From positions 1-29,284 of IMG/VR virus record IMGVR_UViG_3300020020_000131: a stretch of DNA of 29,284 nucleotides. One strand, 5' to 3'. The notes beneath the pieces are model-generated. The model made no database searches. It had not been told where the DNA came from and worked only from the letters and a program-made list of their open reading frames with translations. Source of the stretch: a virus. The position numbers and the translations under genes are program-made. Shown here one piece after another: positions 1 through 29,284 of this stretch. Each line of letters starts with the position of its first letter. Within the stretch, counting starts at the first letter, position 1.

Positions 1-258
1 GTCGAGGTTGCAGAACGTGATTTCCAGGCCGACACGCTTCAAGAAGTTGGGGTCCTTCTGGTTGACGCAGGGCTGACCGTTGGCCTTCTTGGTGAGGAAC
101 TCCTCACCCTCCTCATACTCGGGGGAAGGACTGATTTGGGTGAACCCGTCGAACACGGCGACCGCCGACGAAGCTCCGGTGACGGGGTTGCCGCACACGT
201 CGAGCTTGACGACGCGGGCCACTTCGGCCTTGATCGGGGTGAAGCACTGAGATGCCAT
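1..258 (-). CDS. Probable major tail protein, 3' end cut by window edge
   Basis: 86 codons are visible; the C-terminus lies outside the window. The ATG at 258 is preceded by AGGAGAG (264-270), a strong ribosome-binding site. The visible part resembles the N-terminal region of actinophage tail-tube proteins: a short 'VVKLDVCGNPV' strand early on, then 'EYEEGEEF', a Cys in 'GQPCVNQKD' and 'LEITFCNL' near the cut edge. In that family this is the first part of a beta-sandwich subunit that polymerises into the tail tube. Its position directly after capsid and capsid-associated genes fits the usual head-to-tail gene order. The call rests on remembered family patterns and on context, so another virion protein is possible. 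Confidence 0.62.
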   Translation of the reverse strand, partial: MASQCFTPIKAEVARVVKLDVCGNPVTGASSAVAVFDGFTQISPSPEYEEGEEFLTKKANGQPCVNQKDPNFLKRVGLEITFCNLD

Positions 259-269
259 TGGGTCTCTCC

Positions 270-1145
270 TTAGTTCGGGGTCACCTGGACAGCGAGGTGG
301 CAGCAGTCCCAGTTGACGACGTAGGTCCGTTCAGCGATGTAGAGCTGAGTGTTGTTGGAACGGTCGAGAGCCTCGGCGACCGACGACGCCCGCTCGACCT
401 GAGAACGACGGAGGGACACGGCACCAGTGGCGTACCACCAGAAGGTGCCAGCGGCAGGGACGGCTCCGGTCGGCCCGTGGCGATTGTTGGAGGCGTACAC
501 CGCGACCCGGTTGCCGTTCCAGGTGCGCAACCGATCACCGTCACGGACGAGTTGCGCATGGTCGGCGAGGAACGGGATGGCGGCCATCGGGACGTGGATG
601 ACACCTTCACCGCCGTAGCACTCCCCCAGCGCCCCCTCCAACGCGGACAGCGCGCCGACCGTCCCCGCCGGGGCGCCAGTGACCACGGTGGCGGCGGTCT
701 GCACGATGTTGCCGGCAGAGTCGAACTCGATGGCGTCCTCGGCGAGATGCGGATTGACGGAGGCCCCGGTCACCGTCGTGGCGCCAGTCCACACGAACCG
801 CTCGACCGCACGCCCCTCACCGTGAGTCAACGCGTCGACGGTGCGCTGCTCGATCGCTTCCCACGACCCAGCCGGCGAGCACGGAATCTGAGCGAACACC
901 GTGAACGGATCGGCACCCCACGACGGGAACCCATCAGACGTGGCCGACTTGGGACCGGACGACGAGACCACCGGGCAACGATCAACCGTCGACCCGGCTT
1001 CATCGCACGGGTTCGGTTGGGTCTGGATCCCCAACCGCCAGTACGTGTCGGGGGTGGGCGGCTGATCGGCGACGGACAACAGCCCGAATCGGTGGGGGGC
1101 GAACGGCGAAGCCGCTACAGACCTCTTGGCAAGATCAATCGGCAT
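270..1145 (-). CDS. Capsid-associated structural protein, function not known
   Basis: 291 residues. The ATG at 1145 follows GGAGGTGAGC, an excellent ribosome-binding site. The gene sits between the major capsid gene and the probable tail-tube gene, 53 bp after the capsid stop and 11 bp before the tail gene. No enzyme motif is visible. The protein is mixed alpha/beta with a Thr/Val/Ala-rich centre, contains 'GECYGGEGVIHVP' around the middle and has Cys residues near both ends. In actinophages with this capsid type, a protein of about this size in this position is often a virion component, sometimes related to capsid subunits. I infer a structural role from position and abundance-type translation signals only. 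Confidence 0.6.
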   Translation of the reverse strand: MPIDLAKRSVAASPFAPHRFGLLSVADQPPTPDTYWRLGIQTQPNPCDEAGSTVDRCPVVSSSGPKSATSDGFPSWGADPFTVFAQIPCSPAGSWEAIEQRTVDALTHGEGRAVERFVWTGATTVTGASVNPHLAEDAIEFDSAGNIVQTAATVVTGAPAGTVGALSALEGALGECYGGEGVIHVPMAAIPFLADHAQLVRDGDRLRTWNGNRVAVYASNNRHGPTGAVPAAGTFWWYATGAVSLRRSQVERASSVAEALDRSNNTQLYIAERTYVVNWDCCHLAVQVTPN

Positions 1146-1198
1146 CGCCGCTCACCTCCCTCCTCGCTGATTCCCCGTCAGGACCTTGAACACCCGGC

Positions 1199-3013
1199 CT
1201 ACATGCAGGTCAGGTTGGCGAGACCGGAACGGCCGGAAGCGCAGACACCGATCGTGTACAGACGGGACAGGACACCCTTCTGAGCGATCAGGTGGCACTC
1301 CTCCGTCCACAGCGCCGTGTGGTCGTTCTCGGCGTTGAGGACCGAGTCCCGGACGACACCGAGGTCGAGCACGAGGCCGTTGCCACGGATGAACGTGCCG
1401 GCGGCGTAGATGAGGAACTGGACCGTCGCCGGGAAGTCCACCGTCGGCGTCGACCCGCCAGGCTGGTTGGCGCCACGCACCTGCCAGTCGTTGACGTACT
1501 GGACACGGACGGACCGGACGTCGAAGTAGGCGTCGATCTGAGCGTTCGTCACGGCGAACAGATCGAGCCCGTTCTTGCGGGCGAGGTCGGCGCGGAACGC
1601 CTCACGAGCCCAGATCGGCAGGACCATCTCCAGGATCGACTCCTGGCACATGCCGACCCGGGTGCGGTAGTCGACCGCCGCCCAACCGGCCGCCGTGAGC
1701 AGGTCGGGGGCGAACGTCTCACCGGGAGACCCGATGAACCCGCCCGTCACCACCGGAGTGGACAGCGCGACCACCGCCGCGATGTACCGCTGGTTCATCG
1801 CGTGGTAGTGGGCCGAACGGAGCAGACCGGCCTGGTGCCGGGTCGCTTCCGGGTAGGCGGCGTCGGTCAGGTTGCCGGCGGTGAGGCAGATGCCGTAGCA
1901 CTCCAGCCGGGCATCGTTGAACGCCGGGCATGGCACCCGGACACACGGCTTGTTGGTCGAGCCGGTGACGGTGAGGATGTCGTCGGTCTCCGTCCACAGC
2001 CACGGATTCGTGCCGGACGTGAAGGTGCCGGTGAACACGTCGGCCATCGATGGCGACGTCGGCCAGCGGAGCCCGCCACGCTCGATGCCGACCGTGGGCA
2101 GGTCGATCTCGCCGTCCTCACAGGTGAGGTCGAAGAAATCGTAGGTCACCTCGGACGGAGCACACCAGCCGCCACCGGCCACGAGCGAATCGACGTCGGT
2201 GAGGGCCTTGAACACCTCTTCGACGTGCTGCGGAGTCGAGTCGATGTTCAGGACATGCTCGAACTGGTTGGTGATGGTGGCGACCTTCGGCCCGTTCGGG
2301 TTGCCGGTCGAAGAGATGGGCGTCGACTTCGCACGCTCGTGGAAGGCATACGACAGTTCCTCGACGTCGGCGAACACCTTGCCGGCCTGGACCCGGGGCA
2401 CGTCCGCGGCGGCGGTGATGGCGAGCGCCGGAGCGAGGTCGGGCTTGGGAGCACGAGCGCGGATTTCGGCCATCGACACGTTGATGCGGAGAGGCTTCAC
2501 ACGGGCAGGCTCGGTGCCACGCTGAGACGCCGACGCGGCGATGGCGACGTCGGGAGCGTCGGCGGTGGCCGCGGGAGGCGGCGCCGGCAGCTCGGTGACG
2601 GTCGCGTCGGCACCCTCGCCGGCCCCTTCACCGTCGCCTTCACCCTCCCCGTCGCCTTCACCTTCCTCGGGGGACTGGCCGAGGACACGGTTCATGGCGT
2701 TGTCGGCACGCTCTTGGGCGGCCAACCGCTCACCTGCACGACGTTCCGATTCGGCACGGACACGCTCGATGCCTTCGGCGAGATCCTCCATCTGCACTAC
2801 ACGCTCAGGGTCGGATCGGGCATCCTCATCTTCGTAGAGCGCCTTCAACGCGTCGACGAGGCGGAACGCCAGCGACCCCTCCTGCTCCTCGTTGAGGTCC
2901 TCAGCCGGAAGCTCGGTGAGGTCCTCGGGGACGAGGATTTCGTCGTTGGTCTCGTCGCCGGCATCGGTTGCCTCGAAAGCGAACGGACCGCTGTGCTTGT
3001 AGTGGGCGCTCAT
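1199..3013 (-). CDS. Major capsid protein with N-terminal scaffold-like domain
   Basis: 604 residues. The ATG at 3013 follows GGAGGT with a 5-nt spacer. Residues 1-110 are acidic and helical with coiled-coil character ('GIERVRAESERRAGERLAAQ'), as expected for a scaffolding (delta) domain that is removed during maturation. Residues 115-136 are an almost pure Gly/Glu/Asp repeat. From about residue 170 the protein resembles an actinophage HK97-like capsid family, including 'QYVNDWQVRG', 'AAGTFIRGNG' and 'LDLGVVRDSVLNAENDH' towards the C-terminus. The gene follows the capsid-maturation gene and two small genes, and has a 450-bp leader with its own promoter. The assignment is from family resemblance plus position. 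The cleavage site between scaffold and shell domains cannot be read from sequence. Confidence 0.82.
   Translation of the reverse strand: MSAHYKHSGPFAFEATDAGDETNDEILVPEDLTELPAEDLNEEQEGSLAFRLVDALKALYEDEDARSDPERVVQMEDLAEGIERVRAESERRAGERLAAQERADNAMNRVLGQSPEEGEGDGEGEGDGEGAGEGADATVTELPAPPPAATADAPDVAIAASASQRGTEPARVKPLRINVSMAEIRARAPKPDLAPALAITAAADVPRVQAGKVFADVEELSYAFHERAKSTPISSTGNPNGPKVATITNQFEHVLNIDSTPQHVEEVFKALTDVDSLVAGGGWCAPSEVTYDFFDLTCEDGEIDLPTVGIERGGLRWPTSPSMADVFTGTFTSGTNPWLWTETDDILTVTGSTNKPCVRVPCPAFNDARLECYGICLTAGNLTDAAYPEATRHQAGLLRSAHYHAMNQRYIAAVVALSTPVVTGGFIGSPGETFAPDLLTAAGWAAVDYRTRVGMCQESILEMVLPIWAREAFRADLARKNGLDLFAVTNAQIDAYFDVRSVRVQYVNDWQVRGANQPGGSTPTVDFPATVQFLIYAAGTFIRGNGLVLDLGVVRDSVLNAENDHTALWTEECHLIAQKGVLSRLYTIGVCASGRSGLANLTCM
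2606..2671 (-). repeat. Gly/Glu/Asp-rich tandem repeat in capsid gene
   Basis: The capsid gene carries a short tandem array of GGC-GAA/GAG-GGT-GAC type codons giving repeated GE/GD pairs (capsid residues 115-136). It separates the helical scaffold-like domain from the shell domain and probably acts as a flexible acidic linker. Such arrays are prone to length change by slippage. Confidence 0.6.
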
Positions 3014-3106
3014 TGTGTACCTCCGGCTCGCGGACCCCCTGGTCCTGTACGCATGGTGAACGGACCGGGGAGTAGATGCAAACGGAGGCAGAGGGGCTAG
3101 ACGCGA

Positions 3107-3141
3107 GCAGGCCCTCCGGCTGGGGGTGCCGGAGGGCCTGC
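3107..3141 (-). terminator. Strong GC-rich hairpin in capsid leader
   Basis: A perfect 14-bp inverted repeat (3107-3120 against 3128-3141, GCAGGCCCTCCGGC and its complement) with a 7-nt loop. There is no T-run after it on either strand, so it is not a canonical intrinsic terminator. It may be an attenuator, an mRNA-stabilising 5' structure or a processing site upstream of the capsid gene. Confidence 0.5.
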
Positions 3142-3388
3142 CAGGCGACGGGGAATCGCCACATCATGCTCGGCTCAGCGGCCGGGGGTCCTCCGGCGTG
3201 AGCGCTTCCCGGCGACATACCCCCGAGGGGAAACTTAGTCCGGCGTCCTCACTGACCAGGCGCTAACCCGGCCGCTGTCCGTTACGAGCCGCCCAGTTCA
3301 GTCGGGTCCGGTAGCCAGCTCCATTCGTCTGGCCATGCTTCTCGGAGGTTCCGGGGGGTGCTCCCCTTTGTTATCCTCAATAACCCCA

Positions 3389-3425
3389 ATTATAGGGCAC
3401 GGCGACCGGGAAGTAAACCCCTATT
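3389..3425 (-). promoter_or_regulatory. Dispersed promoter, copy 1, reads towards capsid
   Basis: On the minus strand: AATAGGGG, then TTTACT (-35, 3412-3417), a 17-bp spacer, TATAAT (-10, 3389-3394) and TGGGGTTAT. It matches the copies at 7017, 8490 and 16578 almost base for base outside the spacer. Unlike them it lacks an ATG directly after the box, so it produces a long leader ahead of the capsid gene. Confidence 0.75.
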
Positions 3426-3467
3426 TCTCGATTGGGTGAAAGAACTCCGGGAGCTGGGCGAACCTGA

Positions 3468-3716
3468 TCAGGCGCCCCGCCAGACACCACGTTCAAGGAA
3501 CCCGTGGAACGAATAGCCGGTGCTTCCATCAGACCGCGGGTAGTGGGGTGCCTCGTAGAGGATCGAGGGTGACACGGTGATGGTGCCGTCCTCATGCTCG
3601 ATGACCACATGGTCCCGAATGGATGCAGCGAACGGACAGCCCGGAGGACGGACGTACCATTCGCCGTCGATCTTGGCGTAGCCGCTGTCGGGAATGGCGT
3701 CGATCGGATGGGTCAC
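3468..3716 (-). CDS. Small conserved-looking phage protein, unknown function
   Basis: 82 residues from a GTG at 3716, three bases after the stop of the preceding gene. The sequence has a 'KIDGEWYVRPP' start, 'DHVVIEHEDGTITVSPSIL' in the centre and ends 'SFHGFLERGVW'. I recognise the HGxLxRGxW ending as typical of a small actinophage family found near head genes, but its function is not known to me. No transmembrane segment is present. It is the last gene before the capsid leader and promoter, so it probably belongs to the transcript that starts at 7009. Confidence 0.7.
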   Translation of the reverse strand: MTHPIDAIPDSGYAKIDGEWYVRPPGCPFAASIRDHVVIEHEDGTITVSPSILYEAPHYPRSDGSTGYSFHGFLERGVWRGA

Positions 3717-3719
3717 CGA

Positions 3720-3926
3720 TCAGCCCGGATGCTCGCCGGATGACGCCTTGGCCGTCTCCAGATTCATGCGGGCCGCGAGCGCATCGGACCGAGCACGAGC
3801 ATCCGCAGCGATCCTGGCCTCAGCGGCACGCACCACCGACTCAGCCTGAGCCACCGCCGACAACCGTTGCGCCTCGGCCTGAGCCGACGTCACCACTTGA
3901 CGGTTCTTCCCGCATCCACAACCCAT
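3720..3926 (-). CDS. Small Ala-rich coiled-coil protein with CxC motif
   Basis: 68 residues. The ATG at 3926 follows AGGAGG (about 3933-3938), which lies inside the 3' end of the maturation protein gene. The protein opens with 'MGCGCGKNRQ' and continues as one long alanine-rich amphipathic helix (residues 12-60). Short proteins with this Cys-pair plus coiled coil occur beside capsid-maturation genes in several phages. A scaffold, spacer or assembly role is possible but unproven. Confidence 0.7.
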   Translation of the reverse strand: MGCGCGKNRQVVTSAQAEAQRLSAVAQAESVVRAAEARIAADARARSDALAARMNLETAKASSGEHPG

Positions 3927-3927
3927 C

Positions 3928-6405
3928 TCATGAACCTCCTGGTCCCTTGATGATCCTAGACCACGCAGCTTCGGCACGGGCACGCGTCGCCGCCCGACGC
4001 GACGGATGGTCAAGCCCGACACGGCGAGCGATCCCCTCGACCACGTTCGAGAAGTCGACGACGTTGCGAGGCGTCGACGGGGGCGGCACCAGCACGCCCG
4101 CGGCCACGAGCGACGTCTGCTCACCGTCACGGACGTGGGTTTGGGTGCGAGGCACCGGGAACCCGGGCACGTTGACGACCAACGCACCGGCCAGCCGCCA
4201 CCGACCGGTGCGCGTCTTACGCCAGTCCCCTGAGACACCGGAGGCGTTCAGGACACGGAGCTGACGATCGGTTGTGTCGGGACGGAGCGCCCCAGCGAAC
4301 CAGATGCCGTAGTCGTCCTCGCCTACAGCGACATCGGCAACGGCATGACCGGCGTGCTCGTAGTGGTGGACGGCGGGGGCGAACCCGAGCGCAGCCGGCG
4401 CATGCAACGCGCCGAGCGTGATCTGGCCGACAGCAACCTCCTCACCGCCCTTGCAGTGGAGGGTGCCGGTACGGAACCCGGCGTAGTCACCTTGGCGGGG
4501 CGGGGTGACGCAGACCTTCGGCATGAACGACGTGTGGCAGACACCCCAGACGGCGAGGTGGCCCCAGCAACGCCCGTTCGCCTTGTACGTCGGTGGGGTC
4601 GGCCCCTTCAACTGCGGGTTGCGGGTCCACTCCACCGGAGGCTTGACCGGCGGCCCCATTGACGCCGTCAACGACTCACCGCCCCGGAAGCGTTCGCCCG
4701 CGACCCACAACTCGACACCCGACAACGCCACCGACGGCGGCTTGGCTTCCGGCCAGTCGATGCCGTAGCCGAGGGTGACGTGCGGCGTGAAATGCGGATG
4801 GGTTGAGTCGGGTGGAGCGACCGCTTCCAGATCACGGCGAAGGTCGCCCAGTTCGGCCGACTCGATGAGGTAGACGGTCGCAGGAGGCTCGTCATCGCCG
4901 ATCCGGCCCACACCCCCCACCCGAGCGTCAGCGCTCCACTCAGCGCGCTCAGCGGCCCACTCGTGCAACGCCTCGACCGTCTCCGGCGGGGCTTCGTCGG
5001 CCGGCCCGTAGTAGCCGAGCGTGACGTGCAGCTCATCCTCGGGGAGACCACCGTCAACTACGACCACCCCCGGGTCGGCCGGACGCACCACCACCACGAG
5101 CCCCTTGGGCGGCTCGAACGCTTCGGTGACAGCGGCGAACGACTCGGCACCTTCGACCGCCATCAACTCGGGCGGCTCCTGCCCGCCGTCACGCAGATGG
5201 GAAGCGAGGTGACCCCAGACGCCTTCACGCTGATCGGGCGGGATGTCGACACCGCCGTGAGCGCCGTTGAGGCGGGCGATGCCGGCGGCGCACGCCGTCA
5301 GGTTCGCCGCGCCCGGCCGACCAGCCATCGACACGTTGTGGTGCAGGAACTTACAGGCGGACCGATCCACCACCCCGTCGTCGATGGCGCCACCGTCGAT
5401 CCAGGCGTAGGCGGCACGAGCGACATCGGCATCGAGCTTCTCCGGCAGCCGGCCAGCATGACCGGACGCGTTCCACGTCCCGGCCACCGTGCGAGCCTCG
5501 TGCGGCGCGACAACACTGAACGACGACAACATGCCCACCACTTCGACGTCAGGCTCACCACCGACATCGACAGGCTCGACGGTCTGGTACTCGTCGTCGG
5601 GGACGAGCTCGACCTCGGCTTCGGGCAGCGCCGGTTGACCGGTGAGGCAGCCGTCCATGACGCGACCCTTGCGGATGAGCATCTTCTCCGGTTCGACGAG
5701 CAGATCGATGAGCATGTCGCCTTCCTCGCCGTGTTCGGCTTCGCCGGAACCCTCGGGGAAGATCAGATCGACGTCGGCGTCTTGCGTTTCGTCGATGGTG
5801 ACGGAGATGCCCCGGAGGTAGCGCTGGCCGATCATGCGGTGCACCCGGCGGCCCTCTTCGGACTCCATGTCGAACTGGCCGCGACCGAGAATCGCCGGCA
5901 CCCGACGACCGTCGGCGAGGGCCAATTCGGAGCGGACCACCTCATCAGCCCGAGCAACGATCAGCGCGTCATCATGCCCAGGCGCGGTGCGGTCCTGCCA
6001 GTAGATCGACAACGGAGGCTCACGCCACGTCAACGCACCTTCGGCGAACTCACGACGAACAGAGTCCCCCGTCTCCACCGTTTCGACAGCGAGCACGCCA
6101 CGCCAGTAACCCTTGGAGTAGCGGGACCCGTCCCATTCGGCAGCATCGAACGACTCACCCTCCCCACCGGGAGCACCTTCGGCCGTCGGGTTGGCCTCGG
6201 CGCTCTGCCACGCCTCGTACACGGCGGTGAGCACCGGATCAGCCGCGGCTTCATCCTCGTCGTTGGCGTAGAGCGCGGCGACTTGATCGTTGGCGTCATC
6301 CTCGTTGGCGTGGCATCCCTCGACTTCGCCGTCGTCGTCCTTTACGACCGCCCAGGGGCGATCAGGGGGACAGTCGGGGTGGTTGGCTTGGGTGTGCCAC
6401 GGCAT
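3928..6405 (-). CDS. Capsid maturation protein with embedded 2H phosphoesterase domain
   Basis: 825 residues, multidomain. Residues 1-50 carry a short 'WAVVKDDDGEVEGCH...QVAALYAN' unit seen at the start of phage head-maturation proteins. Residues 90-300 resemble the prohead-protease region of such proteins. Residues 340-410 hold a helical 'HHNVSMAG...ACAAGIARLNGA' unit. Residues 435-570 contain two HxT motifs (H460-V-T and H542-V-T) about 82 residues apart, each in an 'HVTLGY' context, the signature of the 2H phosphoesterase (2'-5' RNA ligase-like) fold. Residues 610-770 ('GHLAVWGVCHTSF', 'SGDWR', 'VNVPGFPV') match the C-terminal part of actinophage capsid-maturation proteins. Role: probable processing of the capsid scaffold. 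The added 2H domain would act on a 2',3'-cyclic or 2'-5'-linked nucleotide substrate. No clear ribosome-binding site precedes the ATG at 6405. Confidence 0.75.
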   Translation of the reverse strand: MPWHTQANHPDCPPDRPWAVVKDDDGEVEGCHANEDDANDQVAALYANDEDEAAADPVLTAVYEAWQSAEANPTAEGAPGGEGESFDAAEWDGSRYSKGYWRGVLAVETVETGDSVRREFAEGALTWREPPLSIYWQDRTAPGHDDALIVARADEVVRSELALADGRRVPAILGRGQFDMESEEGRRVHRMIGQRYLRGISVTIDETQDADVDLIFPEGSGEAEHGEEGDMLIDLLVEPEKMLIRKGRVMDGCLTGQPALPEAEVELVPDDEYQTVEPVDVGGEPDVEVVGMLSSFSVVAPHEARTVAGTWNASGHAGRLPEKLDADVARAAYAWIDGGAIDDGVVDRSACKFLHHNVSMAGRPGAANLTACAAGIARLNGAHGGVDIPPDQREGVWGHLASHLRDGGQEPPELMAVEGAESFAAVTEAFEPPKGLVVVVRPADPGVVVVDGGLPEDELHVTLGYYGPADEAPPETVEALHEWAAERAEWSADARVGGVGRIGDDEPPATVYLIESAELGDLRRDLEAVAPPDSTHPHFTPHVTLGYGIDWPEAKPPSVALSGVELWVAGERFRGGESLTASMGPPVKPPVEWTRNPQLKGPTPPTYKANGRCWGHLAVWGVCHTSFMPKVCVTPPRQGDYAGFRTGTLHCKGGEEVAVGQITLGALHAPAALGFAPAVHHYEHAGHAVADVAVGEDDYGIWFAGALRPDTTDRQLRVLNASGVSGDWRKTRTGRWRLAGALVVNVPGFPVPRTQTHVRDGEQTSLVAAGVLVPPPSTPRNVVDFSNVVEGIARRVGLDHPSRRAATRARAEAAWSRIIKGPGGS

Positions 6406-6499
6406 GCACGGAGAGCGTACTCACGGTCTCCCGGCAGACAGGTGGACCCCTAGACGCGCCGCTGCCCCCGGAGGCGGACCGGGCGCAGCGAGCGAACTG

Positions 6500-7009
6500 T
6501 CAGCCGAACGAGAAGTACTGGACGCAGACCGGGCCGATGCCCCGCTCGACGGACTCGGCCGCCTTGAGGTGGCGGGAGCAGCGGACGCACTGACCGTAGC
6601 GGAGGATGAACGCCTTGGCCTCGTCGAGGGTCATCTTGCGGGCGCCGACGACGGTGCGGATGAGACCGGACTCGTAGGTCCACTCACCGTGCACCCGCCC
6701 CTCAGTGGCGTCGACGAGACGCTCACCGCCGATGACGGTCCAGCGGAGGGCGTAGACGTTGGTCTTGGCCTTGTTGGGCTGGACCTTGACGATGGAGCCG
6801 TCGGGCAGGACGTACACGCCGGGCTCGGCGGACTGATTGTTGGCGGCGGGAGCAGCAACCGAGGGCTTGACGGCGAGGAGCCTGGTGATGAGGGCGGAGG
6901 CTTCGGACTTGGAGAGGGCGTCGAGGGCGACGGTGACGTTGCGCTCGGCGGCGAGGCGGGTAGCGAAGGCGACCTGCTTGTCGGTCGCTGGAATCAGGGT
7001 GGTGGTCAT
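6500..7009 (-). CDS. DUF6011-like Zn-binding protein, leaderless start
   Basis: 169 residues. Residues 1-50 form a short helical unit starting 'TDKQVAFATRLAAERN', as in small DUF3072-like modules. The C-terminus has 'CVRCSRHLKAAESVERGIGPVC', whose three Cys pattern and 'GIGPVC' ending match the DUF6011 Zn-binding family found in phages. Function is unknown; nucleic-acid binding is plausible. The ATG at 7009 lies 7 nt after a TATAAT box with no room for a ribosome-binding site, so the mRNA should be leaderless. The protein begins MTTT, as do the products of two other genes behind the same promoter. Confidence 0.78.
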   Translation of the reverse strand: MTTTLIPATDKQVAFATRLAAERNVTVALDALSKSEASALITRLLAVKPSVAAPAANNQSAEPGVYVLPDGSIVKVQPNKAKTNVYALRWTVIGGERLVDATEGRVHGEWTYESGLIRTVVGARKMTLDEAKAFILRYGQCVRCSRHLKAAESVERGIGPVCVQYFSFG

Positions 7010-7053
7010 AACCCCAATTATACAGAACCACCGACCCGAAGTAAACCCCTATT
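7010..7053 (-). promoter_or_regulatory. Dispersed promoter, copy 2, leaderless for 7009 gene
   Basis: TTTACT (7040-7045), 17-bp spacer, TATAAT (7017-7022), then TGGGGTT and ATG at 7009. AATAGGGG lies directly upstream of the -35 box and abuts the TAA stop of the preceding gene (7052-7054). Confidence 0.82.
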
Positions 7054-7264
7054 ATTCTTGGGGGTAGTCGGTGCGGGGACGGGCGGGACGCTGGTAGCAG
7101 AGCACCCGATGATGCAGGTGGCGGCGATGCAGCCGAGCCCACCGATTGCGGAGCATCTGCGCCTTCGATGCCGACGCGGGGTCGGGACCGCCACGACGGA
7201 CGAACACGACGGAACCGTGCGCACATTGCGGCGCGACACATACGGCGATCCACGAGATGATCAT
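7052..7264 (-). CDS. Short basic protein, unknown function
   Basis: 70 residues. The ATG at 7264 overlaps the stop of the esterase gene in an ATGA junction, and the TAA stop abuts the upstream AATAGGGG of promoter copy 2. Residues 1-25 are fairly hydrophobic with two Cys (C9, C14); residues 35-65 are rich in Arg and His ('RWARLHRRHLHHRVLCYQR'). I do not recognise a family. Translational coupling to the esterase gene supports it being real, but it could be an unconstrained tail-end frame. Confidence 0.5.
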   Translation of the reverse strand: MIISWIAVCVAPQCAHGSVVFVRRGGPDPASASKAQMLRNRWARLHRRHLHHRVLCYQRPARPRTDYPQE

Positions 7265-7989
7265 CGGGTCTGCCAGGCGAGCTGACGGGCGAGCGCATGC
7301 GCACCAGAATTCGTCGTGTCAGCCGGACGCACCGACGGATGCAACCCATCGGCCGCCAGCAACGCCGGATTGCCGGTCGTCATCGCAAACCAGTCGATGT
7401 ACCGGACCGGTTGAGCCGGGTTGGCAGCGAACACGCCCCGAGCCGCCGACCCGCGGTCCGCCATGATCTGACGGGCCGTCGAGCCCGGCGCGTGGCCTGA
7501 GACAGTGAACGTCCCGGCCTGAGACGACGCCGGCAACACGAACACGATGGTGCGGTCGTTGGGGACGACGTTGATGACGGCCTGCACGAACTGGCGCCAC
7601 TTGTCGAGGGTGGTGGCAAGCCCGTTCTTGTCGCCGATGCCGCCGTCTTGAACGACGACGAACCCACCGGGCGACACGGAGCCCATGAGCCAGGTGACTT
7701 CGGTGACGGTGGACGCACGGTTGTCGCAGCCGGACAACCACGGCGCACGACACGGCTCAGAGATGATCCAACGGTCAGCGAGCGTCGGCCACGGATCGAG
7801 CAGATCGTTGCGGAGGACCAGTTCGAGGATAGAGTCGCCGGAACCGACGACACGGTACGGGGTGGCGCCGGCCTTGTCGGACAGGACGGTGGTGCGGTCG
7901 GGAGCGGGGTCGATGGCGGGCACTGCTTGAACAGTACCGGCAGTGGCGAACGTGGCGCCGGCCACGAGGGCGAGCAGGAAGCGTTTCAT
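7261..7989 (-). CDS. Secreted SGNH/GDSL-family esterase
   Basis: 242 residues from the ATG at 7989, which overlaps the upstream stop (ATGA). Residues 1-22 are a signal peptide (basic start, 'LLALVAGATFATAGTVQA'). Block I of the SGNH hydrolase fold is 'VVGSGDS' with the nucleophile Ser53, and the block V Asp/His pair is in 'DGLHPS' (about D214 and H217). The centre contains 'DGGIGDKNG'. SGNH enzymes remove acyl groups from sugars or lipids. A phage copy with a signal peptide most likely acts on the host envelope, for example on acylated cell-wall polymers. It follows a two-helix membrane protein, so the pair could be a lysis unit. The substrate cannot be read from the sequence. Confidence 0.8.
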   Translation of the reverse strand: MKRFLLALVAGATFATAGTVQAVPAIDPAPDRTTVLSDKAGATPYRVVGSGDSILELVLRNDLLDPWPTLADRWIISEPCRAPWLSGCDNRASTVTEVTWLMGSVSPGGFVVVQDGGIGDKNGLATTLDKWRQFVQAVINVVPNDRTIVFVLPASSQAGTFTVSGHAPGSTARQIMADRGSAARGVFAANPAQPVRYIDWFAMTTGNPALLAADGLHPSVRPADTTNSGAHALARQLAWQTR

Positions 7990-8231
7990 AGCGGCCTCTG
8001 GGGAGTGTCGTGAGGATCGGGGTAGGACTCTTCGGCGTCGGTGAGTGAGTCGGCCCATTCGCCGCGGTGCCGCCAGATCCAGATGACGGCGTCGATGATG
8101 GAGACGGTGACGAACGCTGCGGCGGTCATGCCGACTGCGTACCAGAGGCCGAGCCCGACACCTTCGTAGTGTTGGAGGACAGCGAATGCACCGAACGCGA
8201 ACGTCACGGCGAACCGGGCACGGACGTTCAT
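7986..8231 (-). CDS. Small two-helix membrane protein, possible holin
   Basis: 81 residues. Residues 5-28 and 32-52 are hydrophobic and form two predicted membrane helices; the C-terminal 25 residues are charged and polar ('RHRGEWADSLTDAEESYPD'). The ATG at 8231 overlaps the previous stop, and the stop overlaps the start of the secreted esterase. Size, topology and partner fit a class II-type holin, but many small phage membrane proteins look the same, so this is inference. Confidence 0.65.
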   Translation of the reverse strand: MNVRARFAVTFAFGAFAVLQHYEGVGLGLWYAVGMTAAAFVTVSIIDAVIWIWRHRGEWADSLTDAEESYPDPHDTPQRPL

Positions 8232-8482
8232 CGGGCACCGCCGTAGCGGGAGCCGTCGGCGAAGGTGACGAGACCCTCAACCGGGGTGGGCGTGTCGACG
8301 CCGTTGGGACCGTAGAACGGAACCCAGTAGCACGCAGCGCCACCGAGCAGGGCGTCGGACAGGTCCACTGCGCCGGGACGGACTTGGTACGCAGTGAGGG
8401 AGATGGCGACTACGACGCCGTGGCCGGGGATGGTGTCGCCGACTTCGCAGCGGCGGGCGGACGGGACCGGGGTGGTGGTCAT
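8228..8482 (-). CDS. Hypothetical protein behind promoter copy 3, leaderless
   Basis: 84 residues, starting MTTTPVP at an ATG 7 nt behind a TATAAC box. A longer frame exists upstream, but the promoter position makes the 8482 start the only sensible one. The protein has a beta-rich middle ('GHGVVVAISLTAYQV') and a Cys in 'GGAACYWVPFYGP'; no family is recognised. It heads a four-gene transcript with the holin-like protein, the SGNH esterase and a short basic protein. Confidence 0.7.
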   Translation of the reverse strand: MTTTPVPSARRCEVGDTIPGHGVVVAISLTAYQVRPGAVDLSDALLGGAACYWVPFYGPNGVDTPTPVEGLVTFADGSRYGGAR

Positions 8483-8526
8483 AACCCCAGTTATACACCC
8501 GGGGACCACGGAAGTAAACCCCTATT
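8483..8526 (-). promoter_or_regulatory. Dispersed promoter, copy 3, leaderless for 8482 gene
   Basis: TTTACT (8513-8518), 17-bp spacer, TATAAC (8490-8495), TGGGGTT and ATG at 8482. The TAG stop of the upstream gene (8522-8524) is part of the AATAGGGG sequence, so the element itself supplies that stop codon. Confidence 0.82.
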
Positions 8527-8689
8527 TCAAACTGCGGAGCAAACGTGCCGTCTCGCTGGGGTTCGCTGGCGCATCGGGAGGGATGACTTCGGCGGGATGT
8601 GGGGTGGCCGGCAGCAACGGCTCCCAACCCAACATGCGGCGCACCTCGGCGATCACCACGTCAGGTTGCGCCGGCCCGTTGCCCCTCAT
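8522..8689 (-). CDS. Small protein at end of MuF transcript, unknown
   Basis: 55 residues. The ATG at 8689 overlaps the upstream stop in an ATGA junction. The sequence has a short helix ('PDVVIAEVRRMLGWEPL') followed by a Pro/Ala-rich stretch and a basic helix ('SETARLLRSLK'). Its stop codon lies within promoter copy 3. No family is recognised; the tight coupling to its neighbour is the main support. Confidence 0.6.
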   Translation of the reverse strand: MRGNGPAQPDVVIAEVRRMLGWEPLLPATPHPAEVIPPDAPANPSETARLLRSLK

Positions 8690-8865
8690 CGTCCACCCCA
8701 AGGAACGCCATCACGGACGAGGTTCGTCCTGGTGAGATGAACGTGGGCGTCGTGATAGACGCCATCCTCGATGCAGCGTGCCCCGACCGCGGCGAGGCAT
8801 GTGGGGCAGAACCCGACCGCGGCGACCGAACCATCGTCGGGCACAAGCCGGCCGATCGGGATCAC
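8686..8865 (-). CDS. Small Cys/His protein, probable Zn-binding
   Basis: 59 residues from a GTG at 8865 that overlaps the MuF stop (GTGA). Cys20 and Cys23 ('FCPTC'), Cys31 and His38/His41 ('GARCIEDGVYHDAHVH') form a plausible Zn site of the kind common in small actinophage proteins of unknown function. The GTGA junction decides the start; a longer frame runs into the MuF coding region. Confidence 0.68.
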   Translation of the reverse strand: MIPIGRLVPDDGSVAAVGFCPTCLAAVGARCIEDGVYHDAHVHLTRTNLVRDGVPWGGR

Positions 8866-11480
8866 GCGGCCCACGGGATCACCGCCCAATCAGCGACGTC
8901 CATGCCAGCAACCCGAGCCACTTCCACGACTTCAGCATACAACACCTCGAAATCCTGGCCGCGATCAATGGCCTCAGGGACCAGTTCGCTGTAGCGGACA
9001 GCAGCCGCGCTGGTTCCTTGCCCACCGACCGACCCCTCGGCGATCACCTCTTCCAGTTCCCGCACCTCACGTTCCCATGCCTGGAACGACATCCGCCACG
9101 GAGGATCATCCGCTTCGGTCGCTCCACGCAGCAGCGAGTACGCCCGATCCGCGTGCTGCTCGGATTGATGTGCGGCGAGGTAGCCGGCGGCGTCCTCGGC
9201 GTCGACACCGACAATCCGAAGCAAGTCATACCCGTCCTGCTCCAACACGGACGAGACATCGGAGGCGGTCATCCCGCCGAATCGGTTGGGATTGGGGATG
9301 CGACCGGAACGGATCGAGCCGGCGATATCGGCGCGGCGAGTGTGGTAGAGCCACTCGTCCATGAACTCGTCGACAGTGGTGCCGTTGAACACGCCGGCCG
9401 CTTGGGCGCGTTGCATGACGACGTCGGGGGCGTCGGTGGCACGATCGGAGAACCAGCGGGACGCCAACCGGTTTCGTTCCCAACCGGAAACCTTCGCCTT
9501 GTACCAGTCGTATTCGCCGCCCGAGCCAGTGGCCAGGCGGGGACGGCGGATGTGGAAGGCGTCGGCTTGATTGAGCCAGCCAAGTGAGTCAGCTTGGATG
9601 GAAGCGGCTTCGGCACGGACCCGAGCCCGGAGAACGTTGACGTCGGGCAGAGACGCAGAGAGTTGTTCGGGGGAGACGCCGTGGGCGGCGGCGAACCGGG
9701 TTCGACGTTCAGCGGTGGCGCTGGATCGAGTGGCACGGGCCGGCCGGGTCACCTCGGGGGCAGGGTCGGAGAAGATGACGGTGCAGTTCCGAACTATAAT
9801 TCCGTTTGCGATGAACCATCCCGTTCGGGCAGAAAGGTCGTAGACGTGGCCGCTCCAGTCGTTGATGAAGCTCACCTGATCCAGATGTACCGGGATGGAG
9901 CCAGCCTCGAAGACGTGATTCGGGCCGACGGACTCTCTATGAACCGCGTGTACGGGATCATGTGCCGAGCCGGAGTCGTGCGCAGCCACAGCGATGGACT
10001 GCGCATGGCGCGTCGTAACCGGCGAGCCAGCATCGCCAGCGAAGTCCTCCGCCGCTACGAGACCGGAGAGAGCGAGAATGCCCTCGCCGCGGCGTTCGGC
10101 CATTCGCGACAGGTGATCCGGGCCATCCTGCTCGACGCCGGAATCGAGCCCCGCGGCAGATCGGCAGCGAATGTGTTGCGGATGAGAGATGACGAGTTGG
10201 CGGGACGAGTCACCCGGAACGCTCACCTGTCGATGGGCGCTGGCGAAGCCGTGGTCGCCTATCTGCTCGGCGATTGGCTTGGGTACGACGTGGAGAGGCA
10301 AGTCCAGGTTGGTCGCCGCAACATCGACATCGCCGTCGGGAATGTGGCCGTAGAAATCCACCTCCGCCCGGCCCATCCGTTGAGCGACCGCTTGGAGATT
10401 CAACGTCTCCCAAACCTGTTCGATGCTGGATATCACGTCGTCTACCTGTGGCACCGCAAGCGTTTGGTGATCGGAGCGAAACACGCCGAGGACATAGCCG
10501 CCTTCATTGAGCGCGTCGGCCTGGCACCAGCCGACCGGCGTTGCCACGGGGTGGTTGGGCGTGACCACCAGTTCGCCGAGTGGAGTCGTGAGTCGGACCA
10601 TTGGACCCGCATACCAGCGACGCAGAATTGCTGACACCCCTTCCGCCTCCACGACAGTAACCCCGCTTACGCAACGGCAATTTATCACTTCGGCCGCCGG
10701 GCCGGGGCCGCCCGGGTACTCCATCATTGCGCCGCCGACGTTGAACATGTCGTCGATGGGGACGGTCTGCCCATCAGCCTCGATGTGGGTTGGGCGGGTG
10801 CGGGCGTCGGTGGTGGCGAGCCACGTCTTGGTTTCCGGAGCCAACTCGGGAATGGCACGGGCGCCGGCCATCGCCCCCGCATTCGACGCCGACACAACTT
10901 CGGTGCGGGCGATCGTCCTTGCGCGCCGCTGGTTGATTTGTGACTGACCGAGGAGTCGTTGCTTGATGTCCTCGATCCCCTCGCCAGCGGTGAACCCCTT
11001 GACCAGTTCGGAGCGGACATCCATCCACATGCCGTCGCCGACGTTGACGAGACGATTCGTGGCGGCGGCGAGATGATCCCGGGCACGAACATCGAGAGCG
11101 AGCCGGGCGTTGAGCGGGAGCGACGTGCGGGGGACAAGCGCGCCCGGGGCGACAGCCAGATTGGCGCCGGCCGGGACCGACTGGGATGGAAGGTTGATGC
11201 CGGCGTCTTCGTAGAGGGCGACAGCGACTCCGGTGGCGGAACGACCGTAGGCGGCACCAATGTGCGTGGACAGCTCAGGAATCTCCTGAGACCACACTCG
11301 ACGGGCCTCCAGTACGTCGTCGAGGTCCATGCCTCCCACGGGGTCCATTGCGGCGGTGACGGGGTTAGACGCCAACTGGCGGGCCGCAGCGAAGAACGCT
11401 TTGCGGACGGCCCGAGCGAACACCTCCTCAGCCTTCAAGATGAGGGCGTCAAGCTCGGCGTCGGACAGACCGGCGATCAC
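8862..11480 (-). CDS. MuF-type head morphogenesis protein interrupted by an intein
   Basis: 872-residue precursor from a GTG at 11480 overlapping the stop of the Zn-ribbon gene. Residues 1-269 contain the MuF (SPP1 gp7-like) core: 'RTIARTEVVSASNAGAM' is the helix before the conserved tail, and 'DARTRPTHIEADGQTV' and 'INCRC' its Asp/Thr/His and Cys motifs. An intein (residues 270-565) interrupts the motif immediately after 'INCR'; the C-extein resumes with 'CTVIF'. The spliced product would be 269 + 307 = 576 residues. Residues 566-872 form a helical C-terminal extension of unknown role. MuF proteins sit at the portal inside the head and help assembly; some carry effector domains in the C-terminal part. 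The gene follows the portal, as expected. Confidence 0.85.
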   Translation of the reverse strand: MIAGLSDAELDALILKAEEVFARAVRKAFFAAARQLASNPVTAAMDPVGGMDLDDVLEARRVWSQEIPELSTHIGAAYGRSATGVAVALYEDAGINLPSQSVPAGANLAVAPGALVPRTSLPLNARLALDVRARDHLAAATNRLVNVGDGMWMDVRSELVKGFTAGEGIEDIKQRLLGQSQINQRRARTIARTEVVSASNAGAMAGARAIPELAPETKTWLATTDARTRPTHIEADGQTVPIDDMFNVGGAMMEYPGGPGPAAEVINCRCVSGVTVVEAEGVSAILRRWYAGPMVRLTTPLGELVVTPNHPVATPVGWCQADALNEGGYVLGVFRSDHQTLAVPQVDDVISSIEQVWETLNLQAVAQRMGRAEVDFYGHIPDGDVDVAATNLDLPLHVVPKPIAEQIGDHGFASAHRQVSVPGDSSRQLVISHPQHIRCRSAAGLDSGVEQDGPDHLSRMAERRGEGILALSGLVAAEDFAGDAGSPVTTRHAQSIAVAAHDSGSAHDPVHAVHRESVGPNHVFEAGSIPVHLDQVSFINDWSGHVYDLSARTGWFIANGIIVRNCTVIFSDPAPEVTRPARATRSSATAERRTRFAAAHGVSPEQLSASLPDVNVLRARVRAEAASIQADSLGWLNQADAFHIRRPRLATGSGGEYDWYKAKVSGWERNRLASRWFSDRATDAPDVVMQRAQAAGVFNGTTVDEFMDEWLYHTRRADIAGSIRSGRIPNPNRFGGMTASDVSSVLEQDGYDLLRIVGVDAEDAAGYLAAHQSEQHADRAYSLLRGATEADDPPWRMSFQAWEREVRELEEVIAEGSVGGQGTSAAAVRYSELVPEAIDRGQDFEVLYAEVVEVARVAGMDVADWAVIPWAA
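9772..9845 (+). promoter_or_regulatory. Promoter and ribosome-binding site for the antisense nuclease
   Basis: TATAAT at 9795-9800 is a perfect -10 box in an otherwise GC-rich coding region; on the other strand these bases encode the conserved 'GIIV' of intein block G. No good -35 hexamer is visible 17 bp upstream. AGAAAGG at 9831-9837 gives an 8-nt spacing to the GTG. A start site near 9807 would leave a leader of about 40 nt. Confidence 0.65.
9786..10673 (-). mobile_element. Intein in MuF protein (296 residues)
   Basis: Cys270 of the precursor (codon 10671-10673) opens block A ('CVSGVTVVEAEG'). Block B is 'GELVVTPNHPVATP' with Thr307 and His310 of the TxxH motif. Block F is residues 545-560, starting HVYDL. 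Block G ends 'GIIVRN' at Asn565 (9786-9788), followed by Cys566 as the +1 nucleophile. The usual penultimate His is replaced by Arg564, a known natural variation. The insertion lies in the most conserved MuF motif, typical of homing sites. No in-frame LAGLIDADG or HNH domain is visible on the minus strand. Residues 319-544 are Ala/Gly/Asp/His-rich with little obvious core, and they are opposite the nuclease gene on the other strand. Confidence 0.9.
9846..10634 (+). CDS. EDxHD/Vsr-like homing endonuclease, antisense inside the intein
   Basis: 262 residues, the only plus-strand gene. The GTG at 9846 follows AGAAAGG (9831-9837, 8-nt spacer) and a perfect TATAAT at 9795-9800. Residues 8-45 and 62-102 are two helix-turn-helix units ('MYRDGASLEDVIRADGLS...', 'RRYETGESENALAAAFGHS...'), as in DNA-binding parts of homing nucleases. 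Residues 125-225 match the Vsr-like fold: Glu134 in 'GAGEAVVAYLL', then 'GYDVERQVQVGRRNIDIAV' (Asp161), 'NVAVEIH' (Glu170, His172), 'DAGYHVVYLWHRK' and 'AEDIAAFIE'. These are the EDxHD catalytic pattern. The gene lies wholly within the intein, leaving 60 bp and 39 bp single-coding at the two ends. Its codons are exactly reverse-complementary in register to those of the intein. It probably cuts intein-less muF genes to spread the intein. Confidence 0.85.
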   Translation: MAAPVVDEAHLIQMYRDGASLEDVIRADGLSMNRVYGIMCRAGVVRSHSDGLRMARRNRRASIASEVLRRYETGESENALAAAFGHSRQVIRAILLDAGIEPRGRSAANVLRMRDDELAGRVTRNAHLSMGAGEAVVAYLLGDWLGYDVERQVQVGRRNIDIAVGNVAVEIHLRPAHPLSDRLEIQRLPNLFDAGYHVVYLWHRKRLVIGAKHAEDIAAFIERVGLAPADRRCHGVVGRDHQFAEWSRESDHWTRIPATQNC

Positions 11481-11656
11481 GGGCGCACCTCACCCCGGAC
11501 AGCATCGAGAGCCCAACCACAACGACAGTGCCGGACGACAGTGCGCAGCGTCGCGCCATAGCCGGCATGGATGAACAGGGCGGCCTGATCGAGGATTTCG
11601 AGACGGAGCCGGCGACCGCAGTCCGGGCAGGTGTCAGGGTCGAGAGCGACCAACAT
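11477..11656 (-). CDS. Zn-ribbon peptide between portal and MuF genes
   Basis: 59 residues. The ATG at 11656 lies 6 bases past the portal stop; the TGA stop overlaps the GTG start of the MuF gene (GTGA). 'DTCPDCGRRL' (C10, C13) and 'RHCRCGWAL' (C44, C46) form a four-Cys Zn ribbon. Small Zn-ribbon proteins of this kind are frequent beside portal genes in actinophages; their function is not known. Confidence 0.75.
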   Translation of the reverse strand: MLVALDPDTCPDCGRRLRLEILDQAALFIHAGYGATLRTVVRHCRCGWALDAVRGEVRP

Positions 11657-11662
11657 GGCGGG

Positions 11663-13231
11663 TCACGCTGAGGGCAGCGCCGGCTCGGGAGGAACAGGGG
11701 TGTCACCGTTGGTTGGCGGTGCCGGAGCCGGCATCCCGGCTGGCATGTCACCTTCACCCGCGGTCGGCTCAGGAGCGTCGGGCGCGCCAGCCTCCGCATT
11801 CTGTCCGAGATCGATCTTGGCGAGATGGGAGATGTTGAGCAACTCCAACCCCAACTCGACCGTGCCGGGCGACATGATGGCGAGCTTGCGACCGATCCGG
11901 CGCTTCAACTCGTCGACATCGACGAGGAGGTCCTCCTCGGACAGACCGGTCTCCCGGGTGAGAGCGGAGTCGGTGACGTCGAGGGAACCGTGCAGCGCGA
12001 TGACATCCTGGGAGTGGTCGGGGCGGACTTCCAGCTCGGAGAGGTCGTACCAGACGATCCGCTCAGCATCAGGAGGGATTTCCTCGACGTCCTGATCGAC
12101 GGGCATCGAACGGCGGATGTCGCCCATCGCCCGCAGCGCCGGGCGGAGATAGCCGGTCGTGAATGACCAGCAGATCAATTCCAGCAGAGACGCCACCGTC
12201 GTCTTCAACGCTGACTCCTCGACTTGGAGGGCGCCCCAGTGGTTCATGCCGGCCATCCCGAGAAGCACTTCGGGCGGGACATCCATCGCGGTGGCCAACC
12301 GTCGAATCTCGAACTCGCGGTCGGCGAGCAGCTCGGGTCCACCTTCGAGCTTGGCGAAGTCGAGGTAGAGCAGACCGTCCTTGATGACTTCCATCGACAT
12401 CTTGGCGACGTACGGCATGGCAGCGGCGGCCGACCCGGGCGTCTTGATGGCGGTGATGCCGTGCTGCATGAACTCGTAGGTGAACGGGTCGTCACCTTCG
12501 GGCATGCCTTCAGGCGCCGGGAAGTCGGCTTCGGAGGCGACGACGAGCATGCCGTTGGACGCGAGACGAGACTGAATTTGGGCGTCGAGCTTGCGGTTCA
12601 ACAACTGCAAACGGTGCAGGATCGGGAGGGCGGCACGAGTGGACGAATCGGCTTGCCAGTGGTAACGGTCGTGGGGACGCCAGACACGGACCGGCAAAGA
12701 CTCCTCAGGCAACGCCACCCACCGGTTCTCGGCGATCTGGACCTCGGTGCCGCCCCCGGTGCGGGACTGACGGATTTCGTCACGGGAGTAGAACTTCCAG
12801 GACATCTCAGCGGCCAAGTCGGGATCGTCAGCGTTGACAGCACCAACGAACCAGCCTTCACCGGGAACGGTCAGGTGGACGGTGGCGGAACGCAACAGGT
12901 CGGATTGGCCGCCGATGCCATGCCCGATTTCGGCGACGAGCCCGACAGCGGGATCGTTGGTGTCGGGGTCGATGGGTTGCGGCTCATCACCCGGGTTGGC
13001 GGGGGCGACCGCGGCGACGAGCCGGGCGCGGGACAGGACATTGGACAACCACTTGACGCCCTGGCGGAACTCACCGATGTCGTCGTAGGCATCCCACGCC
13101 TCGTCCTGCCAGTCCTTGTACGGGGCGGCAGCCGATTCGTCGTTGCGGCGGCCGACTTCGATGCGGGCGGCGGAAGCGAGCAGCGCCGGGGAGTGACGGG
13201 GATGCCGGTTCCAGAAGGCCACAGAGGGCAC
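11663..13231 (-). CDS. Phage portal protein
   Basis: 522 residues from a GTG at 13231, or 519 from the next GTG at 13222. The sequence follows the portal fold: an N-terminal arm, 'QGVKWLSNVLSRARL' early on, a stem-like 'DDRYHWQADSSTRAALPILHRLQLLNRKLDAQIQSRLASNG' region paraphrased at residues 190-240, 'MDVPPEVLLGMAGMNHWGALQVEE' at about 330-355 (the conserved motif that precedes the tunnel region), and a Pro/Ala-rich disordered C-terminus from about 480. Portals form a dodecamer at one capsid vertex and carry DNA in and out. The gene lies before the MuF gene, its usual partner. A TAGCGT box 7 nt before the GTG at 13222 suggests a possible leaderless start; no ribosome-binding site is seen for either GTG. 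Confidence 0.88.
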   Translation of the reverse strand: MPSVAFWNRHPRHSPALLASAARIEVGRRNDESAAAPYKDWQDEAWDAYDDIGEFRQGVKWLSNVLSRARLVAAVAPANPGDEPQPIDPDTNDPAVGLVAEIGHGIGGQSDLLRSATVHLTVPGEGWFVGAVNADDPDLAAEMSWKFYSRDEIRQSRTGGGTEVQIAENRWVALPEESLPVRVWRPHDRYHWQADSSTRAALPILHRLQLLNRKLDAQIQSRLASNGMLVVASEADFPAPEGMPEGDDPFTYEFMQHGITAIKTPGSAAAAMPYVAKMSMEVIKDGLLYLDFAKLEGGPELLADREFEIRRLATAMDVPPEVLLGMAGMNHWGALQVEESALKTTVASLLELICWSFTTGYLRPALRAMGDIRRSMPVDQDVEEIPPDAERIVWYDLSELEVRPDHSQDVIALHGSLDVTDSALTRETGLSEEDLLVDVDELKRRIGRKLAIMSPGTVELGLELLNISHLAKIDLGQNAEAGAPDAPEPTAGEGDMPAGMPAPAPPTNGDTPVPPEPALPSA

Positions 13232-13242
13232 GCTACTCGCAG

Positions 13243-13261
13243 GATGCTCGGCAGATGAGCA
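13243..13261 (-). other. Short inverted repeat upstream of portal
   Basis: ATGCTC (13243-13248) and GAGCAT (13256-13261) flank a 7-nt loop between the secreted hydrolase stop and the portal start. The stem is only 6 bp and no T-run follows, so a terminator function is weakly supported. It may be an operator or a small attenuating hairpin. Confidence 0.35.
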
Positions 13262-13270
13262 TTGCGGTCG

Positions 13271-14515
13271 TCAGCTCACCCCGGTGGGGAGGCCGGTCGG
13301 GTGGAGCGGCCCCCACGGGGCGACGGCGGTTTCGTAGCCGGACGTGTACGCCTGAACGAACGCGAAGTTGCCGGAGTTGATGTAGGCGTCACGGTCGGCG
13401 ACGGTGCGTGTACCGACCAGCATGAATTCGACGCCACGCGTGTACGGCGAACCGGTCGCCCACTGCGGCGAGGTCGACACAGCAGTCCAGAACGACAGCT
13501 CCGAGGCCGGGTGGTTCTCGATGAAGAATCCGTCGGCCGAGGCGTTGCCGTGTTGCCCGGTGTTCGGGTAGCCGCCACCGCCCGCGCCGTCACTGGAGGT
13601 TCTGGCGTTCCACGTGCCGTTGACGATGACGATCAGACCGTGCCGGTCAGCCACGGTGCGGGCGGTGTTGACGATCTGGATGGCTCCGTCGCGGTACGCC
13701 TGCTGGTTCGCGGTACCGAATGTTGACCAGTTGAAGCCGCCGAACCAGGATCGGGACCCGACGTCATCCATGAAGAATCCGCCCATGTGCGGGTTCGCCG
13801 CGACCATCGCTTCGAGGACGCATTCCAACTTGAATTGGAGGATCGAGCCGGGCCGGAAGTCGGCGAGGTAACCCCACTGGTTGGCGTTCGGTTCACCAGG
13901 CCAGCGGGGTACGGCCGGGCCGCAGGTGGAGGTGTTGTGGAGGAGTTGGTGCCAGGTGCCGTAGTCGTTGTCGATGATGGCATCGAGATAGATCAACACG
14001 GTCCCACCCGCGGCGGACACGTTGTGGAATGCCGGGTTGTTGTAGTTGGCGCGTCCGGCGACGACGAGGCCGCCGGGGGCGGCGTAGGCGCCGACGCCGG
14101 TCATGTTGGTGCCGTAGACGAACGTGAACGGCTGCGGCGGCCGGTTAGCGAGCGTCCCCGCCGGCACCGTCGTCGTCGTGCTCGACGTCGTCGTCGTCGA
14201 AGTTGAAGGCGCCGTTGTCGATGTCGTGGATGAGGTCGTCGGCGAGACGGTGGACGTTGGCGGCAAGGTGGAGGACGTGGGCGGCGGTGTCGTGGTCGTC
14301 GCGGGAGACGTCGTTGGCGGCGGCACGGATGTCGTCGACGATGTGGTGGTCGTGGTAGTCGTGGTAGTCGTTGATGGCGGCACCTCCGTCGTCGTGGTGA
14401 CGCCGGGGCAGTGGGGATGGCCCGGGCGTGGACAGTGATGCCCGACATCGACAGTGGTGAAGCCGAACCCGAGAATGGAGGCAGAAGCGGCGAGGACCAG
14501 TGCTAGACGTTTCAC
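13271..14515 (-). CDS. Secreted TIM-barrel glycoside-hydrolase-like protein with Thr/Ser/Pro linker
   Basis: 414 residues; the ATG at 14515 overlaps the upstream stop (ATGA). Residues 1-22 are a signal peptide. Residues 25-38 contain two Cys ('HHCPRPGHPHCPG'). Residues 40-118 are almost purely Thr, Ser and Pro, a mucin-like spacer typical of wall-spanning secreted actinobacterial enzymes. Residues 125-414 look like a barrel-type hydrolase domain: 'AGGTVLIYLDAIIDND', 'GGFFMDDVGSRSWFGG' (candidate catalytic Asp250/Asp251), 'HGLIVIVNGTW', 'ADGFFIENHPAS' and 'FAFVQAYTSGYE' fit successive strands of a GH114/DUF4434-type glycosidase. The substrate is unknown; a host cell-wall or capsule polysaccharide is likely. 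Location inside the head module is unusual for a lysin. Confidence 0.75.
   Translation of the reverse strand: MKRLALVLAASASILGFGFTTVDVGHHCPRPGHPHCPGVTTTTEVPPSTTTTTTTTTTSSTTSVPPPTTSPATTTTPPPTSSTLPPTSTVSPTTSSTTSTTAPSTSTTTTSSTTTTVPAGTLANRPPQPFTFVYGTNMTGVGAYAAPGGLVVAGRANYNNPAFHNVSAAGGTVLIYLDAIIDNDYGTWHQLLHNTSTCGPAVPRWPGEPNANQWGYLADFRPGSILQFKLECVLEAMVAANPHMGGFFMDDVGSRSWFGGFNWSTFGTANQQAYRDGAIQIVNTARTVADRHGLIVIVNGTWNARTSSDGAGGGGYPNTGQHGNASADGFFIENHPASELSFWTAVSTSPQWATGSPYTRGVEFMLVGTRTVADRDAYINSGNFAFVQAYTSGYETAVAPWGPLHPTGLPTGVS
14162..14398 (-). repeat. Low-complexity Thr/Ser/Pro-coding tract
   Basis: About 79 codons made mostly of ACG/ACC/ACT, TCG and CCG encode the linker of the secreted hydrolase. 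On the plus strand the same bases read as GTC/GTG/GTT runs and produce a long Val-rich false frame. The tract is a likely site of length variation. Confidence 0.75.
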
Positions 14516-14751
14516 TCACCGGCCACCATAGTCGACGGCTCAGCGCTCCCCGATCCTCTAGCCGGGAGGAACATCCGCAGATCGCGTTGCGGCGTCCACA
14601 GCGCTGACAGCTTGGCTTGGTGGGAGCGGCGAGGCCCGGACGAGTAGCCGAGGGGCGGATCGGTGAATGGCCGCGTCGCCGTCCGCGCCCAGGTGTGGTA
14701 CTGGTCGTCGGTGGGGGGCGGATCGAGGCCGAGCTTCACACCACCGAACAT
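14512..14751 (-). CDS. Hypothetical 79-residue protein
   Basis: The frame runs from an ATG at 14751 to a TGA overlapping the start of the secreted hydrolase (ATGA), 34 bases after the stop of the membrane peptide. It contains 'DQYHTWARTATRPFTDPPLGYSSGP' in the middle and no Cys or membrane helix. No convincing ribosome-binding site precedes the ATG. I recognise no family. The coupling to the next gene supports it. Confidence 0.55.
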   Translation of the reverse strand: MFGGVKLGLDPPPTDDQYHTWARTATRPFTDPPLGYSSGPRRSHQAKLSALWTPQRDLRMFLPARGSGSAEPSTMVAGE

Positions 14752-14785
14752 AGAGCGGAGGGGCGACCGGACACAAGGGGGATTA

Positions 14786-14902
14786 TCAGAGTCCTGTCTG
14801 GTTGGCGGCGGTGTAGAGAATCCACCAGGCGAACGCCACGAGCCCGAGGCTCACGGCGGCGATCATGACAGCGAGCACACACCCGGGACCACGGTCATCC
14901 AT
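14786..14902 (-). CDS. 38-residue single-pass membrane peptide
   Basis: The ATG at 14902 overlaps the upstream gene by 8 bp. Residues 8-31 ('CVLAVMIAAVSLGLVAFAWW') are one strongly hydrophobic helix, preceded by a charged N-terminus ('MDDRGPG') and followed by a short polar tail. The other ATG at 14898 opens a short frame without features, so 14902 was chosen. It could be a small holin, antiholin or membrane anchor near the secreted hydrolase. Confidence 0.62.
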   Translation of the reverse strand: MDDRGPGCVLAVMIAAVSLGLVAFAWWILYTAANQTGL

Positions 14903-15089
14903 CACTCACCGCCAGACGGGCGCGTTCGGCGTCCTCGTTGGCTTGGATGGTCTGTCGTCGAGCGTTGGCGTGCTCCTTGCAGTAGGCGCCAAACAGGTCG
15001 TTCCACTGACCGCGCACCTCGTAGGTCGCTACACGCTTGCAGCGTTCCCAGGCGCAGAGACGGACCATGATTTGAGTGACGTAGGCCAT
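14895..15089 (-). CDS. Small Cys/His protein, probable Zn-binding
   Basis: 64 residues. The ATG at 15089 shares a TGATG junction with the upstream stop, which decides the start although the frame stays open further upstream. 'LCAWERC' (C12, C17) and 'AYCKEHA' (Cys/His pair about 25 residues later) form a treble-clef-like Zn site common in actinophage mini-proteins. A charged helix follows. Function unknown. Confidence 0.72.
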   Translation of the reverse strand: MAYVTQIMVRLCAWERCKRVATYEVRGQWNDLFGAYCKEHANARRQTIQANEDAERARLAVSDG

Positions 15090-15247
15090 CAGGATTGGGC
15101 CTCCTTGATTTGTTGCTCGATGGGGCGACGCTCGTTGTCGTCGAGGGCGTCGAGGGTGAGGTTGCGGGACGCCGTGTCGGTGTTGTCCCGGTGGCGTGGA
15201 GGGCGACGCACGAACACGTCGGAGCGAACCCAATCGTTGTCACTCAT
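15089..15247 (-). CDS. Small charged protein, unknown
   Basis: 52 residues from the ATG at 15247, in an ATGA junction with the upstream gene. Highly charged, starting 'MSDNDWVRSDVFVRRPPRHR' and ending in a helix ('ERRPIEQQIKEAQS') whose coding sequence includes AAGGAGG, the ribosome-binding site of the next gene. No family is recognised. Its tight packing between two coupled genes supports it. Confidence 0.65.
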   Translation of the reverse strand: MSDNDWVRSDVFVRRPPRHRDNTDTASRNLTLDALDDNERRPIEQQIKEAQS

Positions 15248-15408
15248 GACAACCACTGGGCAGGCTCGTCAGAGTCGAGCAGTTGAGCACCGAGCGCCTC
15301 CTCCAGTTGATCCTGGTAGTACCAGGCGGCGACCTCCCGGCCACCTTCCTCGTCGGTGCGGTATTGGACGGCGTACATCTGACGCAGTAGACGGATCACC
15401 TCATCCAC
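15244..15408 (-). CDS. 54-residue acidic helical protein, GTG start
   Basis: The GTG at 15408 follows AAGGTGG with a 5-nt spacer and overlaps the preceding gene by 8 bp. The alternative ATG at 15378 would remove a good helix. The protein is helical and acidic ('VDEVIRLLRQMYAVQY', 'YYQDQLEEALGAQLL'). No family is recognised. Confidence 0.6.
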   Translation of the reverse strand: MDEVIRLLRQMYAVQYRTDEEGGREVAAWYYQDQLEEALGAQLLDSDEPAQWLS

Positions 15409-15883
15409 GAGTCACCACCTTGGCGCCGTCGGCCAGCGCTAGAGCGCCAGCAGAGACACGAACCGGGGCCGGAGCCCAGTAGCCGTAGACGGCGCGGGTG
15501 CCGCCCCGGGACGGATCACCCGTGTCGTGGATGACGCCGTCGATGACGGCGACGTAGTGCTTGGAGCAGCGGGCGATCAGTCGGCCGGTCGGCAGTTCGT
15601 CGGCACGGAGATGGACCTGGGTGCCGGAGCCGATGGACATGGTCGGGGTCCACTTCCAGTGTTCCTCGGCCATGAAGGCGTGCATGGCTTTGGTGGAGAA
15701 CCCGTCGCGGGGAGAGTGGGAGCGGCCGGGCTTGTCGACGTGGCGGGCGATGTCGAAGGCGCGGTCGTAGACGTAGGCGTAGTCGTGGCCGACAGCGATG
15801 GCGATGGCGCGGACACCGCAGTCGCCAGCGGAGCCTTTGTAGCCGGCGGCGGCGCGGCCACCGTCGTCGTAGACCCAGTTCAT
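15401..15883 (-). CDS. Putative cysteine hydrolase (papain/C39-like)
   Basis: 160 residues; the ATG at 15883 overlaps the upstream stop. 'GDCGVRAIAIA' near the N-terminus places Cys22 at the start of a helix, as in papain-fold enzymes. 'CSKHYVAVIDGVIHDT' supplies a candidate His109 on a strand and Asp115, and 'YGYW' follows. The order Cys-helix, His-strand, Asp fits a cysteine peptidase or transglutaminase-like fold, and I recognise 'SKH.VAVIDGVIHDT' as a recurrent pattern in phage and plasmid proteins. It has no signal peptide, so it should act in the cytoplasm or in the virion. The substrate is unknown. Confidence 0.65.
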   Translation of the reverse strand: MNWVYDDGGRAAAGYKGSAGDCGVRAIAIAVGHDYAYVYDRAFDIARHVDKPGRSHSPRDGFSTKAMHAFMAEEHWKWTPTMSIGSGTQVHLRADELPTGRLIARCSKHYVAVIDGVIHDTGDPSRGGTRAVYGYWAPAPVRVSAGALALADGAKVVTRG

Positions 15884-16047
15884 GGAGTGTCCTTGGCGGC
15901 ATAAGCGTCATACGCGTCCTGAGCGGTCAGAAAGTACCGGATGTCGCCAGTCTCGTCCCGCAGGTAGGTCGCGGTGGTTGGGCCTTTGGAGAGTTGAAGC
16001 GCCCACATGCGGGTCCGCTTGTTGTACCAGGCGGTCGGTCGGTTCAT
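15880..16047 (-). CDS. 55-residue protein, unknown
   Basis: ATGA junctions at both ends: the ATG at 16047 overlaps the upstream stop and the stop overlaps the cysteine-hydrolase start. GAAAGGAAATGCC before the ATG supplies a ribosome-binding site. The sequence ('MNRPTAWYNKRTRMWALQLS', 'GDIRYFLTAQDAYDAYAAKD') looks like a small beta-beta-alpha unit, somewhat like the AP2/integrase-type DNA-binding fold, but that is a weak resemblance. Confidence 0.65.
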   Translation of the reverse strand: MNRPTAWYNKRTRMWALQLSKGPTTATYLRDETGDIRYFLTAQDAYDAYAAKDTP

Positions 16048-16310
16048 GGCATTTCCTTTCGGGTGGTGGGGTCGGGTGGGGTGAACATTTCAGCGTGCTC
16101 AACAGCGGACCGGCAGTAGCCGCAACCATCCCACGAGCCCTGACCCAACTCGTGGCCGAGAGGGCAGCGGCCACGGCGGATCGTCGCCATCAGGTTGGCG
16201 GCTCGTTGCATCTTCGTTGAGAAGATGTCGGCTTCCGCCCAGGCGACGGCGCGGGGCAAGTGGAAGGCGACCCACTCATCGATGTGGGAGACGGGAGGCT
16301 CGTAGCTCAC
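16044..16310 (-). CDS. Small Zn-ribbon-like protein
   Basis: 88 residues; the ATG at 16310 overlaps the upstream stop. Residues 1-45 are helical ('HIDEWVAFHLPRAVAWAEADIF'). 'RGRCPLGHELGQGSWDGCGYCRSAVEHA' at residues 47-74 offers Cys, His, Cys and Cys ligands for a Zn site. Function unknown. It is the second gene of the transcript that starts at 16570. Confidence 0.65.
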   Translation of the reverse strand: MSYEPPVSHIDEWVAFHLPRAVAWAEADIFSTKMQRAANLMATIRRGRCPLGHELGQGSWDGCGYCRSAVEHAEMFTPPDPTTRKEMP

Positions 16311-16570
16311 AGGATTCTCCTTGCTGAGGCGCGGATGCGGCGGATGACGACAGCCCCGGTGACGGAGCGGCGAGCGATGACGTAGTTGAGGTCACCGGGG
16401 AGACCCCACACGTCGAGCCCGGTGAGCACACGTGGGTTGCCGAGGATGGTGAGGTCGTCGGGGGAGACGGGGATGATGAGGGTGTCGGCTGACGACTCGC
16501 CTTGGACGAGGACGAGCCGGACGACGAGGTCGTCGGTGGCGACGAGCCCGACGAGGGTGGTAGTGGTCAT
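16307..16570 (-). CDS. Hypothetical protein behind promoter copy 4, leaderless
   Basis: 87 residues, starting MTTTTLVGL at an ATG 7 nt behind TATAAT. Beta-rich and hydrophobic in the first half ('LVVRLVLVQG', 'DTLIIPVSPDDLTIL'), with an Arg-rich end ('AVVIRRIRASARRIL'). No Cys, no signal peptide, no family recognised. It is the first gene of a transcript that probably runs to the small genes at 14-16 kb. Confidence 0.7.
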   Translation of the reverse strand: MTTTTLVGLVATDDLVVRLVLVQGESSADTLIIPVSPDDLTILGNPRVLTGLDVWGLPGDLNYVIARRSVTGAVVIRRIRASARRIL

Positions 16571-16614
16571 AACCCCAATTATACAGAAGTCGTGACCGGA
16601 AGTAAACCCCTATT
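16571..16614 (-). promoter_or_regulatory. Dispersed promoter, copy 4, leaderless for 16570 gene
   Basis: AATAGGGG, TTTACT (16601-16606), 17-bp spacer, TATAAT (16578-16583), TGGGGTT and ATG at 16570. The spacer shares CTG before TATAAT with copy 2 but is otherwise different, so the conservation is confined to functional positions. Confidence 0.82.
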
Positions 16615-16630
16615 TACGCTGGGGTGGCAG

Positions 16631-17329
16631 TCAGAGACGGATGGTGACGGCTTCACCGTCCTGGGCGAGCAGCGACGCCATGTCACCACGAGTGATCCAG
16701 GCCCGGCCGAGCTGTCCCCACGATGTCGACCACGAGTTGATGATCCGGTACGCCTGCCGCGGATGCGAGGCGAACGCGATCTCGTAGGCGTGGCCGCCGA
16801 CCCCGGGACCAGTCGGGGAGATGAAGCCGTTGGAGTCCGGGTCGAACATGTTGTCGGTCCAGACGGTGCCGACGACAGCGGGCGAATAGAAGCTGACCCA
16901 CTCCCACAGCTCCTCCTCGCCACGCAGCCACGACCACCCCGCGATCAACCTGAGAGCACGTAGATGTTGGAACGGGGCGTCAGTCGATGAGCCGTCGTGT
17001 GGCTCCGGCCACCACGGGTCATACGGCTGGGAGTCGAGGTACCCCTGGTGTCGTTCGGCTTCGGTGTCGAACAGGTGCCGGTCGGGCTGATGTTCGTAGC
17101 GGAACGGCAGAGTGATCAGTGTCCCGGCGGCAGCTTGGAACGTGCAGGAGGGGCCGCCCTGGTTGAACGTCGACTTGGCGGTGCGATGCCACGGCGACGT
17201 CCGCGGTTCGCTGAGACGGGGCGGAGGGTTGACGAGGGCGAGGTGGTTGAGGTTGCCGGGGCGATGCTCGACGCCGCGCAGCCCGAGCGGGTAGGGGGTC
17301 GGGCCGTGCTGCGGGAATTCGACGGTCAT
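16631..17329 (-). CDS. Papain-like (C1A-type) cysteine protease
   Basis: 232 residues; the ATG at 17329 overlaps the upstream stop (ATGA). The papain active-site order is complete: Gln57 and Cys62 in 'NQGGPSCTFQAA' (oxyanion Gln and nucleophile at the start of the helix), His180 in 'VGGHAYEIAF', and Asn198 in 'YRIINSWSTSWGQLGRAWI', which is the classic NSWxxxWGxxG strand. There is no signal peptide and no clear propeptide beyond about 50 residues, so a cytoplasmic or virion role is likely. Possible jobs are prohead processing or cleavage of a host protein during entry. The fold is well supported; the role is not. Confidence 0.85.
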   Translation of the reverse strand: MTVEFPQHGPTPYPLGLRGVEHRPGNLNHLALVNPPPRLSEPRTSPWHRTAKSTFNQGGPSCTFQAAAGTLITLPFRYEHQPDRHLFDTEAERHQGYLDSQPYDPWWPEPHDGSSTDAPFQHLRALRLIAGWSWLRGEEELWEWVSFYSPAVVGTVWTDNMFDPDSNGFISPTGPGVGGHAYEIAFASHPRQAYRIINSWSTSWGQLGRAWITRGDMASLLAQDGEAVTIRL

Positions 17330-17544
17330 CGACCTGACCTTTCCTTGCAGTCACATGGATCACCCGACGCGAGGAGGGCGGTGAACTCCAGGGCGTTGCA
17401 GAGCTGCCGGCCACATGACTCCGTTCGGCCTGAGCGCACCTGGGAGGCGGCGGCACGGACCGTGGAGCAGCGGCACCAGCATTGCACCATCAGGTACTCC
17501 GCAGTGCCACGGTGGGCGTTGAGTGATCCTGCCGGCCTTCCCAT
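17326..17544 (-). CDS. Short Cys-rich protein, possible Zn site
   Basis: 72 residues. The ATG at 17544 lies 18 bases after the upstream stop, and the stop overlaps the cysteine-protease start. 'MVQCWCRCSTVR' and 'ESCGRQLCNAL' plus 'GDPCDCKER' contain seven Cys, enough for one or two metal sites. No family is recognised. It resembles other small Cys-rich phage proteins only in composition. Confidence 0.55.
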   Translation of the reverse strand: MGRPAGSLNAHRGTAEYLMVQCWCRCSTVRAAASQVRSGRTESCGRQLCNALEFTALLASGDPCDCKERSGR

Positions 17545-17562
17545 CTACGGCCGGAGGTTACC

Positions 17563-17937
17563 TCAGGTGACGAGACGTTCGATGGTTCCTCCACGCTCAC
17601 CGAGCAACCAGGCAGCAGAAGCAAGCAACCACTTGGTGCGGCCATCCTCATCGACGTAGGCGAGGAGACGGCCAGCATGCCGCATCTGCTCGCTGGCCTT
17701 GCCGTAGTCGTGGCGGGTCACATCGAGGTAGTTGACGAAGGTGCCGGCCTCCCATGCGCCCATTGTCGGGGGATGCTCGTGATCCGATTCGTAGTAGTGC
17801 GGGATCTCACCGTGGACGGTGACTTGGCGGGCCGGCGTGAACTCGACAAGCTCCTCGACGACATCCGGGTTGTACGGGGTGTCGCGGCTCTCGTGCTTCG
17901 CCTCAAAGATGGTCCAACGGACCTTCAACGTGTACAT
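17563..17937 (-). CDS. Hypothetical phage protein, 124 residues
   Basis: The ATG at 17937 follows AGAAAGG with an 8-nt spacing, one of the better ribosome-binding sites in the window. The sequence starts 'MYTLKVRWTIFEAK', has 'RQVTVHGEIP' in the middle and ends 'WLLASAAWLLGERGGTIERL'. I recognise the start and the 'WLLGxxGxTIERL' ending as those of a small actinophage family often near head-to-tail genes. Its function is not known to me. A 66-bp gap separates it from the upstream gene; I see no clear promoter in it. Confidence 0.7.
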   Translation of the reverse strand: MYTLKVRWTIFEAKHESRDTPYNPDVVEELVEFTPARQVTVHGEIPHYYESDHEHPPTMGAWEAGTFVNYLDVTRHDYGKASEQMRHAGRLLAYVDEDGRTKWLLASAAWLLGERGGTIERLVT

Positions 17938-18003
17938 CGGTCTGCCTTTCTGTCGTGGCCGGGCCTCGCGGCGATCCGGCTCGGACAGAACCGTAGCAAA
18001 CCG

Positions 18004-18216
18004 TTAGGTGAGACCGGCGTTGGCGGAGGCGTTGCCGAGCGATTCGAGGTCGGCGTCGGTGACGGGGGTGACGTCGGCGACGACCGGGCGGCGGGCGGAG
18101 GCGTCGGCGACGGCTTCGGCCAGCTCGTCCTTGTCCATCGAGGAGCGACCTTCGATGTCGAGGTCGCGGGCTTGCTCGACAAGTTCGGCCTTGGTGGGTT
18201 CCTTCTCAGTTGCCAT
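18004..18216 (-). CDS. Rho-N/SAP-like small protein
   Basis: 70 residues. 'TKAELVEQARDLDIEGRSSMDKDELAEAV' (residues 8-36, cited in part) is a helix-extended-loop-helix motif like that of the Rho N-terminal and SAP/HeH domains, which bind nucleic acids or act as assembly modules. A disordered acidic tail follows. Such short proteins are common in phage head-to-tail regions. The ATG at 18216 sits 7 nt behind a TATTCT box and has no ribosome-binding site. Confidence 0.7.
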   Translation of the reverse strand: MATEKEPTKAELVEQARDLDIEGRSSMDKDELAEAVADASARRPVVADVTPVTDADLESLGNASANAGLT

Positions 18217-18223
18217 GAGCGGG

Positions 18224-18252
18224 AGAATACCCCACCTGAGCGACAGTGAAAC
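18224..18252 (-). promoter_or_regulatory. Possible divergent version of the leaderless promoter
   Basis: GTTTCA (18247-18252), a 17-bp spacer and TATTCT (18224-18229), then 7 nt to the ATG at 18216. Spacing is identical to the dispersed promoter, but the AATAGGGG and TGGGGTT parts are absent, so this is a weaker call. Confidence 0.4.
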
Positions 18253-18477
18253 CTACCCGAGCAGGCGTCGCACGATGACGGTGACGTTGTTCTTGCACCA
18301 GTCGACCATCTCGGCGAGCGTGCCGAGATGGTTGTGCCACTCCTCGTGCAGCGCGACGTCACCGACGACGGCGCCGCACCGGTCGCAGAGGGGGACATCT
18401 TCGATGGTGGTGTCGGTTTCGATGAGGAGCGACGTCTCGCCATCATCGAGGGGGACGACATGAAAGTCGGCGGGCAT
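18253..18477 (-). CDS. Small protein with CxxC and HxxxH, probable Zn finger
   Basis: 74 residues. TGATG junction with the upstream gene at 18477. 'PLCDRCGAVV' (C30/C33 region) followed by 'ALHEEWHNH' gives a Cys2-His2 set suited to one Zn ion. The first 25 residues are beta-like ('FHVVPLDDGETSLLIETDT'), and the C-terminus is an amphipathic helix. Function unknown. Its TAG stop lies at the edge of the possible promoter at 18224-18252. Confidence 0.68.
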   Translation of the reverse strand: MPADFHVVPLDDGETSLLIETDTTIEDVPLCDRCGAVVGDVALHEEWHNHLGTLAEMVDWCKNNVTVIVRRLLG

Positions 18478-18734
18478 CAGTCCTCGATGACTTCCACGAC
18501 GGTGCGAGGATCGAGCGTCAGACAGTGGGACACCTTGCGGACTGAACCGTCATCGCGGTGGTCGCTACGCTCGTGCAGGATGACTCGAACAGTGGGACGG
18601 TCACGGGTGAGGGTGATGGCGTGGCAGATCCCTTCGATTCCGTCGATGCGGAGCGTCTTGCCGATGTGGGTGGCGCAGAGGAACCCGGCGAACAGGGTCG
18701 GCACCGGGTGGATGATTTCGAGGCGCGGCCCCAT
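18477..18734 (-). CDS. Hypothetical 85-residue protein
   Basis: Start chosen at the ATG at 18734 (product MGPRLEIIH) because it forms a TGATG junction with the upstream stop; an in-frame ATG four codons earlier is possible. Beta-rich with one 'ICHAITLTRDRPTVRVILHER' stretch and 'SHCLTLDPRTVVEVIED' at the end. No family is recognised. It sits in a three-gene transcript with the DUF1360-like protein. Confidence 0.65.
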   Translation of the reverse strand: MGPRLEIIHPVPTLFAGFLCATHIGKTLRIDGIEGICHAITLTRDRPTVRVILHERSDHRDDGSVRKVSHCLTLDPRTVVEVIED

Positions 18735-19267
18735 CAGTTCACCCACGACCCGTCGGAGAGACGGTCGGCCAGCACGAGCAGAGACAGGTCGCCGGCTTCG
18801 ACCGCGTCGGCGGACGAGGCCCGGGTGAACCCGGCCCGGACGAGAGCCTCAATTGAGTTGGCTTGATCGGGCAGCGGATCGTACTCACGGGTTTGGAGAT
18901 GCCCGGTGAGGAGGGAGGCGGTGCAGGCGATCATGCCGGCCCACAAGAAACGGTTGGTCGGGGACCAGACAACGATGAACGAGACGGGGACGGCGACATA
19001 GACGGAGACGCACCAGGGGCAGGTGAGGAGATCGTCGATCTTCGTCCACGTCACACGGCGACGGATGCGGCGCCAAAGGGCAGAGATTGGGCCGGGCGCG
19101 TCGTCAGGTGATCGAGTGTTGCGGCCGAGGTTGGCTTTCGCCTTCTTCTCGATGCCAGCACGCAACGGTTCGGTGATCGAGTCCTTGGTGACGAGGCGGG
19201 TGAGGCGGGCGGTGGTGCCGGCGACGAGGAGGATGAGGAGGGCGAGGACACCGGTCGAGACGTTCAC
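18734..19267 (-). CDS. DUF1360-like membrane protein
   Basis: 177 residues from a GTG at 19267. Residues 5-22 are a membrane helix ('GVLALLILLVAGTTARL'). 'RLTRLVTKDSITEPLR' follows, as in DUF1360. 'LLTCPWCVSVYVAVPVSFIVVW' around residues 82-103 has the family's CPxC pair at the start of a second helix, and 'FLWAGMIACTASLLTG' forms a third. The function of DUF1360 is unknown. The gene lies directly behind the large terminase, with a -10-like box in the 20-bp gap. Confidence 0.72.
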   Translation of the reverse strand: MNVSTGVLALLILLVAGTTARLTRLVTKDSITEPLRAGIEKKAKANLGRNTRSPDDAPGPISALWRRIRRRVTWTKIDDLLTCPWCVSVYVAVPVSFIVVWSPTNRFLWAGMIACTASLLTGHLQTREYDPLPDQANSIEALVRAGFTRASSADAVEAGDLSLLVLADRLSDGSWVN

Positions 19268-19281
19268 AAACCCCAGTTATA
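19268..19281 (-). promoter_or_regulatory. Partial dispersed promoter (-10 part) before DUF1360-like gene
   Basis: TATAAC (19276-19281) followed by TGGGGTTT and the GTG at 19267. This matches the downstream half of the dispersed promoter, but no TTTACT is present 17 bp upstream, where the terminase 3' end lies. Either a weaker promoter or a remnant. Confidence 0.55.
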
Positions 19282-19287
19282 GCAGAG

Positions 19288-20736
19288 TCAGAGTTGTTCG
19301 GTGGCGTACTTGGTTTGATCCGGGAGCGACGCCGAACCGATCCGGGTCGGAGGCATCAACTGCGTCACGACATGCACCAGAGCGTCGATGCGGTCCGGGG
19401 ACTTTCCCTCGGCCGGAACCCACGTGCTCATCTGATCCTCCAGCTTCGGGAGATGACCGAAGTGATGCACGGCACCTTTGACATACAGCACGGAGACAGG
19501 CTCGGCGCGGTCAGCCTTGCTGAGTTTGGCGCGCACCTTCTGCACGTTCACTGTTGGGTCGACGTTGTGGATGACGGCACGGTAAGCGTCTCCCTGGTTG
19601 ATCTCGACCCACGCCACCTCGCAATTGAAGTCCCGGTACGCCTTGACCACTTCCGCCGCCCACACTTCGGGTGGGCCGGTCAACGACCGATCGTCGAGCA
19701 CGACAACATGGTCACGGGTCGCCCGGGCGTTGACTGGGGCGGTGGCGACGACGATGCCGCATTCGGCGGTCTCGCCGGGAGGGTCGACACCGATGGCACG
19801 AACCCAGCGGCGCCGTTCCTTCGTGAATGTTTCAGCGGCACGACCGAACTGTTCGGCGATCTTTCCCCAGGCGACGGCCAGTGACCGCCATGGCCGTTCG
19901 ATGTCGAACTGGAGGAACCGTCCACGCTCGATTTGAGCGAGCGTCCACAGCGCCCCCTCGACGTCTTCCAGGAATCGGGCGTGGATCTCCTGGGCGCCGA
20001 GACGGGTGTTCTCGTAGCGTTCGAGGATCAGCTCGACGAACGCCGGAGCCAAGTTCAGGAAGTTGTCGTAGGTGGAGCCGGTGGTGACGACGGTGCGGGG
20101 ACGTTCCTCCAGAGCCCGGAGCCACGGCAGAGGACGGGGGGTGCCGGTGATGATGGAGTGGGGTTCGCCGACACGGTTGCCGAACATGGCGTTGTCCCAG
20201 GCGTCGGCACCGAACTTCATGGAGGCCGGCTCGTCGAACCAGACGAGGTCGGAGTTGAGGCCACGGATCGAGTCGGGGTCGGCGGCGGAACGGACGTGGC
20301 CGACGGCGCCGTTGGGCCAGGAGACGAGACGCTTGGAGGCTTCGTAGGTGGGGCGGACCGCGGGCGGATGGATGGCGAGGAGACCGGACGGGCCGTCGAC
20401 CATGACGTCGCGGGCTTCGGCGGGGGTCTTGCCGACGATGGTGATGAACCCGGCGAGGCCCTTGTTGACGAGGGAGCGGACACCTTCGGCGCCGGCACGG
20501 GTCTTGCCGAACCCGCGGCCGGCACGGATGATCCAGGTGTCCCAGACACCTTCGGGGAGACGTTGGGCGGGGCGGGACAGCCATTCGTTCCAGGCGTACT
20601 GGGCGGAGCGGGACATCTCGGCGGGGAGTACCTCGCGGAGGTTCGCTACGGCTTGCTCACGGTCCTCAGGGGCGAAGCGGAGGAGTGCCCGCTCCAGCGG
20701 GGACAGAGTGGCGGGATCACGCTCCAGAACGGACAT
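19288..20736 (-). CDS. terL: Terminase large subunit
   Basis: 482 residues. The motor domain has Walker A 'RAGRGFGKTR' (residues 71-80) and Walker B 'LVWFDE' (164-169), with a coupling-type 'ITGTPRP' at 196-202. The nuclease domain has Asp318 in 'AIGVDPPG', Glu378 in 'AWVEIN' and Asp451 in 'DRIDALVH', the RNase H-like metal site. Length and motif order are typical of a complete TerL. It packages DNA through the portal using ATP and cuts the concatemer. The ATG at 20736 forms a TGATG junction with the DpdA-like gene upstream. The putative small terminase is 4.3 kb upstream, separated by modification genes. Confidence 0.93.
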   Translation of the reverse strand: MSVLERDPATLSPLERALLRFAPEDREQAVANLREVLPAEMSRSAQYAWNEWLSRPAQRLPEGVWDTWIIRAGRGFGKTRAGAEGVRSLVNKGLAGFITIVGKTPAEARDVMVDGPSGLLAIHPPAVRPTYEASKRLVSWPNGAVGHVRSAADPDSIRGLNSDLVWFDEPASMKFGADAWDNAMFGNRVGEPHSIITGTPRPLPWLRALEERPRTVVTTGSTYDNFLNLAPAFVELILERYENTRLGAQEIHARFLEDVEGALWTLAQIERGRFLQFDIERPWRSLAVAWGKIAEQFGRAAETFTKERRRWVRAIGVDPPGETAECGIVVATAPVNARATRDHVVVLDDRSLTGPPEVWAAEVVKAYRDFNCEVAWVEINQGDAYRAVIHNVDPTVNVQKVRAKLSKADRAEPVSVLYVKGAVHHFGHLPKLEDQMSTWVPAEGKSPDRIDALVHVVTQLMPPTRIGSASLPDQTKYATEQL

Positions 20737-21338
20737 CAGGCTCCAGCCTGGATGAGCGTCGGCTGTTGATTGGTCGCCCGCATGAACCGCAGCAGTTTGG
20801 GCAGGTTGACGTCAGGGCCGAACGCGACGAACGTGCCATCGACCGAGTCGTAGTCGTGGGCGGCGGCGAATCGGAGACGGCGCAGCGAATTGACCCGACC
20901 CATGTGAGTCCAACCGTCGGACCCGGCAGCGAGAGCCTGCGCCTCGACGCTCAGTTTCCAGGCGTCGTCACCGCCGGTGAACAAGACGTCGGCATCATCA
21001 GGGATAGCAGTGCACCCGTTCTGTGTGACGTAGGCGGCCCGATAACCGAACCCCTTGACCACGGCGGCGTAGCGCATCCAGCGCTCGTTCGTCGCTGCGG
21101 CGTCGCATACGACATCGGGGACGACGGCGAACAGACAGTCGGGTTCGTTGGCGTACCGTTCAAGCGTGTCGATCCACTTCGACTCGCGCCACTGGTCACC
21201 GTAGCAGCCGTTGTCGAGCGCCCAGCAGACGTTGGGGAGGAGTCGGTTACCGCTGTTCGGGGTGACCAACTGCCCGAGAAGTCCGGCAGTCATGGCGTCA
21301 CGAACCGGCGGTGTTGAGGGCGTTCCGAGATACAACAC
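20736..21338 (-). CDS. Queuine transglycosylase-like protein (DpdA-like)
   Basis: 200 residues from a GTG at 21338 that overlaps the transporter gene by 41 bp. 'CWALDNGCYGD' near residue 40, 'CLFAVVPDVVCDA' at about 70-82, 'ADVLFTGGDDAWK' at about 120 and 'HMGRVNSLRRLRFAAAHDYDSVDGT' at about 145-170 are the pattern I know from phage queuine tRNA-ribosyltransferase-like proteins (DUF7221 type). The asparagine/arginine segment and the 'DSxDGT' barrel strand fit the TGT superfamily. In phages such proteins (DpdA group) exchange guanine in DNA for a 7-deazaguanine base. The adjacent transporter supports this reading. Product and substrate base cannot be read from sequence. Confidence 0.7.
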   Translation of the reverse strand: MLYLGTPSTPPVRDAMTAGLLGQLVTPNSGNRLLPNVCWALDNGCYGDQWRESKWIDTLERYANEPDCLFAVVPDVVCDAAATNERWMRYAAVVKGFGYRAAYVTQNGCTAIPDDADVLFTGGDDAWKLSVEAQALAAGSDGWTHMGRVNSLRRLRFAAAHDYDSVDGTFVAFGPDVNLPKLLRFMRATNQQPTLIQAGA

Positions 21339-21849
21339 GACGACGACGAGTTAACCAGACGACAGGCAAGGCGATGGCGACCATGTAGAACTTGCCGACG
21401 GTGTTGCCGAACCAGTGGGCGGTCGACCCGAACGCCAACGTCAGGAACAGCAACGAGTCGACGACTGCTCCGACGACGTTGGAGGCGATGACGGCCACTG
21501 ACCATTGGCGGCGACGCAGCGGGTCGTACACGGCGAAATCGGCAAGCTCCGACACGGCGAACGCTAAGCCGGATGCAGCGGCGATCGGCAGATAACCGCC
21601 GGGGATTGTGGCGGCGTCCTCGATCAGGTACGACACCCCGGCACCGAGGGCGATGGCAGCGAGCACCCAGCGTCGCCCGCCCAACTCATGGAGGGCATCG
21701 CGCAGTCCGAAGGCGAGCCCGGCGAAGTAGACGCCGGCTGGCGCTGCTAGACCGAATCCGATCGGGACGATCCCATATCGGCCGAGCGCCCAGTTCGCGG
21801 CGACGACGGTGCCGACGAACGCGGCGAACACCGCACATTTCACGGTCAT
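21298..21849 (-). CDS. VUT/YhhQ-like queuosine-precursor transporter
   Basis: 183 residues with about five or six membrane helices. 'GLRDALHELGGRR' at about residues 48-60 and 'GAGVSYLIEDAATI' are characteristic of the VUT (YhhQ, DUF165) family, which imports preQ0 or preQ1. 'GLAFAVSELADFAVYDPLRRR' at about 95-115 is the second family motif. The ATG at 21849 overlaps the upstream stop (ATGA); the reading frame runs 41 bp into the transglycosylase-like gene. Together they suggest that the phage salvages a deazaguanine precursor from the medium and inserts it into its DNA. Confidence 0.8.
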   Translation of the reverse strand: MTVKCAVFAAFVGTVVAANWALGRYGIVPIGFGLAAPAGVYFAGLAFGLRDALHELGGRRWVLAAIALGAGVSYLIEDAATIPGGYLPIAAASGLAFAVSELADFAVYDPLRRRQWSVAVIASNVVGAVVDSLLFLTLAFGSTAHWFGNTVGKFYMVAIALPVVWLTRRRRVVSRNALNTAGS

Positions 21850-22565
21850 GGCCCCTCGTTAAGAGCCAACTCACACAGCAGCGAGCATTCGAACGATGGT
21901 TCGTCGGCGTGGTTCCCTCGGTCGGGGTCTAATTCATCGAGGAACACGTCTTTGAGGCAGGAGTGCCCGATGTCCCGTTCTAGCTTCGCCATGCGGGCGA
22001 ACACGTCGGGGAAGTCGCGGCGGATCTTGTTCCAGTAGCCCATGCCACCCTTGACGCAGCCCACACAGTTGTTGTTGCGGTAGCCGAGCAGATACATGGT
22101 GGGCAGGGTGATCCCGGCCCGGTCGATGACGGCGAGACAGTCCGATTTGGTGAGCCCGGCGTCGATCAGCGGCGTGGAGAGGTTTACGTCGGGGTTGTTG
22201 TCGCGGAAACGCTGCGCACGTCCTCGTTCTTCGACGGTGTATCCGAACACTTGGATGTCGTTGGGCTCCTGGAAGGCGAAGCGGACTTTGCGTTTCAACT
22301 CTGCGGTGCAGAGGGCACCGGCGGGCGAGTTGAGGAACCGGCGCTCCTCCCACACCTGCCACGTGTCGATGTAGCGATCGGAGCGGAGGCGGACGACGTC
22401 GACGTTGAGCCACTTCTCGACGTCACAGATAAACCGTTCGTTGTCGGGGTGTTCACTGCCGGGGTTGGTGTAGGCGAGAACAACGTCGTCATGGTCGCGG
22501 AGAGTGAGGCGTGCGGCGACGGCGGAGGCTGCGCCTGCGGAGAACCAAACGAGGTGACGGGTCAT
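21846..22565 (-). CDS. PP-loop ATPase of the PAPS-reductase family
   Basis: 239 residues; ATGA junctions at both ends. 'HLVWFSAGAASAVAARL' (residues 4-20) is a PP-loop, the pyrophosphate-binding motif of N-type ATP pyrophosphatases, with the usual SGGxDS changed to SAGAAS. 'VLAYTNPGSEHPDNERF' follows as in PAPS reductase-like proteins. Cys86 in 'AGALCTAELKR' and the 'NNNCVGCVKGG' pair (C167, C170) could hold an iron-sulfur cluster or Zn. Relatives adenylate a substrate and transfer sulfur or nitrogen. Beside the deazaguanine genes, a base-modifying step is plausible; phosphorothioation alone would need Dnd partners, none of which is visible. Confidence 0.78.
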   Translation of the reverse strand: MTRHLVWFSAGAASAVAARLTLRDHDDVVLAYTNPGSEHPDNERFICDVEKWLNVDVVRLRSDRYIDTWQVWEERRFLNSPAGALCTAELKRKVRFAFQEPNDIQVFGYTVEERGRAQRFRDNNPDVNLSTPLIDAGLTKSDCLAVIDRAGITLPTMYLLGYRNNNCVGCVKGGMGYWNKIRRDFPDVFARMAKLERDIGHSCLKDVFLDELDPDRGNHADEPSFECSLLCELALNEGP

Positions 22566-23179
22566 CGGCGGAGGCGACGGTAGCCGGGGCGGTCAGGGTT
22601 GCCGAGGTGGGCGGCCGGACGCCCGGCCGGTTTCGCCTCGGCACGGGCGGCCATACGATCGATTTGGCGGGTGAGGTAGGTGCCGACAGACTCGCCGTGA
22701 ACTTCGGCACGAGCGGAGACGATCTGCCAGGTGGCCTCGGAGAGTTGCAAGGCGACGATGCGGCCGGCGACCTTGCCCTCGGCGGCGTCGATGGCCTTGA
22801 TGACCTTGCGGCGGGTGGGCGGAGAGGCATCTGAGGAGGCGGCGATGACCTGCTCGACGATTGGCTTGTTGACGGCCATTCGGCGGGAGTCTGATTCCAG
22901 TTTCGCGGGGACACCGCGACCCCGGGCGCGGCCCCTTCCTACCAGGCGCGATAGCTCACCTAATTTCGTCTCAGCGCGCCGCTTCTCAGCCTCGATCGCG
23001 GCGAGCCCGACAGCCTCCGGGGAGGCTCGGAACATGCCGGCGATCACATCTAGTTCGGCGATGAGTTGAGCCAGCTCGGTGGGATCGCTGGCGGCCTGAC
23101 GAATCTCGGTTGAACGAGCCACGAGCCCGTCGATGGTGGCGACATCGACGGATCCTTTGACGGCGGGGAGCAGGTTCAC
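22562..23179 (-). CDS. Hypothetical helical DNA-binding-like protein
   Basis: 205 residues from a GTG at 23179, overlapping the RHH gene stop (GTGA). Mostly helical. Residues 1-70 include 'VATIDGLVARSTEIRQAA' and a heptad-like segment; 71-100 are very basic ('EAEKRRAETKLGELSRLVGRGRARGRG'), followed by helices up to 'VGTYLTRQIDRMAARAEAK'. The charge pattern resembles ParB-like or adaptor proteins in phages, but no definite motif is visible. Coupling to the RHH gene suggests a joint function in regulation or partition. Confidence 0.62.
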   Translation of the reverse strand: MNLLPAVKGSVDVATIDGLVARSTEIRQAASDPTELAQLIAELDVIAGMFRASPEAVGLAAIEAEKRRAETKLGELSRLVGRGRARGRGVPAKLESDSRRMAVNKPIVEQVIAASSDASPPTRRKVIKAIDAAEGKVAGRIVALQLSEATWQIVSARAEVHGESVGTYLTRQIDRMAARAEAKPAGRPAAHLGNPDRPGYRRLRR

Positions 23180-23346
23180 TGCTGCTCATCTTCCTTGGGT
23201 GGCGGGCCGGAACTGGCGAGGATGATCCGGCGAGCGAACTCACCAGGTGAATCACCCACGGCGAAGGCTTCGGCCTTGAAGCGTTCGTGTTCGGCGAGAG
23301 GGAGGCGGAAAGCGATCGGGGGACCTTTGGTCGGTTTACGCGGCAT
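23176..23346 (-). CDS. Small ribbon-helix-helix-like regulator
   Basis: 56 residues. After a basic start ('MPRKPTKG'), 'PPIAFRLPLAEHERFKAEA' is a short beta strand then helix, and 'SPGEFARRIILASS' is the second helix, the order and length of an RHH (Arc/MetJ-type) domain. The tail is acidic and disordered. RHH proteins bind DNA as dimers. A near-palindrome lies just upstream of the start, so self-repression is plausible. The stop overlaps the GTG of the next gene. Confidence 0.68.
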   Translation of the reverse strand: MPRKPTKGPPIAFRLPLAEHERFKAEAFAVGDSPGEFARRIILASSGPPPKEDEQQ

Positions 23347-23354
23347 CACCAGAA

Positions 23355-23367
23355 GTTAACCGTTTAC
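23355..23367. promoter_or_regulatory. Candidate operator palindrome for the RHH regulator
   Basis: GTTAACCGTTTAC reads the same on the other strand at 10 of 13 positions. It lies 9 bp upstream of the RHH start and includes the stop codon of the preceding gene. RHH dimers usually bind such short inverted repeats. The GTAAAC half is also part of the TTTAC promoter core, which may be coincidental. Confidence 0.45.
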
Positions 23368-23681
23368 AGACGGCAACCTTGCGGATAGGTGACGGCGAGG
23401 TCTCGGACGGTGACGATGATGGCGTGCTCCCAGTCACCGGGCTTCCGGTTGGCAGCCGCCTGAGCGAACAGCCACTCCATGACATCGGCCGGGAGGGCAG
23501 GGCCGGCGGCGCGGGCTTGGCGGAGGAGCCGGTTGAGCCAGGCGTTCACCGTGGTGTGTTCATGTTCGGCTTGTTCCTCGACCCAGGCGACGAGGTTGGT
23601 GGGGGCACGGACAGCGAGGACCTTGCCGCGTTTGCGGAAGGGGGGGTCGGGGGTGCGGATGCCGGAGAGCTCCAACGTCAC
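23364..23681 (-). CDS. Hypothetical protein with RHH-like segment
   Basis: 105 residues from a GTG at 23681 overlapping the Zn-ribbon stop (GTGA). 'RGKVLAVRAPTNLVAWVEEQAEHEHTTVNAWLNRLLRQA' (cited for its strand-helix-helix order, residues 17-56 approximately) resembles an RHH domain: 'KVLAVRAPTNL' strand, then two helices. The rest is helical ('PADVMEWLFAQAAAN'). A second DNA-binding protein next to the RHH gene would suit a regulatory pair, but the evidence is only fold-level. Confidence 0.62.
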   Translation of the reverse strand: MTLELSGIRTPDPPFRKRGKVLAVRAPTNLVAWVEEQAEHEHTTVNAWLNRLLRQARAAGPALPADVMEWLFAQAAANRKPGDWEHAIIVTVRDLAVTYPQGCRL

Positions 23682-23803
23682 GGGAGGGGAGTCCAGGCGT
23701 CGGGGACGCCGCAGCCGTCGCAGCGGTAGCGGGCGAGGTTCGGGTCGAGCGTGCAGCGCCCGTTGTTGATGATGTAGCCGCAGAGACGGCACAGCCACTT
23801 CAT
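23678..23803 (-). CDS. 41-residue Zn ribbon
   Basis: ATGA at the start (23803) and GTGA at the stop. 'LCRLCGYIINNGRC' (C5, C8) and 'YRCDGCGVPDAW' (C28, C31) form a rubredoxin-type four-Cys ribbon with the usual spacing. Too short for an enzyme; perhaps protein or nucleic-acid binding. Confidence 0.75.
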   Translation of the reverse strand: MKWLCRLCGYIINNGRCTLDPNLARYRCDGCGVPDAWTPLP

Positions 23804-24069
23804 GACGGGGTCCGCAGGGTGATGGTGTAGTGGCAGTCGGCGGACCAGGACCGGACGAGGGTTGCCCCGGAAGCGTTGCGCTCCTCGATGTCCAGCGAGA
23901 TATGGAACCGGGTGTTGATGACGGAGGAGACACCGAGGCGCTCACCTTCGGGAATGAGGGACCAGAGGACTTCTTCGGCGGCCGTGTAGAGACTGTTGAG
24001 GGTGGCGGCTTCCACGACGAACTCGACGGTCATCGATTCGGTCGCCGGATCGTACATCTTGGTCATCAT
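23800..24069 (-). CDS. Hypothetical 89-residue beta protein
   Basis: ATG at 24069 after CGAGGGGCC; an adjacent ATG at 24066 is also possible. Beta-rich with 'ESMTVEFVVEAATLNSLYTAAEEVL' then 'TRFHISLDIEERN' and 'DCHYTITLRTP', a two-layer alpha/beta shape like secreted or virion small proteins. No family is recognised. Confidence 0.62.
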   Translation of the reverse strand: MMTKMYDPATESMTVEFVVEAATLNSLYTAAEEVLWSLIPEGERLGVSSVINTRFHISLDIEERNASGATLVRSWSADCHYTITLRTPS

Positions 24070-24134
24070 GGCCCCTCGTTTCGGATGGTGGCGGAGGATT
24101 CGTAGACGACGAGGACATCACGCAGATAGGTCAT
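24066..24134 (-). CDS. 22-residue micro-protein
   Basis: MTYLRDVLVVYE...NEGP. ATGA overlaps at both ends (with the methyltransferase stop and the 24069 gene start) argue that it is translated, at least as a coupling leader. The coding sequence contains AACGAGGGGCC, the ribosome-binding site of the next gene. A leader-peptide role is as likely as a functional product. Confidence 0.4.
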   Translation of the reverse strand: MTYLRDVLVVYESSATIRNEGP

Positions 24135-24823
24135 CGGGTGAACACGATCAGGTAGGAGTGATGGCGGCGTGCCCGGATCGGCTCGAAGATGTTGTGCCCG
24201 CCCGGCCCGGGGCCGGTGTGGTGGACGATCTGATCGTGCTTCACCCAACCGCGTTGCAACGCCAGCATTGTGACTTCGTGCGGGATGTCATGGAACGTCG
24301 ATATGCGCTCGCCGTCGTGCGACGGCGAAACGACAGATCCCTGAGCGAACTCCATGCACTTGACGAGCACGAACCGATCAGCGACGCGCAGAACCTCATG
24401 CAGCCCATCGAGGATGAGCGGCAACGGCCCGGCCGAGCCGTGAAACGGTGCGAGCCCGAACCGGCGCCGGAAATCGGCTACGCCCGCTGTGGTTGCTTCG
24501 GTGCCACTGTGCACGTACGGCGGGTCATAGGTCACACTGGCGAACGATCGATCCGGGTGAGGAAGGCAACGGAAATCGACGCCGTCGAGATCGAGATCGT
24601 GGAACGTGAACGGATTCGGTGTGAACCGCCGCCACCATCCGCCAGCGGTGTCGCCATTGCCGTAGGTGACATCGAGCACCGAGCCGGTGAGGTACATCGG
24701 GGCGACAGCGGCGATCAGCTCTGCGTTGGTGCCGGTGAACACCGACGGCATGATCCAGCCCTGCGGGCGTGCCGGAACGAGGTCGGGGAACATCGACTCC
24801 TGGACGTCGCGGGGCTTACCCAT
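24131..24823 (-). CDS. DNA methyltransferase with DPPY motif
   Basis: 230 residues. Motif I is 'VLDVTYGNGDT' (residues 49-59), the SAM-binding loop; motif IV is 'SVTYDPPYVHSG' (about 96-107), the catalytic DPPY loop of N6-adenine or N4-cytosine methyltransferases. 'RFVLVKCMEF' forms a later strand. The order I then IV and the small size fit a phage orphan methyltransferase without its own restriction enzyme. It modifies phage DNA, probably to resist host restriction. The next gene follows directly, and the small terminase is two genes upstream. Confidence 0.83.
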   Translation of the reverse strand: MGKPRDVQESMFPDLVPARPQGWIMPSVFTGTNAELIAAVAPMYLTGSVLDVTYGNGDTAGGWWRRFTPNPFTFHDLDLDGVDFRCLPHPDRSFASVTYDPPYVHSGTEATTAGVADFRRRFGLAPFHGSAGPLPLILDGLHEVLRVADRFVLVKCMEFAQGSVVSPSHDGERISTFHDIPHEVTMLALQRGWVKHDQIVHHTGPGPGGHNIFEPIRARRHHSYLIVFTR

Positions 24824-25033
24824 TCAGGCTGACACCCAACGCGCATCGATGCGGCGCCCGGCCGTGTTGTAGACGTGCACGTACACGCAGGGGCCGGTCG
24901 GGCGGAGCTGCTCCAGGTCGAAGAACGAATGCCAGCCGGTCGTCGGGGGAACCGTCCGACCGGGGATCACCTCGACCCGGGCGCCGGGATGGAGGCGACG
25001 CATCTTCTCCACCATCGTATCGAGCGGGGTCAT
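24824..25033 (-). CDS. Hypothetical 69-residue protein
   Basis: The ATG at 25033 overlaps the terminase-like stop; its stop abuts the methyltransferase ATG without a gap. 'TMVEKMRRLHPGARVEVIPGR' and 'GWHSFFDLEQL' with a final 'CVYVHVYNTAGRRID' strand. No family is recognised. Confidence 0.6.
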   Translation of the reverse strand: MTPLDTMVEKMRRLHPGARVEVIPGRTVPPTTGWHSFFDLEQLRPTGPCVYVHVYNTAGRRIDARWVSA

Positions 25034-25647
25034 GGCTCCTCGGATGAGGTTGTTTCGATGGCGGCCATTCGGCGGGCTACCAGGGTCATAGCTTCCTCCA
25101 GAGCCCGACCAACATCGGGCGTATCGGACATGTCGACGGTCGCCAACCTGAGCGTCGCTTTGGCGCCGTACACGTCGGGGTACTGATGCTCCAGCTTGAA
25201 CCGCAACGCATCGAGGGAGGGGAGCAACGTCTCGATCGTTTCGTTCTCTTCGACAACCTGTCCGGCGACGAGTTTGCGGCGGCGGGTGGTCTTGGAGAGT
25301 CCGCCACGGACGTGCTGTTCGAGGAGGATTTCGCCGCGGGATCGGTTGGTGTCGACGGCCATGGTGAGGGCTTCGTAGAAGAGGGCGAGGTCTTGTTGTT
25401 CAGGGGTGAAGTCGCGGGCCCAATCGGCGGTGCTCGCTTGGTAGCGGGTCCATTGGACGCGGCCTTCGTTGAGCCAGGTTTGGAGGAGGGCGGTGTCGAT
25501 GCCGGCGGCGCCTGCGGCGGAGTAGGGGTTGGAGCCGGCTTCGACTTGGCGGAGGATGAATTGGGCGATGGTGGCGTCGTTGGCGTGGGCGGCGTGGGGT
25601 GAGGGGGAGTTTAGGGAGGGTTTACGTGGGTGTTCCCTGACGGTCAT
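25030..25647 (-). CDS. Putative terminase small subunit
   Basis: 205 residues from the ATG at 25647, which overlaps the stop of the preceding small gene. 'SNPYSAAGAAGIDTALLQTWLNEGR' (about residues 40-64, cited by its ends SNPYSA and WLNEGR) is a helix-turn-helix of the kind that opens small terminases. A helical 'TPEQQDLALFYEALTMAVDTN' oligomerisation-like region follows, then a charged C-terminal part. It should bind the packaging start site and hand DNA to TerL. TAACCT 7 nt before the ATG could serve as a leaderless -10, but no -35 is visible. The gap to terL is unusual. Confidence 0.68.
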   Translation of the reverse strand: MTVREHPRKPSLNSPSPHAAHANDATIAQFILRQVEAGSNPYSAAGAAGIDTALLQTWLNEGRVQWTRYQASTADWARDFTPEQQDLALFYEALTMAVDTNRSRGEILLEQHVRGGLSKTTRRRKLVAGQVVEENETIETLLPSLDALRFKLEHQYPDVYGAKATLRLATVDMSDTPDVGRALEEAMTLVARRMAAIETTSSEEP

Positions 25648-25817
25648 GGCGGGGAGGTTAGTCGGGTTGACCGTTGGGGTAGTTTTGCTCGGCTTCGGTG
25701 GCGTGTGCTCCGATGTCGGCGCCCCAGCCGGGCGGCAGCGGGTCCATCGCCACGGCCGCCGCAGGAGTGGGAAAGGGTTAGAGCGACGACCGTGGCGATG
25801 AGAGCTGTGAGCATCAT
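25644..25817 (-). CDS. Small protein with N-terminal membrane/lipobox-like segment
   Basis: 57 residues. 'MMLTALIATVVALTLSHSC' is a hydrophobic segment ending in Cys19, in a loose lipobox context (LSHSC). The rest is basic ('LGRRHRSTRHRSRAK'). ATGA junctions at both ends support translation. It could be a small lipoprotein or an anchor. The GC-rich, Arg-rich tail also resembles a shadow frame, so caution is due. Confidence 0.5.
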   Translation of the reverse strand: MMLTALIATVVALTLSHSCGGRGDGPAAARLGRRHRSTRHRSRAKLPQRSTRLTSPP

Positions 25818-26005
25818 TGGTCCTGCCGCCTCTCTTCGGCAAAGGCCTCGGCGCACGTCTGGCACAGCCACGCCGATGTCGTAGCGGTCTCTCTGCCGGA
25901 CCAGTCACGCTCCACGACGCGAACCTGCTTCTTCACTGTCCGCTCACTGCAAGAACACATGACGCACGGCACGACGGCAGGTGACAGGATCTCAATCTCA
26001 AGCAT
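25814..26005 (-). CDS. 63-residue four-Cys Zn protein
   Basis: ATG at 26005 (TGATG junction with the upstream stop). 'VPCVMCSCSERTV' (C14, C17, C19) and 'WLCQTCAEAF' (C48, C51) make a Zn ribbon around a basic beta segment ('KKQVRVVERDW'). Common type of small actinophage protein; function unknown. Confidence 0.72.
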   Translation of the reverse strand: MLEIEILSPAVVPCVMCSCSERTVKKQVRVVERDWSGRETATTSAWLCQTCAEAFAEERRQDQ

Positions 26006-26220
26006 CAGTCGAGTCCGCCCCTCCTGCGGATCTCGCCAATCGTCGTGACTTCGCCGGCCTTGAGGTGGACTGGGTGTGGCAGTTCCTCGGTGACGATCCC
26101 GCCGGGCGATTGCGTAAGAATCTTGTCGATGGTCGCAGCCTTCTGGACCGCGAAGGAAGGCGGGTGCGCGAGCGTAAACGTCGTGCGCCTGTAGCCGCAG
26201 TGGGGGCAGGGCGCTTCCAT
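26005..26220 (-). CDS. 71-residue protein with CxxC start
   Basis: 'MEAPCPHCGYRRTTF' has one CxxC pair. The following 'KAATIDKILTQSPGGIV' and 'PVHLKAGEVTTIGEIRRRG' resemble a small degraded Zn protein or a bridge. TGATG junctions at both ends. Function unknown. Confidence 0.65.
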   Translation of the reverse strand: MEAPCPHCGYRRTTFTLAHPPSFAVQKAATIDKILTQSPGGIVTEELPHPVHLKAGEVTTIGEIRRRGGLD

Positions 26221-26423
26221 CAGTACGGCGCCTGCGAGCGGCCCATCTCGCCGCTGTTGTGGAGCATCTTCTGCTCGGCGGAGCCATCCCAGGAGGAGGG
26301 CTTGGGCTTCGGCTTGGTCCGGCGCTCGGCGGCGACCTCACGCATGGCCTTCTTCAGCCGGCGGCACTCGATGAACCAGCCAACGGCCAGGATGATCAAG
26401 GGGATGGCGACCAGCATTTCCAT
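26220..26423 (-). CDS. 67-residue single-pass membrane protein
   Basis: Residues 3-20 ('MLVAIPLIILAVGWFIE') are a membrane helix. A basic cytoplasmic-type tail follows ('CRRLKKAMREVAAERRTKPKPK'). TTGACA lies about 30 bp upstream of the ATG at 26423 without a good -10. No family is recognised. Confidence 0.65.
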   Translation of the reverse strand: MEMLVAIPLIILAVGWFIECRRLKKAMREVAAERRTKPKPKPSSWDGSAEQKMLHNSGEMGRSQAPY

Positions 26424-26464
26424 AGTTTGAACCTACGCTTTCGTGTCAATCGGTCGGAAGTACA

Positions 26465-26737
26465 TCAGGTGGACTCCTTGTATTCGAGGTGGGTGATGAT
26501 GGCGTTGACCGCTGCGATCAGTTGGTTGAGCATCCCGGCGGTGGGAGGCTCCCGGTATTGGGGGAACCGGGGAGGTAGCGGCGGCACCTCGGCATGGAGG
26601 ACGGGTTCGGGTTCGGGTTCGCCGCGGATGATGTGGACCCAGCCGATGTCGGTGTGGATGACGAGGTTGCCGGTGGCGTAGACGCGGGGGAGTTTGTCGA
26701 GGTCGATCGGAGGCAACTCGCACATAGGTTCATGCAT
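26465..26737 (-). CDS. Hypothetical 90-residue protein
   Basis: ATG at 26737 overlaps the upstream stop by 8 bp; a second ATG four codons on is possible. Central 'LPRVYATGNLVIHTDIGWVHIIRGE' with a Pro/Glu-rich middle and a C-terminal helix ('MLNQLIAAVNAIITHLE'). Probably a small virion or regulatory protein. A ten-codon frame follows it with a TGATG junction (26433-26465, product MYFRPIDTKA), which I do not count as a gene. Confidence 0.62.
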   Translation of the reverse strand: MHEPMCELPPIDLDKLPRVYATGNLVIHTDIGWVHIIRGEPEPEPVLHAEVPPLPPRFPQYREPPTAGMLNQLIAAVNAIITHLEYKEST

Positions 26738-27077
26738 TGCGGTGGAAGTGCCCGGGGTCGATCTCGATGGAGCACATTCGTGCTTCGTTGATGTCACCGT
26801 GAGTGGGGAGTTGCGTGTCGGGTCTCAGGTCGCCTTCTGCTCGTCGGATGTAGCAGTACCGGAAGTGCTGCCAGGACATCGCCCGCAGGTCGCAGCCGAT
26901 CAGGGTGCAGCTGTCAAAGCTGATAAAGGGGTTGTCGGGGGGTGGCAGCAGGATGACGTTCTCCAACCGGACCCTGGCGACCACCGTGTACTGGCCAAGA
27001 TGCCAGGCGCCGTGGGTGATGGCGCAGCCGTTCAGGGCGGTGTAGTCGGCGAGGACGACGAGGGGGTAGTTGGTCAT
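26730..27077 (-). CDS. Possible pentapeptide-like repeat protein
   Basis: 115 residues from the ATG at 27077, behind the repeated GAGGTGACCGA ribosome-binding site. 'NGCAITHGAWHL', 'RVRLENVILL', 'FDSCTLIGCDLRAMSWQHFRYCYIRRAEG' show a loose five-residue periodicity with hydrophobic centre positions, as in pentapeptide repeat proteins, which mimic DNA or form small beta helices. The match is imperfect and Cys-rich. An alternative is a small virion decoration protein. Confidence 0.55.
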   Translation of the reverse strand: MTNYPLVVLADYTALNGCAITHGAWHLGQYTVVARVRLENVILLPPPDNPFISFDSCTLIGCDLRAMSWQHFRYCYIRRAEGDLRPDTQLPTHGDINEARMCSIEIDPGHFHRNA

Positions 27078-27094
27078 TCGGTCACCTCGAAGGT
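27072..27094. repeat. Junction repeat, copy a
   Basis: On the minus strand it reads ACCTTCGAGGTGACCGAATG at the end of one gene and the start of the next. It includes GAGGTGA (ribosome-binding site) and ATGA (stop/start overlap). Confidence 0.6.
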
Positions 27095-27232
27095 GGCGGC
27101 GCAGCCGCAGCGGTGCTTTCCGTCGTGGCCGGGGTCGAGGTTGCAGCCGTGTACGCCAGGACGCGGCTGCCAGTAGCGACAGCGGGTGCGGCTGTCGCCC
27201 CACGTCACCGGGCAGGCGAGAGTGAGCGTCAT
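27074..27232 (-). CDS. 52-residue Cys/His Zn-binding protein
   Basis: ATG at 27232 behind the same GAGG-type junction. Ligand-rich: C7, C18, then 'PGVHGCNLDPGHDGKHRCGCAATFE' with His28, Cys30, His36, His40, Cys42 and Cys44. This 'HGC...DPGHDGxHRC' pattern is one I associate with tiny actinophage proteins of unknown function. Ends 'TFEVTE' over the junction repeat. Confidence 0.72.
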   Translation of the reverse strand: MTLTLACPVTWGDSRTRCRYWQPRPGVHGCNLDPGHDGKHRCGCAATFEVTE

Positions 27233-27254
27233 TCGGTTGCCTCGAAGGTGTCGT
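27228..27254. repeat. Junction repeat, copy b
   Basis: Near-identical to the copy at 27450-27475 (26 bp aligned, 3 mismatches), with ACGACACCTTCGAGG ahead of the start codon at 27232. Confidence 0.6.
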
Positions 27255-27453
27255 ACAGCCATCCGAGGTGTGTGACGATCACGTCGAGCGGCTCCACCCC
27301 CAAGTTGAGCAGCGCGATCACGGTGTCCGCCCACTCGACCGGACGTTCACGTTCAACGAGGTATGCCTCAATGTCGGCGCGCCACACCTTCGCATCACGG
27401 GCGAACTGGTAGTGGGCGAACCCTGGTGACGGCGGATACGGACGTTCGATCAT
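27229..27453 (-). CDS. 74-residue hypothetical protein
   Basis: ATG at 27453; ends 'TFEATE' over the second junction repeat. Helical: 'HYQFARDAKVWRADIEAYLVE' and 'WADTVIALLNLGVEPLDVIVTHLGWL'. No family is recognised. Flanked by junction repeats on both sides, as if the gene had been inserted as a cassette. Confidence 0.65.
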   Translation of the reverse strand: MIERPYPPSPGFAHYQFARDAKVWRADIEAYLVERERPVEWADTVIALLNLGVEPLDVIVTHLGWLYDTFEATE

Positions 27454-27475
27454 TCGGTCACCTCAAAGGTGTCGT
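27450..27475. repeat. Junction repeat, copy c
   Basis: Same sequence as copy b apart from 3 bases, but the upstream gene reads it in another frame, ending at the TGA within GAGGTGA. The DNA, not the peptide, is therefore the conserved unit. Confidence 0.6.
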
Positions 27476-27703
27476 CCCGGCTCTCCGGTAAATCTCATCT
27501 ACGACCACCCAGTTAGCGGTGATCTCTCGGACGGCGCGGACTAGCGCGGCGTCGGCGTCTCGGGCAGTGAGGGCATCGGCAAAGGCTTCGAGGGCGTCAG
27601 CGGCCTCACGTGCGAGTTGGACAGCGTGTTGATGGGTGACGTAGCCGGGGGCCGTCAAAGAGAGTGCCCGTAGCCGCGCAACGAGGTCGGCGTGGTCGGT
27701 CAT
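27458..27703 (-). CDS. 81-residue helical protein
   Basis: ATG at 27703 overlaps the upstream stop (ATGA). Ala-rich and helical throughout ('HADLVARLRALS', 'AVQLAREAADALEAFADALTARDADAAL', 'LVRAVREITANWV'). It ends inside the third junction repeat, where its TGA is part of AGGTGA. No family is recognised. Confidence 0.65.
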   Translation of the reverse strand: MTDHADLVARLRALSLTAPGYVTHQHAVQLAREAADALEAFADALTARDADAALVRAVREITANWVVVDEIYRRAGTTPLR

Positions 27704-27906
27704 CGGCGGCGCTCCGGGTTGTGGGTGAGGTGATAGCCGTGATGCACCTCACACCAGTACACCTTGACATGCGAACCGGCCACGAGTCGGCGGGCGCCCA
27801 TCGCCGCGTTGCGGGACTCGAACGTGTGCTTGCCAGAGTTGCCGTGCTGACACGGGACGACGGGTTGGCCGACCGGTTTCATCTTCGGGACACGTAGACG
27901 GCGCAT
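27700..27906 (-). CDS. 68-residue Cys/His protein, leaderless start
   Basis: ATG at 27906 lies 7 nt behind TATAAT with the CGGGGTT version of the promoter tail. Starts 'MRRLRVPKMKP', then 'PCQHGNSGKHTFESRNAAMGARRL' and 'VYWCEVHHGYHLTHN'. The 'KxxFxSxxxAxxA...YxCxxCxxxHLT' pattern resembles a small phage Zn-binding family. The upstream HNH gene ends within the TATAAT box. Confidence 0.7.
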   Translation of the reverse strand: MRRLRVPKMKPVGQPVVPCQHGNSGKHTFESRNAAMGARRLVAGSHVKVYWCEVHHGYHLTHNPERRR

Positions 27907-27919
27907 AACCCCGATTATA
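27907..27919 (-). promoter_or_regulatory. Partial dispersed promoter before 27906 gene
   Basis: TATAAT (27914-27919) then CGGGGTT and ATG at 27906. The -35 part (TTTACT) is absent because the HNH gene occupies it; the HNH TAA stop (27915-27917) is inside the TATAAT box. Confidence 0.6.
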
Positions 27920-28220
27920 CAATACTTACGGGCCGTCCACCCGAATACCCCCGACTCGCCGTCCGGATCGCATGGTGATTGGCACACACCACGTCGCAGG
28001 TGTCGAATACACGTTGGATCCGAGCCAGCGACCAGTTCGGATGCAGAGCACTATGGTGGTTACTCCGGTCCTTGACGTTGGGATCTGGGTGATCGAATTG
28101 CAACGCGGCTGGATGTTCCTTGAACCCACACACGACACAGCCACGAGCCAGTTTGAAGGCGTCGATCATGGCCCGCCGACGCCTAAGGAACAGCGCATCC
28201 TTGGGCTTCCGGCGCGCCAT
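27915..28220 (-). CDS. HNH endonuclease, leaderless start
   Basis: 101 residues. 'ARGCVVCGFKEHPAALQFDHPDP' (C28, C31, D43-H44) and 'CDVVCANHHAIRT' (C75, C79, N81, H82/H83) form the HNH core with a Zn site. A basic start ('MARRKPKDALFLRRRRAM') precedes it. Free-standing small HNH proteins act as homing or packaging-associated nickases. The ATG at 28220 has a TATAAT box 7 nt upstream. The gene ends on the -10 box of the next gene, so it may have inserted into a promoter region. Confidence 0.85.
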   Translation of the reverse strand: MARRKPKDALFLRRRRAMIDAFKLARGCVVCGFKEHPAALQFDHPDPNVKDRSNHHSALHPNWSLARIQRVFDTCDVVCANHHAIRTASRGYSGGRPVSIV

Positions 28221-28227
28221 CAGATGG

Positions 28228-28233
28228 ATTATA
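28228..28233 (-). promoter_or_regulatory. -10 box for HNH gene
   Basis: TATAAT followed by CCATCTG and ATG: spacing 7 nt, as in the dispersed promoter. The flanking AATAGGGG, TTTACT and TGGGGTT parts are missing, so this is a separate promoter or a degenerate copy. Confidence 0.5.
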
Positions 28234-28244
28234 GCCGGGTGGGT

Positions 28245-28838
28245 TTAGGGGGCGAGGAGAACGGCGAGATCGGCGGCGGACTCGACGAGGGGACGGGTGC
28301 CGTCGAGGCGGACGGTGGGGCGGGAGTTGATGAGGTTGTTGACTTTGGTGACGCGACCTTTCCACCACGAGTGGTTCTGTTCGGGTTGGCCGTGGGCGGC
28401 GGCGCGGGCGGCGGCTTGTTGGCGGGCTTGGGGGATGGGGGTGTCGAGCCAGACGAGGGTGAGGTTGGGGCAGGCGGCGAGGAACTTGTTGTTGGCGAGC
28501 CGGTCACCTTCGCCGAGGAGCACCGCGGGAATCTGTTTGTCGTCGGGAAGGGTGCTGGCGAACACGTCGGGGTTAATTTCGAGCCCGGCCAAGATGCGGT
28601 CGATGCAGGCGAGGACAGTGACCCAGTCGATCGCCTTCGGGTTGATGTTCATGGCGAGCGTGTCGGTCCCGCCGAACGGGTCACGATGCCGGCCAAGATG
28701 CCAAAGGGTGCCGTGGCGGACGTGCGGGATCGGGGTGAGATGCTCGACGACCGGTTGAAGGTCGAGAAGTTGCAAGGCGAGGTTGACGACGGTCGTCTTG
28801 CCGGAGCCCGAGAGCCCGACGAGGTAAACGGTCCTCAT
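28245..28838 (-). CDS. P-loop nucleoside kinase-like protein
   Basis: 197 residues from the ATG at 28838 (ATGA with the upstream gene). Walker A is 'VYLVGLSGSGKTT' (K14, T15). 'NNKFLAACPNLTLVWLDTP' gives the second strand, and 'RQQAAARAAAHGQPEQNHSWWKGR' looks like a lid segment with Arg residues. The order fits a small kinase of the adenylylsulfate/nucleoside-kinase type that phosphorylates a nucleotide or another small metabolite. The start was chosen at 28838 because the P-loop begins directly after it. Confidence 0.75.
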   Translation of the reverse strand: MRTVYLVGLSGSGKTTVVNLALQLLDLQPVVEHLTPIPHVRHGTLWHLGRHRDPFGGTDTLAMNINPKAIDWVTVLACIDRILAGLEINPDVFASTLPDDKQIPAVLLGEGDRLANNKFLAACPNLTLVWLDTPIPQARQQAAARAAAHGQPEQNHSWWKGRVTKVNNLINSRPTVRLDGTRPLVESAADLAVLLAP

Positions 28839-29122
28839 GGCAGACCCCCGGCGTAGACATGCCAGCAGAACGGGCCGATGACACACGAACCGACGTGTTG
28901 CGGAGCGTCGTCGGGAATCGGGTGACCGGTGCCGATGAACGTCAACAAGACTTTGCGGTGTAGATCACCAGGCAACGGATCGATGGTGTGCTCGATCCAC
29001 ACGGTCGGCGTGTAGTCGCCTTCGGGGAGGTCGGGTGCGGCGCCGACGTGGACGACTTTCGGGTCCACTAGATTCACGCCGCGCCCGCCATGCTGTAGGT
29101 CATACCTGTAGACGGTCCTCAT
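28835..29122 (-). CDS. DUF7352-like small protein
   Basis: 95 residues from the ATG at 29122 behind AAGGAAACGAGG. 'MRTVYRYDL' start, 'KVVHVGAAPD' and 'VLLTFIGTGHPIPDDAPQHVGSCVIGPFCWHVYAGG' at the end match a common small actinophage family (strand-rich with GTGHPIP and WHVY motifs), which I recall as DUF7352. Function unknown. Start shifted 16 codons in from the first ATG to give the strong ribosome-binding site. Confidence 0.75.
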   Translation of the reverse strand: MRTVYRYDLQHGGRGVNLVDPKVVHVGAAPDLPEGDYTPTVWIEHTIDPLPGDLHRKVLLTFIGTGHPIPDDAPQHVGSCVIGPFCWHVYAGGLP

Positions 29123-29284
29123 AATGCCTCGTTTCCTTGTTGGGTGAGGGTGAGCCAGCGTTCCAGCCACGCCAACGCGTGGGGGTTGTCGAGAGCGCGT
29201 GGTCGACAGGCACGGATGTGGGCGACGACGGAGTCGGGCGGGATGAGGGCCAGCCGGACGAGAGCGACGGCGGCGACGAGGGCG
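29119..29284 (-). CDS. Hypothetical protein, 5' end cut by window edge
   Basis: The last 54 codons are visible (reading frame from 29283). Helical: 'ALVAAVALVRLALIPPDSVVAHIRACR' and 'NPHALAWLERWLTLTQQGN'. The TGA (29119-29121) overlaps the ATG of the DUF7352-like gene. Its start and full length lie outside the window, and no family is recognised. Confidence 0.55.
   Translation of the reverse strand, partial: ALVAAVALVRLALIPPDSVVAHIRACRPRALDNPHALAWLERWLTLTQQGNEAL

Follow-up and report, generated by a model that had tools for sequence, protein, structure and literature searches.

We have found that a phage MuF-like head morphogenesis gene in the window (the whole stretch of 29,284 nucleotides analysed here) apparently contains a mobile intein with its homing endonuclease encoded by a gene of its own, which is overprinted on the intein in antisense orientation. 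We put the probability of this reading at roughly 0.87. The two frames in their opposed register, the selection acting on the antisense one, the predicted folds, a start-site signal, and empty and occupied alleles in relatives are observed, while expression of the nuclease, DNA cutting, the target site and splicing are inferred. The features are collected in Table 1.

Table 1 Features of the intein-bearing gene and of the antisense nuclease gene in the window
Feature	Position	Strand	Evidence or remark
MuF-like head morphogenesis gene, intein host	8862..11480	-	872 codons; PF04233, E 1.6e-20
Intein, 296 residues, codons 270-565	9786..10673	-	Cys1 to Asn296, Cys next
Antisense nuclease gene, 262 codons plus stop	9846..10634	+	Antisense of other MuF inteins matched by tblastn, best E 2e-18; purifying selection in relatives
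First HTH unit, residues 8-41	9867..9968	+	AlphaFold helices; phrog_1303 DNA-binding match, residues 7-48
Second HTH unit, residues 58-97	10017..10136	+	PF19575 HTH_58, E 1.1e-7; AlphaFold
Vsr/I-Bth0305I-like nuclease core, residues 130-246	10233..10583	+	E134, D161, E170; VIA, profile match
Shine-Dalgarno-like AGAAAGG of nuclease gene, in intein codons just after block F	9831..9837	+	Sequence; enrichment in relatives
TATAAT, possible -10 box, opposite intein block G	9795..9800	+	Sequence

The product of the host gene shows several PHROG head-morphogenesis matches. The intein within it has the boundaries and motifs given in a preliminary description of this DNA, i.e., Cys1, TPNHP as the TxxH of block B, GHVYDL as block F, and a terminal Asn followed by Cys. 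Cys or Ser at position 1, the block-B TxxH, the terminal Asn and a following Cys, Ser or Thr are found in the window as well as in the relatives of a 17-relative profile, and the window intein has Arg in place of the usual penultimate His. The Pfam match (PF14890, E 2e-4) is under the family cut-off. In the AlphaFold model the two intein ends fold, and the structural matches are inteins such as Mtu RecA 2imz (probability 0.99, best E 0.022). That is, the joined ends are predicted to have a HINT fold, and self-splicing is an inference.

Canonical mobile inteins carry an endonuclease domain, in their own reading frame, in the region from block B to block F. We have searched the sense frame of the window intein for a nuclease domain in Pfam and PHROG without any match, and its centre (residues 147-257) is modelled with pLDDT <50, so an intein with an in-frame nuclease is rejected, in agreement with what had been proposed. 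The window shares with canonical mobile inteins the HINT ends, the insertion in a conserved host motif and the nuclease information between blocks B and F, but here the nuclease is a separate opposite-strand gene and the sense centre is nuclease-free and unfolded in the model.

The codons of the nuclease gene (GTG start at 9846, stop at 10632-10634) are exactly opposed to intein codons, and the GTG faces His276, the first residue of block F, as the preliminary description had stated. Since in this register a His codon lies opposite every ATG or GTG, only the identity of that His, i.e., the one of block F, is of note. The proposed ribosome-binding site and TATAAT box are both present. For the latter, the chance of lying opposite block G is 0.03 under synonymous resampling, while a search of the window for a sigma-70 promoter with a -35 element gave no -35 match. 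For the former, the Shine-Dalgarno core is found just past block F in 68 of 84 relatives against 22.9 expected from codon choice, and in only 5 of 79 control inteins (8.8 expected). This count omits 16 of 100 inteins without block-F His by the pattern used, and a 3-base Shine-Dalgarno match is missing at 17 of 118 called starts.

It could be argued that the plus frame is no gene at all, but merely reflects a conserved intein on the other strand of high-GC DNA. Opposed-register frames are easily open at high GC; for the window frame 1.7 stops are expected from its own codon usage, and the probability of none is 10^-0.76 (0.17), which is not significant, i.e., the open frame of the window alone proves little, and ordinary head genes are also overlain by long antisense frames. 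In addition, the codons of block B and of an FHGD-like stretch are complementary to those of nuclease motifs, and one cannot tell which of the two strands accounts for the conservation at these places. However, over 143 loci we have counted 0 antisense stops where 1023.7 are expected, and the frame is also open and conserved in the 52 loci with less than 50% GC (0 stops against 585.9), although the count is partly circular because the span was defined from open frames. The Shine-Dalgarno excess, the homology of the product with HTH families and with the structure of a homing endonuclease, and antisense selection with a neutral extein control also speak against such a mirror effect, which we consider highly improbable; a chance open frame is rejected by the stop statistics across loci together with selection.

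The status of the antisense gene is decided by its relatives, where homology, substitution pattern and structure give independent support and confirm it. The separate nuclease gene of the preliminary description is thus upheld by tblastn, relatives, selection and AlphaFold, with its expression remaining an inference. For 19 pairs of relatives, dNN/dNS in the antisense frame is 0.40 (0.37–0.43) and less than 1 in all 19, indicating purifying selection, against 1.03 (0.97–1.10) in the N-extein control. The excess conservation on the plus frame, whose absence would have refuted the proposal, has therefore been found. Mid-intein, dNN/dSN for the sense protein is 1.00, i.e., there is no constraint beyond freedom from stops, and the earlier idea of an opposite gene that keeps the intein frame open should rather be reversed.

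On the other hand, dNN/dNS is also below 1 (0.71, CI 0.52–0.92) in intein parts beyond the called nuclease span, and 0.49–0.58 in the bins of blocks A, B and F-G. Strong sense constraint can thus lower the measure, and only the extein control is neutral. The pairs were chosen, not all available, and some come from the same phage groups. The figures quoted are from the 19-pair rerun; the first run had 20 pairs, two of which have a member in common since the inteins of loci L142 and L011 are identical, and there one N-extein control pair with few changes gave an antisense ratio of 0.32.

As for the fold, the AlphaFold model of the antisense product is a Vsr/I-Bth0305I-like nuclease. VIA structure comparison ranks 1cw0 (Vsr, Z 10.6) first and 3r3p (I-Bth0305I, Z 9.8) second, and the nuclease profile matches 3R3P in the PDB with E 1.8e-5; a failure to match any nuclease family, which would have counted against the proposal, has not occurred. 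Foldseek with the nuclease model returned nothing with E <0.001, and the assignment of the fold is therefore based on VIA and on the match of the profile; phmmer with the single nuclease sequence against the PDB gave no match either.

EDxHD/Vsr-like homing endonucleases are defined by a Vsr-type catalytic fold and the full E-D-x-H-D catalytic signature. In our alignment, E134 and D161 occur in 41 of 41 sequences and His172 in only 10, and no conserved final Asp was found at positions 202-205 in these 41 sequences. That is, the Vsr-type catalytic fold and the two HTH units of the original assignment hold, while the EDxHD signature is incomplete. Tyr158, beside the catalytic motif, is present in 40 of the 41, and the window has Arg. 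It should be noted that our nuclease scans demanded the motif YNxDxxxGx[VI]A[VI]E, in which D161 and E170 lie, with E134 outside; conservation of the motif residues is thus partly imposed, and variants of other spacing are missed. Overall, the window nuclease shares the catalytic fold, the profile match, E134 and D161 with the I-Bth0305I/Vsr-like (EDxHD) endonucleases (3R3P, 1CW0), but lacks the full signature, lies antisense in a contiguous intein and has two N-terminal HTH units.

The antisense gene might therefore be real without being a homing endonuclease: two HTH units would suit a regulator, and as neither the His nor the last Asp of EDxHD is conserved and activity is only inferred, a defence or superinfection-exclusion nuclease, or an inactive nuclease kept for binding, can be considered. 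We regard this as unlikely, since E134 is invariant (as are D161 and E170, though within the search motif), the fold is shared with Vsr and with the homing endonuclease I-Bth0305I, the gene is constantly linked to the intein, and the site is polymorphic for emptiness.

The proposed location of the nuclease gene, reversed between blocks B and F, recurs in relatives. The same opposed pair is found in 23/23 fetched named-phage loci, in 119/119 IMG/VR loci with a nuclease match (among the matches listed) and in 17/18 genome stretches, so that, judging from sequence, the double-coded arrangement is recurrent in many phages of unrelated bacteria. In 3200 of 3570 locus pairs (85 of 100 loci kept), the two loci resemble each other more in the antisense than in the sense translation of this DNA. 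A Mantel test gave the same value for co-inheritance of the nuclease with the splicing ends (r 0.694) and with the extein (r 0.694), and does not separate the two. The viral loci include near-duplicates: 85 of the 95 with a called start differ over residues 21-120. A search for related loci with the single window proteins confirmed no relatives. A broken plus frame beside an intact intein, named beforehand as a possible refutation, has been seen in one relative (L036); the case exists, but is what a homing cycle would give.

Precise presence and absence at one site with near-identical flanks is met in relatives. The exteins of Gordonia phage Vivi2 and of Shivanishola, 2304 bp each, are 96.2% identical, and the 948-bp intein is absent from Shivanishola; overall, intein-less alleles have exteins 95–97% identical to occupied ones, although for PBSE191 extein identity alone was measured and the junction is not shown at protein level. 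These alleles indicate mobility, with nuclease cutting and driven transfer being inferred from sequence comparison. We propose that the minus strand would give a MuF precursor in which the two ends of the intein, with blocks A/B and F/G, form a HINT domain that splices, the intein middle being a mostly structureless linker. The plus strand would give a nuclease of two HTH units and Vsr fold, with block F supplying both its Shine-Dalgarno and its start codon, and with a promoter perhaps around block G. It may cut intein-less MuF genes near the insertion codon, and repair from the intein-bearing copy would then transfer intein and nuclease gene together.

Fractured genes, as reportedly described by Dassa in 2009, combine split inteins with free-standing Vsr-like nucleases, mainly in phage. 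The window resembles them in a nuclease of related superfamily unfused to the intein and in the phage setting, but here host gene and intein are contiguous, the nuclease overlaps the intein on the opposite strand, and a single unbroken 872-codon frame with both intein ends rejects half-genes with a split intein. An RNA intron could be suggested instead, since some group I introns of nuclear rDNA carry a homing endonuclease gene in antisense orientation (PMC9548176). There, the nuclease gene is likewise antisense to a self-splicing element, but is inserted in a peripheral loop and has no codons in common with a splicing protein. Rfam on 9600-10900, up to E 1, gave no intron family, its sole match being an unrelated snoRNA (E 0.86), and the RNA intron is rejected. 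We can give hardly any weight to either explanation.

The antisense-nuclease intein should also be compared with the ShiLan domain and Pacc40, out-of-frame HNH insertions in a phage gene for which the authors found no splicing domain (PMC11855218). In both cases an in-frame insertion in a phage gene carries an overprinted endonuclease gene that uses a different frame, but the ShiLan and Pacc40 genes are HNH genes in the third frame relative to the host gene, and the portion of the paper available to us makes no mention of an antisense, opposite or reverse arrangement. As HINT ends are present and the nuclease is Vsr-like, an insertion of this type does not fit the window. Inteins in the same host gene are known from capsid-morphogenesis proteins of Guernseyvirinae, e.g., LSPA1, which our intein query also matches; an intein-less relative has been noted, and the parts of these reports at hand do not mention an endonuclease inside the intein (PMC6776784, PMC8425127). 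We have found no antisense endonuclease in an intein in the literature searched, partly seen in extract, with a 2025 preprint on non-canonical actinophage inteins (10.1101/2025.01.02.630785) and the 2009 work of Dassa outside the comparison.

In the reading that we prefer, a selfish element has the two activities essential to it encoded on the two strands of a single DNA stretch, with protein-splicing blocks doubling as nuclease translation signals. As this overlapping gene pair is found in many lineages, the origin and cost of dual coding become measurable. It may explain phage inteins that seemed endonuclease-free, suggests that gene callers have overlooked many homing endonucleases, and offers a source of nucleases that are compact, are expressed separately and have natural target sites that can be predicted, expression and cutting being inferred.

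Beyond the window, we think it probable, though with clearly less assurance than for the window itself, that in inteins the homing endonuclease is commonly not a fused domain but the product of an overprinted gene of its own, with several frames and nuclease families represented, and with splicing blocks recruited as its ribosome-binding site, start codon and sometimes promoter. If true, overprinting uncouples cutting from splicing and from host-gene expression. The types within this reading are antisense HTH-Vsr-like (the window), antisense zinc-finger DUF559/Vsr-like, antisense HNH_3, antisense LAGLIDADG-like, and same-strand shifted-frame HNH. For the last we have counted 48 with an HMM seeded with two sequences, whose specificity is imperfect since it also matched the zinc-finger frame of L279. 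The antisense frame of Gordonia Thing3 looks LAGLIDADG-like by eye, with a Pfam match of only E 0.26, and gives tblastn matches of 2e-6 to phage records annotated as endonucleases.

The minus-strand intein of 296 residues in the MuF protein and the plus-strand frame of 262 residues, which the preliminary description had proposed, are both present in the window, a viral contig of 29,284 bases. Codon boundaries are shared by the two strands, that is, each intein codon lies opposite one plus-strand codon, in reversed order. The start codon of the nuclease is the complement of the block F His codon (GHVYDL), in agreement with what had been described. As every ATG or GTG in the opposed register faces a His, the informative point is which His the start faces, and it is the one at block F in all 23 retrieved phage loci; in L005, L015 and L024 of these relatives its distance from the VY motif is greater by one to three residues.

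The opposed gene pair and its host gene in the window
Feature	Position	Length	Strand	Evidence
MuF-like head protein	8862-11480	872 residues	-	PF04233, E 1.6e-20 (Pfam)
Intein in MuF	9786-10673, codons 270-565	296 residues	-	sequence
Antisense nuclease frame	GTG 9846 to stop 10632-10634	262 codons	+	

Taken alone, the open antisense frame of the window says little: resampling its own codon use gives 1.7 expected stops and a probability of none of 10^-0.76. Ordinary head genes in the window also carry other long antisense frames. One of them, an ORF of 602 codons at 1292-3100 (+) antisense to the major head protein (1199-3013, -), is probably a composition effect, and cautions against taking long antisense ORFs in the window for genes.

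In tblastn searches, the plus-strand protein matches 34 phage records (best E 2e-18), and in all 11 of those inspected the match is antisense to a head-gene intein; the intein query matches 114 records. We have examined 23 loci, which belong to one uncultured virus and to phages named after Gordonia, Mycobacterium, Salmonella, Escherichia, Klebsiella, Edwardsiella, Cronobacter, Pantoea, Pseudomonas, Vibrio, Haemophilus (host Aggregatibacter) and Idiomarinaceae. Every one has the opposed nuclease frame, with a length of 233–303 codons from the called start. A motif scan of IMG/VR gave at least 120 stretches, which were tested with HMMs trained on the window and the named phages; the nuclease HMM matches 119 of them, and in all 119 the best match lies opposite an intein frame that shares its register. 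An extra weak partial nuclease match (E 4e-5) in one locus, L092, has no intein match opposite. When 84,980 species genomes were searched by pattern, 17 of the 18 stretches obtained hold the opposed pair (the exception is L159), and two of the 18 lie on one Paenibacillus chromosome. The MuF inteins with an antisense nuclease frame that the preliminary description had suggested looking for exist. It had also named a broken plus frame beside an intact intein as a refuting outcome, and such a case is seen in the relative L036, where a stop breaks the nuclease frame (6701-7270) and the overlapping intein frame is open. This is a decaying copy; the opposed pair is intact in all 23 named loci.

Among the relatives, one head protein (L026:1-4006) has two inteins with an antisense nuclease opposite each. 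In Salmonella phage PK1 (L021:2004-2813) the antisense frame was annotated as a hypothetical protein by one depositor. The same pair occurs in Virus Rctr197k (L016:1659-3011), in a protein annotated as head morphogenesis whose flanks resemble a deaminase-like CxxC enzyme.

The exact opposition of the codons allows every substitution to be classed as synonymous or nonsynonymous for each strand. We have scored 19 relative pairs, in which the nuclease span comprises 4,615 triplets; 4,455 N-extein triplets, read likewise, are the control. For the antisense frame, dNN/dNS is 0.40 (95% CI 0.37–0.43) and dSN/dSS is 0.30 (0.26–0.34) in the nuclease span, and the ratio is below 1 in every pair; the N-exteins of these genes give 1.03 (0.97–1.10) and 1.07 (0.96–1.24). 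This two-strand comparison, proposed earlier as a check, demonstrates that the antisense frame is constrained in the nuclease span of these pairs. Substitutions at sense codon positions 1, 2 and 3 number 1539, 516 and 1026 in the span, and 1191, 947 and 2055 in the exteins; the position that tolerates change in the span corresponds to the nuclease wobble.

On the other hand, the antisense ratio is likewise below 1 in the intein parts outside the called span (0.71, CI 0.52–0.92) and at the splicing blocks (block A 0.52, block B 0.49, block F-G 0.58), so strong sense constraint is able to depress it, which limits the selection result. The three central intein bins have antisense ratios of 0.39, 0.35 and 0.45 and show weak sense constraint, with dNN/dSN of 0.67, 1.00 and 0.76 compared with 0.34, 0.40 and 0.36 at the ends. 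No antisense stop is found in 143 loci against 1023.7 expected, a count that is partly circular because the span was defined from open frames.

Translation signals are evident as well. Of 84 inteins with the nuclease, 68 have a correctly placed Shine-Dalgarno core within the codons that follow block F, where synonymous resampling predicts 22.9; of 79 inteins without the antisense nuclease, 5 have one (8.8 expected). Opposite block G and the codons preceding it, exact TATAAT is found in 22 of 100 cases (8.4 expected) and TGnTATAAT in 14 of 100 (1.6 expected); the corresponding counts in 94 control inteins are 2 (1.3 expected) and 0. At these frequencies, and judged from sequence, a promoter opposite the block G region is likely in a minority of loci only. 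The window carries both AGAAAGG and TATAAT, as had been noticed, but no matching -35 element.

The plus-strand protein had been called an EDxHD/Vsr-like nuclease with two HTH units. In Pfam it matches HTH_58 (E 1.1e-7) and, weakly and below the cut-off, REase_MTES_1575 (E 0.017); at E 0.1 or better, HTH_7 is matched by 16, MTES_1575 by 13 and DUF559 by 4 of 21 aligned members. The family profile matches 3R3P, the I-Bth0305I catalytic domain (E 1.8e-5), and 3HRL (E 1.7e-5). The AlphaFold2 model from 41 sequences (pLDDT 84.6, pTM 0.52) displays both HTH units and a nuclease core of mixed alpha/beta type, with Vsr 1cw0 first (Z 10.6, 107 aligned, 2.7 Å) and 3R3P second (Z 9.8, 92 aligned, 3.3 Å) in the VIA ranking; Foldseek with this model gave no E below 0.001. 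The expected full catalytic motif is EDxHD. E134, D161 and E170 are invariant in all 41 aligned sequences, where D161 and E170 belong to the search motif and E134 is independent of it. His172 is present in only 10 of 41, so the full EDxHD signature is absent; the Vsr-like assignment and the two HTH units hold. Residue 158 is Arg in the window and Tyr in the other 40 sequences. Fractured genes with Vsr-like nucleases were reportedly described by Dassa in 2009.

An intein fold is also predicted. The intein model (41 sequences) has block means of pLDDT of 89–95 for residues 1-60 and 92–94 for 271-296, and in Foldseek it matches inteins best (Mtu RecA 2imz, probability 0.99, E 0.022). Residues 147-257 fall below 50. 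Parts of residues 81-120 are fairly confident, including a conserved FHGDxSDGEVEIV-like stretch, and according to the model some of the region ahead of the linker may be structured. Read on the opposite strand, the codons of this stretch encode the nuclease YNLDxAxGxVAVE, and those of block B (TPNHPxLT) encode the C-terminal YRVIRG strand of the nuclease; conservation at either cannot therefore be assigned to one strand.

Allele polymorphism is observed. At one and the same codon, Gordonia phages with MuF exteins 95–97% identical to Shivanishola are in one of four states. Shivanishola itself has no intein there, and the others carry the intein of Vivi2 (948 bp), that of Keitabear (825 bp) or that of Thing3 and Nordenberg (825 bp). 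In Salmonella phage BPS11Q3, the MuF gene is matched by 386 phage records, 58 of which cover at least 80% of the gene. Among the 60 matches listed, 36 are in two pieces with 53–56% coverage, the pattern expected of intein-less alleles; one of these, PBSE191, shows 94.9% extein identity. Insertion sites vary, with several positions in MuF-like genes and flanks in Rctr197k unlike the rest. Judged from the spliced reading, the window intein is inserted two codons further along the INCRC motif than the Vivi2 intein.

In all likelihood, the plus-strand protein acts as the homing endonuclease of the intein, produced independently. The inferred enzyme would cut MuF genes without the intein, and break repair would copy in the intein, carrying both genes. 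Selection on the antisense frame, the predicted folds, the signals for translation and the polymorphism of alleles are supported by the data; expression of the nuclease, its DNA cutting and target, and splicing of the intein are inferences. Group I introns are known to carry endonuclease genes in antisense orientation (PMC9548176). The accessible text of PMC11855218 (2025) describes out-of-frame HNH genes in phage methylase insertions, where no splicing domain was found, and cites a preprint (10.1101/2025.01.02.630785) on actinophage inteins of 'non-canonical architecture'. Guernseyvirinae capsid morphogenesis genes contain inteins, and an endonuclease inside them is unmentioned in the portions available of PMC6776784 and PMC8425127. 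No report of an antisense endonuclease in an intein was noticed in our literature search, whose scope did not include the actinophage-intein preprint, and there is some risk that part of the finding has already been reported.

Overprinting is not confined to this nuclease type. Viral inteins were picked solely by the C-terminal signature ANGIxxHNC, and 117 were analysed without de-duplication. The antisense HTH-Vsr-like nuclease lies opposite 8 of them. A second antisense type, with zinc-finger repeats and a DUF559/Vsr-like domain, is found in three (L171:4112-4966, L231:10888-11727, L279:2584-3696), and a codon-opposed antisense HNH_3 frame in one (L275:3749-4177). In 48, an ORF in a shifted frame of the same strand is matched by a rough HNH model (e.g., L164:10397-10927, L174:2048-2569), which also matches the L279 zinc-finger frame; two of the 48 were checked with Pfam and are HNH_3 (E 4.7e-17 and 2.5e-16). 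Three have a zinc-finger DUF559-type ORF in a shifted frame on the same strand (L165:8095-8877 and L167:9661-10425, shifted by one frame, and L236 by motif only). The gene in L231 seems to hold a second intein with a related nuclease in frame. In Gordonia phage Thing3 (L282:1088-1675), the MuF site described above is occupied by a third intein type, whose antisense frame has a LAGLIDADG-like appearance; Pfam supports this only weakly (E 0.26), and annotated phage endonucleases are matched at 2e-6 (tblastn).

Elsewhere in the window, a head maturation protease-like protein (3931-6405, -) contains a central 2'-5' RNA ligase superfamily domain (PF13563, E 1.6e-11), and a phosphoadenosine phosphosulfate reductase-like gene is located at 21849-22565 (-; phrog_424, E 1.5e-51).

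Follow-up and report, generated by a model that had tools for sequence, protein, structure and literature searches.

The virus record analysed here carries, against its large terminase gene, three overlapping genes for a small barrel protein, a YhhQ-type transporter and a PP-loop enzyme. This arrangement raises the question of whether the virus imports a 7-deazaguanine base and writes it into its own DNA, and whether the PP-loop enzyme takes part in the same chemistry. The window is the whole stretch analysed, a 29,284-bp virus record, and the genes of the cassette all lie on its minus strand. The features are as follows.

19288..20736, minus strand, terminase large subunit (TerL; Terminase_6N, E 1e-20)
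20736..21338, minus strand, short DpdA/TGT-like transglycosylase, 200 aa, GTG start (phrog_15826, fold and motifs)
21298..21849, minus strand, YhhQ/COG1738-type (VUT) queuosine-precursor transporter, 183 aa, ATG start (Vut_1)
21846..22565, minus strand, SspD/'PptA'-like PP-loop ATP pyrophosphatase of the PAPS-reductase fold, 239 aa, ATG start (PADLOC SspD)
22562..23179, minus strand, 205-aa ORF directly upstream of the PP-loop gene (sub-threshold RHH_7 match only, E 0.09)
28245-28886, terminase small subunit (phrog_800, E 4e-17)

In the order of transcription, the 205-aa ORF is followed by the PP-loop gene, the VUT/YhhQ gene, the 200-aa gene and TerL. As read from the sequence, the 205-aa ORF and the PP-loop gene overlap by 4 nt (ATGA), as do the PP-loop and YhhQ genes (again ATGA); the YhhQ and transglycosylase genes share 41 nt, and the transglycosylase gene overlaps TerL by 1 nt (TGATG). 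The original prediction of three coupled genes was confirmed in its ORFs, its overlaps and its homology beyond chance, and the three are translationally coupled to one another and to the TerL gene. The cassette had also been placed between terminase genes. It is flanked by both, but only TerL, immediately downstream, touches it, whereas the small-subunit gene lies about 5.7 kb upstream. Profiles for QueC, QueD and TGT had no match anywhere in the window.

We then asked what the 200-aa protein is. It matches phrog_15826 with an E value of 5e-47, and tblastn relatives in Arthrobacter and Mycobacterium phage records are annotated as 'DpdA-like tRNA-guanine transglycosylase'. The TGT/DpdA profiles of Pfam, PADLOC and NCBIfam did not match it, and when the short family was run as a profile against the PDB, neither a TGT nor any relative was returned. 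Alignment of the family to a nine-sequence TGT alignment by hhalign was not significant (probability 0.3%), although it still pairs D42 and D167, loosely, with the corresponding TGT aspartates; alignments to single TGT or DpdA sequences were mostly insignificant as well. The long DpdA-like protein of phage Sonali gave an hhalign probability of 37% over 62 columns (E 3.5e-4), and an iterated profile seeded with that protein retrieves the short family. When viral contigs were scanned with the 200-aa protein as a single query, 0 relatives were confirmed; with an alignment as the query there were at least 578 among the first 600 stretches. The TGT assignment is one of structure, motifs and gene neighbourhood, not of sequence profile.

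The AlphaFold model of the protein, built with 68 homologues, is a bare barrel of eight strands (pLDDT 94.3). In a second look at the structural comparison, TGT 4gi4 was matched over 193 of the 200 residues (Z 14.6, rmsd 3.2), and TGTs fill most of the best 50 structural matches; pyruvate kinase ties with TGT at Z 14.6, and Foldseek alone puts thiazole synthase (ThiG) first and TGT fourth. A structural match to another barrel family had been named beforehand as an argument against the assignment. The outcome was divided, as TGT was indeed matched but tied with such a barrel. Since this fold is common and its matches are non-exclusive, the barrel alone would not settle identity, and it is the motifs and the gene neighbourhood that separate TGT from pyruvate kinase. 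Among 75 sequences, D42, D75, Q106, G122-G123 and D167 are invariant, and each of these five motifs lies where a strand ends (strands 3, 4, 5, 6 and 8). Their contexts in the short family (LDNG, VPDV, VTQNG, FTGG and SVDG) have counterparts in the same order in E. coli TGT (LTDSG, FDEC, IIQG, AVGG and MFDC), where the corresponding residues are D89, D143, Q187, G213-G214 and D264. The five motifs thus hold candidates for the nucleophile and for the residues that recognise the base. The protein lacks the zinc site and the C-terminal region of TGT, its chain stopping one helix beyond the eighth strand. Because the zinc site defines a tRNA-acting TGT, its absence counts against the name 'TGT' but not against a DpdA-like function. 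The fold, the five ordered motifs and the relatives annotated as DpdA-like support the TGT/DpdA-like identity proposed for the first protein.

The transporter matches phrog_4899 (E 5e-37) and Vut_1 (E 2e-12, above the Vut_1 cut-off). Its match to NF008406, the model for the 7-cyano-7-deazaguanine transporter, has an E value of 1e-8 and falls below the curated cut-off, as do the matches to NCBIfam equivalog models, so that sequence does not settle the transporter substrate. BLASTP against E. coli YhhQ, a preQ0 transporter (PMC5372724), gave 37% over 65 aa (E 1e-8), and N19, R50, D51, S93, E101, D104 and D131 are conserved across 74 cassette copies of the transporter.

To see in what company the short transglycosylase is found, we gathered 80 viral loci and 32 loci from bacterial genomes, mostly actinobacteria, plus annotated phages. 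Of 120 loci, 73 have a YhhQ gene no more than 2 kb from the short transglycosylase gene, and almost always it is the next gene upstream and overlaps the latter. In the 88 loci taken with flanks of 8 kb, YhhQ only is found in 60, QueC/D/E only in 13 and both in 0, a mutual exclusion with a Fisher p of 3e-8 when loci are treated as independent. After clustering at 70% identity the exclusion persists less strictly, with YhhQ in 50 of 83 clusters, Que genes in 8 and both in one (p 0.006). In the remaining 15 of the 88, the flanks hold no YhhQ and no Que gene, an observation that speaks against a salvage reading. The importer-or-biosynthesis pattern supports modification with a salvaged 7-deazaguanine, the probable target being phage DNA. 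The original proposal, salvage that relies on a YhhQ-type transporter and not on biosynthesis genes, is in keeping with the Vut_1 and YhhQ matches, with this neighbourhood pattern and with the lack of QueC and QueD matches in the window. Some loci are more elaborate. In Arthrobacter phage Aoka a QueF-like ORF (PF14489, E 9e-7; TIGR03139, E 6e-9) separates YhhQ from the transglycosylase, and QueF-like ORFs occupy similar positions in four further loci (L021, L022, L048 and L181). Sonali and Vibrio phage R29Z have QueC and QueD in their records and additionally encode a longer DpdA-like protein, given which the short protein may have another role in these two phages.

Bacterial genomes that carry the short gene were examined for queuosine genes. 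No strong TGT match was found in 11 of 13 genomes with a YhhQ-linked copy, suggesting from gene content that the cassette genes are unlikely to serve queuosine-tRNA of the host. Strong TGT matches occur in 2 of these 13 genomes as against 6 of 12 with an unlinked copy, a comparison that is confounded by taxonomy (Nocardia). A full-length QueC match is likewise missing in 7 of the 13, and judging by gene content the precursor would in several of these genomes need an outside source. Supply may also decide what is seen in virions. Virion DNA of phage Orion from M. smegmatis is unmodified, preQ0 being made by neither the phage nor its host (PMC6884629); this case implies that unmodified virion guanine counts against modification only if preQ0 was supplied.

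It had been suggested that the third gene of the cassette might alter the imported base further. Its product matches phrog_424 (E 1.5e-51) and the PADLOC SspD profile (E 3.7e-15, 202 of 277 profile positions), and the profile of its family matches PDB 21fy, 'PptA' (E 1e-100), whose sequence is the same over 250 aa as that of a Vibrio phage VH-5 protein. We found no paper on the role of 'PptA' in the literature searched. Five cysteines (C86, C167, C170, C227 and C231) are invariant among 51 sequences, and the model (pLDDT 89.7) has a PAPS/APS reductase fold (Z 13.5), with Fe-S sulphur-transfer enzymes matching too. QueC was considered as an identity for this protein and was rejected in view of the sequence match to SspD and of PAPS/APS reductases as the best fold matches. 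The protein is a probable sulphur-inserting enzyme. Of the ten proteins tested in this region, none was recognised as SspA, SspB or SspC; host IscS could stand in for SspA. As relatives of the PP-loop enzyme mostly occur in phages without DpdA or YhhQ nearby, a separate sulphur-based DNA modification, perhaps phosphorothioation, seems more likely than a step on the deazaguanine. On the simplest reading, the sulphur-based modification of DNA is separate from that of the base but tends to accompany it.

These data bear on three other explanations of the locus. In one, the PP-loop enzyme belongs to a single pathway and changes the imported deazaguanine before or after its insertion, for instance from nitrile to thioamide or by amidation, a role that QueF-like or amidotransferase genes play elsewhere among phages. 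PP-loop genes are indeed 7.6 times denser at distances of up to 1.5 kb from the short transglycosylase (12 of 120 loci, in 10 clusters) than at 1.5-8 kb (12 vs 5; binomial p 6e-5; hits to shadow ORFs of the transglycosylase, pulled in by one PP-loop seed from L190, were discarded), the PP-loop gene of the window has a slot near that of the QueF-like ORF in Aoka-type cassettes, and YcfA, a PP-loop enzyme that thiolates guanine to 6-thioguanine, has the same fold (Z 9.6). However, these neighbours of DpdA come from several different subfamilies, and only 3 of the loci of the 80 closest PP-loop relatives have YhhQ or a short DpdA nearby, whereas 27 have cytosine-methyltransferase-like neighbours. 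Together with the SspD-like rather than QueC-like sequence, these counts do not support the suggested action of the PP-loop enzyme on the deazaguanine, and we regard a single pathway as improbable. The accompanying guess of thiolation suits PP-loop chemistry but probably had the wrong substrate.

An equally improbable alternative is that the short barrel enzyme puts the salvaged base into tRNA of host or phage. The founding members of its fold family, the TGTs, act on tRNA, and no DNA-binding domain is seen in the 200-aa barrel; yet phage relatives of DpdA are established DNA modifiers (PMC6884629), strong TGT matches are scarce in the genomes with YhhQ-linked copies, and the gene is coupled to that of the terminase and often stands near ParB-like or DNA-modification genes. 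Still less probable, and in our view quite unlikely, is that the short protein is some other barrel enzyme, such as a hydrolase or lyase of nucleosides or bases, lying beside a VUT transporter by chance. Such an identity would fit the tie with pyruvate kinase, the first place of ThiG in Foldseek and the lack of a significant sequence link to TGT. It is opposed by the ordered TGT catalytic and recognition motifs at the strand ends, by the prevalence of TGTs among the best structural matches and by the mutually exclusive pairing with a preQ0 transporter or with preQ0 synthesis genes.

Deazaguanine salvage by this cassette can be set against known systems. That 7-deazaguanines protect phage DNA is established, and both phage DpdA systems and DpdA-only phages have been described (PMC6884629); scattered YhhQ homologues have also been seen in phages, in no correlation with any phage group (PMC6884629). 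Phage 9g, CAjan, Rosebush and Vibrio phage nt-1 (DpdA2) likewise combine a TGT-fold transglycosylase with genes for preQ0 supply and predicted protection from restriction (PMC6884629), but here supply would be by a transporter instead of synthesis. The barrel is also much shorter here (200 aa) than nt-1 DpdA2 (464 aa) or the long DpdA-like protein of Sonali (296 aa), and tblastn with the 200-aa protein did not reach the records of 9g, CAjan, Rosebush or nt-1. Enterobacter phage EC151 and Seuratvirus phages also pair DpdA with a preQ0 transporter, accompanied there, unlike here, by the full FolE/QueD/QueE/QueC pathway (PMC8310023).

Closer likenesses are found among phages of actinobacteria. 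In Rhodococcus phage ReqiPine5, gp01-gp04 (TerL, PAPS reductase, DpdA-like and YhhQ-like) are the same kinds of gene beside TerL, and a profile search of that genome gave no QueC and no QueD; its PP-loop protein differs in belonging to another subfamily (FSGGNDS) and in being encoded on the opposite side of the transglycosylase gene. The ReqiPine5 genes are annotated only as conserved proteins and a PAPS reductase. Arthrobacter phage Aoka (gp38-gp40) and Mycobacterium phages StevieRay and Majeke (gp53-54) carry a pair of YhhQ-like and short DpdA-like proteins that are 38-44% identical to those described here, Aoka differing by the QueF-like ORF inside the pair and StevieRay by lacking a PP-loop gene over the stretch that the search covered. 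The PP-loop enzyme itself resembles that of SspABCD phosphorothioation and phage 'PptA', the difference being that the partners SspA, SspB and SspC were not recognised among the ten proteins tested. Cumulatively, the cassette is a variant of known phage DpdA systems, with a similar set already beside TerL in ReqiPine5. The importer-or-biosynthesis pattern of the short family and its link to SspD/PptA-like enzymes were not found described in the literature searched, later DpdA-subfamily papers aside.

We consider a salvage-type 7-deazaguanine modification cassette to be, with reasonable though not high confidence, the best explanation of the locus. The YhhQ-like protein would import a 7-deazaguanine base, most likely preQ0, into the infected cell, and the short TGT-fold enzyme would swap guanine in DNA for the imported base, using D167 as the Asp nucleophile and D42, D75, Q106 and G122-G123 for base recognition. 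DNA modified in this way may withstand host restriction on packaging or injection. The PP-loop enzyme, co-transcribed but chemically separate, would be a sulphur-inserting enzyme of the SspD/'PptA' kind that probably acts on the DNA backbone. More tentatively, and with the odds against it, the operon may hold two orthogonal protections of virion DNA, a salvaged 7-deazaguanine and a backbone phosphorothioate made by the PptA/SspD-like enzyme.

Among 7-deazaguanine phages, those with a DpdA but without biosynthesis genes are the most numerous group and the least understood one (PMC6884629). The pattern around the short DpdA makes their reliance on an environmental precursor directly testable in M. 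smegmatis, which has no queuosine genes, and a transglycosylase of 200 aa, if this identity is true, would be a minimal tool to write deazaguanine into DNA.

In the locus of the closest relative (L011), the large terminase is made up of two separate pieces spanning 7309-9648, and the genes for short DpdA and the predicted transporter YhhQ sit between them:

L011 7309-7980, ATPase part of the terminase
L011 9157-9648, nuclease part of the terminase

No YhhQ gene was found adjoining the short DpdA copies from Nocardia and other actinobacteria at L183-L186, L188, L192 and L200.

The PP-loop ORF at a further short DpdA locus, L190, represents yet another subfamily among the neighbours of this gene:

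L190 8507-9631, PP-loop ORF with an SSGGKDS motif, overlapping short DpdA at that gene's end

Two other ORFs were recorded in the window, the first of which lies upstream of the cassette in the same gene run:

24131-24823, DNA-methyltransferase-like ORF (phrog_24333, E 8e-9)
3928-6405, 825-aa ORF matching portal/head-maturation families, its middle stretch matching RNA-ligase families

At L060-L063, a ParB-like ORF is found just downstream of short DpdA, starting about 4 nt past the transglycosylase ORF. This neighbour is reminiscent of DpdB, the DndB/ParB-like protein of bacterial dpd islands.
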